DNA from: an archaeon
Lineage (GTDB): Archaea > Nanobdellota > Nanobdellia > Pacearchaeales > GW2011-AR1
Assembly: GCA_018657525.1 (NCBI GenBank)
Contig: JABHWZ010000002.1
Coordinates: forward strand, 148,590 to 212,589
Direction of reading: 5' to 3'
DNA length: 64,000 bases
Shown here: piece after piece, positions 1 to 64,000 of the stretch
Layout of the letters: each line of letters opens with the position of its first letter
Numbering within the stretch: position 1 is the first letter of the stretch
Made by a program: the position numbers and the translations under genes
Notes under the pieces: model-generated
What the model saw: the letters and a program-made list of their open reading frames with translations, nothing else
Databases searched by the model: none
Told to the model about the DNA's origin: nothing

Positions 1-452
1 TTAAGATCATATCCTTCCAAAGGCCGATTTTCTATCCTCCATCCTTCTTTTAACATCCCCCTAAATATCTCATCTAAAACTTGACAACTATTCTGGCCGT
101 TCAAACAAACTTCATTGTCTATACATCTAAATATGAGCTTCTCCATAGATAAGTATTCAAAATTATCTTCACAATTTGTAGTGTACTGCAAACTCGATTG
201 AATAAAACTTTCAACTTCATAACTTTCTACATTTTCTTTTTGAGAGTTTCTTAAAGAAAATCCAATAAAAATAACTAGTAAAACTGCAACGATAATCATG
301 ATTAACACAAAACCTACAATTTCTTCCTGGGCATTCTTCCCCCAGGTTCTCGCCCTCGGAAGAGGGTTCTCGTGACCTTTGGTTACCTCGAAGAGGTTCT
401 CGTGACCTTTGGTTATGCCCCTTGCGGGTATCTGTCCTTTTTTATTTTTCAT
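1..452 (-). CDS. prepilin-like secreted protein, partial (runs off window start)
   Basis: Reverse-strand reading from ATG at 452: MKNKKGQIPARGITKGHENLFEVTKGHENPLPRARTWGKNAQEEIVGFVLIMIIVAVLLVIFIGF...; KKGQ motif plus TM helix, no stop before window edge. Confidence 0.7.
   Translation of the reverse strand, partial: MKNKKGQIPARGITKGHENLFEVTKGHENPLPRARTWGKNAQEEIVGFVLIMIIVAVLLVIFIGFSLRNSQKENVESYEVESFIQSSLQYTTNCEDNFEYLSMEKLIFRCIDNEVCLNGQNSCQVLDEIFRGMLKEGWRIENRPLEGYDL
326..430. repeat. palindromic repeat family A, expanded copy, translated in frame
   Basis: ctgggcattcttcccccaggttctcg plus two 30-bp-spaced ggttctcgtgacctttggtta copies. Confidence 0.8.
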
Positions 453-462
453 TTTATTTTTT

Positions 463-516
463 GTTTATGCGAATGGCCTTCTCTTATCCGAGCTTCGCGA
501 TGCCTATGCGAATGGC
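463..516. repeat. palindromic repeat family B, short copy supplying a stop codon
   Basis: tttatgcgaatggcc...cgcgatgcctatgcgaatggc. Confidence 0.7.
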
Positions 517-1133
517 TCATAGCTAATTAATACTTTAGCTAGTTCACATTTATTATATGGTTTTCCTGATTCAGATTCTTTTCTACATAGAGAAACAAAG
601 TTCTCTGTTGAAAATCCTTTAACTTCTCCAGTGATTATTCTTATCGTATTGCAGTCTGGGTAATTAGATAAATCGCACTCTTTTTCTTTTTGAATTGGAT
701 AAATTTTCCTTATTTCAATATTATAAACTCCTGATCCCCAGAACCCCCCATAATCCTCAATATTATTCTTCAAAGCCATTATTTTATCCCCATCCATACA
801 ATTAATATTCCCAGTACCATAAACATTCCCACAAGAAAACTCTGGGGAGTTTGCGATTTTTGTAGTCAATAATAAAGCATTTTTTTCTTCCAGCGCGGTC
901 GCGCTTTCTTTTAGTCCCGCAAATCTAAAAACTATTACAAATAATCCTACAAGTACAAAAAACAAAGTCAGAGCTAAAAGTAAAAATGCCATTTGTTGAA
1001 TTTTCACCTGGGCATTCTTCCCCCAGGTTCTCGTGCCCTGAAAGGGCATCTGTCCTTTTTTATTTTTCATTTTACCATAATTTACATTCACTTGAATATT
1101 TATTATCTTCGATAATTCCTTCCACAATCGCAT
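504..1133 (-). CDS. prepilin-like membrane protein; likely start is the internal ATG of MKNKKGQMPFQG
   Basis: ORF; KKGQ motif, repeat-derived insert TRTWGKNAQ, then TM helix; stop codon lies in a family B repeat. Confidence 0.7.
   Translation of the reverse strand: MRLWKELSKIINIQVNVNYGKMKNKKGQMPFQGTRTWGKNAQVKIQQMAFLLLALTLFFVLVGLFVIVFRFAGLKESATALEEKNALLLTTKIANSPEFSCGNVYGTGNINCMDGDKIMALKNNIEDYGGFWGSGVYNIEIRKIYPIQKEKECDLSNYPDCNTIRIITGEVKGFSTENFVSLCRKESESGKPYNKCELAKVLISYEPFA
1009..1052. repeat. palindromic repeat family A, copy 2, translated in frame
   Basis: cctgggcattcttcccccaggttctcgtgccctgaaagggcatc; two 6-bp stems. Confidence 0.85.
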
Positions 1134-2025
1134 TCAATTTTTTTCCTAAATTGCCTGAACTTTCTACGTTTTTCACCATAATCTTCAAAGCAGCTAAATC
1201 CTGTGCCAAGTTAGAATCGCAACCTTCTCGCGAGGTGATAATTATTTTATTTTCGTAAATAGTGGCCAACTCTGAAATTCTTTTCATTAATCTCTGTAAT
1301 TGACATTCATAAATTTCTTTATCTGAAAAAATTGCAGCATACATCAGCGCGTCATTTTCAAAATACATTATTCCCGAACTTTTCCTAACTGCTTTACTCA
1401 CATAATCAACTTCCACATTACACTCAACTCCTCCTGAAAAACAAACTCTAATCGCATTTTCAGAACAATTTCCTAAAACCAGATTTGGCTGATTCAAGTT
1501 TTCAATTTCTCTGCCAATTTCATCTGGGGCATCCAATAAACAATATTCATCTTTTGAAGAACTCAAATAAATTAAATCCCCAACCTTAAATGGAAACTCA
1601 AAAGGCTTAGAAAAAACATAAAATTTTCTACCTTCTACAAATTCTGTATTAAAAATATATTTATTCAAAAATTGAACTTCCAAATCTGTTTCAGTCCATT
1701 TGTTAAAACTTTTCTGTGAAACTGAAATTAATTGTTTCCCAAAATTTCCATCTAAATCACAACTCCCATAAATTCGTGTGTCCACAGGCATATTAAACGA
1801 CGCTGACCTGGCACTTTCAAATCCAGTTTCTAATGGATTCAATAAAATTCCAATTTCTTTACTTGTCTTCGCACTGGATTCTTCTTCCCCCAATCCAATT
1901 AATTTAACCGCAGCAAAAATAGCCAAAAATAAAATAAATGCTCCGATTACAATCGCAAAAACCCATGCAAACGAAACTTCAAAAGCTCCTTTTTTATTTG
2001 TGATTAGATTATTCATTTTATTCAA
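1072..2025 (-). CDS. prepilin-like membrane-anchored protein
   Basis: ORF; N-terminal NKKGAFEVSFAWVFAIVIGAFILFLAIF type IV pilin-like segment. Confidence 0.7.
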   Translation of the reverse strand: MNKMNNLITNKKGAFEVSFAWVFAIVIGAFILFLAIFAAVKLIGLGEEESSAKTSKEIGILLNPLETGFESARSASFNMPVDTRIYGSCDLDGNFGKQLISVSQKSFNKWTETDLEVQFLNKYIFNTEFVEGRKFYVFSKPFEFPFKVGDLIYLSSSKDEYCLLDAPDEIGREIENLNQPNLVLGNCSENAIRVCFSGGVECNVEVDYVSKAVRKSSGIMYFENDALMYAAIFSDKEIYECQLQRLMKRISELATIYENKIIITSREGCDSNLAQDLAALKIMVKNVESSGNLGKKLNAIVEGIIEDNKYSSECKLW

Positions 2026-2554
2026 TGATTACCAAACTATCTCCAAAATCCATACTCATAGTCAACTTAATTTTACCACCAGTATTTACAAAACACTGAG
2101 GGTTATTTTTCTCAATTAATTTTTCTAAATTAATATGTTCAATCACTATTGAATCCAGCCCCTCTCCTGAGCCCACTGGGTAAAAAATTAAATTCTCTTC
2201 CCCATAATATGCTTTTTGCAATTCATTATATTTATCAAAATATTGACCTTTCTCCGAAAAATTAAAATCTACAAAACAAACCTTTTCAATCCTTGACGGC
2301 AAAACATACTCTTTTTCTTGAGAACCCTGGCTTGATTTCCAAATTTTATCAATATCAAATTGCAAATCATCTAAAAATTGTCCTGTTTGAATCTGTTTTT
2401 GTAATCCTAAAAATTTTCCAATAACATAAAATGCAATTGAAATAAAAGCTATAATTAAGATAATTGAAACAATCATTCCAAAAGAAATTTTCACCTGGGC
2501 ATTCTTCCCCCAGGTTCTAGTGCCCCTTGCGGGTATCTGTCCTTTATTTTTCAT
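2018..2554 (-). CDS. prepilin-like membrane protein
   Basis: ORF MKNKGQIPARGTRTWGKNAQVKISFGMIVSIILIIAFISIAFYV. Confidence 0.7.
   Translation of the reverse strand: MKNKGQIPARGTRTWGKNAQVKISFGMIVSIILIIAFISIAFYVIGKFLGLQKQIQTGQFLDDLQFDIDKIWKSSQGSQEKEYVLPSRIEKVCFVDFNFSEKGQYFDKYNELQKAYYGEENLIFYPVGSGEGLDSIVIEHINLEKLIEKNNPQCFVNTGGKIKLTMSMDFGDSLVIIE
2494..2537. repeat. palindromic repeat family A, copy 3, translated in frame
   Basis: cctgggcattcttcccccaggttctagtgccccttgcgggtatc. Confidence 0.85.
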
Positions 2555-2563
2555 TTTATTTTT

Positions 2564-2648
2564 GCCTATGCGTAATGGAGGTCAGGGCATCCGACGGAGG
2601 CAATTTAAAGATGCCTATTCCGATAACGCGATGCCTATGCGTAATGGC
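2564..2648. repeat. palindromic repeat family B, intergenic copy
   Basis: 85-bp element; same gcctatgcg.aatgg..ggcatc..cggaggcaat..gatgcc..ttccgata..gcgatgcctatgcg.aatggc layout as 36486-36570. Confidence 0.85.
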
Positions 2649-2684
2649 TCACCATCTTTAAAATAAAGAATTATTCCTTATAAA

Positions 2685-4739
2685 TTATTCCATATGAATC
2701 TCAAAAGGCTTGGCCACAATGCTACACTGGTTCGGCAATGGTTGATTTCCATATTCGTCTTTACATTTTACATAATAGTTTTTTGAACTATCCCATTCTA
2801 CAAAATGATTCTCCCCATTCAAACTAGTCAGTGCAATTCCATCATCAAAAAGATAATTACAATTTAAGACATCATAAACACATTCTGATTCCTCACTAGT
2901 TATCAACTTAAGATTGTTATCTTCCCGATACGCTCTCACCACAATCGGACTCTCCGCGTCAGATTCAACATAAAAGTTAACTGATTTTTCATCTGAATTG
3001 CCGCCCAGATCCACACATTTAATATAGTAAGTATGTTCCCCTTCTGGAAGATATAAATCTTGAGAATGAGTATAAGAACTAGTTGAATAGAATTCTATAT
3101 ATCTTTCTTCACTACCTGTTGCCTCGTCGCTATAGAAACAAATTGATTTGCCTTCTTCTGCTCCGGCTGAAGTTTCTGCAGTTAAAGTAACCTTAACTAA
3201 ATCAGTATTTTCTCGCACAGTTCCATTAGGCCCGACTTCATTCAATATTAAAGGAATCGTTCCCATCAAATTAAATTCATAAGATTCAGTGTTTGTATTT
3301 CTATTTCCCTCTTCCACTCCAATTGGTTGATCCTTACATCTAAAGTAAAATTTATTTTCATTATCATTTTCTAATCCAGTTAAAGTCGTTTCACATTCAT
3401 AAAGCATTTGCGCGTTCATGTTAGTCACACTTTGTGAACAATCCATTATCTCAGTCATAGCGTCGTATTCTTCATCCAATTTGCTCCATTTACATTCAGC
3501 TGGTTCATTAATATAAACAATTAAGTCTGCTTCAGAAATATCATAACCGACTGGCATGTCATTAATCAAACTAGTTGTAACAATTGCAGGAGCAGTTGTA
3601 TCTGGCCCTTGATCTACGCAAAATTTGAAAACAAAATTCGCAGTATTAAAATTCTCATTTTTATCTTGACACCGAACATATAACTCATAATTGCCGTCAT
3701 TATTTATCTCAATATTTTCTGCCTCATATGCTGCTTTCCCTGGCAAGCTCATGATCTGAGTGTGGTTGTATCTGAATAATTGGCTTCCTCCAAAATAGTA
3801 CTGCATTTCATCAAAACTTGGTTTTCTTAAATAATCAATTTTACATTTTCCAGGTTCATTTAATTCAATTCCAAAATTCAGTGGGGTGAATGCTTTGACA
3901 CATTTGTCTTCTGAAAGAGTGTTTTCAATTATTACTCCTCTATCTGGCGGACTTATCGTGTTATCCGGAGTGTATTCATAATCTTCTAAAAGTGCATCAT
4001 CCCACGGAGTTATTATTGGAAATTTAACATCTTGTGAATTGACCCATATACATTTTTCTTCTTCTGTTCCAACATTCTCCAGTTCACAAGCTTGTCCTAA
4101 ACTTCGACATTGATATTCAGAACATGGCAAAATACCTTGTTGGTTACACTTAGCACAATCTCTCCCCCCTGCCGGTGCTTCCCACGCCTCACAAGTGTAT
4201 TCATAGGTAGATTCTTTTGTTTTTTTATAAGTCAAAAAGAAAACTATTGCAGCTGCAACAATGCCAGCAGTTGCTCCAAATCCAGTAAATCCCTCCCCAA
4301 ACCATCCTTCTGCCCATACCCATTCTTGACTGCTCGCAAGATTATAAGCTAATTTTCCTGTTCCAAAACCTGCGGATGCAGCCGATGCAAGTGAGTGAGT
4401 TAATTCATCTTCTGCTCCAAATAATCCAGCCACCATTGTAACTACCCCATATGCAATTCCTGCCCACGCTGCTGATTGAGCAAAAGTTTGAACATAAGTA
4501 TTTCCAAAAAAAGAATGTGCGTCTCCAAAAGTTGGACCCAACCATTTTTTAGTAGCGTCTGAGCCAAAAGCACCATATTGACTTGTATCTGATGAAAGAA
4601 AGTAGTTTTTTAGAGTTGTCATGCTGCTTGGATCCCCCCCCCTAACAACTCCCATGCCCCCAACAATAAATCCAAAAGCTACAACTCCCATTACTAAAAT
4701 AAAAATCTGACTCAATGCCATCGCCCCTTTATTATTCAT
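2685..4739 (-). CDS. large Cys-containing surface protein, homologous to C-terminal half of the 8248-11970 product
   Basis: Shared CEAWEAPAGGRDCAKCNQQ..CSEYQCRSLGQACELEN versus CLPWEAPTGSDKCSVCNND..CSKYRCESLGQACKLLN and repeated ECKWS/ECKYD segments. Confidence 0.75.
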   Translation of the reverse strand: MNNKGAMALSQIFILVMGVVAFGFIVGGMGVVRGGDPSSMTTLKNYFLSSDTSQYGAFGSDATKKWLGPTFGDAHSFFGNTYVQTFAQSAAWAGIAYGVVTMVAGLFGAEDELTHSLASAASAGFGTGKLAYNLASSQEWVWAEGWFGEGFTGFGATAGIVAAAIVFFLTYKKTKESTYEYTCEAWEAPAGGRDCAKCNQQGILPCSEYQCRSLGQACELENVGTEEEKCIWVNSQDVKFPIITPWDDALLEDYEYTPDNTISPPDRGVIIENTLSEDKCVKAFTPLNFGIELNEPGKCKIDYLRKPSFDEMQYYFGGSQLFRYNHTQIMSLPGKAAYEAENIEINNDGNYELYVRCQDKNENFNTANFVFKFCVDQGPDTTAPAIVTTSLINDMPVGYDISEADLIVYINEPAECKWSKLDEEYDAMTEIMDCSQSVTNMNAQMLYECETTLTGLENDNENKFYFRCKDQPIGVEEGNRNTNTESYEFNLMGTIPLILNEVGPNGTVRENTDLVKVTLTAETSAGAEEGKSICFYSDEATGSEERYIEFYSTSSYTHSQDLYLPEGEHTYYIKCVDLGGNSDEKSVNFYVESDAESPIVVRAYREDNNLKLITSEESECVYDVLNCNYLFDDGIALTSLNGENHFVEWDSSKNYYVKCKDEYGNQPLPNQCSIVAKPFEIHME

Positions 4740-5076
4740 TTTTCAGTTCCTCTTTTATTTTTTGAATTTGTTTTTTTAAAACAGGAAGATTATTTTTTAT
4801 AGCATTCCATAACCTTTCGTTATTTACAAATTTATAAGCATGACTCAAAAAATTTCTATTTTCTACAATTTCTTTCCAGTTTATTTTTGAGTATTTTTTC
4901 TTTGTTTTCTCTGAAATATTTTTAGCATTTTCCCCAATTTCTTCAAACCTTTTACTTACAGCATCTTTTATTAGTCTAGAATTTGAAAATGTCTTAAGAC
5001 TATTTTTTTTTGTATATTCCTTAATTAAATTGATGCTCTCTAAGATATTATAGATATATAATTTATCTTTCCTCAT
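4732..5076 (-). CDS. HepT-like HEPN (DUF86) toxin/RNase
   Basis: RNFLSHAY (Rx4H) motif, paired with MNT gene. Confidence 0.8.
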   Translation of the reverse strand: MRKDKLYIYNILESINLIKEYTKKNSLKTFSNSRLIKDAVSKRFEEIGENAKNISEKTKKKYSKINWKEIVENRNFLSHAYKFVNNERLWNAIKNNLPVLKKQIQKIKEELKNE

Positions 5077-5363
5077 ATTATTCTGACCTCCTCTTTTAAT
5101 GCTTCTTCCTTAATCAATGGGTGGATTGATGAATATTCCACTAAATCTACTTTTTTTTCCAATTTTTTTTCCAAGTATAACTTCAATCTAATTAAATCAA
5201 ATAAACTGAAATTTTTGTCCCCTATTTCTACTAAAATATCAATATCTGATTTTTTATTTTCATTGCCCCTAGCATAACTTCCAAAAATTCCAGCCCTTTT
5301 CACATTATATTTTTTCAGAGTGGGAATTACTTTCTTTTTTATTGCTGAAATTTTATTATTCAT
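5073..5363 (-). CDS. MntA-like minimal nucleotidyltransferase antitoxin
   Basis: GSYARGNENKKSDIDILVE motif; overlaps HEPN gene. Confidence 0.85.
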   Translation of the reverse strand: MNNKISAIKKKVIPTLKKYNVKRAGIFGSYARGNENKKSDIDILVEIGDKNFSLFDLIRLKLYLEKKLEKKVDLVEYSSIHPLIKEEALKEEVRII

Positions 5364-5365
5364 TT

Positions 5366-6835
5366 TTACTCTTCGTCCTCCGAGTTAAATCCTTCAACTC
5401 CAATATAATTATTTCCCCCATCACAATCTCCTAATCCTTGACACACCTTATCTTGTTGTGCTTCCCATCCAGAATCCAATCCTTCTTCATCTCCACATCC
5501 GTCTGGAAAGCTTTCACATTCAACATCTCCTGTAAGCCCTTCTGCACAAGTGACCTTACAAGTTACACTTGCTGTTGAGCAAATTTCTTCTGCCTCTCCA
5601 CTTTCTTCAGTTGACCAAAAATCAAAACCTGGCGCAAATGCAGGGACACATTTAATTGTGGTTCCTCCAATCCATTCACAATCCCGTCTATCTTTATTTT
5701 CACAATCTTTCTTTAAAGTATGTTTAGTACAATCTTGCCATCGATTTGCTCTACACGCCGCTGTTTTAAAACCATCAATATCTGACTCAAGGCAAACTTC
5801 CGCTCTCCTATCTGCACACGGCTCAACACTTATCTCTCCGTTATAACACACCAATCTAAAATTTCTTGAACCAGGCAAACTTTCATCAGTTCCTTTTGAA
5901 TTTGCACAAAACGTTTCCCCATGTTGGTAAGGCACTCCATCTAATTCACAATCTAAATTTCTACAAATATTATCTCCATATTGCGGTCTTCTTTTATCTG
6001 CCCCTCGATTATATTCTTTACAAGTGCTCCCCAAATAATAATCGCAATTCCCACAAACTGCTGAATCTCCATTGTTTCCACCTGCCCCACAACTTTCCCC
6101 CTTATCTACAATTTTTGTCCAATAAGCAGCATCATTTTTTTTAGAAGCATCATAAATATTTGCCACATTTCCACAGCTATCTACAAAGAAAACCTCGTCC
6201 CTACCATCTACACAAGTTGTCTTTTCGGTTTTAGCACAAATCGTGTTTAGCTCATCTGCAGTACATAAATAGTCTTCATGAAACGAAACATTTGCCGAAC
6301 CCAAACCGAAACATTTTGCTTTACTTAAAAATTGGCATCTTGTTTCAAATTCTTCTTCAAAAACACAAGCTCCTTTCACTTCCGATGTAGTACTTAAAAT
6401 ACACTGAATTTCATTTGCGATATCTGTTCTAAAATTAATATCTAAAGCATAAAGCGAAGATAATCTTTTACATCTTTGCTGAGAAACAAACGCTGCTTGG
6501 TTTCCAATTAAACAGCAACCTAATTCACATTGCGGGACTTCACAACTTGCACTATCTGACCAGACTCCCCCATCATTTTCACAAACAATTTGAGGAGTAT
6601 TTCTCATACAAGTTCCTTCAGAACTATCATAACAACATCCTGATTTACAAAATGATGTTGCATCACAAGAGGTGGGAGCACTTCTATAATTCGCATCAAT
6701 TTTTGCTTCAGGCACATTCTGACACCACGCACCGTCGATAGTTTTTTCAGAACAATAAGATGCTTCTTGTGCAACTATTAAATTAATCAAAAACATTCCG
6801 ATAATTAATACTAAAATTACTTTATTCTTCATCAT
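5366..6835 (-). CDS. Cys-rich secreted protein, homologous to N-terminal half of the 8248-11970 product
   Basis: Signal peptide; CELGCCLIGNQAAFVSQQRCKRLSSLY versus CQYGCCVLGDETQFAVEGRCERLAGIY. Confidence 0.75.
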   Translation of the reverse strand: MMKNKVILVLIIGMFLINLIVAQEASYCSEKTIDGAWCQNVPEAKIDANYRSAPTSCDATSFCKSGCCYDSSEGTCMRNTPQIVCENDGGVWSDSASCEVPQCELGCCLIGNQAAFVSQQRCKRLSSLYALDINFRTDIANEIQCILSTTSEVKGACVFEEEFETRCQFLSKAKCFGLGSANVSFHEDYLCTADELNTICAKTEKTTCVDGRDEVFFVDSCGNVANIYDASKKNDAAYWTKIVDKGESCGAGGNNGDSAVCGNCDYYLGSTCKEYNRGADKRRPQYGDNICRNLDCELDGVPYQHGETFCANSKGTDESLPGSRNFRLVCYNGEISVEPCADRRAEVCLESDIDGFKTAACRANRWQDCTKHTLKKDCENKDRRDCEWIGGTTIKCVPAFAPGFDFWSTEESGEAEEICSTASVTCKVTCAEGLTGDVECESFPDGCGDEEGLDSGWEAQQDKVCQGLGDCDGGNNYIGVEGFNSEDEE

Positions 6836-7187
6836 GTAACACCTTTTTTAATTTTTTTATATTTTTCTTTAGGATAGGTATCTCTCTTTTCAAAATTCTA
6901 ACAAAAATTTCTTTATTTATTGCTCCATAATTATGGCTAGAGATATTTCTAAAACTAACAAAGATTCTCCAATTGACTTCTGGAATTTGAGAAAGGATTT
7001 TTTTTGGGATTTCTTTAATTGCCTGGCCAATTACTTGTAACCTTAATACAATTAAGTCATAACTATCTACATCTTTATCAAAGTTGATTCTTCCTTTTTT
7101 TAATTGTCTTTCGAGTCTTTGAATCATCTCTTCAATATCTTTTACATAAATTTCATACTTTAACATAGTGTGCCTCTTTTTTAACAT
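6822..7187 (-). CDS. HepT-like HEPN (DUF86) protein
   Basis: RNISSHNYG motif; next to MNT gene. Confidence 0.75.
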   Translation of the reverse strand: MLKKRHTMLKYEIYVKDIEEMIQRLERQLKKGRINFDKDVDSYDLIVLRLQVIGQAIKEIPKKILSQIPEVNWRIFVSFRNISSHNYGAINKEIFVRILKREIPILKKNIKKLKKVLHDEE

Positions 7188-7443
7188 ATTTTAGTTCAGG
7201 TCTTAAATCTCCCTCGATTACTAAATCAATTTTTCTTTTAAATAATCTTTCTAAATAAAACAACAATTCAAAATAATTCTCTGCAATTTTTTCATCTTTA
7301 ATTTGGATTAAAAAATCTATATCACTACCTTTTTTTTGTTTACCTTTAAGATAACTCCCAAACAATCCAATCCTTTCCACTCCTCTTTCTCCAATTCTTT
7401 TTTTATTTTCTTCAATTTTTTTAATAATTTGTTTTTTATTCAT
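7153..7443 (-). CDS. MntA-like minimal nucleotidyltransferase
   Basis: GLFGSYLKGKQKKGSDIDFLI motif. Confidence 0.8.
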   Translation of the reverse strand: MNKKQIIKKIEENKKRIGERGVERIGLFGSYLKGKQKKGSDIDFLIQIKDEKIAENYFELLFYLERLFKRKIDLVIEGDLRPELKYVKKEAHYVKV

Positions 7444-8234
7444 CTAAATTCCCCTCCTTCGTATCCTTCTGGCCATGCAATACTCCGAGAAGCAAATTGG
7501 AACTTTTCCCCTGTGTCTCGATTAGTTAAAATATAAATTGTTGTTCCATCTGATTGTTTGTACTTTTCAACTTTCAAATCATGATAATAATTCATGTATG
7601 TTGTAGTCTCAGCGTCCCCATAAGTTGCTTCCCAATTTAAAATACTATTTGCAATTGAGATCATCTCATAAAGATTATTTGTAATAACCACCTTCGCTGA
7701 GTCATATGTTTTAACATCTTCGCCCTTTGTCAAAACAATCTTTCCCTCAAAATACAATGAGATTATGTTTGGCAACAATTCTATTCCAATTTCCCCCGCT
7801 TCCCTCTTAACCTGATATCCTCTTTTTTTAAAACTTTCATCCATATTTTTTAAACAAGTCGCAAAATCATCTTCAATATTTTTTTTAATCTCTTCTTCTA
7901 TAGAATTTTTCAACATTGGTTTTTGCATAATGCACGGCAAATAATATTCTTCATTGTAACATAAATATTCTATTTTATCATCTTTGTATAAATAATAGTT
8001 TTCTGGTTCAATACTTCCTCCTTGTGAACTCAAAATCTCAACGCTTTCTGAAACTTTTTCTTCAATACATTTTTGTAAATAAACTGAAGGTCTTTCGTCT
8101 CCGAATCCTAAAGTTGATTGGAGCTTCGGATAAAAAATATAAATCAAAATTCCCAGGGCCACAATTAAAATTCCGATAATTACAAATATGGTTACCTGCC
8201 CTCTTCTTTTCATATTTTTATTATACTTCTCCAT
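7440..8234 (-). CDS. pilin-like membrane protein (paralog of 11948-12733)
   Basis: MKRRGQVTIFVIIGILIVALGILIYIF; shared CIEEKVSES..LSSQGG and YLCYNEEYYLPC. Confidence 0.7.
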   Translation of the reverse strand: MEKYNKNMKRRGQVTIFVIIGILIVALGILIYIFYPKLQSTLGFGDERPSVYLQKCIEEKVSESVEILSSQGGSIEPENYYLYKDDKIEYLCYNEEYYLPCIMQKPMLKNSIEEEIKKNIEDDFATCLKNMDESFKKRGYQVKREAGEIGIELLPNIISLYFEGKIVLTKGEDVKTYDSAKVVITNNLYEMISIANSILNWEATYGDAETTTYMNYYHDLKVEKYKQSDGTTIYILTNRDTGEKFQFASRSIAWPEGYEGGEFR

Positions 8235-8247
8235 CTTTTAAACTTTC

Positions 8248-11200
8248 CTAAATAAAACTTGGGAGCAATCTAATACTACATCCATTCGGCGAATTCCCCC
8301 AAGTGTCAATACATTTAATATGATAAATATCTCCCTCTTCCCAAGGTGTTCTGTGTTGGCTTGAAAAACCAATAGTCATTGAAGTAGAATTCGCGACATC
8401 AAAATAACAACTGCTCGGGCTATAATAACATTCAGCCCTTTCATCTGTGGTTATAATTAATTCCCCCCATTCCCTATATGCTCGGATTATCTCAGGAGGG
8501 GTTTCATCTAAATCAATATTTATCTCAACAAAATCTCTTGCTTCGTTTCCCGCCTCATCAATACATTTAACTTTCATAATATATGGTCCACTCATCAGTT
8601 GGTTAATTGTCTGAAAATGCACATTTGAAAAAGTTTGCATAAATGAATTCATATTATTATAATCTTCAAAATCATAAAAGCACTGACTATCTCCAGAATA
8701 CGCCCCACCAGAAGTAATCACTTCAAATTCTATTGACATTGGCTGAAGCCCAGTTTCAATATCCCCCTTCGGCGAAATACTTTCAATTTTCAATTCACTA
8801 TTTGTTTTATACAAACTATAAGAAAAATCTTGAACATTAATATTTCTCTCTGTTTCATTAATTGTATTTTTAAACCATGGCTGATCTTTACATTTGATAT
8901 AAAATTTATTTTCTTCTTTTGTTAATCCAGTTAAATTGGTGGAGCAAGGCCATCCTTCTGTTGCAGAATCTTCTAAATCAGTTTTACAATCCATTGCATT
9001 TCTCATTTCAGAATAGCTTTTGTTTCCGATTAAATCATATTTACATTCAGCAGGTTCATTTAAATAAAATGTAACATGGGATTCTGTAGTTCCATATTTC
9101 AAATAGTTATTCTCTCTTGGCGTCGAAGTAGTGATATATGCTGGCGTTAAGTCTGGTCCACTTTCTATACAGAAATTAATTAAATATTCACGAGTATTTT
9201 TGTCGCCGTAATAATCTTGGCATCTAACATACATATTCATGTTCCCAAACATTTGTTTTAAATCTCCAGAAAGATTGTAAATTTCCAAACTTGATAAGCT
9301 TGGCATCATAATCCCAAAAGTATGATTCGAAGTATACGCATTTAATTCAAGCGGATAATTTTCCATTTCTTCATAATTCGACGTCGGTTGAAATTCATAT
9401 TTACATTGTGCAGGTTCGTCAATTTCAAGATCAAATAATACTGTTTTAAATTCAGGAATGCATTTCCCGCCAGCTCCCACTAATTTAACTTTCCACTTTT
9501 CTTCGCTTATAAATTCGTATCCACTTTCGATTGTCCCGGCAGAAATAATTGGAGGCTTAAAATCATTTGGCACAGATTCGCAACTTGGGTTGTCTGTATC
9601 TTCATTTAGCAATTTACATGCTTGGCCTAAACTTTCACATCTATATTTTGAACACAGCTTTAAAGGATCATTATTGCATACTGAACATTTATCGCTCCCA
9701 GTTGGAGCTTCCCAGGGTAGACAATCAAGTTCAACAATTACTTTTTTTGTTTTTCCAATTCCAAAAACTTTTAAGAGGAGACCAATAATAACTAAGATTA
9801 TTAAGCATATCCATGCAAAAGGTCCACACGCAGCAGATAACTTTAAACCAAATCCCCAAATCGCAACTGCTGCATAAACTCCTACTGCTGCTCCAGAAAT
9901 CATCATGATTGTTGCGGCTTCTCCTTCCAACCCTAACGCAAATGAAATAATACCTGCGGCTGCCATCATAATTCCGAAAGCACCAATTGCGGCTACAGCT
10001 GGACCAAAAGCACTAGCTCCGAGGGCAGCCATAGAATCAGCCCATACAACCGAAAGACCATACGGTGCCCCACTTGTAACTAAACCATGAACTGCAAATC
10101 CGCCAGTTATCACCGTCCCCAATCCCCCTGTTACTTCCCCCAACAAACCTATCGCTTCATTAATTGCCGCTCCATCACTCTCTGTAGGATCATATCCTTC
10201 TGGGTCTGATAAACTTGAGTGTTGCAATAGAACTTCATCCAAACTTTTCGGTTCTGCAAATTGACCTAAAACCACTTCTGCATAATTTGTATAATCCTGC
10301 CATTTTACTGGTGGAGATTTTTTAATTACCGAGTTATCTGTTCCATCCCCGAGATAATTCACATAACTCCCACAATCTCCCATGGAAATACATAAGTCAT
10401 TCATTTCTTGTCCAAAAATTGCATCTTCGCAATCACAATTATGGATACATTTCCATCCACTTGTTTTCTTTTCATATAAAACAGTACATTTTTGAGTGGC
10501 CATTCCACATACTTCCTTCCCATAATCTTCGCTTTCCCCGCTCAAATCCATTCCCTTGGGATATTTAGGTACACAAACTTCAAACTTGAATCCTTCATCA
10601 ACATCCACTTGATTAATATAACACATAGAATTATTTTGGCAATTTCCCACCATTGTTTCTTGCTTTGAATTATACGACCGACAAATACTTGCTTCATTCA
10701 TCACACAATTTGCTAAATCAAATTTTTCATTTGTGTCAGGATTTTCTAATTCACCTTGAACGCAAATTTGTCCTCGATAATCTGCACAAGCTTCGACAAC
10801 AATCTCCCCATCAATACACATTCTTTTCCAGTGTCGACTTCCAACTGTATCTTTTCCTTCTCCAATAAATCCATCATAAACACACCAACTTTCCCCATGA
10901 CTTCTTTCATTGCCTTGCTCATCAATACAATTAATATCTTTACAAATAAAATTTCCATCTTGTATTTTGCTACCGACAATTCCACTTTCAGAACAAAAAC
11001 TTCCAAGCGAATACTTACAATTTCCACATTCTTGAGAGTTTGCATTAGCGTCGTTAGGATTACAACTTTGATCTTTCGTCAAAAGATTTCCCAAATTCCA
11101 ACTTACCTCTTTGTCAGAGGAATAAATATTTTCAGGATTTCCACAAGAATCAAACCAGTAGATTTCGTCTTTACCCTTAATACATCCCACTGAGTCTTGT

Positions 11201-11970
11201 CTTTCACAAGAATTATTTAGTGTAGGGTTTGAGCATAATTTTCCAAGATAATATTCCCCTTCTTTTAAATTACATTCAACTTCAGACAATCTCTCACATC
11301 TCTCTTTTTCAAAAATACAAGCAGATTTAATTGCACTCGCGCCCAAATTTAAACATTCTATTTCATTTTTTATTTGTTGCCTAAAATCTTTTGCCAAATC
11401 ATATATTCCTGCTAACCTTTCACACCTTCCTTCAACAGCAAATTGCGTTTCGTCTCCGAGAACACAGCAACCATACTGACACTCTGCAATCGCACAGTTC
11501 TCTTCGCTGTTCCACTCTCCTCCAGAATTTTCACAATTTTGCTTTGTGACTTTTGTCGTGCAAGTTCCTTCATCTGGATCAGTACAACAACCCAACTCAC
11601 ATAATGCAACATTGCTACAATCTCCTTCTATTAAATCAACTACACAATTATTTTCTTGCGCAACAAAGAAGTCAACACACCCTTCCCCTTGTTCAGTTTC
11701 CAAACAACATTCCTGTAAAATTTCCTGAGCTGCAACAGATTGAATTTGTTTAATACTCAAAAATCCAATTAAAAGATTCAATCCGGCATCTAGCAATTCC
11801 TCTCCAAAATCTTTTTCCTCAATTTGTTTTTCTAAGATTTTTTCTGTTTGATGTACTTGATAACTGTTAGCCACAGGCATATTAATCAACAAAGCAATTT
11901 GAATCGCCACTGCAAATACTAAACTGAACTTTAATTTATTTTGCATTTTATAAACCTGGCGGAATAACAC
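8248..11970 (-). CDS. 1240-aa Cys-rich surface protein with internal TM region
   Basis: Single long ORF; signal peptide, many CxxxCC motifs, central hydrophobic stretch. Confidence 0.8.
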   Translation of the reverse strand: MLFRQVYKMQNKLKFSLVFAVAIQIALLINMPVANSYQVHQTEKILEKQIEEKDFGEELLDAGLNLLIGFLSIKQIQSVAAQEILQECCLETEQGEGCVDFFVAQENNCVVDLIEGDCSNVALCELGCCTDPDEGTCTTKVTKQNCENSGGEWNSEENCAIAECQYGCCVLGDETQFAVEGRCERLAGIYDLAKDFRQQIKNEIECLNLGASAIKSACIFEKERCERLSEVECNLKEGEYYLGKLCSNPTLNNSCERQDSVGCIKGKDEIYWFDSCGNPENIYSSDKEVSWNLGNLLTKDQSCNPNDANANSQECGNCKYSLGSFCSESGIVGSKIQDGNFICKDINCIDEQGNERSHGESWCVYDGFIGEGKDTVGSRHWKRMCIDGEIVVEACADYRGQICVQGELENPDTNEKFDLANCVMNEASICRSYNSKQETMVGNCQNNSMCYINQVDVDEGFKFEVCVPKYPKGMDLSGESEDYGKEVCGMATQKCTVLYEKKTSGWKCIHNCDCEDAIFGQEMNDLCISMGDCGSYVNYLGDGTDNSVIKKSPPVKWQDYTNYAEVVLGQFAEPKSLDEVLLQHSSLSDPEGYDPTESDGAAINEAIGLLGEVTGGLGTVITGGFAVHGLVTSGAPYGLSVVWADSMAALGASAFGPAVAAIGAFGIMMAAAGIISFALGLEGEAATIMMISGAAVGVYAAVAIWGFGLKLSAACGPFAWICLIILVIIGLLLKVFGIGKTKKVIVELDCLPWEAPTGSDKCSVCNNDPLKLCSKYRCESLGQACKLLNEDTDNPSCESVPNDFKPPIISAGTIESGYEFISEEKWKVKLVGAGGKCIPEFKTVLFDLEIDEPAQCKYEFQPTSNYEEMENYPLELNAYTSNHTFGIMMPSLSSLEIYNLSGDLKQMFGNMNMYVRCQDYYGDKNTREYLINFCIESGPDLTPAYITTSTPRENNYLKYGTTESHVTFYLNEPAECKYDLIGNKSYSEMRNAMDCKTDLEDSATEGWPCSTNLTGLTKEENKFYIKCKDQPWFKNTINETERNINVQDFSYSLYKTNSELKIESISPKGDIETGLQPMSIEFEVITSGGAYSGDSQCFYDFEDYNNMNSFMQTFSNVHFQTINQLMSGPYIMKVKCIDEAGNEARDFVEINIDLDETPPEIIRAYREWGELIITTDERAECYYSPSSCYFDVANSTSMTIGFSSQHRTPWEEGDIYHIKCIDTWGNSPNGCSIRLLPSFI

Positions 11971-12733
11971 ACCCCCTTACAGCAAATCGAAATTTTTCTG
12001 AGCTACCTTTATCTGTGACAGTGTAGATATTATTCAAATCACTTGTTCTAAAAATTTCAACTCTGAATTCAGGATAAAGGAGCCCAAAACCTTGTTGTGA
12101 AAAACTACAATATTCTCCCTCTTGACTCAAAATTTCCTGTGCCACAATAGCCAAATCATAAATTTTATTTCGGATTACAACTCTGAAATTATCATACGAA
12201 AAACTTTCTTCTTTTTTATTAGCAGTAATTATTCTATCTGCTTCAACAATTACTTGTCCTGGTTCTAATTCAACTAGAAAATCCAAATTTTCCATTTTCA
12301 CTTCATACCCTAAAGCCTGCATTTTATTTTCCCAAGAAACAAAACAATTTTCTATTTCCTCGTGGATATAATTAAAAATTTCTATTTCCAAATGATTAAT
12401 TAATAGTGGCTCTTGATTTACACATGTGATATAATTTTTTGGAGTATAACATAAATAGGAAATATTTTTGTAAACTTTATCCTCGGAAAATTTAAATGTT
12501 TTGTATAATCTAGGATTTGTGTTTCCTCCTTGCGAAGTTAATAAATTTATAGATTCCTTAATTTTTGGTTCAATACAATTTTCAATAAACCTTTGTGGAT
12601 CTTCCTCAAAAGCTCCTGGAACAGATATTTTCCCAGTTCTAACTAAAAAAAATAAAATTATCGCTCCAACAAATAAAAGTGCAATTATCACAAAAATAGT
12701 TATCTGTCCTTGCTTTTTCATTTTATCAACCAC
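11948..12733 (-). CDS. pilin-like membrane protein
   Basis: MKKQGQITIFVIIALLFVGAIILFFLV; paralog of 7440-8234. Confidence 0.7.
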   Translation of the reverse strand: MVDKMKKQGQITIFVIIALLFVGAIILFFLVRTGKISVPGAFEEDPQRFIENCIEPKIKESINLLTSQGGNTNPRLYKTFKFSEDKVYKNISYLCYTPKNYITCVNQEPLLINHLEIEIFNYIHEEIENCFVSWENKMQALGYEVKMENLDFLVELEPGQVIVEADRIITANKKEESFSYDNFRVVIRNKIYDLAIVAQEILSQEGEYCSFSQQGFGLLYPEFRVEIFRTSDLNNIYTVTDKGSSEKFRFAVRGCVIPPGL

Positions 12734-12903
12734 AAGTTGACCCCCATTTTTTTTATCTTGATAATTTTACTTTCAATAACTAATTCTAAAAGATATTTTT
12801 CAGCAGTATTCCAAGAAAGATCAAATTTATTCGCAATCTCCGAACTTGTAACAACTCTTTCTTTTTTAATTAAACTAATTATCTTATTTCTATGAATATT
12901 CAT
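12718..12903 (-). CDS. small winged-helix/HTH protein
   Basis: VVTSSEIANKFDLSWNTAEKYLLELV HTH-like pattern. Confidence 0.55.
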   Translation of the reverse strand: MNIHRNKIISLIKKERVVTSSEIANKFDLSWNTAEKYLLELVIESKIIKIKKMGVNLWLIK

Positions 12904-13040
12904 AATAATTTACCAATGATAAAACATAGTAATATTACTATGTATCTACATAATGAAAAAGTTATTTTTAAATGTTTCTAAAATAGCATTTAAAAACAAT
13001 AATACTTTAAAACTCTCCTTGTTTATTTTGGGTAATTGAA

Positions 13041-13958
13041 ATGAAAGGTTTATCAAAAATACTTTTACTCTCCGCATTGGCAGGTTCAGTGAGTTTAGCA
13101 GGAGATCCTCTGAAGAAAGACGATAAAATTGAAGCACCTTCCAGAATGCAACTTTTTTTTAGAGGAGTTGATGCAGATTTAGATTTATTTCCGCAATTAT
13201 ATAAAAAAGAATTGGATAAAGAATGTGAAAAGGCAGTCAGAAGATTAGACCCTCGATTAATGGCTTTGAATTATTCAATGACTGAATCTCAAGAACCAAG
13301 TTGGGATTCAGAAAATAATATTTTTAATGAAGATCTAGATGCGTTAGAAGATTTAACAAAGGAGATTCTGAAAGATGCTTTGAGTGGGGCAGCCGATGAA
13401 CTTCCCCATATTGATAAAATTTACCAAAGATTGCGAGGATTTGCAAAAGGAAAAGCCCAACTAAAAATTAAACCCTCTGTTCATAGTGGGGATTATTCTG
13501 GAATTCCTCCTGAAGCAAGGCAAAAATTAGAAAAAGAAAGGCGTGAGGACGAATACGCAATTTCTGCAAAAACTCGAGATAAGACCCCCAGAGAAGTATT
13601 AAATAAATTATTTGGTGATGAAAGCGAGTTTAGGACCGGAGTTGATTTACATTCATTAGATTCTGTGGGCTATTTTGTAAAATTAAGAAATCCTAAACTT
13701 TGGAATATGGAATTCGAGGAAATTCGTACAGAATACATTTTTGAACCAAACGATTCTTGCATCAAATTTGAAGCAGAAAAAAAACTTCCAAATGGATTTT
13801 ATTTAGAATTAGAAGGACGCCAAAGGGTTGCTGGAGGAAAGAATTCAAAATATGGTTTTGAGGTAAGTAAACAATTAACTCCAAATAGTCACATTGCTTT
13901 TGGTGCAAGCACAGGTAAGAACACTAATGCATTCTTGAGATATAAAGCTAGGTTTTAA
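13041..13958 (+). CDS. secreted protein of unknown function
   Basis: ORF with signal peptide MKGLSKILLLSALAGSVSLAG. Confidence 0.6.
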   Translation: MKGLSKILLLSALAGSVSLAGDPLKKDDKIEAPSRMQLFFRGVDADLDLFPQLYKKELDKECEKAVRRLDPRLMALNYSMTESQEPSWDSENNIFNEDLDALEDLTKEILKDALSGAADELPHIDKIYQRLRGFAKGKAQLKIKPSVHSGDYSGIPPEARQKLEKERREDEYAISAKTRDKTPREVLNKLFGDESEFRTGVDLHSLDSVGYFVKLRNPKLWNMEFEEIRTEYIFEPNDSCIKFEAEKKLPNGFYLELEGRQRVAGGKNSKYGFEVSKQLTPNSHIAFGASTGKNTNAFLRYKARF

Positions 13959-14024
13959 CATTTATTAACTTCCGAGTAACAACAAATTAGAAACCTTTAA
14001 ATACTCCTCCAATTATCTTTTTTC

Positions 14025-14777
14025 ATGATTCCAAGCACTTATAGGGATGAAAGTTATTTAATGAAACTTCCAGAGTATGAACCTTGGCACGAAGGAGAAG
14101 TTAAACTAAGAGCGATAGGTGAAACAATTTCTTTACCAAAAGGAATAAGATTCAAATATGCAGACCAAACACATCACGATCCAACTTTAGATTCAACTCC
14201 GCAAACAAATACTCGAGCTTTTGGGGAACATCGACCAAGTCGAAGAGAAGAGGGTTACGACATTGTTATTGATTGGTGCAGAAATTTAAGAGGCATTCTT
14301 TATAAACATGTATTAGGTCATGAAGAAGGACATCTTTTTTCTTCCACTGGAAATTTACAGCTTCTACGAGAGTCGGCAAAAAAAGAAGGTTTTGAGTTCG
14401 ACTGCTTAAACGAACAATATGCTTTTGATTCTGATAAAGCAATAAGAAGAATATTTAATAGAAATTATAAAGATGAAGATTTAAAATTTTGGGTTCCACC
14501 TAAGAATCAAAGAGAGTTATTAGCCCACGTGGGCTCTTTAGTTGCTCTAGCAAAAACACAAATAAGTCCAGAATTAACTGGTGAATTAGTAGCGGCGATT
14601 CAGACTGGGAGAGAAGAGAAGTTTAAGGAATTAATGGGCAACAAATTTGCATCATCTTGTTTCAAGACTCATCGGGCCCCCAATTCTTTATTTTATATTT
14701 TAGAAAATAGATTCAGAGAGACCGCGCCAGCGTTAGCAATGTATCAAGTTAGAAATACAAATATAAATTATTTTTAA
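14025..14777 (+). CDS. putative HExxH zinc metallopeptidase-like protein
   Basis: VLGHEEGHLFSS (HEEGH) motif. Confidence 0.5.
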   Translation: MIPSTYRDESYLMKLPEYEPWHEGEVKLRAIGETISLPKGIRFKYADQTHHDPTLDSTPQTNTRAFGEHRPSRREEGYDIVIDWCRNLRGILYKHVLGHEEGHLFSSTGNLQLLRESAKKEGFEFDCLNEQYAFDSDKAIRRIFNRNYKDEDLKFWVPPKNQRELLAHVGSLVALAKTQISPELTGELVAAIQTGREEKFKELMGNKFASSCFKTHRAPNSLFYILENRFRETAPALAMYQVRNTNINYF

Positions 14778-14804
14778 CAATTTTTTCTTCCATCTTACTA
14801 ATCA

Positions 14805-15542
14805 TTAATCCTCGGTCTCAACTCTAGGCGCAAGAATAAAACTTAATTCTAATTCGCCTGTTCTAAAATCTAATCTCAGCGGATGGTCTGCCGCAAATTT
14901 GATAATTGCTTTCTCACAAAGTTTCGCACCTTTCATAAATTTCTGCAAATATTCTAAGCTATATCTTGATTTGCAATTCTCTGCCTGAATCGTCGCTTCG
15001 TCTCCAGAAAACTCTGCTCTTGCAGAATTAATTCCTTTCGCTGCTACAATAAATTTCCCCTCTTCTACAATAAAACTACAAGCATCTGCTACAACTCCAC
15101 AATCTTCAATTGCATCAACCAAATCAATCGAACTAATTCCCACCTTTGAACTAAACTCCAGCGACGGCATTTCTTTGTCCTCTGACTCTATCTCAATTAA
15201 ATTCAAAGTGAACTTCCGCGCAATTCTATCATTAATCTGGATCTCTAACATATTATCTTTTTTCTCAAAAATAACAGAGCCCCCTGTTCCGCACCTTTTT
15301 AAAATTCTTTTTAAATCATCTAAATTAATTCCCAAAACTTCTGAATCCAACTCAAATTTAGAAAACGCACTTTTCGGTAACTTAAAATTCACCATCGCTA
15401 CATTCGCTGGGTCCATCGCAGTTATACTCATCCCAAACTCGTTTACCTTGATACGCACTTCTGTCACCAAGTCAGAAATGATCTCAATTGCCTTTGTAAG
15501 CATCGCCGGACTTTGAAGTTCAACTAACATTTTATTAATCAC
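14805..15542 (-). CDS. pcn: DNA polymerase sliding clamp (PCNA)
   Basis: VRIKVNEFGMSITAMDPANVAMVNFKLPKSAFSKF; clamp-length protein. Confidence 0.95.
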   Translation of the reverse strand: MINKMLVELQSPAMLTKAIEIISDLVTEVRIKVNEFGMSITAMDPANVAMVNFKLPKSAFSKFELDSEVLGINLDDLKRILKRCGTGGSVIFEKKDNMLEIQINDRIARKFTLNLIEIESEDKEMPSLEFSSKVGISSIDLVDAIEDCGVVADACSFIVEEGKFIVAAKGINSARAEFSGDEATIQAENCKSRYSLEYLQKFMKGAKLCEKAIIKFAADHPLRLDFRTGELELSFILAPRVETED

Positions 15543-15614
15543 TCATTTTATTTTTTAAGTATTGTTATACTAAATAGAGGGTATTTATATAAACTTTCTT
15601 ACCCCAAAATAATC

Positions 15615-17009
15615 ATGGAAAAGTCTTTCAAAGAAACTCGAGTTAGAAATTTAACCCAACTTTATTATTCTCGTCCAGAAATACAAAAAGCATTATTTGA
15701 ATTCGCAAAAAACCGAGAAATTTCCCCGCGATATTTTGAAGGTTTCGGAAAACGCCCAGATTCGTTTGAATATATTGGCGACGTTTTCGAGTTAGTAAAA
15801 AAAGGCGCAACATCTTTCCATTGCTCAGAAGAAATTTGGAAAAATCCCCTCGACATTTCAACAGATTTAAACGAGCAAGAATTAGATGAAATAAGAATCG
15901 GATGGGATTTTCTCTTAGACATTGATTCAAAATATATAGATTACAGCAAGATAATGGCCCAACAAATTTGCAATTTTTTAAAATTCCACGGGGTAACCAA
16001 CGTCGGATTAAAATTTTCAGGCTCCAAAGGATTTCATTTAATAATTCCATGGAAAGCTTTTCCTAAAGAAATAAACGGAGTAAAAACTTCAGACAAATTT
16101 CCAGAATGGCCAAGAATTTTACTTAACTATATTTCTGAAAAGATAAACCCAAATTTGACTAAAGAAATAACACAAATCTCAATGGGCCCGGGAGCAAAAT
16201 ATGTGCGCGATTACGAAGCATCAAAAGAAGTCATCCCAGATTTAATTTTAGTTTCACCTCGACATTTGTTCAGAATGCCATACTCACTTCACGAAAAGAC
16301 AGCTCTCGCCAGCATTGTTTTAACCGCACAGGAATTAGAAAAATTCGATTTAAAAGACGCTGACCCAATGAAACTTTCCCCAGAAAAAATCAAAGAGTTT
16401 ACCCCAGATTCTAGAGAAGGTGAAGCAACAGAGCTTTTAACTCAGGCCTTAGATTGGGCAAAACAAAATGAAATTGATAGTCCAGAAGAAAATAAAAAAG
16501 TCTCCGGGAAATATGCAAATTTCAAAAAAATTGAATTAAAAAATGTTTCAGATGCACAACTTCCGCCGTGCATTCAAAAACTTATGCAAGGAATCGTCGA
16601 CGGAAAAAAACGAGGACTTTTCGCTTTGCTAAATTTATTTCGTTCAATAGGAATGGAAAAAGAACTTCTCGAAAAAAAAATAGAAGAATGGAATAAGAAA
16701 AATAATCCCCCTTTAAAAAAAGGTTATATCAAATCTCAGCTTGAATGGTCTTACCGACGGAAACCAATAATGCCCCCGAACTGCAAAGAATTTTATCAAG
16801 GAATAGCGTGCTGTCAACCAGACAACCTCTGCACGAAAATAAAAAATCCAGTAAATTATGTAATGAGAAAGAACTGGGCAGTCAATAATTCAGGGCGCCC
16901 CTCAGCATACTCCAAGTCAAAGAGTTTTGGGACAAAAAAGTTTAAGAACAAAAAACCGAAAGTTCCAAAGAAAAAAACTTCTAAAAAAAAGCTTTCTGGG
17001 AGAGATTAA
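15615..17009 (+). CDS. priS: archaeal DNA primase, PriS catalytic domain fused to PriL C-terminal Fe-S-like domain
   Basis: LLDIDSKYIDYSK...GLKFSGSKGFHLIIPW (PriS); LPPCIQKLMQG...KRGLFALLNLFRSIG...C..CC..C (PriL-CTD-like). Confidence 0.85.
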   Translation: MEKSFKETRVRNLTQLYYSRPEIQKALFEFAKNREISPRYFEGFGKRPDSFEYIGDVFELVKKGATSFHCSEEIWKNPLDISTDLNEQELDEIRIGWDFLLDIDSKYIDYSKIMAQQICNFLKFHGVTNVGLKFSGSKGFHLIIPWKAFPKEINGVKTSDKFPEWPRILLNYISEKINPNLTKEITQISMGPGAKYVRDYEASKEVIPDLILVSPRHLFRMPYSLHEKTALASIVLTAQELEKFDLKDADPMKLSPEKIKEFTPDSREGEATELLTQALDWAKQNEIDSPEENKKVSGKYANFKKIELKNVSDAQLPPCIQKLMQGIVDGKKRGLFALLNLFRSIGMEKELLEKKIEEWNKKNNPPLKKGYIKSQLEWSYRRKPIMPPNCKEFYQGIACCQPDNLCTKIKNPVNYVMRKNWAVNNSGRPSAYSKSKSFGTKKFKNKKPKVPKKKTSKKKLSGRD

Positions 17010-17012
17010 AGT

Positions 17013-17258
17013 TTACAGATTCTTCTCTAATTCTGCAATCTTATTCGAATAACTTTCCATTGTATCTCGGCTAATATTTATCGCTCCGCAAATTCCCCGA
17101 AGCTTTTCATATCTGTCTTTGAGCTGAGCAATTCTTACCAGTATCTCAGATTTTGTTTGCGTTATTTGCATTTTATTCGTAATCTTCGTCATCGTAATCT
17201 GCGAACCAGTTTCGATCTCCCATGCTTGGCAGTTCAGAGGTCCATTGTCCAGCCCCAC
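17013..17258 (-). CDS. small coiled protein (true start probably MQITQTKSEIL)
   Basis: ORF, helical composition. Confidence 0.4.
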   Translation of the reverse strand: MGLDNGPLNCQAWEIETGSQITMTKITNKMQITQTKSEILVRIAQLKDRYEKLRGICGAINISRDTMESYSNKIAELEKNL

Positions 17259-17424
17259 ATTCAGGGCATTCGCTATCTCCTATGCTATATTCGTGACCGC
17301 ATTTTATACAAGGAGTTTTTATGTATAGTTCGTCGCAGCTCATTCCGATGTTTTGTTGTTTTCTCATTTTATCCTCCGTTGTTGCCAGCTTGTTATTGTC
17401 TGGCTCTGTAATATTTTGACCCAA
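17173..17424 (-). CDS. zinc-ribbon protein
   Basis: CIKCGHEYSIGDSECPECGAG double CxxC. Confidence 0.55.
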   Translation of the reverse strand: MGQNITEPDNNKLATTEDKMRKQQNIGMSCDELYIKTPCIKCGHEYSIGDSECPECGAGQWTSELPSMGDRNWFADYDDEDYE

Positions 17425-17442
17425 GAATGCTACTTAAAGTTC

Positions 17443-17464
17443 TGTTGAAGAACATTCTACAACA
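17443..17464. promoter_or_regulatory. 22-bp palindromic operator candidate, copy 1
   Basis: tgttgaagaacattctacaaca just after a TATA-like ttaaag. Confidence 0.55.
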
Positions 17465-17527
17465 TCTTATTAAATACTCAAATTACGCAGAAATTATAAT
17501 GAGCATAGCTCAGGGGAGTACGACGCA

Positions 17528-17584
17528 ATGAAGCAACCTACAATACAAAACAACAGGAACACAAGGGAGGAAAAGAAAATATGA
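17528..17584 (+). CDS. 18-aa leader peptide overlapping downstream gene (ATGA)
   Basis: MKQPTIQNNRNTREEKKI*; stop overlaps ATG at 17581. Confidence 0.35.
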   Translation: MKQPTIQNNRNTREEKKI

Positions 17585-18192
17585 AACAACAAGGAAAAAT
17601 TTGGATGCCAGACTCTTTTGAGGAAGGCGAAGAAATAATCAAAAGGTTATTTCCACAGCAAGAAGAAACAAGATCAGATGGCTATTCCAATGATTGGGGA
17701 GAGGGCGTCTGGAGGCTAATATCTACAGAAAGGCAGAGATTTTACAACGAAACGTTTCAGGAAAATCTTTATGCTAGAAGAGATCTTAAAATCGAGAGAT
17801 GTTCTTGCCCGTGTGAAGAGCACGATGAAGTAGAAAAGTATATCCTTCGTGTAAGGCAACCTAAATCTCAAGAAGGTTGGAAAAGTAAGTTCCCAGAATA
17901 TACTCCTAGAGAGAGGGAAGAAAAAATGAAAGAGATAAATGAAGAGTTTGAAGGAGAAGAGAACTCATTAGCAAGAGCGATGCTGTTGCTGTATTCTGTG
18001 GAGCCTGATTATAAGGAATTGCCTCTTTTTGAGAGGGGAAGATCGAGCCAGTACAGAACAAAAAATAATGAATCCCCTTCGAACAGAGAAAGAGGAGTTT
18101 TACGAGGAAGTAAAGACTATAGTTTCCACACAAAAGGAATGGAGAAAGGTTGGAAATATCTTGCTGAAAAATTTGGAGATTTAACTTCTTGA
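17581..18192 (+). CDS. orphan protein of unknown function
   Basis: ORF with upstream gggagg. Confidence 0.5.
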   Translation: MKQQGKIWMPDSFEEGEEIIKRLFPQQEETRSDGYSNDWGEGVWRLISTERQRFYNETFQENLYARRDLKIERCSCPCEEHDEVEKYILRVRQPKSQEGWKSKFPEYTPREREEKMKEINEEFEGEENSLARAMLLLYSVEPDYKELPLFERGRSSQYRTKNNESPSNRERGVLRGSKDYSFHTKGMEKGWKYLAEKFGDLTS

Positions 18193-18231
18193 ATCAATAA
18201 AAGAGGTGATTCTGAACCCCAACAGCCCGGC

Positions 18232-18837
18232 CTATTTCCCTCGCCAACCGCCGTGGTTAAAGATAGCAACGCCCATTTTTTCTAGATTCTTTGCGATATT
18301 ATAAATTGGAAAACCTACAATGTTCGCATAACAACCTTTAATGCTTCGAATAAAAATACTTCCTAATCCCTGAATTGCGATTGCTCCAGCTTTATCTAAT
18401 GGTTCACCCGTTTTAATGTAGTTTTTAATTTCTCTATCTGATAATTTTTTAAATGTAAATTTAGAAACTTCGTAATCTCTAATTTCTTTTCCAGTCTTTG
18501 CGTTGATAAGAGCAACACCAGAATAAACTCTAATTTCTTTCCCCGAAAACATTCTTAACATTCTTAGAGCATTCGCTTTTGTGTGTGGTTTACCTAGTTT
18601 CTTCCCTTTGTAAACTAAAAATGTATCAACTCCAATAACTATTCCTTCTTTGATTTTGTCTGCGACATCTTTAGCTTTTCCGTATGCAAGAACTTTTGCT
18701 AATTCTTTTGCAGAAAGTTTCATCGCCATATCCTCTTCATAATCTGAAGGAATAATTTTAAAATCGATTCCCATTTGCTGCAAAAGCCCCTTTCTCCGAG
18801 GCGAAGTCGAAGCTAGAATAATTTTTTGTTTCACCAT
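18232..18837 (-). CDS. maf: Maf-like nucleotide pyrophosphatase
   Basis: ILASTSPRRKGLLQQMGIDFKIIPSDYEED; GVDTFLVYKGKKLGKP. Confidence 0.9.
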   Translation of the reverse strand: MVKQKIILASTSPRRKGLLQQMGIDFKIIPSDYEEDMAMKLSAKELAKVLAYGKAKDVADKIKEGIVIGVDTFLVYKGKKLGKPHTKANALRMLRMFSGKEIRVYSGVALINAKTGKEIRDYEVSKFTFKKLSDREIKNYIKTGEPLDKAGAIAIQGLGSIFIRSIKGCYANIVGFPIYNIAKNLEKMGVAIFNHGGWRGK

Positions 18838-18903
18838 CTTGCCTTTATTTAGACTTAGAACTATTTAAATCTTTTAATCTTTCGAATTTCTTACTTAAAG
18901 CTC

Positions 18904-18925
18904 TGTTGAAGAACGTTCTACAACA
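18904..18925. promoter_or_regulatory. 22-bp palindromic operator candidate, copy 2
   Basis: tgttgaagaacgttctacaaca upstream of ndk pseudogene. Confidence 0.6.
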
Positions 18926-18961
18926 ATATTTCAAAAAGAACTTTTCTTCTTTATTTCTAAG

Positions 18962-19441
18962 ATGAAAACAAAAACCCTAGCAATAGTAAAGCCAGACGGG
19001 GTGCGAAAAAACCTCCCAGGAGAATGTATAAGAAGGTTCCAGAAAAAGAATCTAAAACTAATAGATCTTAGAATCTGTCAATTGACCCAAACAAAGGCAA
19101 AAAAACTCTAAAAAGACATTAAGAAAAAACACCCAAGAATCTATCGACCCCTCATAAAATACATGACCTCGGGACAAATAGTAATCCTAATCCTCGAAGG
19201 AAAAAACGCAGCCACAAAGGCAAGAAAAATAGCCGGACCAACAAATCCTAAAGAAGCTCCGAAAGGAACAATCCGCGGAGACTTCGCAAAAGGAGACATG
19301 AAAAAACTCTACCAGCAAGGAAAAGTAACCCAAAACATAATCCACACTTCAGAAAACGAAAAAGAGGCGAAGGAAGAAATCAAAATACTTCTCAAAGAGG
19401 AAAAAATAGAATTGAAAGGAGGTGAAATGAAATGGAAATAA
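18962..19441 (+). pseudogene. ndk: nucleoside diphosphate kinase copy 1, in-frame TAA at 19109-19111
   Basis: MKTKTLAIVKPDGVRKNLPGECIRR... colinear with the 21320-21793 copy; TAC(Tyr) in copy 2 is TAA here; frame otherwise open to 19441. Confidence 0.85.
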
Positions 19442-20136
19442 AAACAAACTTAGATCTAACTCCATATAACCCAAACGCCCTTGTAGAAGAGAGAGTTGAA
19501 GAAATCTTATCCTATGAGGGAACTCCTGGAGACTATTTTAGAGACAATCATCCTCCTTTTAACTTTTCAAAACGGTTAAGTGGATGGTACTGCAATAGAG
19601 CGATAGATTCTAATCCTGGAACAATACAGGAAGAAATTGAGAAGCTCAAAGAAGCTTTAAAAAAACAGGGGGAAGAATGCTCTTGGAGAAGTAGGGATAA
19701 GCCAAAAGTAGCTTTAGTTATCAAGGGATTAGAGGAAATGGGAGCAGAAGCAGAAAGAGTATTCAGCCCATATCAACATGAATCTATAATGTATCCCAGG
19801 CCTAGGGGAGGTGATGATTTTTCCTGTATTGCGGAATTATGTAGATTGGGAATAACCCCTCTAGACCCAGTGACGACATTAAGAAAGTTGTATATGCGGG
19901 GAGGTGGAACAAATGCCTTTACAGGAGGAGATCAATGCAGTCATACATTGGGGACAATTTGGATAGGAGAGGATGAAAGGCCCAAATTCTTAAAATACCA
20001 TGAAGTGTATGGTGGTGGTTCTTTCCACGTTTCTGTAACTGGCAAGCTTCACATTGGTGAATTTTCTTTAGAACAAAATTCTGAGGAAAATCGAACTGAT
20101 GGAATCTTTGGAAGAAAAATACGTAAGACAGAATAA
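19432..20136 (+). CDS. orphan protein coupled to ndk copy 1
   Basis: ORF overlapping ndk 3' end, preceded by ggaggtga. Confidence 0.55.
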   Translation: MEIKTNLDLTPYNPNALVEERVEEILSYEGTPGDYFRDNHPPFNFSKRLSGWYCNRAIDSNPGTIQEEIEKLKEALKKQGEECSWRSRDKPKVALVIKGLEEMGAEAERVFSPYQHESIMYPRPRGGDDFSCIAELCRLGITPLDPVTTLRKLYMRGGGTNAFTGGDQCSHTLGTIWIGEDERPKFLKYHEVYGGGSFHVSVTGKLHIGEFSLEQNSEENRTDGIFGRKIRKTE

Positions 20137-20213
20137 ACTTCCCTTCTCACAAAAGAGGTGATACCTTTTTTTTCTTAACCTCTCTTTTCCCTTTCCACAC
20201 ATAGTTTCAAATA

Positions 20214-20227
20214 AAACCACGTGGTTT
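20214..20227. promoter_or_regulatory. 14-bp perfect palindrome upstream of HTH-MNT gene
   Basis: aaaccacgtggttt, just before tttaaata promoter-like element. Confidence 0.5.
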
Positions 20228-20264
20228 CCAAAAAGTTTAAATAGTTCTAAATGAAACCATAACT

Positions 20265-20834
20265 ATGAAAATTAAACCATTATCTCTAGAAATGCCCGAA
20301 ACTAGCGAAGCTTTTAATAAAATCGTTTACTGGTTTTTTTCATTCCCAACAAAAGAATTTGGATTAAATGAAATAGTTAAAGAACTGAAAATTTCTAAGA
20401 CAACCGCAAATAAAGTCATAACCCAACTAATTAAAGAAAATTTTTTAGAAAGACAAATTATTGGAAAAAATTGGAGATTAAAACTAAACCAAAATTCTCA
20501 GTTTAATTTATCTAAAAAAATTCCCTACAATTTAGAATTAATTTTAAAGTCTAATTTAATTAATTTAATCCAAGAAAAAGTTTCCAATATAAAATCAATA
20601 ATCCTCTTTGGAAGTTATAGAAAAGGTGACGACATAGAAACCAGCGATATAGATATTGCAGTTCAAGTTTTAGGAAATAAAAAATATGAAATTCAGGAGT
20701 TTACAACCTTTAAAAAATTTGGTTTTAGAAAGAACATAAAAGTGGAATTGCACATTTTCTCAGATAAAAATATAAACAATAATTTATTAGCTAATATAAG
20801 AAACGGAATTGTCTTGGAGGGATTTTTAGAATAA
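20265..20834 (+). CDS. HTH plus minimal nucleotidyltransferase (MNT) protein
   Basis: KTTANKVITQLIKENFLE HTH; LFGSYRKGDDIETSDIDIAVQV. Confidence 0.8.
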   Translation: MKIKPLSLEMPETSEAFNKIVYWFFSFPTKEFGLNEIVKELKISKTTANKVITQLIKENFLERQIIGKNWRLKLNQNSQFNLSKKIPYNLELILKSNLINLIQEKVSNIKSIILFGSYRKGDDIETSDIDIAVQVLGNKKYEIQEFTTFKKFGFRKNIKVELHIFSDKNINNNLLANIRNGIVLEGFLE

Positions 20835-21230
20835 ATGGAACGCATAAAAAAAGGGGATAAACAAAAAGCATTGAGTTTAATTAAAACTGCAGAAGAAGAT
20901 TTAAAATTTACTCTAACTTTGTCAGTTTCAAAAGAGTCATCAAATACAATAATCCGCAATATTTACGAATCATTTAGAATGATGGGAGAGTCTATTTTAG
21001 TAAACAAAGGCATTAAATTTTCTGATCACGTACAATCTATAAATGAATTACTCAAGTTAAAAATCCAAACTTCCCGACCATTAAATTTGTTAGATAGCCT
21101 TAGAAAACTTAGACATAAAATTAATTATAACGGACATCTATCAACAATTGAAGAATCCAAAGAAGCAATTTCAATTGCAAGATCATTATTTGATGACCTC
21201 AAAAAAGAAGTAGAAAAAATAATAAATTAA
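20835..21230 (+). CDS. HEPN-domain protein paired with MNT
   Basis: Helical ORF immediately after MNT; LRKLRHKINYNGH. Confidence 0.6.
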   Translation: MERIKKGDKQKALSLIKTAEEDLKFTLTLSVSKESSNTIIRNIYESFRMMGESILVNKGIKFSDHVQSINELLKLKIQTSRPLNLLDSLRKLRHKINYNGHLSTIEESKEAISIARSLFDDLKKEVEKIIN

Positions 21231-21261
21231 TTTTTTGTTCCACAATTTTTTAATAAAACTC

Positions 21262-21283
21262 TGTTGAAGAACGTTCTACAGCA
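21262..21283. promoter_or_regulatory. 22-bp palindromic operator candidate, copy 3
   Basis: tgttgaagaacgttctacagca upstream of intact ndk. Confidence 0.6.
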
Positions 21284-21319
21284 ATATTTCAAAAAGAAAT
21301 TTCTCTCTTTATTTATAAG

Positions 21320-21793
21320 ATGAAAGCAAAAACCCTAGCAATAGTAAAGCCAGACGGGGTAAGAAGAAATCTTACCGGAGAATGTATAAGAAGGCTCCAG
21401 AAAAAGAACCTAAAATTAATAGATATTAGAATCTGCCAACTGACTCAAACAAAAGCAAAACAACTCTACAAAGATATTAAGAAAAAGCACCCAAGAATAT
21501 ACCTCCCCCTTATAGAATACATGACCTCGGGACAAATAGTAATCCTAATCCTGGAAGGAAAAAAAGCAGCCGCAAAAGCAAGAAAAATAGCCGGACCAAC
21601 AAATCCCAAGGATGCTCCGAAAGGAACAATCCGCGGAGACTTTGCCAAAGGAGACATGAAAAAACTCTATCAACAAGGCAAAGTAACCCAAAATATAATC
21701 CACACCTCAGAGAACGAAGAAGAGGCAAAGGAAGAGATCAGAATACTTCTCAAAGAGGAAAAAATAGAATTGAAAGGAGGTGAAAGAAAATGA
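21320..21793 (+). CDS. ndk: nucleoside diphosphate kinase
   Basis: KTLAIVKPDGVRRNLTGE; NIIHTSENEEEAKEEI active-site His. Confidence 0.95.
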   Translation: MKAKTLAIVKPDGVRRNLTGECIRRLQKKNLKLIDIRICQLTQTKAKQLYKDIKKKHPRIYLPLIEYMTSGQIVILILEGKKAAAKARKIAGPTNPKDAPKGTIRGDFAKGDMKKLYQQGKVTQNIIHTSENEEEAKEEIRILLKEEKIELKGGERK

Positions 21794-22158
21794 GTGAAAC
21801 TGATAAAGAATGCAGAGATTTCCTAGCTGAAGTAGTGCAGAATGAAAAAGGAAGACAATCTGATGGGACCTATAGAAAGGAGGAGCATAAAGAACTTTCC
21901 AGAGTCCTTGTTGCACTGGTGGAAGACTCTGATTATGGGAGAAAGCCTGCTTCAATAGACTTTTTTGTCCCTCATAACAGGCCAGTTTATGGGATGGAGG
22001 CGATTGATGCTTCTATGATTGATGGGCTTTTAATGCAGGGAATGCAAAAAGGCAATATGCTTCTTGGAAGATTTGGAAGTGTAGGGTTTGAACCATATTC
22101 AAAAGGCCTAGGCACAAAATCTGCCCACTACGCCTTTACCCCTAGAAAACAAGAATAA
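21790..22158 (+). CDS. orphan protein coupled to ndk (ATGA overlap)
   Basis: ORF starts inside ndk stop; ggaggtga in last ndk codons. Confidence 0.55.
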   Translation: MSETDKECRDFLAEVVQNEKGRQSDGTYRKEEHKELSRVLVALVEDSDYGRKPASIDFFVPHNRPVYGMEAIDASMIDGLLMQGMQKGNMLLGRFGSVGFEPYSKGLGTKSAHYAFTPRKQE

Positions 22159-22162
22159 AGTC

Positions 22163-22184
22163 TGTTGACCAAACTTCAACAACA
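22163..22184. promoter_or_regulatory. degenerate fourth operator copy upstream of TrmB-like regulator
   Basis: tgttgaccaaacttcaacaaca; same length and tgttg/caaca arms as the other three. Confidence 0.45.
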
Positions 22185-22215
22185 GGCTTAAAAAGAGGTG
22201 ATACCTTTCTTTTTT

Positions 22216-22938
22216 ATGACACAATCACCAGAAAAAGTTTTAGAAAAAATAGGATTTTCTCCAAACGAGATTAAAGTTTATTTAACGCTTAACAAAAACG
22301 GCTCAACAAAAGCAGGTAAGATTGCAAAGCTCGCTCATATCGATAGAAGTTCGGCATATAATGCATTAAAATCTCTTCAAGAAAAAGGCATGGTTTCCTA
22401 TGTCCTTGTTGGGCAAATAAAGTTCTTTCAAGCGACAGGACCAAGAAGGATTCTGGATTATGTGAAAGAACAAGCATCAGATGTCCAGGACATTCTGCCC
22501 CAACTTCAAGAACAACATAAAACAAAAAAGCAAGAAGGTCAGGTTAGATTATTCAAAGGGAACAAAGGCATTCAAACAGTTTTCCTAGATATTATAAGAA
22601 CAGGCAAGGACAATTATGTTTTTGGTTCTGAAGGCCAATTCTCAGAAAGGATGGAAACCTTCGCTCATAAATTTAAAATATTGAAAAAGCAGGCCGGGAT
22701 TAAAACCAAAGTTTTAATGAGAAAATCCACAAGGGAAATAGACACTAAACTCTCCGACCACAAATATATTCCAAATGTCTCAGAATCCCCTGCAGTTACA
22801 AATATTTACGGGGACAAAATAGCAATAATCATCTGGACTGATGAACCAGAAGCAATAGTAATCGAAAATCCGTCCGCTGCCAAAGCTTACAAATCTTATT
22901 TTGATTTTATGTGGAAACATTCAAAATTAGCAAAATAA
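22216..22938 (+). CDS. TrmB-family transcriptional regulator
   Basis: LEKIGFSPNEIKVYLTLNKNGSTKAGKIAKLAHIDRSSAYNALKSLQEKGMV. Confidence 0.9.
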   Translation: MTQSPEKVLEKIGFSPNEIKVYLTLNKNGSTKAGKIAKLAHIDRSSAYNALKSLQEKGMVSYVLVGQIKFFQATGPRRILDYVKEQASDVQDILPQLQEQHKTKKQEGQVRLFKGNKGIQTVFLDIIRTGKDNYVFGSEGQFSERMETFAHKFKILKKQAGIKTKVLMRKSTREIDTKLSDHKYIPNVSESPAVTNIYGDKIAIIIWTDEPEAIVIENPSAAKAYKSYFDFMWKHSKLAK

Positions 22939-23001
22939 TTTTCTGAAGATTATCTACCCCATCATAATCATCTTTATAAAGTTCAGAGTTCTAATTTTTT
23001 T

Positions 23002-23199
23002 ATGACAGAAGAATACATATACAAAGCAGAAGATAGAAATGTTCCAGGACACGGAAGAATTCTCGAGATAGATTCTGGACCGAGAATGTCTGACGCATCT
23101 TTAAAAGTTTTAGGAGATTGTACAATGGGGCTAGTTGAAGAAAGAGTTAGGAAAGATATGACTGCAGAATATGCACTTCGTTTAGAACAACAAGCTTAA
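23002..23199 (+). CDS. small protein of unknown function
   Basis: Short ORF with TATA-like region upstream. Confidence 0.4.
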   Translation: MTEEYIYKAEDRNVPGHGRILEIDSGPRMSDASLKVLGDCTMGLVEERVRKDMTAEYALRLEQQA

Positions 23200-23209
23200 G
23201 AGGGAAGAT

Positions 23210-23410
23210 ATGGCGCGTGAGGAATACATTGTTGAATTTAAAAGAAGAGAAAGTCCTAGATATGGAACTCTTGATAAAACTTCGTGGGCTGGAGAAGAAA
23301 GATCTGATAAGTTTGATGAAGCAATAATGAATGCAACTGTTGGAGAAAATGAGGAAGAAATTCATAGACTAGCAACTGAAGAGTCTGCAAAACGTGGAAT
23401 AGTTTATTAA
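23210..23410 (+). CDS. small protein of unknown function
   Basis: Short ORF preceded by gagggaag. Confidence 0.4.
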   Translation: MAREEYIVEFKRRESPRYGTLDKTSWAGEERSDKFDEAIMNATVGENEEEIHRLATEESAKRGIVY

Positions 23411-23503
23411 TTTTTTATTTCTTTAACTTCTTTATATTATTTTTATTTCTTATTTGCTACCCCTCAACTAAATCTTTTTAAATAAGTCTTTTCTATATAT
23501 TCT

Positions 23504-25291
23504 ATGAAAAAGGTGATGGTTTTACTTTTAGTTATTTCTCTACTTTTAGTCTCGCCAATTTTAACAGCACAAAACGAAACTATCGATGACAAGGCTTACG
23601 ATTGTTTAGAAAATCAAATCAAGGACAGAACTTGCGCTAAGCTTTCTCCAACTGAAAAAATTTTTGCTCTAATGGCTACCGGAAAATGTTTGGGAGAAAC
23701 AAAATCAGATTCGCGTGATTTAATTTGTTGGCCTTCAGATGATTGTAATTTAAAGACAACCGCTCAAGCAATTTTAGCTTTAGAAAAAGTAAACGAATTA
23801 ACAACAAGTGCTGAAGACTGGTTGCTTTCACAAAACGATACGCCATCCGACGTCGACTGGTTTTTACAAATCGAATCCTCTGTAGAAACAGATTGCACAA
23901 TAAAATATTCTTCTGGAGGAATCCAAGACATAACAGTAAGAGCCGACAAAAAATTAAGCGGAACAGGGGGAAGCTGTTTATCATTAGTTTCAGGAGGATG
24001 GTGGTATAGAATTTCCCCAAATTGCTACGACACAGAATTCGAAATATCTTGCGATGAATCTTTTTTAACAAGTTTATTATTCAAAGAAAAAACTTCCTCA
24101 ACTTATTTAGTCTCTGAAAAAACTTCAGTTAGTTCAGCCGAAGGAACTACCACCGAAAAAGTAGATTCTTTATGCCTGGAACAAGATGGAAAATGCAATT
24201 ATGAGGGAACACTCTGGGGGGCAGTTGCATTAAAATCCGTAGGTTATGATGTAGAAGCTTACATGCCTTACTTGATAACTGGTGCATCAAAATATCCAAA
24301 AATCTTACCTGAATCGCTTTTATATTTATTAACAAACTATGACGAATTTCGAAATACTTTATTAGAAGATCAACGGAATAGTCAATACTGGGACGAATCT
24401 GGAAACAAATTTTACGACACAGCCCTCGCTTTATTTCCTTTCCAATATTCTGGCGCGCAAGAAAAAGAAAATTCAATAGACTGGTTAGAAAGTGTCCAAG
24501 GAAAAGATGGTTGCTGGGATGGAGGAAATGTTCTGAGTAATTCATTTTTATTAGCTTCCCTATGGCCTCGACAAGTCGTCGCACAAGAAACAAGAGAAGA
24601 TTGTGTTTCGTCTGGTTTTTATTGTATGTCCGAAGCAAGTTGTGAGGGACAAATATTAAGTCCATATAAATGTGCGTCAGGAGTTTACATTTGTTGTGAC
24701 ACTGCCCAAATATTAGATCCATGTTCTGAACAAGGAGGGGACATCTGTTTGTCCGACGAGCAATGTATTGGAGGAACAACTCCGAGCGCATCAGGTTTAG
24801 GCAGCGGAGAAATTTGTTGTGTAAGCGGACGATGCGAAGCAGAAGTAGAACAAAATGAATGTAAAGCCGCCGGAGGAACATGCCGTTCTTTTAGTTGTGG
24901 AGACGACGAAGAGTCTTCAGAGCATAATTGTGGCTTCGGAGACAATTGTTGTTTGCCTAAATCCGACAAAGGCGGAATTAGCTGGTTCTGGATAATCCTT
25001 CTGGCAATTTTAATTCTCTTGATTATCTTAGCAATAATTTTTAGAGAGAAACTAAAACCTTACTGGAATAAAATAACTTCAAAATTTAAAAGAAAAAAAG
25101 GGGGAGTACCCGTTCAACAAACTGGAAGACGACCTCCGAGATTTCCTCCGGTTAGACCAGCCCAAGTTCCAAGAGGGCAACCACGATTAAGGCCATTATT
25201 TCCGCAACAATCCAGAATGCCAATGCGAAGACCAACTCAAAAATCTCAAAAAGATGTTGATAATGTTCTGAAGAAGCTGAAAGAAATGTAA
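23504..25291 (+). CDS. secreted Cys-rich membrane-anchored protein
   Basis: Signal peptide, CC-rich domains, C-terminal TM and basic tail. Confidence 0.7.
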   Translation: MKKVMVLLLVISLLLVSPILTAQNETIDDKAYDCLENQIKDRTCAKLSPTEKIFALMATGKCLGETKSDSRDLICWPSDDCNLKTTAQAILALEKVNELTTSAEDWLLSQNDTPSDVDWFLQIESSVETDCTIKYSSGGIQDITVRADKKLSGTGGSCLSLVSGGWWYRISPNCYDTEFEISCDESFLTSLLFKEKTSSTYLVSEKTSVSSAEGTTTEKVDSLCLEQDGKCNYEGTLWGAVALKSVGYDVEAYMPYLITGASKYPKILPESLLYLLTNYDEFRNTLLEDQRNSQYWDESGNKFYDTALALFPFQYSGAQEKENSIDWLESVQGKDGCWDGGNVLSNSFLLASLWPRQVVAQETREDCVSSGFYCMSEASCEGQILSPYKCASGVYICCDTAQILDPCSEQGGDICLSDEQCIGGTTPSASGLGSGEICCVSGRCEAEVEQNECKAAGGTCRSFSCGDDEESSEHNCGFGDNCCLPKSDKGGISWFWIILLAILILLIILAIIFREKLKPYWNKITSKFKRKKGGVPVQQTGRRPPRFPPVRPAQVPRGQPRLRPLFPQQSRMPMRRPTQKSQKDVDNVLKKLKEM

Positions 25292-25362
25292 GAGTATTTT
25301 TTATTAATTTTGAAATAGTAACAAAAAGAAAGCTTTATAAATTAAAGATTTCTTATTTTTTT

Positions 25363-25911
25363 ATGCAAAGATTAGATGGATTAATAAACCTTCAAGAATT
25401 CGAAATAGTCGAAACTGAATTATATTTAGCAGGAATACCTATGAAGGTAAATACTGAAGATACTAGATTTTCAACAGTTATGGGTCAACTGGGAGACTGG
25501 AAATTTATTAGAGGAAATTATTGGATGGCTTCTGCTCCTGCAGGAGAAGGATTACCATTAAATGCAGCCAGAGAACTATCTAATAAAAATTATCCTATCA
25601 TAAATAGTGATCTTCGATCAGTGGGGTTAGTTGCCCGCTTTTTAATAAAGAGCAAAGATACAGATCCAACTCATGAAGGGGCGGGACATTATGATTCTGA
25701 AGGACGTCAATTATTGTTAGATCCAGATGGAGAGCAAGAGAGGCTGTTTGCAACAAATTTTCATTTTCAAGAAATTGCAAAATTATACCACTTTGTGAAA
25801 GATCAAGAGACTTTTGATCAACTAACTGCAAAATCAACAGTAGACACTTACCACATAGATAATCAAGTAGGTTTAAACGAACTAGCCCGAGTTATTAGAG
25901 AATCTCAATAA
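25363..25911 (+). CDS. hypothetical protein
   Basis: Complete ORF. Confidence 0.5.
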   Translation: MQRLDGLINLQEFEIVETELYLAGIPMKVNTEDTRFSTVMGQLGDWKFIRGNYWMASAPAGEGLPLNAARELSNKNYPIINSDLRSVGLVARFLIKSKDTDPTHEGAGHYDSEGRQLLLDPDGEQERLFATNFHFQEIAKLYHFVKDQETFDQLTAKSTVDTYHIDNQVGLNELARVIRESQ

Positions 25912-25950
25912 CCCAAAAAACTTTATTAACCCTCTTTCTTTAATCTTTTT

Positions 25951-27165
25951 ATGAAAAAGAGTTTACTATTCGCCCTGCTTTTATTACTCCCTTTAACTTC
26001 GGCAATTGAATTCAATATTAATTCAGAATATTCTCAAGGAGGAGCAATTTTAACAACGATTTCTGGAAACTTTCAGGAAACTTTAACAGAAGAAAATATA
26101 TTATTTTACAGAGGGCATGTCCGTGCACCTTTCAATTACGAATTAAAAAAAATCAAAGACATTTATTATCTTTATGTAAACCTCTTAGATAAATCCCCCA
26201 ATAATTATTCAATTGTTTTAGAAGAGATAGAATATTTACAAGGAAACAAAATTCTCAACGAAAACATACAAAGAAATTTTTCAATAACAAACGCAACTGT
26301 GGACTTTACAATAAATTCTGGGGCAATAATAACTGAAGATGATTTTTCAATAACTATCCAAAACTTACAAGATAAAAAAATAAGTGTCGCCTCAGATTAT
26401 ATAATTTCAACAACAACTGACCTTTATTCAGGCGAAATAAAAACTTTAGATTTTGAAATTGTCGAGGCTATTCCATCCGAAATTCAAACATTGAAATTAT
26501 CTTCTAGCACAACAACTTATGAAATCCCAATTTATGTTTTAGAAAAACCCCGAGGACAAACTCCAGTAAAGTTTGAATTTGACATATCTTCTCTGAATGT
26601 AAGTTTAGATTTAAATAAAAATACAACAAGGACAATCTATGTGAAAAACACAGGAGAAGAAACAATTTTCCAAGTTAAATTATCTTTAGACGATGAATTA
26701 GAAAGATATGCCCAGCTTTCAAAATACGAATTATTTAATTTAAGTTCTGACTTTTTATATCCTGTAGAATTAACAATTGTTTCAGGAGATTTGCCAGACA
26801 AGATTCTCGAAAATTTAACTGCGTTCTCAGCAGGAGTAGAAATTATTCTGCCGATAAATTTAACAATTTTTCCAGGAATTGTAGAAGAAGTTACAACAGA
26901 AAAATCATGTTCTGAAATTGGGGGAGCAACATGTAGTGCTAATGCCTGCGACGGGATAATTGAAATTGTCGAAGGTAAAAATTGTTGTTTAGGGTTGTGT
27001 GAAGAGGAAACTAGCGAGGGAGGAACTTCATTTAAATTAATCGGATGGATTCTTTTAGTAGTTTTAATTTTAGTTGGAATCTTATTTTATTTTAAGAAAT
27101 TTCGAGGCGCAAAAGCGCCAGCAAAAGGTGCGGCAAAACTTTTGGCAAAGATGAAAAAAGAATGA
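25951..27165 (+). CDS. secreted, C-terminally membrane-anchored protein
   Basis: Signal peptide, Cys cluster, C-terminal TM. Confidence 0.7.
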   Translation: MKKSLLFALLLLLPLTSAIEFNINSEYSQGGAILTTISGNFQETLTEENILFYRGHVRAPFNYELKKIKDIYYLYVNLLDKSPNNYSIVLEEIEYLQGNKILNENIQRNFSITNATVDFTINSGAIITEDDFSITIQNLQDKKISVASDYIISTTTDLYSGEIKTLDFEIVEAIPSEIQTLKLSSSTTTYEIPIYVLEKPRGQTPVKFEFDISSLNVSLDLNKNTTRTIYVKNTGEETIFQVKLSLDDELERYAQLSKYELFNLSSDFLYPVELTIVSGDLPDKILENLTAFSAGVEIILPINLTIFPGIVEEVTTEKSCSEIGGATCSANACDGIIEIVEGKNCCLGLCEEETSEGGTSFKLIGWILLVVLILVGILFYFKKFRGAKAPAKGAAKLLAKMKKE

Positions 27166-27222
27166 TTTTCTTGAATTAAAAACTACCTAAATCTTTATAA
27201 ATAAAACTTTAGTTGAAAAATT

Positions 27223-27528
27223 ATGAAAAAAGAATCTATGAATACTCTTTATGGATTTGGTGCAGGAGTTTTAGCTGCACTAGTTGGAAATTATGTTTCT
27301 GGATGGAGTCCTTTTGTTGAACATAGAATTCCTCAAGTAGAACAAGTTCAAGAAGGATTTATAGCGCCAAGTAAACTTGAAGTTAAATGCAGAGATCTAG
27401 ATAAAAACGGAGAATCAGAAACATATGTTCAAATTGGAGAAATACCTTATGCTTTAAGAATGGTGGACGGAAAACCAGTTTTATCTAAATATGAAGTTCG
27501 ACCAGCAGAAATAGAATATAGGGAATAA
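27223..27528 (+). CDS. small membrane-anchored protein
   Basis: ORF with N-terminal hydrophobic segment. Confidence 0.5.
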   Translation: MKKESMNTLYGFGAGVLAALVGNYVSGWSPFVEHRIPQVEQVQEGFIAPSKLEVKCRDLDKNGESETYVQIGEIPYALRMVDGKPVLSKYEVRPAEIEYRE

Positions 27529-27542
27529 ATCTAACTTTCTAA

Positions 27543-28046
27543 TTATTTCTTCTCTTCAGAATTCTCTTTTTTAGGTTCATATTTTTCTTCAAGTTCTCTA
27601 ATCCTACGTTGCATTTTCGCACTCTGCATCTGAAGAACTCTCGCAACTTCATCATAACCATGAAGCTTTCTAACTAACTCGTTCAGAATTTCATTCCATC
27701 CATTATTTTCCAGAGTAATAAATTCCGGAGAAATAATCTCAATGTGTGCCGGCATATACTTAAACATTAATTCTGCCAAAAGTAAAACTTCCTCAACTTC
27801 AATCTCTATTTCTGCAAAAGTCGTATAAAACTCTTTTGAATCTTTCATTAAGACTGGCTCTTTAATTTTCTCGCCGATAATTTTAACTCCTTTTTCCTCG
27901 CTCATTTTTTTAATTAAACCCTCCAGCGTAGCAGTCAAATGTTCAGGGGGTTTTCCAATTACTTCTAGAATCAATCTTGCCCTAACGTTTTTTGTTTCAT
28001 TCATCGAACTCATTTTGATCTTCTTTTTTTGGTTTATATTTAACAA
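27543..28046 (-). CDS. hypothetical protein
   Basis: ORF; likely start MSSMNETKNVRARLILEVIGKPPEHL. Confidence 0.6.
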   Translation of the reverse strand: MLNINQKKKIKMSSMNETKNVRARLILEVIGKPPEHLTATLEGLIKKMSEEKGVKIIGEKIKEPVLMKDSKEFYTTFAEIEIEVEEVLLLAELMFKYMPAHIEIISPEFITLENNGWNEILNELVRKLHGYDEVARVLQMQSAKMQRRIRELEEKYEPKKENSEEKK

Positions 28047-28548
28047 TAGATAATATCGCCAGCAAAATACAGAATATAACCAGACCGTATATCGCGCGTT
28101 TATTTCCTAACCCTTCAGAATTTTCCTCGCTTTTTATAGTTTGTGGCATTAAATTAATCGCTTCAATTCGTGCTTCTTCTTGCTCAACTTTTTTATCTGC
28201 AAAATTTTTAAGTTCATTTAAATTATCCTCTTCTGATTCCGGCTTAACTTCAGAATCACTCTGCTCCTTAACAGGTTCAGTAACTTCCGAACTCACACAT
28301 GCCAGCCCCTGACTTTTTATTCTTTCTAAAGTTGCAGGTCCAATTCCATAAGCATTTGTTAAATCATCTAAACTTTCATATTGCCGCGCATCAATAATGG
28401 CCTGCGCCTTTGCTGGTCCAATTCCTGTAATTTCATCAAGTTCAGAAAGCGAAGCTGAATTAACATCAATCTGATTTCCGGAACATTCCGCCACTACTAA
28501 TTGAAATAAAAATATTGCGAGGAAAAATAAAATCAATTTCTTCATCAA
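27997..28548 (-). CDS. ComEA-like secreted helix-hairpin-helix protein
   Basis: IDVNSASLSELDEITGIGPAKAQAIIDARQYESLDDLTNAYGIGPATLERI. Confidence 0.85.
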   Translation of the reverse strand: MMKKLILFFLAIFLFQLVVAECSGNQIDVNSASLSELDEITGIGPAKAQAIIDARQYESLDDLTNAYGIGPATLERIKSQGLACVSSEVTEPVKEQSDSEVKPESEEDNLNELKNFADKKVEQEEARIEAINLMPQTIKSEENSEGLGNKRAIYGLVIFCILLAILSIVKYKPKKEDQNEFDE

Positions 28549-28618
28549 TTGATAAAAATAAAGAATGTTTTAAATTTTATTGTGATAGTTTTTTAAAGTT
28601 TAAATGAATTAGAAAATT

Positions 28619-29572
28619 ATGAATAAAAGTAATGTTGATAGATTAGTGGAAGAAATTCGCTTACGTCATGATAGAGAAAGGGTTAAAGAAAATCTCCGTG
28701 CAGTGTATAAAGCTCGCCCAAAGTATATTTTTTTAACTGAAACTGGCGCCATACCTACCGGTGAGCTTTTGAAAGAAGCAATGAAAATTATGCTCCCAAA
28801 AAGGGACGTTCCCCTGTTTTATAGAATGGATCCTAGAAGATTAATGCAGTATTTTGATGACTGGGAGCCCCTTTTGTATCAGCCAGAATGGGCGTTAAAG
28901 GATATGACAAAAGAAGTAAATATTGCAAATGCAGAAAAAACTAAAATGGAGGAATATTTAAGAAAAAGGATTAAGGACACAAGTGCCCCTATTGTTATTT
29001 ATGATGATGAAATCGCAACGGGGGTTTCTATGTACCAGCTAGAGAAACTTCTTCTAAGGCCTTCTGCGGGAGGATTAGGGGAGGAGTTTAAATGCTCAAA
29101 TGTTGAGAGGATTAATAGCATAGCTTCGGGGGGAATGAGTTATCCTATTGCGAAGATTACTGAAAAATGTAACATTCCCGGTTCTTTTGGAGGAGGGTCA
29201 CCAAATATTCCATTCACGCAAGGAGACCGTATCCGTTTCACTGGCAGTATTAAAAGGGGGAAGTCGGAAATAAAATTAAAAAATGGAGAATTTTTGAATG
29301 TTAGTTCAAAAGAAATTGCCACCGCCTATAAACAATTTGGTAGAGAAGTAGGTCAAGAACTTCACGAAGAATTAGAAAGACAAAAATCTCTAGAACAAAA
29401 AGTAACTTCAGTTATAGCAACTCTTGGTTTGGGAGCAGGAATCTTTTTTCTTCAATCTAATCTAACCGGAAATGCAATATCAAATTTTTCTAATAATACT
29501 AATTCTTTTATTGGCATTGGGTCATTAGCTATGGGATTAATTGCAGGATTTTTTTGGTTAAGAAAAAAGTAG
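28619..29572 (+). CDS. phosphoribosyltransferase-like protein with C-terminal TM helices
   Basis: APIVIYDDEIATGVSM PRTase-like loop; C-terminal hydrophobic helices. Confidence 0.45.
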   Translation: MNKSNVDRLVEEIRLRHDRERVKENLRAVYKARPKYIFLTETGAIPTGELLKEAMKIMLPKRDVPLFYRMDPRRLMQYFDDWEPLLYQPEWALKDMTKEVNIANAEKTKMEEYLRKRIKDTSAPIVIYDDEIATGVSMYQLEKLLLRPSAGGLGEEFKCSNVERINSIASGGMSYPIAKITEKCNIPGSFGGGSPNIPFTQGDRIRFTGSIKRGKSEIKLKNGEFLNVSSKEIATAYKQFGREVGQELHEELERQKSLEQKVTSVIATLGLGAGIFFLQSNLTGNAISNFSNNTNSFIGIGSLAMGLIAGFFWLRKK

Positions 29573-29586
29573 TTTAAAAATATTTG

Positions 29587-30129
29587 TTACATTCCATACC
29601 TTTCTTTAAAATCAACATATTCAACTTCGATTCTTCGTCCAACTTGTTTTTGTTTTGCAACCCAAATTTCTGAAAAAGTTACATGTTTCAAATACCAACG
29701 ACATTTTTCTTTTTCAATTTTTGAAAGAATTCCATTCATCTTGACTTCCACCCCAATTACACTGTAAATCCCCTCAGAAATTTGTTTAATAGAAATAAAA
29801 TCTGGGAAGCCAGTGCCAATTGTCATAACTTTTGAAAACGGATTAAACTTTCTTTTTGCTGGAATAATCTTGCCTTTTTCAAAATCTTCTTCTGATTCAA
29901 ATTCAATATTATTTGACCATTTATCTACAACTCTCCCTTTCTCTTCTAAATCCTTTCGCACTTTTAATTCAAATCGCGCTCCGCGCGCTCGTGAAATCCT
30001 TCCTCTTTTTATATTTGTTTTTTTCTTGAAATTACAATTTCCTTTTTCATCCCACGCTGTTTCATAATTCTCTGCATCCCCTGCCTTTTCAATTAAATCC
30101 ATAACTCTTTCTTTATCAACTTTTTTCAT
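29587..30129 (-). CDS. putative PD-(D/E)XK nuclease
   Basis: GTGFPDFISI...GVEVKMNGILSKIEKEKCRWY. Confidence 0.55.
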   Translation of the reverse strand: MKKVDKERVMDLIEKAGDAENYETAWDEKGNCNFKKKTNIKRGRISRARGARFELKVRKDLEEKGRVVDKWSNNIEFESEEDFEKGKIIPAKRKFNPFSKVMTIGTGFPDFISIKQISEGIYSVIGVEVKMNGILSKIEKEKCRWYLKHVTFSEIWVAKQKQVGRRIEVEYVDFKERYGM

Positions 30130-30189
30130 TTTCTCTAAGAAATTTAGTATTAAGTGGTATTTAAGTTTTAATTTTCTAAAATAATAAAC

Positions 30190-30221
30190 GCTAATATCTT
30201 TTAATATTAAAAGATATTAGC
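30190..30221. repeat. 32-bp perfect palindrome
   Basis: gctaatatcttttaatattaaaagatattagc equals its reverse complement. Confidence 0.9.
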
Positions 30222-30267
30222 AAACAAACTATATAAAGATATTCTCAGGAGATAAATAAACGAATAA

Positions 30268-30305
30268 TGCCAAAAAATGGCAACATACTGCCAAAAAATG
30301 GCAAC
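30268..30305 (+). promoter_or_regulatory. two copies of tgccaaaaaatggcaac spaced 21 bp, upstream of TATA-like tttaaata
   Basis: 30268-30284 and 30289-30305 identical; each contains gcca/tggc inverted repeat. Confidence 0.75.
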
Positions 30306-30323
30306 CTTTAAATAGTCTCTTTT

Positions 30324-30908
30324 TTGTATATTTGTATGGAAGCAAAAGAAAAAGTATATTTGGCCTATTTAGAATTAAAACAAGATAAACTTTATTTTAA
30401 TCAATTAAAAGAACACACTCATTTATCAAATAGTTCTTTACAAAATGTTCTTATCAAATTTACAGAATTAGGAATTTTAAAAATAGATAAAACGAAATCA
30501 AATGTATTCTATCAAATAAAAAATAAAAAATTATTTTCTTTAGAGTTTTCTAAAATTGCTCTAGAAAAATTCAACCAACTTCATTTAGAGGTAAAAGTTC
30601 CATTAAAAAATTTCTTAAAAAAAGTACAAGATAATATTTTTACAATAATCCTTTTTGGTTCAGCATCAAAAAAAGAAGAGCAGAAAGAGAGCGACATAGA
30701 CATATTAATTGTAACAGATAAAAAAACTAATTTTGAATCATTAAGAAAAGAAATAAACCAATCTTCAAATCACCCACTATCAATCTTCAAATGTTCTGTG
30801 GGTCAATTAATTCAAAATAAAGATCCAGTGATAATCCAGGCAAGGAAATATGGATTTCCAATTTACAAGGAACAAAATTTTTATGAGGTTTTGTTAAATG
30901 AATATTAA
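30324..30908 (+). CDS. HTH plus minimal nucleotidyltransferase (MNT) protein
   Basis: ILFGSASKKEEQKESDIDILIVTD. Confidence 0.8.
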   Translation: MYICMEAKEKVYLAYLELKQDKLYFNQLKEHTHLSNSSLQNVLIKFTELGILKIDKTKSNVFYQIKNKKLFSLEFSKIALEKFNQLHLEVKVPLKNFLKKVQDNIFTIILFGSASKKEEQKESDIDILIVTDKKTNFESLRKEINQSSNHPLSIFKCSVGQLIQNKDPVIIQARKYGFPIYKEQNFYEVLLNEY

Positions 30909-31398
30909 AAAACTATTCTTAGATAGGAATTATTTGGATAACCAGATAAAATTTTTTATTGAGAATAAACAGATTAAAAGTATTAAATCAAATCCTGAGC
31001 TGGTTCAGTCTCACATAGAAAAAGCAAAACATAATCTGGGATTTTTTAAATTAAACAAGAAGTATAGCGAATACAAAGATTGGCAAATTGTTTCTCTATA
31101 TTATTCTCTTTATCATGCTTCTTTGGCATTAATCACGCATAGAAATTATTCCTCAAAAAATCACTCAGCAACAATCCTCCTTTTAATTAGAGAATATTCT
31201 ATCTCTGAGGACCAAGCAAATTTAATTAATGAACTCTCTCTGGGCAAGAGTGATGCAGAATTATATACCAATCTAAAACAAGATAGACATGATGCAAGTT
31301 ATTCAACAGATATAAAGTTTACCAAGGAATTAATCGAAGATTATCAAAGAGATGTAATAAAATTTATCAACAAGACAGAGGAGCTCATCAATCAATAA
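30898..31398 (+). CDS. HEPN-domain protein paired with MNT
   Basis: YYSLYHASLALITHRNYSSKNHSATILLL...DRHDASYS. Confidence 0.75.
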   Translation: MNIKKLFLDRNYLDNQIKFFIENKQIKSIKSNPELVQSHIEKAKHNLGFFKLNKKYSEYKDWQIVSLYYSLYHASLALITHRNYSSKNHSATILLLIREYSISEDQANLINELSLGKSDAELYTNLKQDRHDASYSTDIKFTKELIEDYQRDVIKFINKTEELINQ

Positions 31399-31417
31399 TT
31401 TTTCTTTATTAAATTAT

Positions 31418-31618
31418 CTACCAAGTCCGAGTTTTCCGTCCCAACTGATTCGCTCGCATAGTTCGCCTATGAAAGTAAGGTTTAGAATTATTTTCTAATC
31501 TAACTTTTATTTCTTTCCTTGTTTCCCAACTTCTTTCTCTTTCTTCTTCCCAAAAAAGTTTAATATCTAGATTATCCCAATGATATATTCCCAGATAAAG
31601 ATAACAACCAGGCCACAT
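31418..31618 (-). CDS. hypothetical small protein
   Basis: Short ORF adjacent to histone gene. Confidence 0.3.
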   Translation of the reverse strand: MWPGCYLYLGIYHWDNLDIKLFWEEERERSWETRKEIKVRLENNSKPYFHRRTMRANQLGRKTRTW

Positions 31619-31804
31619 TTACAAATCCCGCGCTTGTAAGGTCCGTCTTCCGTTTGCTTTCGCCCGCTGTATTGCCTCAACTAGAATCCCCTCAACTTTT
31701 CTATCAAGCGCTGTCTCAACTTCATCAGCAACAGATGAAACAGAATTCTCCTTATCCAACTCTTTCACCGCTTTTCGAATATTAGATTTTATAATCAATG
31801 CCAT
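31619..31804 (-). CDS. archaeal histone-fold protein
   Basis: SSVADEVETALDRKVEGILVEAIQRAKANGRRTLQARDL. Confidence 0.75.
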   Translation of the reverse strand: MALIIKSNIRKAVKELDKENSVSSVADEVETALDRKVEGILVEAIQRAKANGRRTLQARDL

Positions 31805-33285
31805 TATTTTTTGCCTTTCTTTCTACTTATACTTTCTTTATTAATTTCCGGTTTCATAAATGGAAACGTCAAAACATCCCGAATTGAATTCTGATTTGTC
31901 AAAAGCATCATGATTCTTTCAATCCCAAAACCAACTCCATAAGCAGGAGGCATTCCATGTTCAAGCGCATTCACAAAATCATTATCTGTTTGCATTGCTT
32001 CTTTATTTCCTTTCTCTCTTTCTTCTTCTTGTTCTTTAAAATGTTCAGCTTGCAAAGCAGGATCATTCAATTCTGAATAAGCTCTAGCCAATTCCATCCC
32101 CCCAATAAACGGTTGGAAAATTTCCGCCTTAGTTGGGTCCCCTCTTTTAGGTTTCGCCAAAGGAGCAAGTTCAATTGGATAATCAGTTAAAAAAGTTGGT
32201 TGAATTAATTTATCTCTAAAAGTTTTCATTAATTCATCTGCAATATTTCCTTTTGTGATTCCATCCTCCTCAATTCCATGTTTCTTTGCCATTTTTTTTG
32301 CGTCACTATCAGTTTTAATTTTAGAAACATCTTCTTTCAAATATTTTTTAATTGCTTCTGCAAGAGTCAAAGTTTCCCATTTAGAAATATCAATTTTATT
32401 TCCTTGATATTCAAAAGTATATTTTCCAAAAACTTGTTTAACAATATATTTCAAAAACTCTTTTACCATTCTCATTCCTTCGTTATAATCTGCATAACCT
32501 TGATACCATTCAATTGTCATGTGCTCTGGATTATGGCTTCTGTCAACTCCTTCATTCCTGAACTTTTTAGTAATTTCATAAACTCTATCAAATCCTCCAA
32601 CTAAAGCTTTTTTTAAATAAAGTTCTGGAGCAATACTCAAGTAAACATCTGAATCAAAAGCATTACAGTGCGTCTTAAACGGAGTCGCTGCTGCTCCTCC
32701 ATAAATGCTTTGAAGCAACGGAGTTTCTATCTCAATAAAATTATTTATTTTCATAAATTCTCTCATAGCTTCCATTAGTTTACTTCTAATTAAAAATATA
32801 TTTTTTACCTCTGGATTTATAGCTAAATCTAAATATCTTTTTCTGTATTTTTCTTCATCATCCTGTAAACCGTGCCATTTTTCCGGAAGAGGTTTAATTG
32901 CTTTGCTTAAAAGTTCAACAGATTTAATTAAAATAGAAATCTGCCCAGTTTTTGTTTTGATTATTTTTCCTTCCACCCCAATAATATCTCCCGCATCAAT
33001 ATATTTTTTAAAGAATTTTCTAACTTTCTCAGAAGTCTCTCCTTGCTGTAAAACAATTTGGACATCTCCAGAAATATCTCTTAAATTTGCAAATGCAATT
33101 TTTCCCAAATCTCTTTTAATAATAATCCTCCCCGCGGTTTTAACTTTAGATCCAACTTTAGAATTTGAACATTCTTCTGTATTTTGCTTTTTATCAAATT
33201 TATAACCATATGGCTCGATTCCTTCAGCTCTAAGTTCATCTCGCTTTCGAATTCTTTCTCCAATAATTTGTTTCTCTCGTCCCAT
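31804..33285 (-). CDS. lysS: lysyl-tRNA synthetase, class II
   Basis: MGREKQIIGERIRKRDELRAEG...; class II motifs FRNEGVDRSHNPEHMTIEWYQGYADY and GFGIERIMMLLTN; upstream ORF extension probably not translated. Confidence 0.95.
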   Translation of the reverse strand: MGREKQIIGERIRKRDELRAEGIEPYGYKFDKKQNTEECSNSKVGSKVKTAGRIIIKRDLGKIAFANLRDISGDVQIVLQQGETSEKVRKFFKKYIDAGDIIGVEGKIIKTKTGQISILIKSVELLSKAIKPLPEKWHGLQDDEEKYRKRYLDLAINPEVKNIFLIRSKLMEAMREFMKINNFIEIETPLLQSIYGGAAATPFKTHCNAFDSDVYLSIAPELYLKKALVGGFDRVYEITKKFRNEGVDRSHNPEHMTIEWYQGYADYNEGMRMVKEFLKYIVKQVFGKYTFEYQGNKIDISKWETLTLAEAIKKYLKEDVSKIKTDSDAKKMAKKHGIEEDGITKGNIADELMKTFRDKLIQPTFLTDYPIELAPLAKPKRGDPTKAEIFQPFIGGMELARAYSELNDPALQAEHFKEQEEEREKGNKEAMQTDNDFVNALEHGMPPAYGVGFGIERIMMLLTNQNSIRDVLTFPFMKPEINKESISRKKGKK

Positions 33286-33307
33286 ATGTAGAAATAAGAA
33301 AAAGGGT

Positions 33308-33793
33308 TTAAATAATTGTTGGATTAGAATCGTCAGTGGTCTTTTTCTTGCGGGCAAGATGACTAGCCATCCCAATTGCATAAATTACTGGCATTGATTC
33401 CTCTTCAAGTTGATTATGATTTTTTACCTGAAGTATTCTTCCATTTCTTGCAACCACTCCAATGCTCATCATTGATTCTTCTGGGATACTTAAGATTCCC
33501 CTTAATCTCCAATTTTTTATAAAGGGAAATTCTCTAACAAATCCGTTAAATCTAGCATTCCCTCTTTTTTCTATTTTCGAATACCAAACCTCCCCCTCTG
33601 GTTCACCAATTTCTAGGGGGTGAATTTTAAATGCATATCTCCCTGTAGGATCATTAAGATTGATAAATGCTCCCTGAGTCTCAGCCGCATAATCTAATTT
33701 TAATTCTCTGTAGAATAAACTATCAGAATAAAAAGTTTTATGTGTTCTCAATGCTTGATAAAAATCTCCCATTAAATTTACTATTTCTTTCAT
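33308..33793 (-). CDS. hypothetical protein
   Basis: Complete ORF. Confidence 0.5.
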   Translation of the reverse strand: MKEIVNLMGDFYQALRTHKTFYSDSLFYRELKLDYAAETQGAFINLNDPTGRYAFKIHPLEIGEPEGEVWYSKIEKRGNARFNGFVREFPFIKNWRLRGILSIPEESMMSIGVVARNGRILQVKNHNQLEEESMPVIYAIGMASHLARKKKTTDDSNPTII

Positions 33794-33839
33794 AATTCAT
33801 TCTACAAGTTTTTATTTAAAAAGTTAATTGTTTTGCAGA

Positions 33840-34283
33840 TTAACTTCCTAAAGTTCCCTTGTATCCCCTATATCTCCCATATCCCAAAGAATCAAGTTCA
33901 TTATTCAAAAGTTCGTCAGCAATCTGCTGGTATGTATCCCATCTGCTAACATGCGTAAATTTGATTTTGTCAAAATTTTCAATTAGTTTTTGTACTTTTA
34001 AAAATGATTGAAGTAGGATAGGATTTTTTACTTTATATTCTCCAAGAAGTTGTTTGACAACTAATTCAGAATCAAGAAAACATTCCACTTCCTTATCTTT
34101 AACTTTTATAGCAAGTTCAAGCGCTTTAATAAGCGCTTCATATTCTGCTTGATTATTTGTAATTCTCTGCCCAATTCCTCCACTATAACGAATCAAGATT
34201 TCATTTTCTCGTCGAACAATTACTCCAATTGCTCCCGGACCAGGATTCCCTCTTGCTCCGCCGTCAGAATTTGTTTGAATCAT
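33840..34283 (-). CDS. rnhA: ribonuclease HI
   Basis: MIQTNSDGGARGNPGPGAIG...QAEYEALIKALELA; start corrected from the longer ORF. Confidence 0.9.
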   Translation of the reverse strand: MIQTNSDGGARGNPGPGAIGVIVRRENEILIRYSGGIGQRITNNQAEYEALIKALELAIKVKDKEVECFLDSELVVKQLLGEYKVKNPILLQSFLKVQKLIENFDKIKFTHVSRWDTYQQIADELLNNELDSLGYGRYRGYKGTLGS

Positions 34284-34377
34284 AAGATTAAAAAAATTCC
34301 AAGGTTTAAATATTTTTAGAACTAGAATCTTTTTTGAGATTTGTTTGGAACTTTTGAAAAAAGAAAGGGGAGGAAGG

Positions 34378-34608
34378 GGAATCGTTCGAAGGATTGCAAG
34401 AGAAAACGATTCTAACTCACAAATCTTATTCAAGATTTGTCAATATATTTTTTTCTACCACTGTAGGTTCTTTTTTTGAAAAAAGAACCCCAAGGGAATC
34501 GTTTGCAGGAGGCAAAGAGAAAACGATTCTAACTCACAAATCTTATTCAAGATTTGTCAACATATTTTTTTCTACCACTGTAGGTTCTTTTTTTGAAAAA
34601 AGAACCCC
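34378..34608. repeat. about 2 tandem copies of a 117-bp unit
   Basis: agaaaacgattctaactcacaaatcttattcaagatttgtcaa.atattttttt...gaaaaaagaacccc at 34401 and 34518; each unit has two hairpins. Confidence 0.9.
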
Positions 34609-34611
34609 ATT

Positions 34612-34887
34612 TTATATATGTAACACCTTAAAATTTCTAAACCCTTGATATCTTTCAGGTTTTTCTTTGATATCTCTAATCTGAGCGTGCTTCGGACCCG
34701 CTTTACATAACTCAGTCATTTTGTTTACTGCACTAGATTCTCCCTCTAAAAATATTTCAAGCCGCCCATCATCAAGATTCCTTACAAATCCTTTAACATT
34801 AAGTCGCTCGGCATTCTCTTTAATAAACGCACGGAAAAAAACTCCCTGCACAGTTCCATTAATATATAATCTAATTGACTTTTTCAT
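34612..34887 (-). CDS. acyP: acylphosphatase
   Basis: INGTVQGVFFRAFIKENAERLNVKGFVRNLDDGRLEIFLEGE. Confidence 0.95.
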   Translation of the reverse strand: MKKSIRLYINGTVQGVFFRAFIKENAERLNVKGFVRNLDDGRLEIFLEGESSAVNKMTELCKAGPKHAQIRDIKEKPERYQGFRNFKVLHI

Positions 34888-34984
34888 ATTGTAATCTCTA
34901 AAGAACCCTTCTTATTAAGTTTTTGGATTTCTCATTTTTTATAATTCTCTAAAATTAATATATTCAAATCTACTTTGTATCCGC

Positions 34985-35191
34985 CTATAATTCGCGTCTT
35001 CTTTCTGCTTCTTCAACTAACTGTCTCAATCCACTGCAATTAAAAACTTCAGAATCATCTTGATCTAAAAATGCATAATGTTCCATAGAACCATCTTGTC
35101 TAGGAATAAATACTGGTTGAAGTCCCAAATCATCCCTTACAAAATCTGGTGCTCCCAAAAGTTTTTCATACTCGAATTCTCTGTAATCCAT
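34985..35191 (-). CDS. hypothetical small protein
   Basis: Short ORF. Confidence 0.4.
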   Translation of the reverse strand: MDYREFEYEKLLGAPDFVRDDLGLQPVFIPRQDGSMEHYAFLDQDDSEVFNCSGLRQLVEEAERRREL

Positions 35192-35250
35192 AATACCTCA
35201 TATAAAATTCAGTTTATAAAGTTTCACAATCTAAAAAACCATATTTATTC

Positions 35251-35835
35251 TCAAATCCCACGATAATCCAATTCATTATTCACCACAGCCATGGTTTGAG
35301 AAGCAAAATACATTTTATTCCCCACAGAAACAGCGGTTGCTATTTTTTTCAATCTCTTTAATTCTTTGTGTGGCAAACCCTCATGATCTCCAATAATAAA
35401 AACACAATCTTTTGAAATCTTTGCCTTTCTTATATCTTCCCCACGCTTATCCAAAATAAAAATCTCTTTGCCCTCATTTTCTAATTCCCCCACCACTTTC
35501 AAAAAAGATTTCTTTTCCACAAAACACCCCGGTAAAACTTCTTTCTTTTTTCCTTCATGATATTTATACAAAATCTTTTTAATCAAATTCGCCACATCCT
35601 TTTTAGACATCTCCAATTCTTCACTAACTTGAATTTCAATATGCTTCGGGGGGTCAGGCATCCCATAAAAAATAAAATGAAATTTAACATCTTCTCTAAA
35701 ACCATGACTCAAAAAAATTCCCTGAATGAAACTATGAATAGCAATATCCATCCTTCCAGCCTTCATTAAATTTCCCCCTGAAAGTGCCTTCCCAGAAGTC
35801 GAGGCTGAACTTGAAAAATAAATAAAATGTCTCAT
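35251..35835 (-). CDS. trmY: tRNA (pseudouridine(54)-N(1))-methyltransferase
   Basis: MRHFIYFSSSASTSG...NLMKAGRMDIAIHSFI...FIIGDHEGLP. Confidence 0.9.
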   Translation of the reverse strand: MRHFIYFSSSASTSGKALSGGNLMKAGRMDIAIHSFIQGIFLSHGFREDVKFHFIFYGMPDPPKHIEIQVSEELEMSKKDVANLIKKILYKYHEGKKKEVLPGCFVEKKSFLKVVGELENEGKEIFILDKRGEDIRKAKISKDCVFIIGDHEGLPHKELKRLKKIATAVSVGNKMYFASQTMAVVNNELDYRGI

Positions 35836-35960
35836 TCAAAATAACCTCTGTATTTTTTTTTGAATGAATGAAAATTTTCCTTTGGACCTACTCGGTAGAT
35901 TTGATTTCATGCTCTAAAAACTATCCAAACCTTTTTATAACTTGTTAAATTTAATTATCT

Positions 35961-36194
35961 ATGAAAACCGCCGAGGCGATAGGATGGATTGGAACAATTC
36001 TGATTGTTTTAGCATATTTTCTTATCAGTTATAATTTCTTAATTTCTGAAAATTTAATTTATCAAACAATGAATCTTCTTGGAGCTTCCGCACTTTTTTA
36101 CACTGCTTTTAAAAAACACTCAGCTTCAATTGCGACACTTCAATTTATCTGGGGAATAATTGCAGTGGTAGCTTTATTTAGAATTATCCTTTAA
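35961..36194 (+). CDS. small membrane protein
   Basis: ORF with three hydrophobic segments. Confidence 0.6.
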   Translation: MKTAEAIGWIGTILIVLAYFLISYNFLISENLIYQTMNLLGASALFYTAFKKHSASIATLQFIWGIIAVVALFRIIL

Positions 36195-37140
36195 TAGGTT
36201 GCATAACAAATTCTGGCTTTGCAAAAATTTCTTCGTCTCCGAGGAATTTGTAAATTCCCACAAATTTTTCTCCACAAAACACAGAAACAATTTCATCTTT
36301 TTTTAATCTAATCATTTTAACAACATATTTTTTGAGAAAAACTTTTCCATGATACAATTTCTGAACTGCATCTTCTTCAATCTGAACTTCTTTCATAATT
36401 TTTTTAATCGCTTCTTCAGCTGGAATAATATATTTTACCAAATCCTCTTCTTTAATCTTCTTCTCTTCCATCTGCAATTCGCGATGCCTATGCGCAATGG
36501 CTTCCCTGGCATCAGTCGGAGGCAATGAGGAGATGCCCCTTCCGATATCGCGATGCCTATGCGCAATGGCTTTCTCAAGTTCATATAAATTCATAAATTC
36601 TTTATCCTTTTCTGAAAAAATCCCCGCGTTTACCCTTCGTAATTCTAACATATGTGCTCCAATTCCCAGCTCCTTTCCTAAGTCATCAATTAACTTCCGA
36701 ATATAAGTTCCTCCCTCACATTTCACTTTAAACAAAATATCTTTGCCGTCTGTTTCCAATAATTCAAACTTATAAATTTCCCTTTCTCTTTCTTTCCGAG
36801 CAACTCGTGATTTAACAGGGGGAATTTGCTTAATTCTTCCAAGAAACTTTTTTTTAATCATAGATTCAACTTTCTTCAGCTCAACTTTTTCATGCATCCT
36901 CATAATTCCAACATACTCCTTATCATGAGAAAGAAAAAATCCTGTAAGTTTACACGCTCGGCTTAGAGCAATAGGCAAAACCCCTGTAACTTTTGGATCA
37001 AGAGTTCCAAAATGCGAGGCCTTTTTCAAATTTAAATTTTTGTGAATAAAATCTACAATCGCAAAACTTGTAGGACCTGAAGGTTTATCAATATTCAAAA
37101 TTCCAAATTCTAAAAGTTCTTTTAATGATTTTTGTTTCAT
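36184..37140 (-). CDS. truB: archaeal Cbf5/TruB tRNA pseudouridine synthase with in-frame repeat insertion
   Basis: GILNIDKPSGPTSFAIVDFI...HFGTLDPKVTGVLPIAL...GGTYIRKLIDDLG; PUA-like C-terminus. Confidence 0.9.
   Translation of the reverse strand: MKQKSLKELLEFGILNIDKPSGPTSFAIVDFIHKNLNLKKASHFGTLDPKVTGVLPIALSRACKLTGFFLSHDKEYVGIMRMHEKVELKKVESMIKKKFLGRIKQIPPVKSRVARKEREREIYKFELLETDGKDILFKVKCEGGTYIRKLIDDLGKELGIGAHMLELRRVNAGIFSEKDKEFMNLYELEKAIAHRHRDIGRGISSLPPTDAREAIAHRHRELQMEEKKIKEEDLVKYIIPAEEAIKKIMKEVQIEEDAVQKLYHGKVFLKKYVVKMIRLKKDEIVSVFCGEKFVGIYKFLGDEEIFAKPEFVMQPIKG
36486..36570. repeat. palindromic repeat family B copy inside truB
   Basis: 85-bp element beginning gcctatgcgcaatggc and ending gatgcctatgcgcaatggc; flanking 23-bp direct repeats at 36481-36503 and 36550-36572. 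Confidence 0.85.
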
Positions 37141-37578
37141 ATATTATCCTATGGAAATACTTTTAAAGAATCTTTGGTTTTTGAAAATATGGTAAGAAAA
37201 CCAATAACATATTCTGGAAGAGTTTCTGGAGAGGGATATCAATTTGGAATTGAAACAAAAGTGACTCATTTTGAATGGGATGGTTCTGGAAGAATGGACG
37301 AAATGCCTGGAGATTTTTTAACTCAAGAAATTTATTTTTATGGAATGGACGAAGAGTTACAAGATGACCCTTTAACAGATGAAATTACTAGATGTTTAAA
37401 TCGTCTAGCAGTAGAATTGGAAATTTCAACTTTATGGAAGTCTCCTAACAAAAGAGAGATAACTTCTGAACCTAATGGATACGCAAAATTAGTTCATGAT
37501 ACTTTAATAAACGAAGTTCAAAGAAATCCCCAGAAGTACATTGGTATGATAAGACCTGCAGTAAAAAAAGCTCTTTAA
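37132..37578 (+). CDS. hypothetical protein (start uncertain; possible MVRKPITYSGRV)
   Basis: Complete ORF. Confidence 0.5.
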   Translation: MFHILSYGNTFKESLVFENMVRKPITYSGRVSGEGYQFGIETKVTHFEWDGSGRMDEMPGDFLTQEIYFYGMDEELQDDPLTDEITRCLNRLAVELEISTLWKSPNKREITSEPNGYAKLVHDTLINEVQRNPQKYIGMIRPAVKKAL

Positions 37579-38285
37579 TTAAATTCCCCTTTCAACCATT
37601 TTTTCCTTTCTTCTGCTTCAAACTTTTCAATTGCATATCTCAACATTGTCCGAGGCATTTTTTTGCAATTCATTCTCAAAAAACATTTTAAACTTTCCCT
37701 ATCTCTTTTCCCCAATTCCCTCAACATCCATCCCACTGCCTTATGAATTAAATCCTCTGAATCTCCCAAAAGCTCGGCTGAAATACTCAAAACATCTTCT
37801 GAAAATTTTTCTTTTCTAATAAAAGCAAAAGTTGAAATAATTGAAATTCTCCTTTCCCAAATATTTTTAGACTTCGCAAGTTTTTTTAAAATATTTTTTA
37901 TTCCAGGATTTTCAAGTAAATAATCTCCCACAATCTGCGGAGCAGAAATATCAACTAAATCCCAATTATTTATTCTCTTAGCATTTGCCAAATAAAAATT
38001 AAAAATTCCCCCTCTTTCAATTTTGTTCCCCTCTTTATATTTTTTAATTAAACTAACTAGCGCAGCCAAACGATGTTCATGAATTTTGGAATTTAACAAA
38101 TTTTGAATCTGCTCTAAATCCAATTCATAATTTGAAATAATTTGGCGAGTGACTGGAACTTTTATCCCAAGAAATATATCTCCTTCTCCATATTCCCCTG
38201 CCCCGGTTTTAAAAAATTTCTGGAAAATTTTTGCCTGTTTTGAATCCGCAACTTTTTCTAAATCTTTTTTTAATTTATTTAACAT
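37575..38285 (-). CDS. DNA alkylation repair (AlkD-like HEAT repeat) protein
   Basis: FFKTGAGEYGEGDIFLGIKVPVTRQI...DLIHKAVGWMLRELGKRD. Confidence 0.9.
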   Translation of the reverse strand: MLNKLKKDLEKVADSKQAKIFQKFFKTGAGEYGEGDIFLGIKVPVTRQIISNYELDLEQIQNLLNSKIHEHRLAALVSLIKKYKEGNKIERGGIFNFYLANAKRINNWDLVDISAPQIVGDYLLENPGIKNILKKLAKSKNIWERRISIISTFAFIRKEKFSEDVLSISAELLGDSEDLIHKAVGWMLRELGKRDRESLKCFLRMNCKKMPRTMLRYAIEKFEAEERKKWLKGEFN

Positions 38286-38294
38286 ATTTTAAAA

Positions 38295-38900
38295 TTATTT
38301 CGCTAAAGCTTTTCTCTGAGGTCTTTTAGGTGCCTTTGTTTTTCCACCAGTGTCATGTTTTGCTCGTTTTGATGCTGCCTTTTCTAGTGCCTTCCCTGCT
38401 TCAACAACAGAAGCCTTTTTTTCTTTCTCTTCTACTTTTGCTTCGGCTTCCTTAGTCTTGCTTTCTAAAGTTTCCTTTTTCACAGCGTCGGCCACAGCTT
38501 TTTTACCTTTAACTTTTTCTGCAACTGCTTTCTCTGCTTTTTCAGCTCTTGCTTTTTTAAACTTCAACTTTGTAGAAAATTCAACTAACTCTACTTTCAC
38601 AGTTTCTCCGTTTTTAATGGCTTTAACCTTTACTTTATGCGGCGGATTTTTAATTCCTCGCGCCCATAAAAATTCATTCAAATATTTATCAATTTTAATT
38701 TTGTTCAAATCTCTATCATAAATTTTCATATGTTTTACTAAAAATTCTTTAACTGTCTTTATTGCCTTCGGCGTTTTCTTATAACGCGCAACATGCTGAT
38801 ACCGAGCTCTAAGTGGAATAACATATTCTCTTTCAAGAACATTAGATGTTTTCTTATCCACAGCTTTTTTTGTTTCTTTTTTCTCCGCCATTTTAAACAA
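38295..38900 (-). CDS. rpl31e: ribosomal protein L31e with Lys/Ala/Glu-rich C-terminal extension
   Basis: EREYVIPLRARYQHVARYKKTPKAIKTVKEFLVKHMK...LNEFLWARGIKNPPHKVKVKA. Confidence 0.9.
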   Translation of the reverse strand: MFKMAEKKETKKAVDKKTSNVLEREYVIPLRARYQHVARYKKTPKAIKTVKEFLVKHMKIYDRDLNKIKIDKYLNEFLWARGIKNPPHKVKVKAIKNGETVKVELVEFSTKLKFKKARAEKAEKAVAEKVKGKKAVADAVKKETLESKTKEAEAKVEEKEKKASVVEAGKALEKAASKRAKHDTGGKTKAPKRPQRKALAK

Positions 38901-39285
38901 CTAATCTTCCCCCATGTCTTAAATTTAAATATAATTTAAAATCTGAATCTTTACCAGAAATTTCATACTTTCCCTCTTCTGTTCTACCTAAAAATCCTTT
39001 TGTAATCATTCTTCCTAATTGGGAAGAACAAGCATTTTGTTGAAACATCCTAGAAACTACTGCAACTTCTCTAACTCTCAAAGGTTTTCCTTCTCGAGCC
39101 ATTGATATCAAAATTTTTCTTTGTTGCTTGGATAGTTCTTTTTCCATTTTTGATTTATATCCTGGAGTTTTCAAATCAATTCTTTCTCTGTCCTCTAATT
39201 CATTTAAATCCCCTGCAAGTGTCATCCCCAATTCTCCGACTAGGAGCCCTTCCATATTTTCAACAGTATAATCTTCTTTAGCCAT
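38893..39285 (-). CDS. putative HTH protein
   Basis: ORF with helical HTH-like segment. Confidence 0.4.
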   Translation of the reverse strand: MAKEDYTVENMEGLLVGELGMTLAGDLNELEDRERIDLKTPGYKSKMEKELSKQQRKILISMAREGKPLRVREVAVVSRMFQQNACSSQLGRMITKGFLGRTEEGKYEISGKDSDFKLYLNLRHGGRLVV

Positions 39286-39286
39286 T

Positions 39287-39601
39287 TTAAGATCTTTCAG
39301 TTAGCCTCCAATTTTCATCAATTGAATTAACGATAGCCATCGTGAGTAATGATCCATTAATTTCCGAGCTTTCAGTGGTAGGCAATGTTTCTATACCCTT
39401 AATAATCAAATTTTTGTTATTTCTTCCTTTTTCCGTATATACCAATATCTGCCCATTAGCAGATTCATATTGGCCTCCCCTTGTTAAATCTCCCATCCAT
39501 TGATATCCCCTTTGTCTCATTCTTTTGTGAAATCTCCAAAATTTAATTTTATCTCCATTTGCGTCCTCTAGTCTAAATCTCATTTTTATCCCATATGCCA
39601 C
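39287..39601 (-). CDS. hypothetical protein
   Basis: ORF between ribosomal genes. Confidence 0.4.
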   Translation of the reverse strand: MAYGIKMRFRLEDANGDKIKFWRFHKRMRQRGYQWMGDLTRGGQYESANGQILVYTEKGRNNKNLIIKGIETLPTTESSEINGSLLTMAIVNSIDENWRLTERS

Positions 39602-39798
39602 TTTCTAATCTTCCGTGGCTTTATTTTTAATTTAGTTCTTCTCCATGACCTTCTATTTTTCGTGATGTGAGAAGGATGAACTTTTTTACCGACCCCAAAT
39701 TTTCTCAAAACAGCCCAAACCGGCGCCCACTTAGTCTGCCTTGTTTTCACTGCAAGCCGTTCTTTTCTTTTACCTTTTTGATTTTCATTATTTGTCAT
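39586..39798 (-). CDS. rpl39e: ribosomal protein L39e
   Basis: WAPVWAVLRKF...RRSWRRTKLKI. Confidence 0.75.
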   Translation of the reverse strand: MTNNENQKGKRKERLAVKTRQTKWAPVWAVLRKFGVGKKVHPSHITKNRRSWRRTKLKIKPRKIRKWHMG

Positions 39799-40247
39799 TA
39801 TTCCTTACCCCCAACACTTTCTAAAAATTCTTTGCCTTTTGCAGTTAATTGTCGTCCTGGTTTTTTACTCCGCACACCCTTAATGTCTTCTGCGATTTCA
39901 GTAAAACCAGCCGCATCTGCTTGTTGTAAAATTGTTCTAATTATTTTCCCAGAAGCTCTCCTAAATTGCTCAGGTTTAAACCCTCGGTTTTTTTTACTTC
40001 CGTATTTTGTTCTTAATCTATTAACTCCTAGAATTCCCTTTTTGTAAACATTTCTTAAAATTGAAGCCGCCCTCTTATGCCAAAAATCTAAATCATCTAT
40101 CGGCCTCTCTTTCGCCGGACCAGATTTAACGAACTGTGCCCACTCTGGCTCCTCAAATTCCGGAACCTTCTTCAAAGCTGCAGCTAATTTTAAATTATAT
40201 TCTTGAGCGTCTAATTCGTATACTATATTCATTTTTATTAGGCACAT
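39798..40247 (-). CDS. rps19e: ribosomal protein S19e
   Basis: FEEPEWAQFVKSGPAKERPIDDLDFWHKRAASILRNVYKKGILGVNRLRTKYG. Confidence 0.95.
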   Translation of the reverse strand: MCLIKMNIVYELDAQEYNLKLAAALKKVPEFEEPEWAQFVKSGPAKERPIDDLDFWHKRAASILRNVYKKGILGVNRLRTKYGSKKNRGFKPEQFRRASGKIIRTILQQADAAGFTEIAEDIKGVRSKKPGRQLTAKGKEFLESVGGKE

Positions 40248-40586
40248 CTCGCGATGTTAGATAAACTCCTAGAGTTTTTTACCTACTATTTATTCAAATT
40301 CTTGCTTTATAAAACTTGTTATTTGCTCAAATACAATGGACTCAGTTTAGGTTTTGTGCAATGCCCTTCTTTGTCTCTAAGTCCTAATTGACACCGGCCT
40401 TTCAGATAATTGCTTTGGTCTTGATCTTTCGGACCATGAGGTCTAAAAACCCACTCTCCACAATATGTCTGACATCTTTGCTTACATTTTTCTGCCAGAA
40501 GCATTCCTTTATCAGTTGTATATCTTCCTTCTACCATAAAAAACCAACTAATCAACCATTTTTAAACATTTGTGTATAGAAAAATA

Positions 40587-40832
40587 CTATTCAACTTTGC
40601 CTCTTCGAAGTCGTTTCAAATTAATAATAAATCCAACCACTCGCGCTGAATAATTTGTCCCCAACTTTTCCAAAATTTCTTCAGAATACTTTTTAGTAGA
40701 ATCCTTTGCTTCACGGGCAGATTTCAAAACACTGACTTTCACATTCGAGTGTTTTTTAAAATGCGTTTTAAGAGTCGCAATAAAATTTTCTGTAATCCCT
40801 GATTTCCCGAGCTGAATTTTTGATAATGGCAT
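40587..40832 (-). CDS. YhbY/CRM-domain RNA-binding protein
   Basis: QLGKSGITENFIATLKTHFKKHSNVKVSVLKS. Confidence 0.8.
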   Translation of the reverse strand: MPLSKIQLGKSGITENFIATLKTHFKKHSNVKVSVLKSAREAKDSTKKYSEEILEKLGTNYSARVVGFIINLKRLRRGKVE

Positions 40833-40997
40833 AATTTCTAAAGAATTGTCGAGTTAATAAATCTTCCCAATCAAAATATTTAAATACCCTTAAGATTCAC
40901 TTATTTTATATCCCAATTTCTTAATTTTAAGGTATTTTACCGACGCTGCCAAAAACTTTATAAACCCATTTACTCAACATAACAGAGGCACATATTG

Positions 40998-41132
40998 ATG
41001 AATAACAAACCTTTGTTAAATTCCTGTGAAAAAAGAATTCTTGTAAAATCTTCTGGCTCTTTTTTATATTCTCCAAAAATGATTGGCTTAGCCATAATTT
41101 GGATAGAATTGAAAGGAGGTGAAAGAGAATGA
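40998..41132 (+). CDS. 44-aa leader ORF ending in ndk-like IELKGGERE and overlapping next gene
   Basis: MNNKPLLNSCEKRILVKSSGSFLYSPKMIGLAIIWIELKGGERE*; stop overlaps ATG at 41129. Confidence 0.4.
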   Translation: MNNKPLLNSCEKRILVKSSGSFLYSPKMIGLAIIWIELKGGERE

Positions 41133-41485
41133 GAAATGAACTAGAAAAAGCTCTTGAATTTATGTATGATTGTATTGGTGAGGATGGAAGAGCGGCTTAT
41201 AATTTTAGCTGCTCTGATCCTGATAGTACTGGACTTGTAGATTTTACTCATCCTGGAATAGGTTTGATTGCATTGGGAGAATATCGGAAATTTGAGGTGC
41301 CCACCTCTTTTGAAATTGAGGCCGGAAATATACTTAGGGGAGTGCCAGAATCAAAGAAAAGAAGAGAGGGATATCCTGAAAGTGCGTCACGAGTATATAG
41401 GCTTGCTGGGAATTTAGAGAGAGCCGTTAATCTTCAAAAGAGAGTAGCTGAAATTTTTGAACATAAATTAGCGGGAAAGAAATAA
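41129..41485 (+). CDS. orphan protein coupled to leader
   Basis: ORF preceded by ggaggtga. Confidence 0.5.
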   Translation: MRNELEKALEFMYDCIGEDGRAAYNFSCSDPDSTGLVDFTHPGIGLIALGEYRKFEVPTSFEIEAGNILRGVPESKKRREGYPESASRVYRLAGNLERAVNLQKRVAEIFEHKLAGKK

Positions 41486-41505
41486 AACTTATTTTTTTTC
41501 TAAAA

Positions 41506-41877
41506 TCACAATTTCTTAATATCAAATTTCTTAACTTTCAGAACATCAAATTTCTTAACTCCAAAAGTTCCCTCTTTCATTCCTTTGCTTTTGAAAATTT
41601 CTTTCGCCTTAAAAATATGAACCTCAACATCCTCTTTATTATCTCTCCAGTCCTTACTATGCTTTGCACAAAAAATCGCCGCGTCTAAAATATCTTGCTT
41701 AGTTGGTTTTTTATCTTTAATATTTACGAACGGACTACCCGGTTTAACAGTATGTAATACAATTTCCTCTGGTTCTGTCTGCGCAACAATTTCTTCATTA
41801 TTCTTAGAATTTCTTCCAGCCAAAACTAAACTTCCAAGGCTCGTAAAATATTCTCTAAATTTAAGTTCTTTTACCAT
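41506..41877 (-). CDS. stand-alone NFACT-R (DUF814)-like RNA-binding domain
   Basis: LKFREYFTSLGSLVLAGRNSKNNEEIV...VLHTVKPGSPFVNIK. Confidence 0.8.
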   Translation of the reverse strand: MVKELKFREYFTSLGSLVLAGRNSKNNEEIVAQTEPEEIVLHTVKPGSPFVNIKDKKPTKQDILDAAIFCAKHSKDWRDNKEDVEVHIFKAKEIFKSKGMKEGTFGVKKFDVLKVKKFDIKKL

Positions 41878-41926
41878 AATTAAATCACAATTATCCCCTT
41901 TTTATTCTTTATGCTCCTTTAATATA

Positions 41927-42415
41927 TCAGATTAAATGAAGTTCCATGCAAATTTCTTGAAGTGTTTCGTCTAAATCTTTTTCTTTATACGGATCAGTAA
42001 TATCTTCCCCTTCTTCTAAGGAATAATTTGCTTCTTTCCAGAAATCTTCTTTTTCCCATTCTGGCTTTCCATCTTCATGAAAAAAAACTTTTGTTCCCCA
42101 AACAGTCTTAGAGTCATGCTCAGCTTTCACAAGCGAGGGTATTTCTTCCTCGCGGAATTGTATCCTTGCTTTTCCTCCATTTTGATAAATCTGATTTGCT
42201 ATTCCATAAGTTTGTCTGAGTTTTATAAAAGTTTTTCTTCTAATATCTTCCCCAGATTTTCTAGGATCAATTCCCTCAAATTCACAAGTTTGACAAGCAT
42301 ATTCATATAACCAATGAGATAATTCTTTACGGTCAAAGATAACTTTTCTTCTCTCTAATTCCAAAAAATAATCTTCAATTGTAACAGGATAATCCTCGTC
42401 AATAGCTAACTCCAT
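41927..42415 (-). CDS. hypothetical protein
   Basis: Complete ORF. Confidence 0.5.
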   Translation of the reverse strand: MELAIDEDYPVTIEDYFLELERRKVIFDRKELSHWLYEYACQTCEFEGIDPRKSGEDIRRKTFIKLRQTYGIANQIYQNGGKARIQFREEEIPSLVKAEHDSKTVWGTKVFFHEDGKPEWEKEDFWKEANYSLEEGEDITDPYKEKDLDETLQEICMELHLI

Positions 42416-42432
42416 ATTTTACCTAAGATTTT

Positions 42433-42870
42433 TTAATTTAAAAATTTATTGACAATCCGCAAACACCTTCTTTGATTCGGCCAAGTTAGCAATCGTAGGG
42501 CCTTCTCGAAATTAACCCATTTAAAATCTGAGTGTTCAGCATCGGAATTTTTCTTTAAATTAACTTTCCTTTTCTCCACTTCTGCTGAAAATAAAATATA
42601 CTTTTGACCAATAATGCCTAAACGATCTTTTATTCTTTTACCATATTTAAACGACCCAGTAATTTTAAAATTTCTAATTTCCTTGGCCATTAAACCAGTC
42701 TCCTCTTTAACTTCTCTTTTTACCACTTCCACTAATTTTTCTCCACTTTCAATACCTCCTTTTGGAAATTCCCACCCCTTCCAATGTAATTGTCTTTTTA
42801 AAATTAAATATTCAAAACCATTCCCAATTTTTGCATAAACTACAATAAAAACTCCTTTTCGATATTTCAT
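42433..42870 (-). CDS. NUDIX hydrolase
   Basis: GGIESGEKLVEVVKREVKEETGL NUDIX box. Confidence 0.95.
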   Translation of the reverse strand: MKYRKGVFIVVYAKIGNGFEYLILKRQLHWKGWEFPKGGIESGEKLVEVVKREVKEETGLMAKEIRNFKITGSFKYGKRIKDRLGIIGQKYILFSAEVEKRKVNLKKNSDAEHSDFKWVNFEKALRLLTWPNQRRCLRIVNKFLN

Positions 42871-44138
42871 TTTCTAAAATATTTCCAATAAACTAATGCC
42901 CGTCGTAATTCTTTTCTTAATTTGGAATATTCTCCCAAACTTTGGTGGTTAAGAACTGCATTCACTGCTTGTCGTGAGGCTTTAGCACCAGCCCTAGTGC
43001 CGTCGGGGTGCCCGTGAATTCCTCCGCCCATTTGTATTACCAAATCATTCCCCAAGTTTTTCATTAAAAATGGAACATGCCCTGGATGTAACCCTCCAGA
43101 AGAAACTGCTAGAGTTGATTTAATATTTCTCCAATTTTGTTCTAATCTTATCTTAGTTTCTTTAACTTTGCTATTTTCAATTTCTTGTTCAATTTCTTTT
43201 ATGACATTTATATCTCCCTCAAGTTTACCAATTCCTGTTCCAATATGTAATTGATCCATCCCAGCCAGCCTTGCAAAATCGGCCATCACCATCATAGAAA
43301 TGCCATGATCTGGATTTCGGTCAAACGCAGCATGCATGGCTCGATGTGCATGAATCGCCATTTTAAATCCTACTTCCCTCAAAGTTTGAACAGCCGCCCA
43401 ACCCGAAGTTATAACATCCACCATAATATATTTGCCCCCCAAATCCTGAACTGCTTGCGCTCGCTGAATCATTTTATTAGTTTCTGCTGTAACATTTGCA
43501 AGATATCCCTTTTTCTCCCCAGTTTCCTTCTCTGCTTTATCTGCCATATCCAAAGTTTTTGCAATGCGCTTCTCAAAATTATTAAATTTCTGTGAAGACA
43601 GATTTTCATCATCCTTAACAATATCGCAACCCCCAATCCAAGATTCATAAGCCGATTCTGCATGATGCCGAACATTTAGCCCTAACTTCGGTTTGATAAT
43701 TGTTCCAACCAACGGCCTCCCTTTAACTTTCATCATTTTTCTAATCCCTTTAATTCCATACTGCGGACCTTTATATTTTCTAAGAATAGATTTAGGAAAA
43801 CTAATATCTTCAAGTCGGATAGAATTAACTGCCTTCATCCCCATAATGTTTCCTGCAATAGAACTTAAAATATTTGGAATATTGTCATATTCAAAAAGTT
43901 CCTGAGGGTAAGCAATCTTCACTAAATGCCCTCCAAGAGAAAAAACTTTAGCTTTTAACTTTTCATAATAATCAATCTTTTTTACTGATGTCCACGTTCC
44001 AACGCTCGATTCTAGTGCAACTGTATTTGCTGCCTCTTTGACACTCAGCCCTTTTGCAGGATCAATCTTAAACAAACAAATTAAATCCTTTCCCTTTGGC
44101 CTATATTTCAAATTAATAAAGTCAAGTTTTTTATTCAT
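42867..44138 (-). CDS. rbcL: RuBisCO large subunit, archaeal form III type
   Basis: VALESSVGTWT, GTIIKPKLGL, GGCDIVKDDEN, HAHRAMHAAF, SSGGLHPGHVP, GGGIHGHPDGTRAGAKA. Confidence 0.95.
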   Translation of the reverse strand: MNKKLDFINLKYRPKGKDLICLFKIDPAKGLSVKEAANTVALESSVGTWTSVKKIDYYEKLKAKVFSLGGHLVKIAYPQELFEYDNIPNILSSIAGNIMGMKAVNSIRLEDISFPKSILRKYKGPQYGIKGIRKMMKVKGRPLVGTIIKPKLGLNVRHHAESAYESWIGGCDIVKDDENLSSQKFNNFEKRIAKTLDMADKAEKETGEKKGYLANVTAETNKMIQRAQAVQDLGGKYIMVDVITSGWAAVQTLREVGFKMAIHAHRAMHAAFDRNPDHGISMMVMADFARLAGMDQLHIGTGIGKLEGDINVIKEIEQEIENSKVKETKIRLEQNWRNIKSTLAVSSGGLHPGHVPFLMKNLGNDLVIQMGGGIHGHPDGTRAGAKASRQAVNAVLNHQSLGEYSKLRKELRRALVYWKYFRK

Positions 44139-44838
44139 TTAAAATTTTTAAAACCTCTTTTATATCTTTAATAACATGGTTAGCTTTTTTATAATCTTCT
44201 CCAGATAATTTCTTATTCTTCTTTCTACTAATTAAAACAGATTCGATTCCAACTGCATTTGAACCGGCGATATCCTTGCTCAAATCATCTCCAACAAAAA
44301 GAGTGGCTTCTGGTTTGAGTCGCATCTTATTCAAAGCAAGTAAAAACATAATTGAATGTGGCTTTTCACTTCCTGCCTCTTCTGAAGTAACCAAAAAATC
44401 AATATATCTCGTGAGCCCTAATTTTTTAATCTTTTTCAATTGAATATTTGTAGTTAAATCCGAAACAATTGCAATTTTAATTTTATCTTTATGTATTCTT
44501 TTTAATGTTTCTAAAACTCCTCGATCTAATTTCATATTTTTCAAAAAAGTGTTCCAGTACAGATTATATAATTTTAAAATAATATGGGGATGAACTGTGT
44601 TATGAGTTTTTTCAATTAATCTCTGAAAATATAAAATGCGATTATGGGCCGAGGCTGTTCCAGAAAGCTCTCGCTTAATTTCTTGTTTAGATAAATCATA
44701 AAGTCGGATAAATTTTATTTTAGATATTTGAATTTCCTTCTTGAGAAAAGAATAAACAACATTCAATGCTTTTTGGTGTGGCAATTTATATCCATATAAA
44801 GTATTATCTAAATCAAACAAAACACCTTCTTTTTTCAT
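44131..44838 (-). CDS. HAD-superfamily phosphatase
   Basis: GVLFDLDNTLYGY; AIVSDLTTN; LFVGDDLSKDIAGSNAVGIESVLI. Confidence 0.9.
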   Translation of the reverse strand: MKKEGVLFDLDNTLYGYKLPHQKALNVVYSFLKKEIQISKIKFIRLYDLSKQEIKRELSGTASAHNRILYFQRLIEKTHNTVHPHIILKLYNLYWNTFLKNMKLDRGVLETLKRIHKDKIKIAIVSDLTTNIQLKKIKKLGLTRYIDFLVTSEEAGSEKPHSIMFLLALNKMRLKPEATLFVGDDLSKDIAGSNAVGIESVLISRKKNKKLSGEDYKKANHVIKDIKEVLKILNE

Positions 44839-45104
44839 TTATGATTCCCCACACAATTAGTTTTAATTTCATGAATTTGTTTAACAGTTTCTTTTTCAAA
44901 TCGTTTCAAACTTTCAACTTCTCCTGCGACAGAACTTAGTTTATGAATTTGCCACCCTGCCAAATAAACTACTCCAAAATACGGGGCATATTGAATTAAA
45001 ACTGGAGTATTAATAACTCCTGTAACTTTTAGAACTAACCAAACTAAAATTCCTGCTAATACCAGCCACGCTAAAATGTCCCAAAAATCCAAACCTCTTT
45101 TCAT
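44835..45104 (-). CDS. small membrane protein
   Basis: ORF with hydrophobic segments. Confidence 0.5.
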   Translation of the reverse strand: MKRGLDFWDILAWLVLAGILVWLVLKVTGVINTPVLIQYAPYFGVVYLAGWQIHKLSSVAGEVESLKRFEKETVKQIHEIKTNCVGNHK

Positions 45105-45128
45105 ATTTATAAATACAATTTCTTATTT

Positions 45129-45521
45129 TTATACTTTCCGCCTAAAAAATAAATAAATATTTACACAAAATAAAATTAAAACTCCAAATAATAAAACTGT
45201 TGGGAAAAAGCCACGAGAATAATCATTAATTTCTACTATTCTTGCTGTTAATCCCAAAAGTCTTGAAACTAATCCATCAAAGAAGCTTCCGAATCCAAAT
45301 CCGAGCAAAGCGACAGAGTATTTTTCAACTTTATAAAAAATAAAGATTAAACTAGAAATAAAGATTAAAAAAATTCCATAGTGATAGTGGTGCAAATTCA
45401 AACCAGTTACTGATCTTAAAATGCTAACTTCTCCAGATTTTAAAAAAACTAAACTTCTCCAAAAAACAAACGCAAAAATCATGGTAACACAAAGTATCAA
45501 CAAGGCTCTTTTTTTTTCCAT
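45129..45521 (-). CDS. integral membrane protein
   Basis: ORF with four hydrophobic segments. Confidence 0.6.
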   Translation of the reverse strand: MEKKRALLILCVTMIFAFVFWRSLVFLKSGEVSILRSVTGLNLHHYHYGIFLIFISSLIFIFYKVEKYSVALLGFGFGSFFDGLVSRLLGLTARIVEINDYSRGFFPTVLLFGVLILFCVNIYLFFRRKV

Positions 45522-45578
45522 TAAAATAAAGTCAAAAAAGAATTTTTAAGGATTGATGTGCTAGAAAGGATATCTCAA

Positions 45579-46367
45579 TTAACAACTTTCCCAGAAATTA
45601 CACCCTGCTTTGTCCTGAATTATATAAACTTCGTCTGTAAAATACCAAATCATTAGTGTTTTATCTTCAGGTTTACATTCCATCAAAATTTCAAAGTTGT
45701 GCACATTGTGCCCGTGTAATAAAACATAATCTGCTGGCGTGTCATAAACTTCTTCACAAATATTTTCCCAAGGAAGTAACGAAGTCAAAGTAACCCAATA
45801 AATCTTCCCTGTTTTTATTTCAGGATATTTTTCTTCAATATAATTTACAACGTCTTCTGAAATAGAACTAATCATTATTTGATTTAAAATTCCTCTTGCC
45901 TCACAATCTTCAATAATAGATTCAACTAATTCATTATCTTTTTCCACATCTCCAGTAGTTTTAATCTCAATATCTAACGGCTTTCCCCCTGCAATTAAAT
46001 CCATAACTTCTTCATAAGTAGGAATATGAAATTCGAACTTTTCTTGTAATTCTTCATAAGTTAAATCACGAACAACAGCCCCGTTTTTTGGTCTTCTAAA
46101 AATGTTATTCTGATGAATTACTACTTTTTCCCCATCTTTAGTATAAGTAACATCAAACTCTATAAATTTGTATTTCGAATTATCCAATGCTTCCTCAAAA
46201 GCATCAAGTGTGTTTTCTTTATGCTCTAATGATGCCCCTCTATGCGCACCATAAACCACATTTGCACTAACTTCTGAAATTGCAGGAGTACTTAAAACCA
46301 AATTTGCTAATAGGAAAACCGTTGCAATTGTCTTCAAAAACATAAACTTTCTAAGTGATTTATTCAT
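45579..46367 (-). CDS. secreted glycerophosphodiester phosphodiesterase
   Basis: YGAHRGASLEHKENTLDAFEEALDNSKYKFIEFDVTYTKDGEKVVIHQ. Confidence 0.9.
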   Translation of the reverse strand: MNKSLRKFMFLKTIATVFLLANLVLSTPAISEVSANVVYGAHRGASLEHKENTLDAFEEALDNSKYKFIEFDVTYTKDGEKVVIHQNNIFRRPKNGAVVRDLTYEELQEKFEFHIPTYEEVMDLIAGGKPLDIEIKTTGDVEKDNELVESIIEDCEARGILNQIMISSISEDVVNYIEEKYPEIKTGKIYWVTLTSLLPWENICEEVYDTPADYVLLHGHNVHNFEILMECKPEDKTLMIWYFTDEVYIIQDKAGCNFWESC

Positions 46368-46438
46368 AGAATTAAGTAGTGTTTAGACTTTAAAAGTCTT
46401 TCTATTTGTTACTTTTCTAAAGGGGTTACAATCATCTA

Positions 46439-48052
46439 CTATTTAATAAACTCTTTAACTAACTTAACAACTTCGTCTTTTTTGTATGGCAAAAATGATA
46501 AAGCTCCTGCATTTTTATGTCCACCACCTTCGATAAATGCCTCTGGGCATTTTTTTTCAATATATTTTTTCAATTCGTGAACAGAAAAATTCGCAGCATC
46601 AGTTGCACGGAAAGTAATTGCAGTTCTCATAATGCCAGCAGTCACAACTGCTTTTTCTCCAGATTGTTTCTGATAATCATCATGGACAAGACCTGTTGCT
46701 CTGCCTGGCTTCGGGAAAAATCCAAACCCCGGAAAAGTATCCTCAATATCCATAGATTGTAAAATAATTTTTCCGATTTTTTCTTGTTTAGCATTACTTA
46801 CTCCAATAGCAAGACCTTTGGAATCTAATTTTCTAATATGCGGAGCCATTAATTCAACTAACTCTTTTTGTTTATCCCGAGGTTCACCAAATAAAACTTC
46901 AATGTATTCTCGAACTTCCATAAATCTAACTTTTGCAGAAACATAATCAATAACTAATGAGATGTCCCCTAATAATTCCTTAGCGTATCCATCTTCCTCT
47001 GCCACCTTCAAATATTTTTTCATTGTCCCTGGGGCCGCTAAATCAATTCGATCAGCATACCCGCTCATCGCGGCAATTTGTTTAACATTTGCAACATCTG
47101 GATTAATGAATCTAGCAAGTTCTGCACAAAGCATTCCTGCACAAATTTCTGCCCCGCTTTCTTCAACCAAAAAAGGATTTATATGTGTCAAAACTTCCGC
47201 TGAAATGACATCTTTTTCAAATCCGTGATGATCTACCACAATAAAATCTGCCCCATGAATTTTACCTTGTTGAATCGCCATCAAATCTTCTTCGCCAGAA
47301 CCATTATCCACAATTAAAATTAATGGCATTTTATTTGAAAACTTTGCAACGTTTTTTAGAGATTGCGCTGTATCTCGGATCGAATCATCAATTTCATAAT
47401 ACGGCGCAGCCGACGGAGCTCGAGTAAAAAATTCCCACGCTGCTTTTTCAGAACTATGCTGTTTTTCAATCAAAGGAAGTATTGCCCTTTCCAAAGCAAA
47501 GCCCGCACAATATCCGTCAGTATCATTATGGTGCCTCACAATAATCGGTCGATTCTGAAAAATAGCTAATCTAATCTCAGTAGCAGCTACAATCATCCTA
47601 TCTTTTAATTTATCTAAAACCTTATTCTTGACTAAAAAATCAATTGGTTGAACTTTCGCCTTTTCCCTCTCCCTTTTTTGAAGTGTATTCTTGATTTCTT
47701 CTTCATTTTCTGCTTTTTTAATTTTAACAATATCTCCCTCAATTTCTCCATTAAATTCTTCCAATTTAATTGTAGCATTAATATAATCTCCCTCGTTAAG
47801 TTCTGGATAAGCCCTTTCCCCCGGTGCAATAAATCCTTTAAGCGCAAGAGTCCCAGTTCCATCACGGATTTCAAAAATCGTCGGTCCCCCAGTTTGGATG
47901 ATTCTATCAATCATTCCTGAAAGTGCAACTTTTTTCTTAAAAGAACTCGAATTAAGATTTTCAATTAAAACCGGTTCTGCAACAGAATCCGCGCTTTCGC
48001 TTTTTTTAAACGACTTTTTTTGAAAGCCTTTTTTATTAAATTTTTTTTTCAT
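46439..48052 (-). CDS. archaeal RecJ-like DHH phosphoesterase with N-terminal OB fold
   Basis: VRHHNDTDGYCAG; FIVVDHHGF; GGGHKNAGA. Confidence 0.9.
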   Translation of the reverse strand: MKKKFNKKGFQKKSFKKSESADSVAEPVLIENLNSSSFKKKVALSGMIDRIIQTGGPTIFEIRDGTGTLALKGFIAPGERAYPELNEGDYINATIKLEEFNGEIEGDIVKIKKAENEEEIKNTLQKREREKAKVQPIDFLVKNKVLDKLKDRMIVAATEIRLAIFQNRPIIVRHHNDTDGYCAGFALERAILPLIEKQHSSEKAAWEFFTRAPSAAPYYEIDDSIRDTAQSLKNVAKFSNKMPLILIVDNGSGEEDLMAIQQGKIHGADFIVVDHHGFEKDVISAEVLTHINPFLVEESGAEICAGMLCAELARFINPDVANVKQIAAMSGYADRIDLAAPGTMKKYLKVAEEDGYAKELLGDISLVIDYVSAKVRFMEVREYIEVLFGEPRDKQKELVELMAPHIRKLDSKGLAIGVSNAKQEKIGKIILQSMDIEDTFPGFGFFPKPGRATGLVHDDYQKQSGEKAVVTAGIMRTAITFRATDAANFSVHELKKYIEKKCPEAFIEGGGHKNAGALSFLPYKKDEVVKLVKEFIK

Positions 48053-48113
48053 ATTATCTTAAGAAAAGTACATCATTTATTTTCTTTACATAAACTGAAT
48101 ATTACTTAGGTTT

Positions 48114-48275
48114 TTAAATCTTTTCAGTATCATATTCCTCATAGCCCGGTCTTGCTATTATGTTTTCTTCATTTGATGATTCTTTCTCTTCTCGAGTTTT
48201 TTCACATTCTTCTGCATTACAATCTGCAAAATGAGCTCGAAAGTATTTTCTATCCAAAATCCCTGTTTTTTTCAT
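48114..48275 (-). CDS. 53-aa hypothetical protein
   Basis: MKKTGILDRKYFRAHFADCNAEECEKTREEKESSNEENIIARPGYEEYDTEKI*. Confidence 0.35.
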   Translation of the reverse strand: MKKTGILDRKYFRAHFADCNAEECEKTREEKESSNEENIIARPGYEEYDTEKI

Positions 48276-49672
48276 ATTATCCCAAGCTCATTGTGGAATA
48301 ATAATTTTTCAACTCCACTTTTACCATTAGTTAAATCACCAACTATCCAACCTTGTTTTTTAATCTCTTCTCTAAATTCATCTGCCTTTCCCCAATCTTT
48401 GTCCTTTCTTGCTTTCTCTCGCTCTTTAACTAAATCTAAAATTTTCTTAGGAATTTTTTCCTTTTTTCCTTTCTTCAATAAATCCAGCCCTAAAACCTCC
48501 TCCATTTTTTTAATTGCCCCAATTTGCCCTCCAGTTTTTTCATCCCGAACCATTTTCCATAAAACTTGCAAAGCCCTTGAAGTATTCAAATCATCATTCA
48601 CTGCTTCTTCAAATTCCTCCAAATATTTGCCGTTTATCTTTTTATCATCTTTTAATTCAGAAATCTTATTTCTCAATCTTTCATACGCTGTTTTTGCCGC
48701 ATCCATTGTTTTAAAATCAAATGCAGTTCTCTTCCGATAATGTGAAGTCAATAAAAAATATCTAAATTCTAAAGCAGTATAACCCTTTTCCTCCAAGTCT
48801 TTTAAACGAATTATTTTGCCCGAAGATTTCGACATTTTCCCTTCTTTTAGATTTAGATGATTATTATGTAACCAATATTTCACCCACGGCTTTTTTCCAA
48901 ACGCTGTTTCTGATTGCGCTATTTCATTAATATGGTGCGGACTCATATTGTCAATTCCTCCCGTATGAATATCAAATTGTTCCCCTAAATATTTCGAACT
49001 CATTGCTGAACATTCAAGATGCCACCCTGGGAAACCAACCCCCCACGGAGAATCCCATTCTTGCTGTCTTTTTCCCCCAGAAGTAGAAAATTTCCAAAGT
49101 GCAAAATCCGTCTTATTTTTCTTCTCGCCCATATCAATTCTTTTCCCTGCTTTCAATCCTGCTACATCCAATAAAGCAAGTCTACCATAATCTTCCAACT
49201 GAGAAGTATCAAAATAAACTCCATCAGAAGTTTTGTAAGTAAAACCTTTCTCTTCGAGTTTTTTAACTAATGCGATTTGCTCCTTTATGTGTTTTGTCGC
49301 CCAAGTCCATTTTGTTGGTTGAATAAAATTAATTTTTTTTAAATCTTCTTGAAATGCATCAAAATAATGTGAAGTAATTTCTTCAGTTGTTTTACCCTCT
49401 TTCTTAGCCGCTTTTTCAACTTTGTCTTCCCCGTCGTCGGAATCAGAAGTTAAATGCCCAACGTCAGTAACATTAATTATATGTTTAACCTTAAATCCGT
49501 TATAAACTAAAGTTCGATAAAGAACATCTTCAAAAACATACCTCCTCAAATTTCCAATATGCTGATACCAATAAACCGTCGGACCACATCCATAAAAACC
49601 AACTTCCCCCTTTTTAATTGGTTTAAACTCCTCTTTCTTTCTACTTAAAGTATTATATAATTTTAACTTCAT
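48272..49672 (-). CDS. cysS: cysteinyl-tRNA synthetase
   Basis: FYGCGPTVYWYQHIGNLRRYVFEDVL; HLECSAMSSKYLG; KMSKSSGK. Confidence 0.95.
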   Translation of the reverse strand: MKLKLYNTLSRKKEEFKPIKKGEVGFYGCGPTVYWYQHIGNLRRYVFEDVLYRTLVYNGFKVKHIINVTDVGHLTSDSDDGEDKVEKAAKKEGKTTEEITSHYFDAFQEDLKKINFIQPTKWTWATKHIKEQIALVKKLEEKGFTYKTSDGVYFDTSQLEDYGRLALLDVAGLKAGKRIDMGEKKNKTDFALWKFSTSGGKRQQEWDSPWGVGFPGWHLECSAMSSKYLGEQFDIHTGGIDNMSPHHINEIAQSETAFGKKPWVKYWLHNNHLNLKEGKMSKSSGKIIRLKDLEEKGYTALEFRYFLLTSHYRKRTAFDFKTMDAAKTAYERLRNKISELKDDKKINGKYLEEFEEAVNDDLNTSRALQVLWKMVRDEKTGGQIGAIKKMEEVLGLDLLKKGKKEKIPKKILDLVKEREKARKDKDWGKADEFREEIKKQGWIVGDLTNGKSGVEKLLFHNELGII

Positions 49673-49712
49673 ATTTTATTCAAGAATTACTAATTTAAAA
49701 ATCTGTGGTTAA

Positions 49713-50273
49713 TTATTCTCCCTCAATTAAAACATCCATACTTATCGAAGAAGCATAAGGTTGCCCAGCTTTTTCAATATCAACCGCATATCTAATTCTA
49801 CAAGGGGGAGTTGTTTCAGGAATATCAAATCTAACCATTATGTCCGCTTCAGTAACACTGCCCGCAGGAATTACTACGTCATCCTCTCTCCCAAAAATTA
49901 AATTATCTGCTTCAGGGAGTCTCATCCCACAATTTGTTTCTTTTGCAGTCACACCATAATGGAATGATCCAGCTTCCCCAGTATTCCTAATCATAATTCC
50001 AAAACCTAAATTATTTTCTCCCTTCTTCAAAGTTATTTGTCTTGTTCGGGGAATTAATTCGATTTTTTTTGAAGAATCTTTTGAGAACAAATTATTAATT
50101 TCATTTCTTACAGCCGCATCAATTCCTTCAATGGCTGTTGTACCGGTTTCAGTAATTCGAGTTATAAAGAAAAGAATCATAACTAAAACAGCGACGAGTA
50201 AAACTATAGTTACCATTGTTCCAATAGTCATTTCCATCGCCCCTCTTTTGCTCGTGATCTTTAAGTTATTCAT
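49713..50273 (-). CDS. pilin/archaellin-like membrane protein
   Basis: SKRGAMEMTIGTMVTIVLLVAVLVMILFF. Confidence 0.65.
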   Translation of the reverse strand: MNNLKITSKRGAMEMTIGTMVTIVLLVAVLVMILFFITRITETGTTAIEGIDAAVRNEINNLFSKDSSKKIELIPRTRQITLKKGENNLGFGIMIRNTGEAGSFHYGVTAKETNCGMRLPEADNLIFGREDDVVIPAGSVTEADIMVRFDIPETTPPCRIRYAVDIEKAGQPYASSISMDVLIEGE

Positions 50274-50274
50274 T

Positions 50275-50532
50275 TTATTGTAAGTTTGTTAGTCCTGCTT
50301 TGTAAGCATAAATTGTCAATAAAATACTAACAATTATCACAATTACACTTATTACTATTCCCCAAACACTTAGTTTTTTTCCTTTTCTTGTAAGTTCTGA
50401 TTTTTCTTTTTTGCTTTGCGCAATCCCAATAATCCCAAAAATCAGGCCTGCAACAGGTTGAAAAAAAGCCAACACTACGCTAACAATCCCTAAAATATAG
50501 CTTACAATTCCACTTACCTCTTCTTTTGCCAT
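50275..50532 (-). CDS. DUF4190-like membrane protein
   Basis: SYILGIVSVVLAFFQPVAGLIFGIIGIAQSKK. Confidence 0.7.
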   Translation of the reverse strand: MAKEEVSGIVSYILGIVSVVLAFFQPVAGLIFGIIGIAQSKKEKSELTRKGKKLSVWGIVISVIVIIVSILLTIYAYKAGLTNLQ

Positions 50533-50680
50533 AACTTATTTAGTGGATTCTGTTTTATAAATGTTACCCCAGAATTCCGCAAAGGAGGGTACACTGAGCA
50601 GTGTTGACTGAAAATTTTAATTTATTCTAACACACATTTCCAACAAACTTAAAAAGCATATAATTCTATTATTTTTATAA

Positions 50681-50752
50681 GGGGCACTAGCTCAGCGGGA
50701 GAGCACATGACTGAAGATCATGGTGTGCGGGGTTCGACTCCCCGGTGCCCCA
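50681..50752 (+). tRNA. tRNA-Phe (GAA)
   Basis: Cloverleaf ggggcac/gtgcccc, catga-ctGAAga-tcatg, cgggg-ttcgact-ccccg. Confidence 0.95.
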
Positions 50753-50961
50753 TTTATGTGACTGATATTCAAATATTCTAAAGTCACATCATTTAGGGGT
50801 TTTGGACTAAATTCAGATAGCTTTCTTGAGGTTCGATGAGCTTTTAGACTTTTAATTAAATTCTGAAAGTAAATATCTAATACAAAAGTCTGGGAGCGAA
50901 CATTCCCGGTGCCCCATTCTCTTAACCAACTTTTTTAAACTTAAACTCCCCCTTTTTTAAA

Positions 50962-51423
50962 ATGGTCAGAGAAAAGTTAATTCAAGAAATTATTGGGAAA
51001 AATAAATTCCTTGCCAGATTCAAAACATATTTAGATTTTTGCCCGAACTACCAAGAGGGAAATCCAAACTGCCATAATCTTCCAACTGAACAACACGTTT
51101 GTTTTTCTTGCTATTGCCCTCACTATCGACTAGACCAAGAACATCCAGAAGGAGACTGTGAGATAAATTCACCAAAAGGAAAATGGTTTTATAATCCAAA
51201 TATAATTTCTGAAAACAGAAGAATCTGGGATTGTAGTGATTGCGATTTTATGCACACTGAACAAGGAGTAAGAGAATTCCTAAAATCAAAAACAGAAATT
51301 GAACTTCAAGAAATTTTAGAAATGTCTCCAGAAGAATTAAGAAATAATTATTATCAAGAAAGATTAAATTTGGATTTTATGTTGGATAGAGTTATAGGAA
51401 AAAACCAAAATCAAAACCCTTAA
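50962..51423 (+). CDS. Cys-rich cytosolic protein
   Basis: ORF with multiple Cys/His pairs (CFSCYCPHY, WDCSDCDF). Confidence 0.6.
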   Translation: MVREKLIQEIIGKNKFLARFKTYLDFCPNYQEGNPNCHNLPTEQHVCFSCYCPHYRLDQEHPEGDCEINSPKGKWFYNPNIISENRRIWDCSDCDFMHTEQGVREFLKSKTEIELQEILEMSPEELRNNYYQERLNLDFMLDRVIGKNQNQNP

Positions 51424-51447
51424 AAAGCCAGTAATACAACTATTTTT

Positions 51448-51761
51448 GTAAGTCAGGTAGTTGACTTCGGGGCTGGGCATTAAATTGTCAAGAGATCAGA
51501 ATATATGATTTCTAGTTCTGAGGAAGGTCCGGACACCATGAAAAGTCGCTTTTCGAAAGAAAAGATGTCGCGAGGTATGGCTCTGTTACAGAAACGCCAC
51601 AGTTTGCTTTGAGTAATGAATCCGTGGGAGGAACTTTGATAAGCAAGATTTGATGAAACGAACATCCCGACTGGTGCAAGGTCTAAGTACCGCATAGTTG
51701 AATGTCAACACTTTCCGTCTGATATCAGGGAAAGACAGAATCTGGCCTATTCCTGACTTAC
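51448..51761 (+). ncRNA. rnpB: archaeal RNase P RNA
   Basis: gaggaaggtccggacacc, ttacagaaacgccac, gactggtgcaaggt, gtaccgcata, gacagaatctggcctat; P1 helix gtaagtcagg/cctgacttac. Confidence 0.9.
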
Positions 51762-51800
51762 AAATTTCTAGCTGGCCAGATTCTTACAGAATCTTATTCC

Positions 51801-51859
51801 CAATTACGATTTTTTCCCATGACCCCTTTTCTTATCTGAAAACCCAAAAATCGTAATTG
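51801..51859. other. strong stem-loop (14-bp perfect stem, 31-nt loop) downstream of rnpB
   Basis: caattacgattttt ... aaaaatcgtaattg. Confidence 0.8.
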
Positions 51860-51965
51860 CTCAGCCTATCAACTGACTTACATTTTTAGCCAGATTCTTA
51901 CAAATTTTTAAAATACACCTCAACAATTCTTAAAAACCTCCAATCCTCTTTTGCTTACATAAAAG

Positions 51966-53153
51966 ATGGTAAAATTCGCACATATCTCAGATGTTCATTT
52001 AGGAGGATGGAAACAGCAAGAAATGCGAGATCTAAACTCCAAATCATTTCAATTAACTATTGATAAATGCATCGAAAACAAATTGGACTTTGTTTTAATA
52101 GCTGGAGATTTATTTGATACAGCTTACCCCGGAATAGAAATTCTAAAAGAAACATTTGCCCAGTTTAAAAGATTAAAAGAATCAAAAATTCCATGCTTCA
52201 TAATCGCTGGGTCCCATGATTATTCAGTTTCAGGAAAAACCTTTTTAGATGTTTTAGAAAAAGCCGGGTTCTGTAAAAATGTAACCTCTTTTGATCCTGA
52301 AACAGCAACCGCAGAACAAAGAGAAGAAAAAATAATTCTTAATCCAGTAATTCACGGACGCGTAGCAATTTATGGTTACCCTGGAAAAAAATCTGGTTTA
52401 GAAATTTCTGATTTAAGAAAAGTAAAATTAAACGACGCCCCTGGGTTATTTAAAATTTTCATGTTGCACACTACCCTAGACAAAGCAAAAGGAACATTAC
52501 CCATAGACGCTATAGAATCAAATCTTCTTCCCCCCGCAGATTACTATGCCCTCGGACATTTGCACATTGATTTCCAATACGAAAATTTCATCTACCCCGG
52601 TCCAGTTTTCCCAAATAATTTCGCAGAATTAGAAGATTTAGAAAACGGAAGTTTTTATATTGTAGATACAGAATCAATAAATCAGCGGCAAAAAATAGAA
52701 CTTAAAATAAAGCAAACTCTTCCACTAACAATTCAGATAACAAATGCAATTACTGCTAATGAAATAATTCTAGCTGAGTTAGAAAAGTATTCATTACAAG
52801 ATAAAATAATTTTGCTAAGAATGAAAGGAGAAATTTCAACTGGAAAACCCTCTGACATAAAATTTCAACAAATAGAACAATATGCAAAGGACAAGGGGGC
52901 ATATTTTATTTTAAGAAATACTCACGACTTAAAGGAAAAACAAGAAGAATTAAATATTGACATTGAGGCAAAAACAGAAGAAGCAATAGAGGAAGAAACA
53001 ATCAAGGTTTATTCTGATGAGAACCCATCTGATTTTAATAAATTAATTCCAGAATTAATGAATTCTTTGACAACTGAAAAACAAGAAGGGGAAAAAACAG
53101 AAATGTTTGAAACAAGATTATTAGAATCAGCAAGGAGGATTTTGAAATTTTAA
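51966..53153 (+). CDS. mre11: Mre11-like DNA repair exonuclease
   Basis: FAHISDVHLGGW; LIAGDLFDT; SHDYS; ALGHLHID. Confidence 0.9.
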   Translation: MVKFAHISDVHLGGWKQQEMRDLNSKSFQLTIDKCIENKLDFVLIAGDLFDTAYPGIEILKETFAQFKRLKESKIPCFIIAGSHDYSVSGKTFLDVLEKAGFCKNVTSFDPETATAEQREEKIILNPVIHGRVAIYGYPGKKSGLEISDLRKVKLNDAPGLFKIFMLHTTLDKAKGTLPIDAIESNLLPPADYYALGHLHIDFQYENFIYPGPVFPNNFAELEDLENGSFYIVDTESINQRQKIELKIKQTLPLTIQITNAITANEIILAELEKYSLQDKIILLRMKGEISTGKPSDIKFQQIEQYAKDKGAYFILRNTHDLKEKQEELNIDIEAKTEEAIEEETIKVYSDENPSDFNKLIPELMNSLTTEKQEGEKTEMFETRLLESARRILKF

Positions 53154-55199
53154 ATGATATTAAAAAAAATAAAACTAAACAATATACGAAGTTATGAAGA
53201 TGTTGAGATAGAATTAACTGGCGGTTCAACTTTGTTATGGGGGGATATCGGAGCAGGCAAGACTTCAATTCTTTTAGCAATAGAATTTGCATTATTTGGA
53301 CTTCAACCAGGACAGCGAGGAGGAATGCTTTTAAAAAATGGAAAAGAAGAGGGTGGAGTAAAAATCGACTTTGAGATTGATGAGAAATATATTGAAATTG
53401 AAAGAACTTTAAAAAGAGGAAAATCTATTTCTCAAGATTATTCCTCAATAACTATCGATGGCGAAAAAAAAGAAATCTCTGTCTCTGAATTAAAAACCCA
53501 AGTTTTGGAATTATTAAACTATCCTAAAGAATTTTCCAAAAAACAAAACCTGCTTTACAGATTCACAGTTTACACTCCACAAGAAGAAATGAAACAAATA
53601 ATTCTGCAGGATTCAAACACTCGCCTAAATACTTTAAGACATGTTTTTGGGGTCGATAAATATAAAAAAATTATAGAAAATATTACAATAATCGCGACTA
53701 AAATAAGAGAAAGAAAAAGATTGAAAGAGGGAATGATTGCAAATTTAGAAAGTGATAAGCAAGTTCTCCAAGGCAAAAAAGAAAATCTGAAATTAAAAAA
53801 TATCAGGCTTTCACAGATTGAGGGAGAATTATTATTAAAGACAGATTCAAGAGAAAAATTAGAAAAGGAAAAAAAAGAAATAGAATTACAGATGCAAGAA
53901 AAAAATAAACTCCAACAAGAAATTGAAAAAACTAAAATTTTAATCTCAACAAAAGAGCAATTAATCTTTGATAATAAAAAATCAACAGAACAATTGAAAA
54001 ACCAAATTCAAGAATCGTCTTCTATAATTTTTGATGAATCTCAAATTTTGGATTTGGATAAACAACTAAATTCAATCAATCTAAATAAATCTACCTTTGC
54101 TGAAAAAAATTTAGAGATTAATTCAGAGATACACGCTTTAAATTTGAAAAACCAAGAAAACGAAAACACCAAGAATAAAGTAACTAGATTAGATATGTGC
54201 CCAACCTGCTTACAAGATGTTGATTCAGTTTACAAAAGTAATGTTGCGAATCAACTTGATACAGATATCTCTCAGAATTCAAACAGAGTAAAAGAATTAA
54301 CTTTAGAAAAACAGGACATCAATAAGAAACTTTTATTTTTCGAACAAGAAGTAACTGAAGTTCAAAAAAAAATAAGTGAATTAAATTTAGCAAAAGTTAA
54401 GTTGGAAGGAATTAAAGAAAAACAAATCCGTGTTGAAGGGTTAGAAAAACAAACTACTTCTCTGTTAGGAGATATACAGATTTTAGCTTCTCAAATGGAT
54501 TCATTAAAAGATTCAATTTTTGATCTTTCTAAGTATGATAATTTATTTCAAACAAAACAAATTGAACTCCGCGAGGCAAGGCAACAAGAGCGGATGACTG
54601 AAATTAGCGTCGCTGAATTGAAAAAAGAGATACATATGTTTTCTTTACAGATTGAAGAGTTTAAAAAAAGAATAGAGAAAACTGAGGAAATAAAACAAAA
54701 ATTAATTTACTTAACTAATTTAGAAACATGGATTTCTAAAAAGTTTACCCCTATAATTGCACATATAGAAAAAAATGTCATGATCAAATTAAAATTAGAA
54801 TTTTCAGAATTATTTGCTCAATGGTTTTCCATGTTGGTCTCAGATAATTTTAATGTTCATTTGTCTGACGATTTCTCCCCAATAATTGAACAACAAGATT
54901 ATGAAATTGATTATGCTTATCTTTCTGGAGGAGAACGAACTGCAATTGCTTTGGCATATAGGCTTTCTTTAAATCAAGTGATAAATTCATTGCTAAGCAA
55001 AATAAAAACAAAAGATCTAGTTATTTTAGATGAACCCACCGACGGATTTTCAGATCAACAACTAGACAAAATGCGGGATATTTTACAACAGCTTAATTTG
55101 GCTCAATTGATAATTGTTTCACATGAACAGAAAATAGAAGGTTTTGTAGAGAATGTAATAAAATTACAAAAAGAAAACGGGTTGAGTCGAAAAGAATAG
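53154..55199 (+). CDS. rad50: Rad50-like SMC ATPase
   Basis: GDIGAGKTSILLAIEFALFG; CPTC zinc hook; YLSGGERTAIALAYRLSL; LVILDEPTDGFS. Confidence 0.95.
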   Translation: MILKKIKLNNIRSYEDVEIELTGGSTLLWGDIGAGKTSILLAIEFALFGLQPGQRGGMLLKNGKEEGGVKIDFEIDEKYIEIERTLKRGKSISQDYSSITIDGEKKEISVSELKTQVLELLNYPKEFSKKQNLLYRFTVYTPQEEMKQIILQDSNTRLNTLRHVFGVDKYKKIIENITIIATKIRERKRLKEGMIANLESDKQVLQGKKENLKLKNIRLSQIEGELLLKTDSREKLEKEKKEIELQMQEKNKLQQEIEKTKILISTKEQLIFDNKKSTEQLKNQIQESSSIIFDESQILDLDKQLNSINLNKSTFAEKNLEINSEIHALNLKNQENENTKNKVTRLDMCPTCLQDVDSVYKSNVANQLDTDISQNSNRVKELTLEKQDINKKLLFFEQEVTEVQKKISELNLAKVKLEGIKEKQIRVEGLEKQTTSLLGDIQILASQMDSLKDSIFDLSKYDNLFQTKQIELREARQQERMTEISVAELKKEIHMFSLQIEEFKKRIEKTEEIKQKLIYLTNLETWISKKFTPIIAHIEKNVMIKLKLEFSELFAQWFSMLVSDNFNVHLSDDFSPIIEQQDYEIDYAYLSGGERTAIALAYRLSLNQVINSLLSKIKTKDLVILDEPTDGFSDQQLDKMRDILQQLNLAQLIIVSHEQKIEGFVENVIKLQKENGLSRKE

Positions 55200-55271
55200 T
55201 TTTATAAATATTTGATTAACTTATTTTTTAGGTGATCGCAAAGAATAGCGATAGAATTCTAAAAAGATAAA

Positions 55272-55610
55272 ATGTCCATAATAGATGTTTACACTGCAAT
55301 AAGAAGAATCAATCCAAGAACAACTAGAGAGGTTTATCAGATAGTGGTTGGTGGAAAAAAAGTTTTTTCTAGAGAACTTGACCCCTCATTAAAAGATTAT
55401 GAAAGACAATTTAGAGAATTGTCAAGAGATTCTATAAACGCTCTAGATAAATCACCTCTCAGTTTCAGAATGAATTCTATTGAGGGAGAAATATTTTTGG
55501 AATCTTCTCCAGCACCCACTAAACTGCCAGAATTTCGAAGAGCTTCTTTTTTTGCAAATCTTTTAAATGAATTAGATAATGCTCCTATCTCAAAATGTCC
55601 ATTATATTAA
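55272..55610 (+). CDS. hypothetical protein
   Basis: Complete ORF. Confidence 0.5.
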   Translation: MSIIDVYTAIRRINPRTTREVYQIVVGGKKVFSRELDPSLKDYERQFRELSRDSINALDKSPLSFRMNSIEGEIFLESSPAPTKLPEFRRASFFANLLNELDNAPISKCPLY

Positions 55611-55640
55611 TTCCCTGCTTAAAAACTTTTTCTTAAATCT

Positions 55641-55979
55641 TTATAACTCTTCCCCCAAATATCCTCCATCCTTTCTTCTTATTTGAGCTTCTATTTGCCT
55701 AGCTTTATCTACTTCTTTCCAATTTAAATTTCCTAACAAAAGTTCCTTTGCAGTAAAATATCTAAAGTCCCTTTTTCCCCATTTTGCATCACGCCAACAA
55801 TCTGCTACAATACTATGTTTATTCCACCAAGAAACTTTTCTATCCCACGCCTGAACGATTGACCGAAGTTTTCTATCACTTACATTCCTCAATTCCTCTT
55901 CAATATCTCTCGCTCCCTTCGGGATATATTTCGCTTCATCATACCAACTCCAAAGTTCGCGTAAGGGCATTATTATCAT
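55641..55979 (-). CDS. hypothetical protein
   Basis: Complete ORF overlapping upstream gene start. Confidence 0.5.
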   Translation of the reverse strand: MIIMPLRELWSWYDEAKYIPKGARDIEEELRNVSDRKLRSIVQAWDRKVSWWNKHSIVADCWRDAKWGKRDFRYFTAKELLLGNLNWKEVDKARQIEAQIRRKDGGYLGEEL

Positions 55980-56209
55980 TTTCTCCTGGACCTCTTTTCG
56001 AATTTTCTTCTACTTTCAGTAAGATAATAATGACTAAAATCTTTACCTACTGCTTTGTATCTTTCTGTTAAGATCTTTTTAATGATTCTCTGTTCATGAA
56101 TTGGAAATAAGTGAAACGCAACCCTCCCTAAAAATACCGATCTTGTTCCAGATAAATAATCCTCAAGGTATTCTGTTGGAGCCTTTTCAAATTTTTGTCT
56201 TTCTTTCAT
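55976..56209 (-). CDS. hypothetical protein
   Basis: Complete ORF. Confidence 0.45.
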   Translation of the reverse strand: MKERQKFEKAPTEYLEDYLSGTRSVFLGRVAFHLFPIHEQRIIKKILTERYKAVGKDFSHYYLTESRRKFEKRSRRK

Positions 56210-56258
56210 AAAAATTAACCATAAATAATCAACTTAAATATTGTAGCGATATATATCG

Positions 56259-56909
56259 CTATTTAAAAGAATAAGGAATTAATTTTTCTTCAGCTTTTCT
56301 CAAATGAACTTGAAAGGTTGCAAAACTTAAATTAGCTAATTTTGCCAATTCTTGAACAGAAGTTTTTCTTGGAACTTTATAATATCCATTTTTAATAGCA
56401 AGCTCAATGGCAAATTTTTGTCTTGAAGTAAGTTTGGGCGAAGTTTTAACCACAGAAACATTTTCAACTTTTTTTTGTTTTAAATAGTGAAGAATTGTTC
56501 TTCTTCGCTTTTCCATTGTTTTAATTAAATTGTCAATATGTTTTTTATCAAATGAACCAACTGTAATAATTTCTTCTCCTGCTTCTCCAATAACCACTGG
56601 TTCAAGATAAAAGATATTTTTGTTGTAAATTGTCTTAGACCAAAACGGCTCGATAACTGTGCCAATTAAAAAATCTCTTTTCTTTTCTACTTTAGTAAAA
56701 TTTGATTGTTTTTTTAAATCTCTAAAAAAATTTTCTTTGTCCTTTTCTTCGCCCTCTAAAGTTCCTGCAAAATTAACAAATATTTTTTTAGCCTTATATT
56801 CCCATGAAACTGGAAAAACAAGAAAGTTAACTTTATTTTTCATGGCCTTGCTACCCATGGTCATATGTTCTGAATCAAAACTAATTTTAGCAACCCACAT
56901 AATACACAA
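56259..56909 (-). CDS. HTH_10 (bacterio-opsin activator-like) regulator
   Basis: LTSRQKFAIELAIKNGYYKVPRKTSVQELAKLANLSFATFQVHLRKAEEKL. Confidence 0.85.
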   Translation of the reverse strand: MCIMWVAKISFDSEHMTMGSKAMKNKVNFLVFPVSWEYKAKKIFVNFAGTLEGEEKDKENFFRDLKKQSNFTKVEKKRDFLIGTVIEPFWSKTIYNKNIFYLEPVVIGEAGEEIITVGSFDKKHIDNLIKTMEKRRRTILHYLKQKKVENVSVVKTSPKLTSRQKFAIELAIKNGYYKVPRKTSVQELAKLANLSFATFQVHLRKAEEKLIPYSFK

Positions 56910-57063
56910 TACATATCGTGCCTTAAAAATCTTACGAATTCATCAAATTACAAATTTTTATGAGGTAGTTACTTTTTAAAAAGGGTAACAAAATAGAAAC
57001 ATTTAAAAATCCTACTTTCCCCTAATCTTTACTTTAAACTACTCAAAAGTAGTAAGAATTAAG

Positions 57064-57216
57064 ATGAAACAAAAAGTAAGCATTTCATTAGGGGAAGACA
57101 CTTTGAAAAAAGTAGAAGAAAAATTAACCGAAGGTTTATTCAGAAATAAATCTCATATAATTGAATATTCAGTAAATAAATTTTTGGAGAAAGATAATGA
57201 GCAACCAAAATTATGA
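57064..57216 (+). CDS. 50-aa ribbon-helix-helix-like protein (below ORF track size cutoff)
   Basis: MKQKVSISLGEDTLKKVEEKLTEGLFRNKSHIIEYSVNKFLEKDNEQPKL*; overlaps target 1 start. Confidence 0.65.
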   Translation: MKQKVSISLGEDTLKKVEEKLTEGLFRNKSHIIEYSVNKFLEKDNEQPKL

Positions 57217-58042
57217 AAGCTACAAAAGGGCAGTTGGAGAAACTGCTACTAGATTAATTAGGGAGAATTATCCTCAGAGTTTAGATAGTACAGAGTTCTT
57301 AGATTTTATCTCCAGAAAATGCCACACCAAAACAAATGCAAGACATATTCTGGGAAATATTGAAAATTTGTTATTTCTCAAAAATTTATATTTAAATGAA
57401 CATAAAGATAAAAAGGAAGCAGAGAAAGAAGGAGATTTAGGGGATATTTTGCAAAAAGAAGGGTATAAACATAGAGTAATCGGGGATGTTCAAGGATTGA
57501 TTGATTTTAGGAGGTTTTATGCTCCTGGAGAGGTTTTATGTACTTATAACAATCCAGAAGGAAGATTGAGGAATTATCATATGCTTGTTTTATTTAAAGA
57601 AGATTTAGATGGAATAGGAAGAAGTCCAAATCCAGGGAGGGAAGATGAGTATAGCACAAGTTTATTGAATGTTCAAATTCATAGGGAACATAATAATGTT
57701 TCAATTAAAAGTCGTTATAATCATACTGTTAGTAATCCTGATGCAGTGCATTCAAACCAGTTAGATAGAATTGCTCCTGGATTGACTGGTGCAATTGAAA
57801 AAAGGTTAGGAATAAAAATTGATCGTAAAACAGACGAAGCTATTCCTGACAATTTAAAATTAGCAGGAGATTTTGTCATTAGCTATTGGACTACAAATAA
57901 TGGTTTGCGTAGATTCTGTCTCTACACGAATCTCGTTGCTAGCTCGAGTGTTGACGATTTTTCGGACTCGAATAGCTATGGTCGGTGTGTGGTGGCGGGG
58001 GGTAGACGAAGCCACGAAGTGGCTGAGCAAACGAATGCTTAA
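57197..58042 (+). CDS. DGR target protein 1, C-terminal variable region
   Basis: Carries VR1 aligned to TR with A-only differences. Confidence 0.9.
   Translation: MSNQNYESYKRAVGETATRLIRENYPQSLDSTEFLDFISRKCHTKTNARHILGNIENLLFLKNLYLNEHKDKKEAEKEGDLGDILQKEGYKHRVIGDVQGLIDFRRFYAPGEVLCTYNNPEGRLRNYHMLVLFKEDLDGIGRSPNPGREDEYSTSLLNVQIHREHNNVSIKSRYNHTVSNPDAVHSNQLDRIAPGLTGAIEKRLGIKIDRKTDEAIPDNLKLAGDFVISYWTTNNGLRRFCLYTNLVASSSVDDFSDSNSYGRCVVAGGRRSHEVAEQTNA
57903..57987 (+). repeat. DGR variable repeat VR1
   Basis: 85 nt aligned to TR 59002-59086; 13 differences, all at TR adenines. Confidence 0.95.
58010..58024 (+). other. hairpin downstream of VR1 (agccac-gaa-gtggct)
   Basis: 6-bp perfect stem, 3-nt loop. 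Confidence 0.85.
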
Positions 58043-58054
58043 ACGTAAAACAAA

Positions 58055-58813
58055 ATGAAAATAAAAGTAAGTCACGGAAGAATCATTGGAATTGAAGAAC
58101 AAGACCTAAACCCAGTTCTACCAACTACTGATTTGTCCTTTGTAGAAGATAAAGATTTATTTAGGGAAATTAGAAATTACATAAAATCCGAACATCAGAA
58201 TATAGACTACAAACTGAGTTTTCAAGATGGAGTAATGAAAGGTTCAAATCCTTATCTTCAAATTGCAGTTGATATGTTTTTAAAAAATAATTATCCAAAT
58301 TTTAGAATAGCAAGACAAAGAGATTTAGAAACAGACTTAGAAAAATTCAAAGGATTTTACATGGATTCAGGTTTAGTTTTAAGAAGCAAAGACAACCCAA
58401 ATTCAGCTCAAGCAATAAATCTCTACAATCAATTAAGAGCACGAGGATTAAAGGATTCTGAAATCTTTCCAATGTTCATAGATTTAAGAGGTGTGGAATT
58501 AACAAAAGACTTAGAATTTAAACTAACAGATGAATCAACTTACAAACAAGCAGATTGTTTAAATTGGGATTCTGGAACTAGGTATTCTCAAACAGACGAG
58601 GTAGGTTTACCAAAAGAAAAAGACCTTTCAGGAACACGACGAATTTGGACTACAAATAATGGTCTGCGTAGTTTCTATCTCGACTCGGATCTCGGTGCTG
58701 GCTCGCTTGATGGCGATTTGTCGGGCTCGAATGGCGGTGGTCGGTGTGTGGTGGCGGGGGGTAGACGAAGCCACGAAGTGGCTGAGCAAACGAATTTTTT
58801 ACATAACTTTTAA
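58055..58813 (+). CDS. DGR target protein 2, C-terminal variable region
   Basis: Carries VR2; N-terminal part unlike target 1. Confidence 0.9.
   Translation: MKIKVSHGRIIGIEEQDLNPVLPTTDLSFVEDKDLFREIRNYIKSEHQNIDYKLSFQDGVMKGSNPYLQIAVDMFLKNNYPNFRIARQRDLETDLEKFKGFYMDSGLVLRSKDNPNSAQAINLYNQLRARGLKDSEIFPMFIDLRGVELTKDLEFKLTDESTYKQADCLNWDSGTRYSQTDEVGLPKEKDLSGTRRIWTTNNGLRSFYLDSDLGAGSLDGDLSGSNGGGRCVVAGGRRSHEVAEQTNFLHNF
58662..58746 (+). repeat. DGR variable repeat VR2
   Basis: 85 nt aligned to TR; 20 differences at TR adenines, one T-to-C at the 5' edge. Confidence 0.95.
58769..58783 (+). other. hairpin downstream of VR2 (agccac-gaa-gtggct)
   Basis: Same 6-bp stem, 3-nt loop. Confidence 0.85.
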
Positions 58814-59001
58814 AAAGAAGATTTTAATTATTATCTTGTCTAGCATGGGTGCTAGGCCACACGTCAGCTCACTAGTACATTATTTAGATTTATTTTAAGT
58901 CATAAAATTCATTTTCGACAATTAGTAGCGATGATCTTAGAAAAAAGGGATTGTGAACATTGAAGAAAAGGTGGCACAGAGTAAGCTGGCTAAATAGTTG
59001 C

Positions 59002-59086
59002 GTTTGCATAGATTCTATCTCAACACGAATCTCAATGCTAACTCGAATGATGACGATTTATCGAACTCGAATAGCAATGGTCAATG
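59002..59086 (+). repeat. DGR template repeat (TR), noncoding
   Basis: Adenine-rich AAY codon pattern in the VR frame; between target 2 and RT. Confidence 0.95.
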
Positions 59087-59109
59087 ACTTAGCACCTTAG
59101 ACTTTCATC

Positions 59110-60111
59110 ATGAAAACTTACAAAAATCTCTATAAAAAAATTTATGATAAGAAGAACTTAGTTTCCGCCTGGAAAAAAGCAAGAAAAGGAAAAACACAAA
59201 AGAATTATGTGATTGAATTTGAAAAAGATTTAAGAAGGAATTTGCTCAAACTTCATTACGAATTACAAGAAGAAGCATATGCTCCTCTTCCTCTAAAAAC
59301 TTTTGTTTTAAGAGACCCAAAAACAAGGAAAATCAGTAAAGCGGATTTTAGAGACAGAATAGTTCATCACGCAATTAATAATATCCTTGAACCAATTTTT
59401 GAAAAAAGTTTTATTTACAATAATTGTGCTGGAAGAAAAAATAAGGGAACCTTATTTGCTTTGAAAAGATTCGAAAATTTTAGAAGGAAAATTACCCATA
59501 ATTTTAGCTCTTTTGGTTATTGTTTAAAGTGTGATATAGAACATTATTTTCAAAATATCAATCATGTAATTCTTTTTAAAATAATTAAAAGAAAAATTAA
59601 AGATGAAAATCTATTGAATCTTTTAGAATTAATATTCAAGTGCAACAATTCTTCTGAAGGTTTGCCTTTAGGAAACTTAACCTCGCAATTTTTTGCAAAT
59701 GTTTATTTAGGTGAACTAGATTATTTTATAAAACACAAACTAAATGTAAAATATTACCTTCGTTATGTGGATGACTTTGTTCTTTTACACAATTCAAAAA
59801 ATCAATTAAAAATTTGGAAAAAAGAAATAGAGATTTTTCTAAAGGAAAAATTAGAATTAAAACTTCATCCAGAGAAATCTAGAATAATCCCCCTTTCTAT
59901 AGGAATAGAGTTTGTTGGATTTAGAAATTTTTACTTTCATCAGTTGTTAAAACAAAGGAGCATTCGAATTATGAGAAATAAAATTAATTTTTATAAGAAA
60001 GGAGAGATTTCTTCAAAGAAAATCAAAGAAATTTTCCAAGGTTGGAAAGCCTATGCAAGTTGGGCAGATAGTCATTTCCTAATAAATGAATTCAATAAAG
60101 AAATTCATTAA
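59110..60111 (+). CDS. DGR reverse transcriptase
   Basis: EGLPLGNLTSQFFANVYLGELD, YLRYVDDFVLL, KLHPEKSRIIP. Confidence 0.95.
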   Translation: MKTYKNLYKKIYDKKNLVSAWKKARKGKTQKNYVIEFEKDLRRNLLKLHYELQEEAYAPLPLKTFVLRDPKTRKISKADFRDRIVHHAINNILEPIFEKSFIYNNCAGRKNKGTLFALKRFENFRRKITHNFSSFGYCLKCDIEHYFQNINHVILFKIIKRKIKDENLLNLLELIFKCNNSSEGLPLGNLTSQFFANVYLGELDYFIKHKLNVKYYLRYVDDFVLLHNSKNQLKIWKKEIEIFLKEKLELKLHPEKSRIIPLSIGIEFVGFRNFYFHQLLKQRSIRIMRNKINFYKKGEISSKKIKEIFQGWKAYASWADSHFLINEFNKEIH

Positions 60112-60140
60112 TTTATTAAATCCCTCTTCCATATAATTAT

Positions 60141-62753
60141 ATGCAAAAAGAGGAGTATGCAAAAACCAAAGATGAACTTTTCAAAGAATTAGAAACATCT
60201 GAAAAAGGGTTGACAGACGAACAAGCAGAAAAACGTCTTGAACAATACGGAAAAAATAAAATAAAAAAAACCCATAAATTTAGACCTCTAAAAATATTCC
60301 TCTCTCAGTTTAAATCATTCCTCATTTATATTTTAATCTTCGCCGCGATTATCTCTTTTTTAATTCAACATTATATAGACGGGTTTGTAATTTCCGCAAT
60401 TGTTTTACTAAACGCTATAATCGGTTTCTTCCAACAATACAAGGCAGAAAAATCAATACAGAAATTAAGAGAGCTTTTAATTCCTAAATCTCAAGTTATG
60501 CGCGCGGGAAGATTAGTTGAAGTTTCATCTGAGGTGTTAGTTCCAGGAGACATAGTGATTTTAAATCCTGGAGATAAAATAAATGCAGATTGTAGAATTA
60601 TTGAATCAGAAAATCTACAAACCAATGAAGCAATCTTAACTGGAGAATCTCTCCCCATCAATAAAAACACTAAATTAATTTCTAAAAAATCAGAAATAAC
60701 TGAACAGAAAAATATTTTGTTTACTGGAACTCAAGTAGTAAGGGGCTCTGTAAAGGCTTTAGTAATTAAAACTGGGATGCAAACTGAATTTGGAAAAATT
60801 GCAAAGACATTGCAAAAAATAGAACCACAAAAAACTCCAATGCAAAAACGATTAGATAAATTTTCAAAACAAATAGGTTTTGTGATTTTAGGATTCGTAG
60901 CCCTAATTGTCGTCCTAGGATTCTTCGAACACTTTAATTTAATCGAAATGTTTTTTACTGCAGTTGCCCTTGCTGTTTCCGCCATACCTGAAGGTCTCCC
61001 TGCAGTATTAACAATCTCCTTTGCCATTTCTGCAGTGTTAATGTCAAAAGGCAATGTAATTGTCAGAAGGTTACCTGCAGTAGAATCTCTCGGCAGCGTC
61101 ACAGTAATTTGCTCAGACAAAACCGGAACAATGACCCATGAGGAAATGGAAGTCCAAGAAATATTTTCAAATAATAAATTCTATCTGCGAGACAGGGACA
61201 AAATATTATTCAAAAATAAAAAAATAGATTTCCCCCAAGATAAAACTTTATTCCAATTAATTAAAACAAGTATCCTTTGTAACAATGCCCGATTCGAAAT
61301 AATTAAAGATAAATATGAAATAATTGGAGACCCAACAGAACAAGCCCTCGTAAGAAATTCTCTTGACCTCGGGCTAAATAAAAAAGAAATGATTGAAGCT
61401 GAACATAGCATAAAGAAATTTGAATTTGATTCAAAAAGAAAAATGATGTCTGTTGTTAGAGATTTGGGGAGAAGCAAGGTTATTTATTCAAAAGGGGCAA
61501 TAGAAAAAATTCTTTCAGTCTCTGGTGCAGAATTAATCAACGGAGAATTAATTCATTTAACTTCAAAAAGGAAAAATGAAATTTTAGAACAAGCAAAAAA
61601 AATGGAACAAAAAGCTCTCAGAGTTTTAGCATTTGCTTACAAAAATATTCCTAAAAAAATAAAACCCTCTGAGGAAGGATTAATTTTTTTAGGAATTGTA
61701 GGAATGTTAGATCCTCCAAGAAAAGAAGTCAAATCTGCAATCACTCAATGCAAAAATGCAGGCATTGATATAAAAATGATAACTGGAGATTCTCTTCTAA
61801 CAGCTTCGGCAATAGGAGAAAAAATAGGCATAAAAGGAAAAGCAATATCCGGGACAGATTTAGACCAAATGTCTGACGCAGAATTAACCAAATCAATAAA
61901 TGAAATAGTAATTTTCGCAAGAACAACTCCTCATCAAAAATTAAGAATAACCAAAGCCTTACAATCTCAAAATCAGGTGGTTGCAATAACTGGTGACGGA
62001 ATCAACGATGCTCTTGCATTAAAATCTGCAGATATCGGAATTGCTATGGGAAAAAGAGGAACAGACGTCGCACGAGATATTGCCGACTTAGTCTTAATCG
62101 ACGACAATTTCGCTTCTCTTGTTCAAGGAGTAAAACAAGGTAGAAGAACTTATGATAATATTAAAAAATTCACAAAATATTTTTTAGCAGTAAATTTCGA
62201 TGAAATACTTTTGGTGGCCACCACATTATTCCTCAGGTTACCTCTTCCTTTACTTCCGCTACAAATTTTATGGGTAAACTTGATCACTGATTCTTTGCCA
62301 GCACTCTCTTTAGTTTTTGAAAACGGAGAAGATGTAATGAAATCAAAACCAAGAAAGGAAAAAAGTCTCCTCGACGGAATATGGAGATACATCCTCCTCG
62401 CTGGCCTGTTTGCATTTATCGCAAGTATCGCAGTATATTTGTTAGCAACCTCGCAAAATTTGTCTTACGCAAAAATAACCACCTTAGTATTAACCACAAT
62501 TATTTTATTTGAATTATTATTTGTTTACACTTGTAGGTCAGATAAATCACTTTTTAAAATTGGAATTTTCTCAAATAAATGGTTAAACTATTCAGTTTTA
62601 ATCTCAATCGCCCTACACCTTGCACTGCTCTACACTCCATTAGGATTTGTATTCGGAGTAGTTCCGTTAACTTTCGGAGACTGGCTATTCATTTTACCAT
62701 TTGCAGTTTCAGGAATATTTATATTTGAAGTTTACAAGTTAATTAAAAGATAA
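60141..62753 (+). CDS. P-type cation (Ca2+-type) transporting ATPase
   Basis: CSDKTGTMT; LTGES; TGDGINDALALKSADIGIAMG. Confidence 0.95.
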   Translation: MQKEEYAKTKDELFKELETSEKGLTDEQAEKRLEQYGKNKIKKTHKFRPLKIFLSQFKSFLIYILIFAAIISFLIQHYIDGFVISAIVLLNAIIGFFQQYKAEKSIQKLRELLIPKSQVMRAGRLVEVSSEVLVPGDIVILNPGDKINADCRIIESENLQTNEAILTGESLPINKNTKLISKKSEITEQKNILFTGTQVVRGSVKALVIKTGMQTEFGKIAKTLQKIEPQKTPMQKRLDKFSKQIGFVILGFVALIVVLGFFEHFNLIEMFFTAVALAVSAIPEGLPAVLTISFAISAVLMSKGNVIVRRLPAVESLGSVTVICSDKTGTMTHEEMEVQEIFSNNKFYLRDRDKILFKNKKIDFPQDKTLFQLIKTSILCNNARFEIIKDKYEIIGDPTEQALVRNSLDLGLNKKEMIEAEHSIKKFEFDSKRKMMSVVRDLGRSKVIYSKGAIEKILSVSGAELINGELIHLTSKRKNEILEQAKKMEQKALRVLAFAYKNIPKKIKPSEEGLIFLGIVGMLDPPRKEVKSAITQCKNAGIDIKMITGDSLLTASAIGEKIGIKGKAISGTDLDQMSDAELTKSINEIVIFARTTPHQKLRITKALQSQNQVVAITGDGINDALALKSADIGIAMGKRGTDVARDIADLVLIDDNFASLVQGVKQGRRTYDNIKKFTKYFLAVNFDEILLVATTLFLRLPLPLLPLQILWVNLITDSLPALSLVFENGEDVMKSKPRKEKSLLDGIWRYILLAGLFAFIASIAVYLLATSQNLSYAKITTLVLTTIILFELLFVYTCRSDKSLFKIGIFSNKWLNYSVLISIALHLALLYTPLGFVFGVVPLTFGDWLFILPFAVSGIFIFEVYKLIKR

Positions 62754-62754
62754 G

Positions 62755-63705
62755 ATGCTATTACAAAATATTTTACTATTTGCACTTGCAGGTTTTTTCT
62801 TAGTCATTAGTGGAATTTATCTTGTGAAATCTCTCGAGAGAATCTCAAAGTTTTTACGAATATCTGAATTTACTGCCGCATTTATTTTAATGGCATTTGC
62901 AACATCTTTGCCAGAATTATTAGTTGGAATAAACTCTGCAATTCAAGGTTCTCCTGCAATAAGTATGGGGAATGTTATAGGTGCTAGCATTTTAGATTTA
63001 ACTTTAATAACTGGGTTATTTATTTTGCTATCTAGAGGAATAAAATTTAAAACAAAAAAAGTTGGCTCAGAAATATATTTTATGTTCGCGTCAATAGTCT
63101 TACTTTTAATTCTATATCTCGTTGGGAATTCTCTTTCAAGAATAGACGGAATTATCTTGGTAGGATTATTCGGAATTAACTCTTATAGAATTTTCAAAAA
63201 AAGAGAAGATTACCCCTCGGAAATAAAAGATACTTCAAAAAGATATCAGGGGGTTTTATTTACTGCAATTTTTATCGGGTCACTTTTGCTTTTATTTTTT
63301 GCATCTGCTGCCGCAGTTAAATATGCAAAATTAATTGCTATCGATTTTAATTTCTCTGAACTTATTGTAGGAATATTTTTAGTTTCAATTGCAACGACTC
63401 TCCCAGAATTAATTTTTGGAATTAATGCTGTCTTAAAAAAACATCCAGAAATGGCAATTGGAAATCAAACCGGAACCATCTTCACAAATATAGCCTTAAT
63501 TTTAGGGGTAGTAGCAATCATTCATCCAATAACTGTCGCGCAAATGCCATTTTTTATCTCCGGATTATTTATGCTTTTGTCTGCTTTCTTATTTGTAGTA
63601 TTTATCCAAAGCGAAAGAAAAATTGACATTTTTGAGGGAATTTCATTAATTTTCTTATATTTATTTTTTATTATCTTACAATTTTTCGCTATCCCTAGAA
63701 TTTGA
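62755..63705 (+). CDS. CaCA-family sodium/calcium exchanger
   Basis: Two repeats: MAFATSLPELLVGINSAIQGSPAISMGNVIGASI and SIATTLPELIFGINAVLKKHPEMAIGNQTGTI. Confidence 0.95.
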   Translation: MLLQNILLFALAGFFLVISGIYLVKSLERISKFLRISEFTAAFILMAFATSLPELLVGINSAIQGSPAISMGNVIGASILDLTLITGLFILLSRGIKFKTKKVGSEIYFMFASIVLLLILYLVGNSLSRIDGIILVGLFGINSYRIFKKREDYPSEIKDTSKRYQGVLFTAIFIGSLLLLFFASAAAVKYAKLIAIDFNFSELIVGIFLVSIATTLPELIFGINAVLKKHPEMAIGNQTGTIFTNIALILGVVAIIHPITVAQMPFFISGLFMLLSAFLFVVFIQSERKIDIFEGISLIFLYLFFIILQFFAIPRI

Positions 63706-63728
63706 AAATTTTAAAAAAGAATATGAGA

Positions 63729-63744
63729 CAGGGGAAATCCCCTG
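63729..63744. other. short hairpin downstream of the exchanger gene
   Basis: cagggg-aaat-cccctg. Confidence 0.5.
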
Positions 63745-63884
63745 CCTAAGAGGTTATTGAAATTTAATTTACAGAATTATTATCCAAAATTACTTTATAA
63801 ATCAAAAGAAGAAAAAATAACTATTTATCCTCTATAAATCTGCACTACCCAAATCCTTAAAAAAGAAAAACTCTCTGGTTTTTC

Positions 63885-64000
63885 ATGGAAATATACTCAA
63901 CTATTTTGCAAAACAAAGAAATGATAAAAATACTCTATGGAATTTTAATCTCTCTAATTTGCACAGTTATAGTTTTCAAATCTCATCGCCTTTTCAATCT
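63885..64000 (+). CDS. membrane protein, partial at window end
   Basis: MEIYSTILQNKEMIKILYGILISLICTVIVFKSHRLFN..., no stop before edge. Confidence 0.45.
   Translation, partial: MEIYSTILQNKEMIKILYGILISLICTVIVFKSHRLFN

Follow-up and report, generated by a model that had tools for sequence, protein, structure and literature searches.

The window analysed here, a stretch of 64,000 nucleotides from contig JABHWZ010000002.1 of a Pacearchaeales genome (G000), encodes on its reverse strand a Cbf5/TruB pseudouridine synthase whose gene carries a palindromic repeat (Table 1). The segment at 36481–36572 has the arrangement a-b-a, in which two GCCATTGCGCATAGGCATCGC units, here called 'a', lie on either side of a hairpin, 'b'. 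A preliminary description of this DNA had placed an 85-bp layout at 36486–36570, with a repeat period of 69 bp and in-frame translation within the pseudouridine synthase. All three points hold: the direct repeat is exact at an offset of 69 nt, and the ORF is open throughout, the insert reading AIAHRHRDIGRGISSLPPTDAREAIAHRHRE. Terminal direct repeats, given there as 23 bp, are present, but their exact length is 25 bp (36479–36503 and 36548–36572). An 18-mer of the element has 5 matches in the window versus 0.04 expected from shuffles, and 21 matches in the genome versus none with a reversed control, so a chance origin of the repeat is excluded. No Rfam family matches at the element.

Table 1. 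Positions in the window of the Cbf5 gene, the repeat units within it and the related copies
Feature	Position	Strand	Remarks
Cbf5/TruB pseudouridine synthase ORF	36184..37140	-	318 aa; insert at residues ~191-221
First 'a' unit in coding direction, GCCATTGCGCATAGGCATCGC	36550..36570	-	
'b' hairpin, stem GGCATC/GATGCC, conserved loop part ATTGCCTCCGAC	36508..36537	-	Stem covaries among copies
Second 'a' unit in coding direction	36481..36501	-	
Second a-b-a copy	2564..2648	-	One complete 'a' (2628-2648), one partial (2563-2578)
Third copy, missed in the preliminary description	463..516	-	Two decayed 'a' (463-477, 497-516) joined by 19-bp linker 'c'

The Cbf5 segment is an insertion

In nearly all relatives, matches to this Cbf5 break at query residue ~195 and restart at ~225, and in an alignment of 29 relatives LYDFEKAVE joins the PUA-linked part directly. 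The named relatives are metagenome-assembled genomes of Candidatus Pacearchaeota and Nanoarchaeota. All 29 aligned relatives span the site without the segment, which was therefore inserted. An ancestral segment in Cbf5, the possibility that the preliminary description had set against its own reading, is thus rejected. Local tandem duplication or misassembly could be suspected from the segment itself, which is a direct repeat with a 69-nt period, but copies are dispersed over many contigs and other genera; together with ancestry, we give these explanations almost no weight. A pseudogene was also rejected, as the ORF is intact, the gene is the only Cbf5 in the genome and its catalytic motif GTLDPKVTG is kept.

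An AlphaFold2 model of the protein has a mean pLDDT of 89 and a confident fold outside the blocks at residues 191–230, which hold the insert and score 51–67. Given this low pLDDT, the insert looks in the model like a flexible, ~31-residue loop between the catalytic domain and the PUA domain. In two other genera, the C-terminal part of Cbf5 has extra segments that are in frame, contain short palindromes and are unrelated to this one (CCCTAAAGGG in G003, locus L024; GAGGCAAAGCCTC in G014, locus L034). Because of these, Cbf5 seems to have been hit repeatedly within this Pacearchaeota family.

Related and other repeats in the window

The same 85-bp layout had been reported at 2564–2648, and this is confirmed, with 68 of 85 bases identical (80%) and a 16-bp direct repeat at the 69-nt offset. 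A pilin-like gene lies directly downstream of this copy on the same strand.

Other repeats occur in the window. A different G+C-rich hairpin repeat, CCTGGGCATTCTTCCCCCAGG with GTGCCC..GGGCA, is found at 318–456, 999–1074 and 2486–2561 (reverse strand) and falls in the N-termini of neighbouring pilin-like proteins, where it apparently divides KGQ from ISFGM in frame. Between gene ends at 34377–34609, a 116-bp repeat occurs twice in tandem, its copies being 94% identical and 117 nt apart. A diversity-generating retroelement occupies 57197–60111 on the forward strand, with a reverse transcriptase (RVT_1, 59110–60111) and an RT-16 RNA (58839–58998). The two ORFs ahead of this reverse transcriptase end in 151-nt repeats (57886–58036 and 58645–58795, 89% identical) that look like variable repeats.

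A repeat family dispersed within one Pacearchaeota family

The 'a' unit is a member of a repeat family of Pacearchaeota, designated E, of ~30 bp with the consensus GCSATTRCGCATASGCNTCGCGARRCAYKG, which is built from two short, overlapping palindromes. Of 200 genomes of the order searched with the pattern GCSATTRCGCATASGCNTCGCGA, derived from copies of other genera, 17 carry E; they belong to 12 genera of a single family, and there were no control matches. E was absent outside this family in a phylum-wide sample of 371 genomes, and the viral contigs, phages and plasmids searched held no copies. Positions 3 and 14 are C-G in 29 and G-C in 25 of 58 copies; this two-sided change preserves the palindrome and divides by genus, and it may represent one event. 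The 85-bp layout, taken as the element in the preliminary description, is real, but what is mobile across the family is the ~30-bp 'a' element; two 'a' units around the second hairpin, b, make up the 85-bp composite.

Hairpin b is a second dispersed family. Its loop motif occurs 14 times in G000, in several cases without 'a', and its stem shows both-sided changes in four pairs across nine copies. In-frame b copies are present in GatB (L232) and Trm5 (L234) of this genome. The GatB and Trm5 inserts are formed by a longer repeat, roughly 90 bp, that has the b hairpin at its end.

A 13-codon step at some single copies of E

For 48 single copies of E, the sequence ending at the left edge was compared with the downstream sequence, with flanks swapped between loci as a control that addresses A-richness as a source of 39-nt repeats. 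The sole peak of flanking direct repeats is at an offset of 39 nt, where 4 of 48 loci match at 7 or more of 8 positions (0.36 expected; 0 of 1000 shuffles). The 9-bp duplication is perfect at three loci, AATGAATAA in a pilin-like gene of G000 and AATAGAAAA and AAATGAAAA in G118, and a flanking duplication is still visible at ~6 of the 48 loci. Since 30 bp and a 9-bp duplication make 39 bp, or 13 codons, insertion of a single E keeps the reading frame. Insertions at gene starts that match this step include MNRK[AITHTHRETLNRK]TKK, MNK[PLRIGIAKRGMNK]RGIS and MK[AITHRHREARKMK]RGLL. The composite Cbf5 copy has no recognisable target duplication.

Longer duplications than the 9 bp of E were seen at L222 and L016 in G000, where ~20–36 bp of the gene start is duplicated around a repeat. 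The repeat flanked in this way is ATGAAAAATAAAAGAGGATGGATAAGGATTGTTGAA in L222/L080, and in L016 the site is the MetRS start.

Host genes and orientation of E

In G000, E lies in open frame inside the N-tail of uS17 and inside an unnamed protein. Further open-frame copies are found in Elp3 of G024 (12 extra residues compared with PDB 5l7j), in the N-region of GlyRS in G181, in a nitroreductase in G084, at the C-terminus of a NifU-like protein in G118 and, in antisense, in TctA of G028. The GatD start carries E in G124 and is free of it in the congeners G028 and G125. E also occurs at the MetRS start in four genera (L016, L052, L054 and L090), a recurrence that could reflect function or inheritance rather than repeated chance insertion. 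The orientation of E is the same as that of the host or nearest ORF in 51 of 58 copies (ORFs were crudely called and the copies are not all independent), and much of this co-orientation would follow from a polarised A-rich target at start codons.

We considered whether the repeats are selected RNA-level control hairpins in mRNA leaders and tails, acting on translation or on mRNA ends, with the coding copies incidental. The strength of the co-orientation is in keeping with this, but the same bias is also expected from polarised A-rich targets; likewise, the MetRS starts in four genera speak for it, but besides MetRS there is no common gene set. Covariation in the b stem, an RNA fold of the Cbf5 segment that outscores shuffled sequences (z −3.9) and short upstream ORFs, some of which end at the next start, are further points for an RNA role. 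Against these stand the patchy spread of E, the copies within conserved coding regions, and the A·C at pair 7-10 in most copies, which would not be favoured in a sense-strand RNA hairpin. Overall, we judge selected RNA hairpins to be an unlikely explanation.

Copies of E in tRNA introns

Several tRNA genes bearing E were found by ARAGORN when introns were allowed and missed without introns. In G028 (L109), E accounts for practically all of the 41-nt intron of tRNA-Arg(UCU), and in G025 (L053) it lies within a 74-nt intron of tRNA-Thr(GGU). Both copies are in the anticodon loop, and ARAGORN leaves a full tRNA after their removal. The same kind of tRNA gene (Arg) contains E in G152, and the Arg locus in L092 is labelled SeC by ARAGORN. 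Within the genus of G028, the intron is also 41 nt long but different in G125, and short in G124. Intron turnover by E fits these observations, and insertion of E into an older intron is equally possible. For Caldiarchaeum, mobile DNA has been suggested to have given rise to an archaeal tRNA intron (PMC3293823), a case that resembles ours in this respect. The Caldiarchaeum insertion is 1.8 kb with a recombinase gene, whereas E is a 30-bp dispersed repeat that makes up most of the intron.

Related copies in real tRNA introns raise the possibility that the Cbf5 copy is itself a mini-intron, with the tRNA splicing endonuclease excising from the mRNA either 69 nt or the entire insert. Introns in cbf5 are known in some crenarchaea and provide a precedent, and the two 'a' units are able to pair around symmetric internal loops. 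These loops are symmetric and of 2 nt, however, and do not form a bulge-helix-bulge (two 3-nt bulges around 4 bp), and an mRNA intron in Cbf5 was rejected on this basis. Single coding copies also lack pairing exon flanks, and splicing is not needed because the frame is open. We therefore regard a mini-intron as very improbable.

Discussion

The best-known in-frame palindromic elements are those of Rickettsia and of REP-bearing bacteria. The resemblance to Rickettsia palindromic elements (RPEs) suggested in the preliminary description is supported at the level of behaviour, E being a dispersed palindromic repeat that keeps the frame in unrelated genes. It extends to the presence of several dispersed palindrome families in a small symbiont-type genome, many of them in frame in conserved genes. 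RPEs are translated as an extra peptide in conserved host genes (PMC10969869, PMC3733652), and TruB of R. conorii is an RPE host (PMC3733652). The two differ in length, which for RPEs is given as ~150 bp (PMC10969869), or about 100–150 bp, compared with ~30 bp for E and 85 bp for the composite a-b-a. In R. conorii, RPE-4 and RPE-6 terminate in CGTC (PMC3733652), an end that is absent from E, which is archaeal and has a 39-bp step.

REPs are palindromes of 20–40 bp that occur alone or as dimers; some lie within coding genes, those for tRNA pseudouridine synthases among them. A REP survey described in-frame insertions and reported interrupted tRNA pseudouridine synthase B genes, among others in R. 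conorii and S. maltophilia (PMC3733652). With its size class, palindromic structure and dimers, and with TruB genes as known sites of in-frame REP insertion, E might be a REP/RAYT member moved by a Y1 (IS200/IS605-like) transposase. Y1 genes (PF01797) are present in G024, G028 and G084, but there is no match in G025 or G032, nor in G000 or G118, which are the richest in E and both incomplete (genomes 77–91% complete). The GTAG/CGTC end tag of REPs (PMC3733652) is at neither end of the E consensus on either strand. Dimers of E are head-to-tail, an arrangement that is rare among REPs, and E has target duplications. Y1 transposition is not known to make target duplications. By its end tag, E falls outside the defined REP families, and no Y1 match was found in the two richest, incomplete genomes; a Y1/REP system was rejected, and we assign it only a very small probability.

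E is also similar to MITEs in being non-autonomous and dispersed, and in having short target duplications. MITEs are 70–300 bp long with terminal inverted repeats of 15–30 bp (PMC3733652), whereas E is shorter and lacks such repeats, its ends being GCSATTRCGC and, on the reverse strand, CMRTGYYTCG. In the literature searched we found no archaeal counterpart, and none for Pacearchaeota or DPANN. Selfish, protein-coding palindromes are already known, and we judge E to be a new archaeal form of them.

We consider it likely that E is a mobile palindromic repeat, non-autonomous and belonging to one Pacearchaeota family, inserting with a ~9-bp duplication and keeping the frame. The element would enter A-rich sites, commonly at start codons (AAATGAAA) or stop codons (TAA), and at a start codon the duplication of the target would leave an intact start downstream. 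In genes, E would be read as a polar peptide, AI-A/T-H-x-H-RE-x-L-K, that linkers and tails tolerate, and the composite in Cbf5 would form its loop at the junction of the catalytic and PUA domains. The inserted peptide would actually be made, and the insertions are presumably near-neutral. E would have moved by transposition through a putative enzyme; as the target duplications are short and fixed, we infer that this may be a DDE-type integrase.

The 39-bp step would be a simple explanation of how E enters essential genes without breaking them. The hosts are again small-genome, probably symbiotic microbes, and Cbf5/TruB is once more a target. The copies in tRNA introns offer a testable route to archaeal intron gain. 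It is possible, although we hold this only tentatively, that one 30-bp palindrome family adds 13-codon peptides to essential proteins, duplicates starts and becomes tRNA introns in the same archaea. If so, E would still be generating tRNA introns in archaea as well as lineage-specific insertions in proteins, and its driver would be an integration enzyme not yet recognised.

Follow-up and report, generated by a model that had tools for sequence, protein, structure and literature searches.

Does the reverse transcriptase (RT) gene in this archaeal DNA, together with the noncoding repeat in front of it and the two upstream genes that end in near-copies of that repeat, make up a diversity-generating retroelement (DGR), and is such an element still at work? 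In the window, by which I mean the whole stretch of 64,000 nucleotides analysed here, the locus is almost certainly a complete chromosomal nanoarchaeal DGR, in which an RNA composed of RT-16 and the template repeat (TR), copied with errors at adenines, would serve to rewrite the 3' ends of two genes. It is a further example of the published nanoarchaeal DGRs, in a Pacearchaeota-like DPANN archaeon. According to the proposed mechanism, the adjacent RT of the DGR class would reverse-transcribe an RNA made of the RT-16 leader and the TR, introducing errors at adenines, after which the cDNA would replace the 3' ends of the two adjacent target genes, each of which contains an IMH-like motif and a hairpin with a GAA triloop that would guide the replacement.

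The element is situated between Rad50/Mre11-like genes and a cation ATPase. Its flanks, with the Mre11/Rad50-like genes, the cation ATPase and a Na/Ca exchanger, look chromosomal. A viral or prophage context was considered and rejected in view of these flanks and of one scan of IMG/VR with the RT, which gave nothing. All coordinates below are those of the window, and all parts of the element lie on the plus strand.

Template repeat, target genes and cassette

The TR (59002-59086, 85 nt) is noncoding and lies between target gene 2 and the RT gene; it aligns without gaps to VR1 (57903-57987) and VR2 (58662-58746), which lie at the 3' ends of open protein genes. The same alignment had been proposed in an earlier note on this DNA, and realignment bears it out. 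VR1 departs from the TR at 13 positions, every one of them an adenine in the TR (8 A>G and 5 A>T; hypergeometric P = 5e-8), and VR2 at 21, of which 20 are TR adenines (16 A>G, 3 A>T and 1 A>C; hypergeometric P = 4e-12), the lone exception being T59004>C58664, so that 33 of 34 differences fall at adenines when both VRs are pooled. Of the 57 TR positions that are not adenines, none is changed in VR1 and one in VR2.

The counts of 13 and 20 changed adenines in the earlier note are thus reproduced, but two of the changes in each VR probably have another origin. Adenines 59083-59084 read GG in both VRs and open a 3' block that does not differ between the two targets, which is why I read them as the difference between IMH and IMH* (TCGGTG/TCAATG in the window), and probably not as mutagenesis. 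The IMH*-like 3' end of the TR (59079-59088) appears in the TR/VR alignment as GGTCAATGAC, with GGTCGGTGTG in both VRs. With these two positions assigned to IMH/IMH*, the mutable set shrinks from 28 to 26 adenines, 11 of which are changed in VR1 and 18 in VR2. Full A-to-N variation of the TR would allow about 4e14 possible proteins, and a stop could arise at one codon only (AGA). The search of the full assembly that the earlier note had called for, done with a pattern in which the adenines were masked and at most 3 mismatches were allowed, recovers three copies only, namely TR, VR1 and VR2; no further VRs were found elsewhere in this 828-kb assembly, which is 84% complete.

Target gene 1 (57197-58042, 281 aa) consists of an N-terminal domain of unknown fold and a C-terminal VR cassette. 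Target gene 2 (58055-58813, 252 aa) is a member of a DGR-target family that is present in 40 of 181 family genomes. Comparison of the two targets delimits a cassette of 151 bp in each (57886-58036 in target 1, 58645-58795 in target 2), and these cassettes differ only at template adenines plus one T/C, whereas the N-terminal parts of the targets are unrelated. Towards the end of each cassette, 3' of the VR and inside the gene, lies the hairpin AGCCAC-GAA-GTGGCT (58010-58024 in target 1, from DNA folding; 58769-58783 in target 2, from DNA folding and the cassette comparison). Its folding energy is no better than that of shuffled sequences (z -0.72), and GAA-triloop hairpins recur at the same place in many relatives. 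The cassette and the hairpin were missing from the earlier note, as was the RT-16 RNA described below.

Profile searches found no known domains in targets 1 and 2, and archaeal clade-5 DGR targets are usually without recognisable domains (Roux et al., PMC8144416). The AlphaFold2 model of target 2 has a pLDDT of 88 and gives no significant fold match in the PDB (none with E < 0.5) or in viral fold libraries. C-type lectins and TaqVP, a DGR protein, are among its weak, non-significant matches, which would be compatible with a divergent lectin-like variable domain. The predicted structure of target 1, with a pLDDT of 37, is too low in confidence for a usable model. Both targets are presumably binding proteins.

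The start of target 1 is overlapped by an ORF of 50 aa (57064-57216) that resembles RHH/CopG proteins (Pfam RHH_1, weak, E = 0.011). Position 57064 had been taken as the start of the element; it belongs to this ORF and lies outside the core, the ORF being a probable operon partner of target 1 and not a core part of the DGR.

Reverse transcriptase, leader RNA and known elements

The RT gene (59110-60111) is an ORF of 333 aa that matches Pfam RVT_1 (5.5e-19) and PHROG 1423 (2e-114). It contains the motifs LPLGNLTSQFFANVYL and YVDD, just as had been claimed, and also the DGR-type LGNLTSQ; its hinge is without a simple-sequence tract. Among solved structures its closest relative is 8ub7 ('Reverse transcriptase'; 2e-49), presumably the DGR RT of Bordetella phage BPP-1, while group II RTs reach 1e-18 and retron RTs 7e-4, and the clustering with retrons or group II introns that the earlier note had named as refuting evidence is not seen. 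In a tree of 123 RTs, restricted to DGR-type RTs and hence with no retron or group II outgroup, the window RT falls within the archaeal group. The nearest phage or virus RT is that of ANMV-1 (43% identity over 99%), an archaeal-virus DGR and the first archaeal DGR published (PMC4372165). Its nearest genomic relatives are MAGs of Pacearchaeota and other Nanoarchaeota, which shows the assignment to a DPANN host to have been right. These comparisons support membership of the window RT in the DGR class.

That the enzyme might instead belong to retrons, group II introns or a defence system, with an ordinary duplication behind the repeats, has hardly any probability left. The NCBIfam model group_II_RT_mat does score 140.8 bits, under its cut-off of 300, and PADLOC lists generic RT and DRT families; however, the adenine-only substitution pattern already counts as refuting this explanation, and the LGNLTSQ motif, the far better match to 8ub7 than to group II RTs, the nearest viral RT being that of the ANMV-1 DGR, and the TR/VR pairs that adjoin dozens of related RTs all speak against it. 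A second alternative, that of a formerly working DGR which is now inactive and whose VRs are frozen, seems improbable too. In its favour one could cite that no Avd, the accessory protein, was found: there is no Avd-like ORF of at least 40 aa wholly within 58814-59001, between target 2 and the TR, and Pfam PF05635 gives no match in the genome, but the controls are equally silent. Against a relic stand the RT itself, an intact ORF of 333 aa with YVDD, and the single non-adenine change in the two VRs, as near-identity of TR and VRs outside the template adenines implies that little ordinary decay has accumulated. It is a fair inference from these sequences that the element is active or was so recently.

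Between target 2 and the TR lies a structured RNA, RT-16 (RF03019, 58839-58998), with a score of 95.9 bits in Rfam against a gathering cut-off of 50, and with model positions 1-158 of 158 covered. This leader of 160 nt, presumed to be the 5' part of the DGR RNA, ends 3 nt before the TR, and only 23 nt separate the TR from the RT gene. RT-16 is observed in 65 of the 181 family genomes, in the main some 100-130 nt ahead of a DGR RT; a scan of 20 DGR loci located it in 15. De novo structure prediction on MAFFT-aligned leaders gave one helix only, and the curated Rfam model is the better test. As RT-16 adjoins the TR and recurs at DGR RTs, the DGR RNA of the window is probably RT-16 plus TR in one transcript, the structured portion preceding the template. 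The Rfam entry says only 'RT-16 RNA', an sRNA, whereas the copy in the window directly precedes a DGR template, and an open literature search found no published work on RT-16. Its tie to DGR templates means that RT-16 can be used to search sequences for archaeal DGRs, those without an RT included.

Nanoarchaeal DGRs are reported to have, within the target gene, a triloop hairpin, and an IMH and IMH* that differ as GG and AA (PMC4372165), and for four DGR groups of one clade these are TGGGGT and TGGAAT (Paul et al. 2015, PMC4372165). The window DGR resembles those of Nanoarchaeota (DUSEL4) (PMC4372165) in being chromosomal, in its DPANN host and orphan target, in the GRA-triloop hairpin in the target gene, a form that AGCCAC-GAA-GTGGCT fits, in an IMH and IMH* that differ by GG to AA, and in an RT of the archaeal DGR clade. 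It differs from them in having two adjacent targets with one common cassette, in its IMH, which is TCGGTG and not TGGGGT (the exact TGGGGT/TGGAAT motif is absent), and in the lack of an Avd-like ORF between target and RT. Many family relatives carry TCGGGGT or TTGGGGT. The ANMV-1 DGR (KP703175), for all the likeness of its RT, is viral, targets an Mtd-like tail fibre and comes with an annotated Avd, whereas the window DGR is chromosomal. With the prototype, that of phage BPP-1, the window shares A-specific transfer from TR to VR, an IMH, a hairpin 3' of the VR and a related RT. However, the BPP-1 hairpin has an 8-bp stem and a GRNA-type loop (PMC3240598), compared with a 6-bp stem and a GAA triloop here, and BPP-1 has Avd, whereas in the window the TR is followed so closely by the RT gene and the structured RNA lies upstream of the TR.

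A relative of the first target without VR

A syntenic locus in another genome of the family (L195, on contig 53 of G059) holds an RHH-like ORF, a homolog of target 1, target 2, TR and RT. The RHH-like ORF is 50% identical to that of the window and occupies the same place. The homolog of target 1 is 61% identical and has a different C-terminus without a VR; it is the only full-length homolog of target 1 in the 181 family genomes. This VR-less ortholog, together with the near-identical cassettes common to both targets, suggests that target 1 is a new recruit, the VR cassette having probably been copied recently from target 2 onto a VR-less gene. The likeness of the cassettes in spite of the unrelated N-terminal parts fits such a recent copy.

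Alternatively, target 1 could be an old target, the VR of which was lost from the ortholog in G059. I consider this unlikely, though not negligibly so: the polarity rests on one comparison with the sole known ortholog, but the two window cassettes are alike over 151 bp, bar template adenines and one base, behind unrelated N-termini. Two old cassettes may also have been kept alike by repeated gene conversion, the outcome of which would look like a recent copy. Two targets in one element are not unusual, since eight other DGR loci of the family have two or three VRs per TR. If target 1 was recruited recently, the window is likely to be a snapshot of a gene becoming a DGR target by way of a VR cassette.

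Simple-repeat tracts in related reverse transcriptase genes

The window RT is a tract-free member of a lineage in which many RT genes carry a simple-repeat tract, defined here as a poly-G run of at least 7 or (GA) of at least 5. Such a poly-G or (GA)n tract is present in 44 of 95 family RT genes among the matches listed, almost invariably at the hinge that immediately precedes MPLGNLTSQ; at three loci a G10-G12 tract occupies a second site in the C-terminal half of the RT, and there the frame is also broken. Among the matches listed, the frame is broken in 35 of the 44 tract-bearing RTs and kept in 9, compared with 37 open and 2 not open among tract-free RTs (Fisher P = 2e-12). Over the three frames, G tracts are distributed 7/12/11 and GA tracts 2/3/9. 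RT genes contain 49 simple repeats, and hinge tracts of G or GA make up 39 of them. In these tract-bearing RT genes of the same GTDB family, both halves are intact and under purifying selection. The RT tree calls for at least 25 changes in the tract, which has thus been gained or lost repeatedly.

The out-of-frame RT genes have a dN/dS of about 0.1, like the open ones, and an interpretation of the split RTs as pseudogenes was rejected on that ground. The TR/VR pairs beside out-of-frame RTs are roughly as fresh as those beside open RTs, with 14 versus 9 non-adenine differences per kb and 56% versus 54% of adenines changed. Over 74 VRs, the substitution spectrum comprises 765 A>G, 297 A>T and 40 A>C. 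A tract that comes or goes repeatedly, a dN/dS that is kept and TR/VR pairs that remain fresh form the pattern expected of a phase-variable gene, and suggest reversible on/off switching of the relatives' RTs. It is rather likely that the RT is commonly phase-variable in this archaeal lineage, and that a slipping tract at the hinge gates mutagenesis stochastically, RT-less cassettes included.

A two-chain RT, in which two frames together make the working enzyme, is less likely than such switching. Length errors of the assembly at homopolymers in MAGs may account for single cases, with less risk where the tract is (GA)n. A general homopolymer artefact was rejected: elsewhere, most very long G runs are found at the ends of contigs, and most other G9 runs encode in-frame Gly or fall between genes, whereas the RT tracts occupy one site in the interior of contigs and some of them are (GA)n. 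I found no papers on phase variation in DGRs or Pacearchaeota in the open literature, a scope that leaves the main 2017-2018 DGR surveys outside, and the tract is apparently undescribed. If the reading of these tracts as a switch is true, it gives a simple and testable answer to how a DGR stays off most of the time, and documents simple-repeat phase variation in DPANN archaea.

Candidate cassettes without an RT were seen in one relative (G069), where RT-16-TR units have no RT within about 2 kb. For each of the two TRs tested in this genome, a VR diversified at adenines lies about 0.5-0.6 kb upstream, so these units may be DGR cassettes served in trans. The RT found in G069 bears a tract and is out of frame, and the arrangement suggests that one RT serves several cassettes in trans. 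RT-16 without an RT within about 2 kb was also observed at nine further loci, and a TR-like sequence follows most of these RT-16 copies.

Simple runs were also seen outside RT genes. In the window, a secreted protein of 684 aa is predicted on the minus strand (2685-4739) with a weak Ig-like match, and an in-frame G9 run (4634-4642, minus strand) lies near its N-terminus. In another relative (G061, contig 51), a G10 run separates an HTH part from a nucleotidyltransferase-like part that is out of frame, possibly another phase-variable gene.
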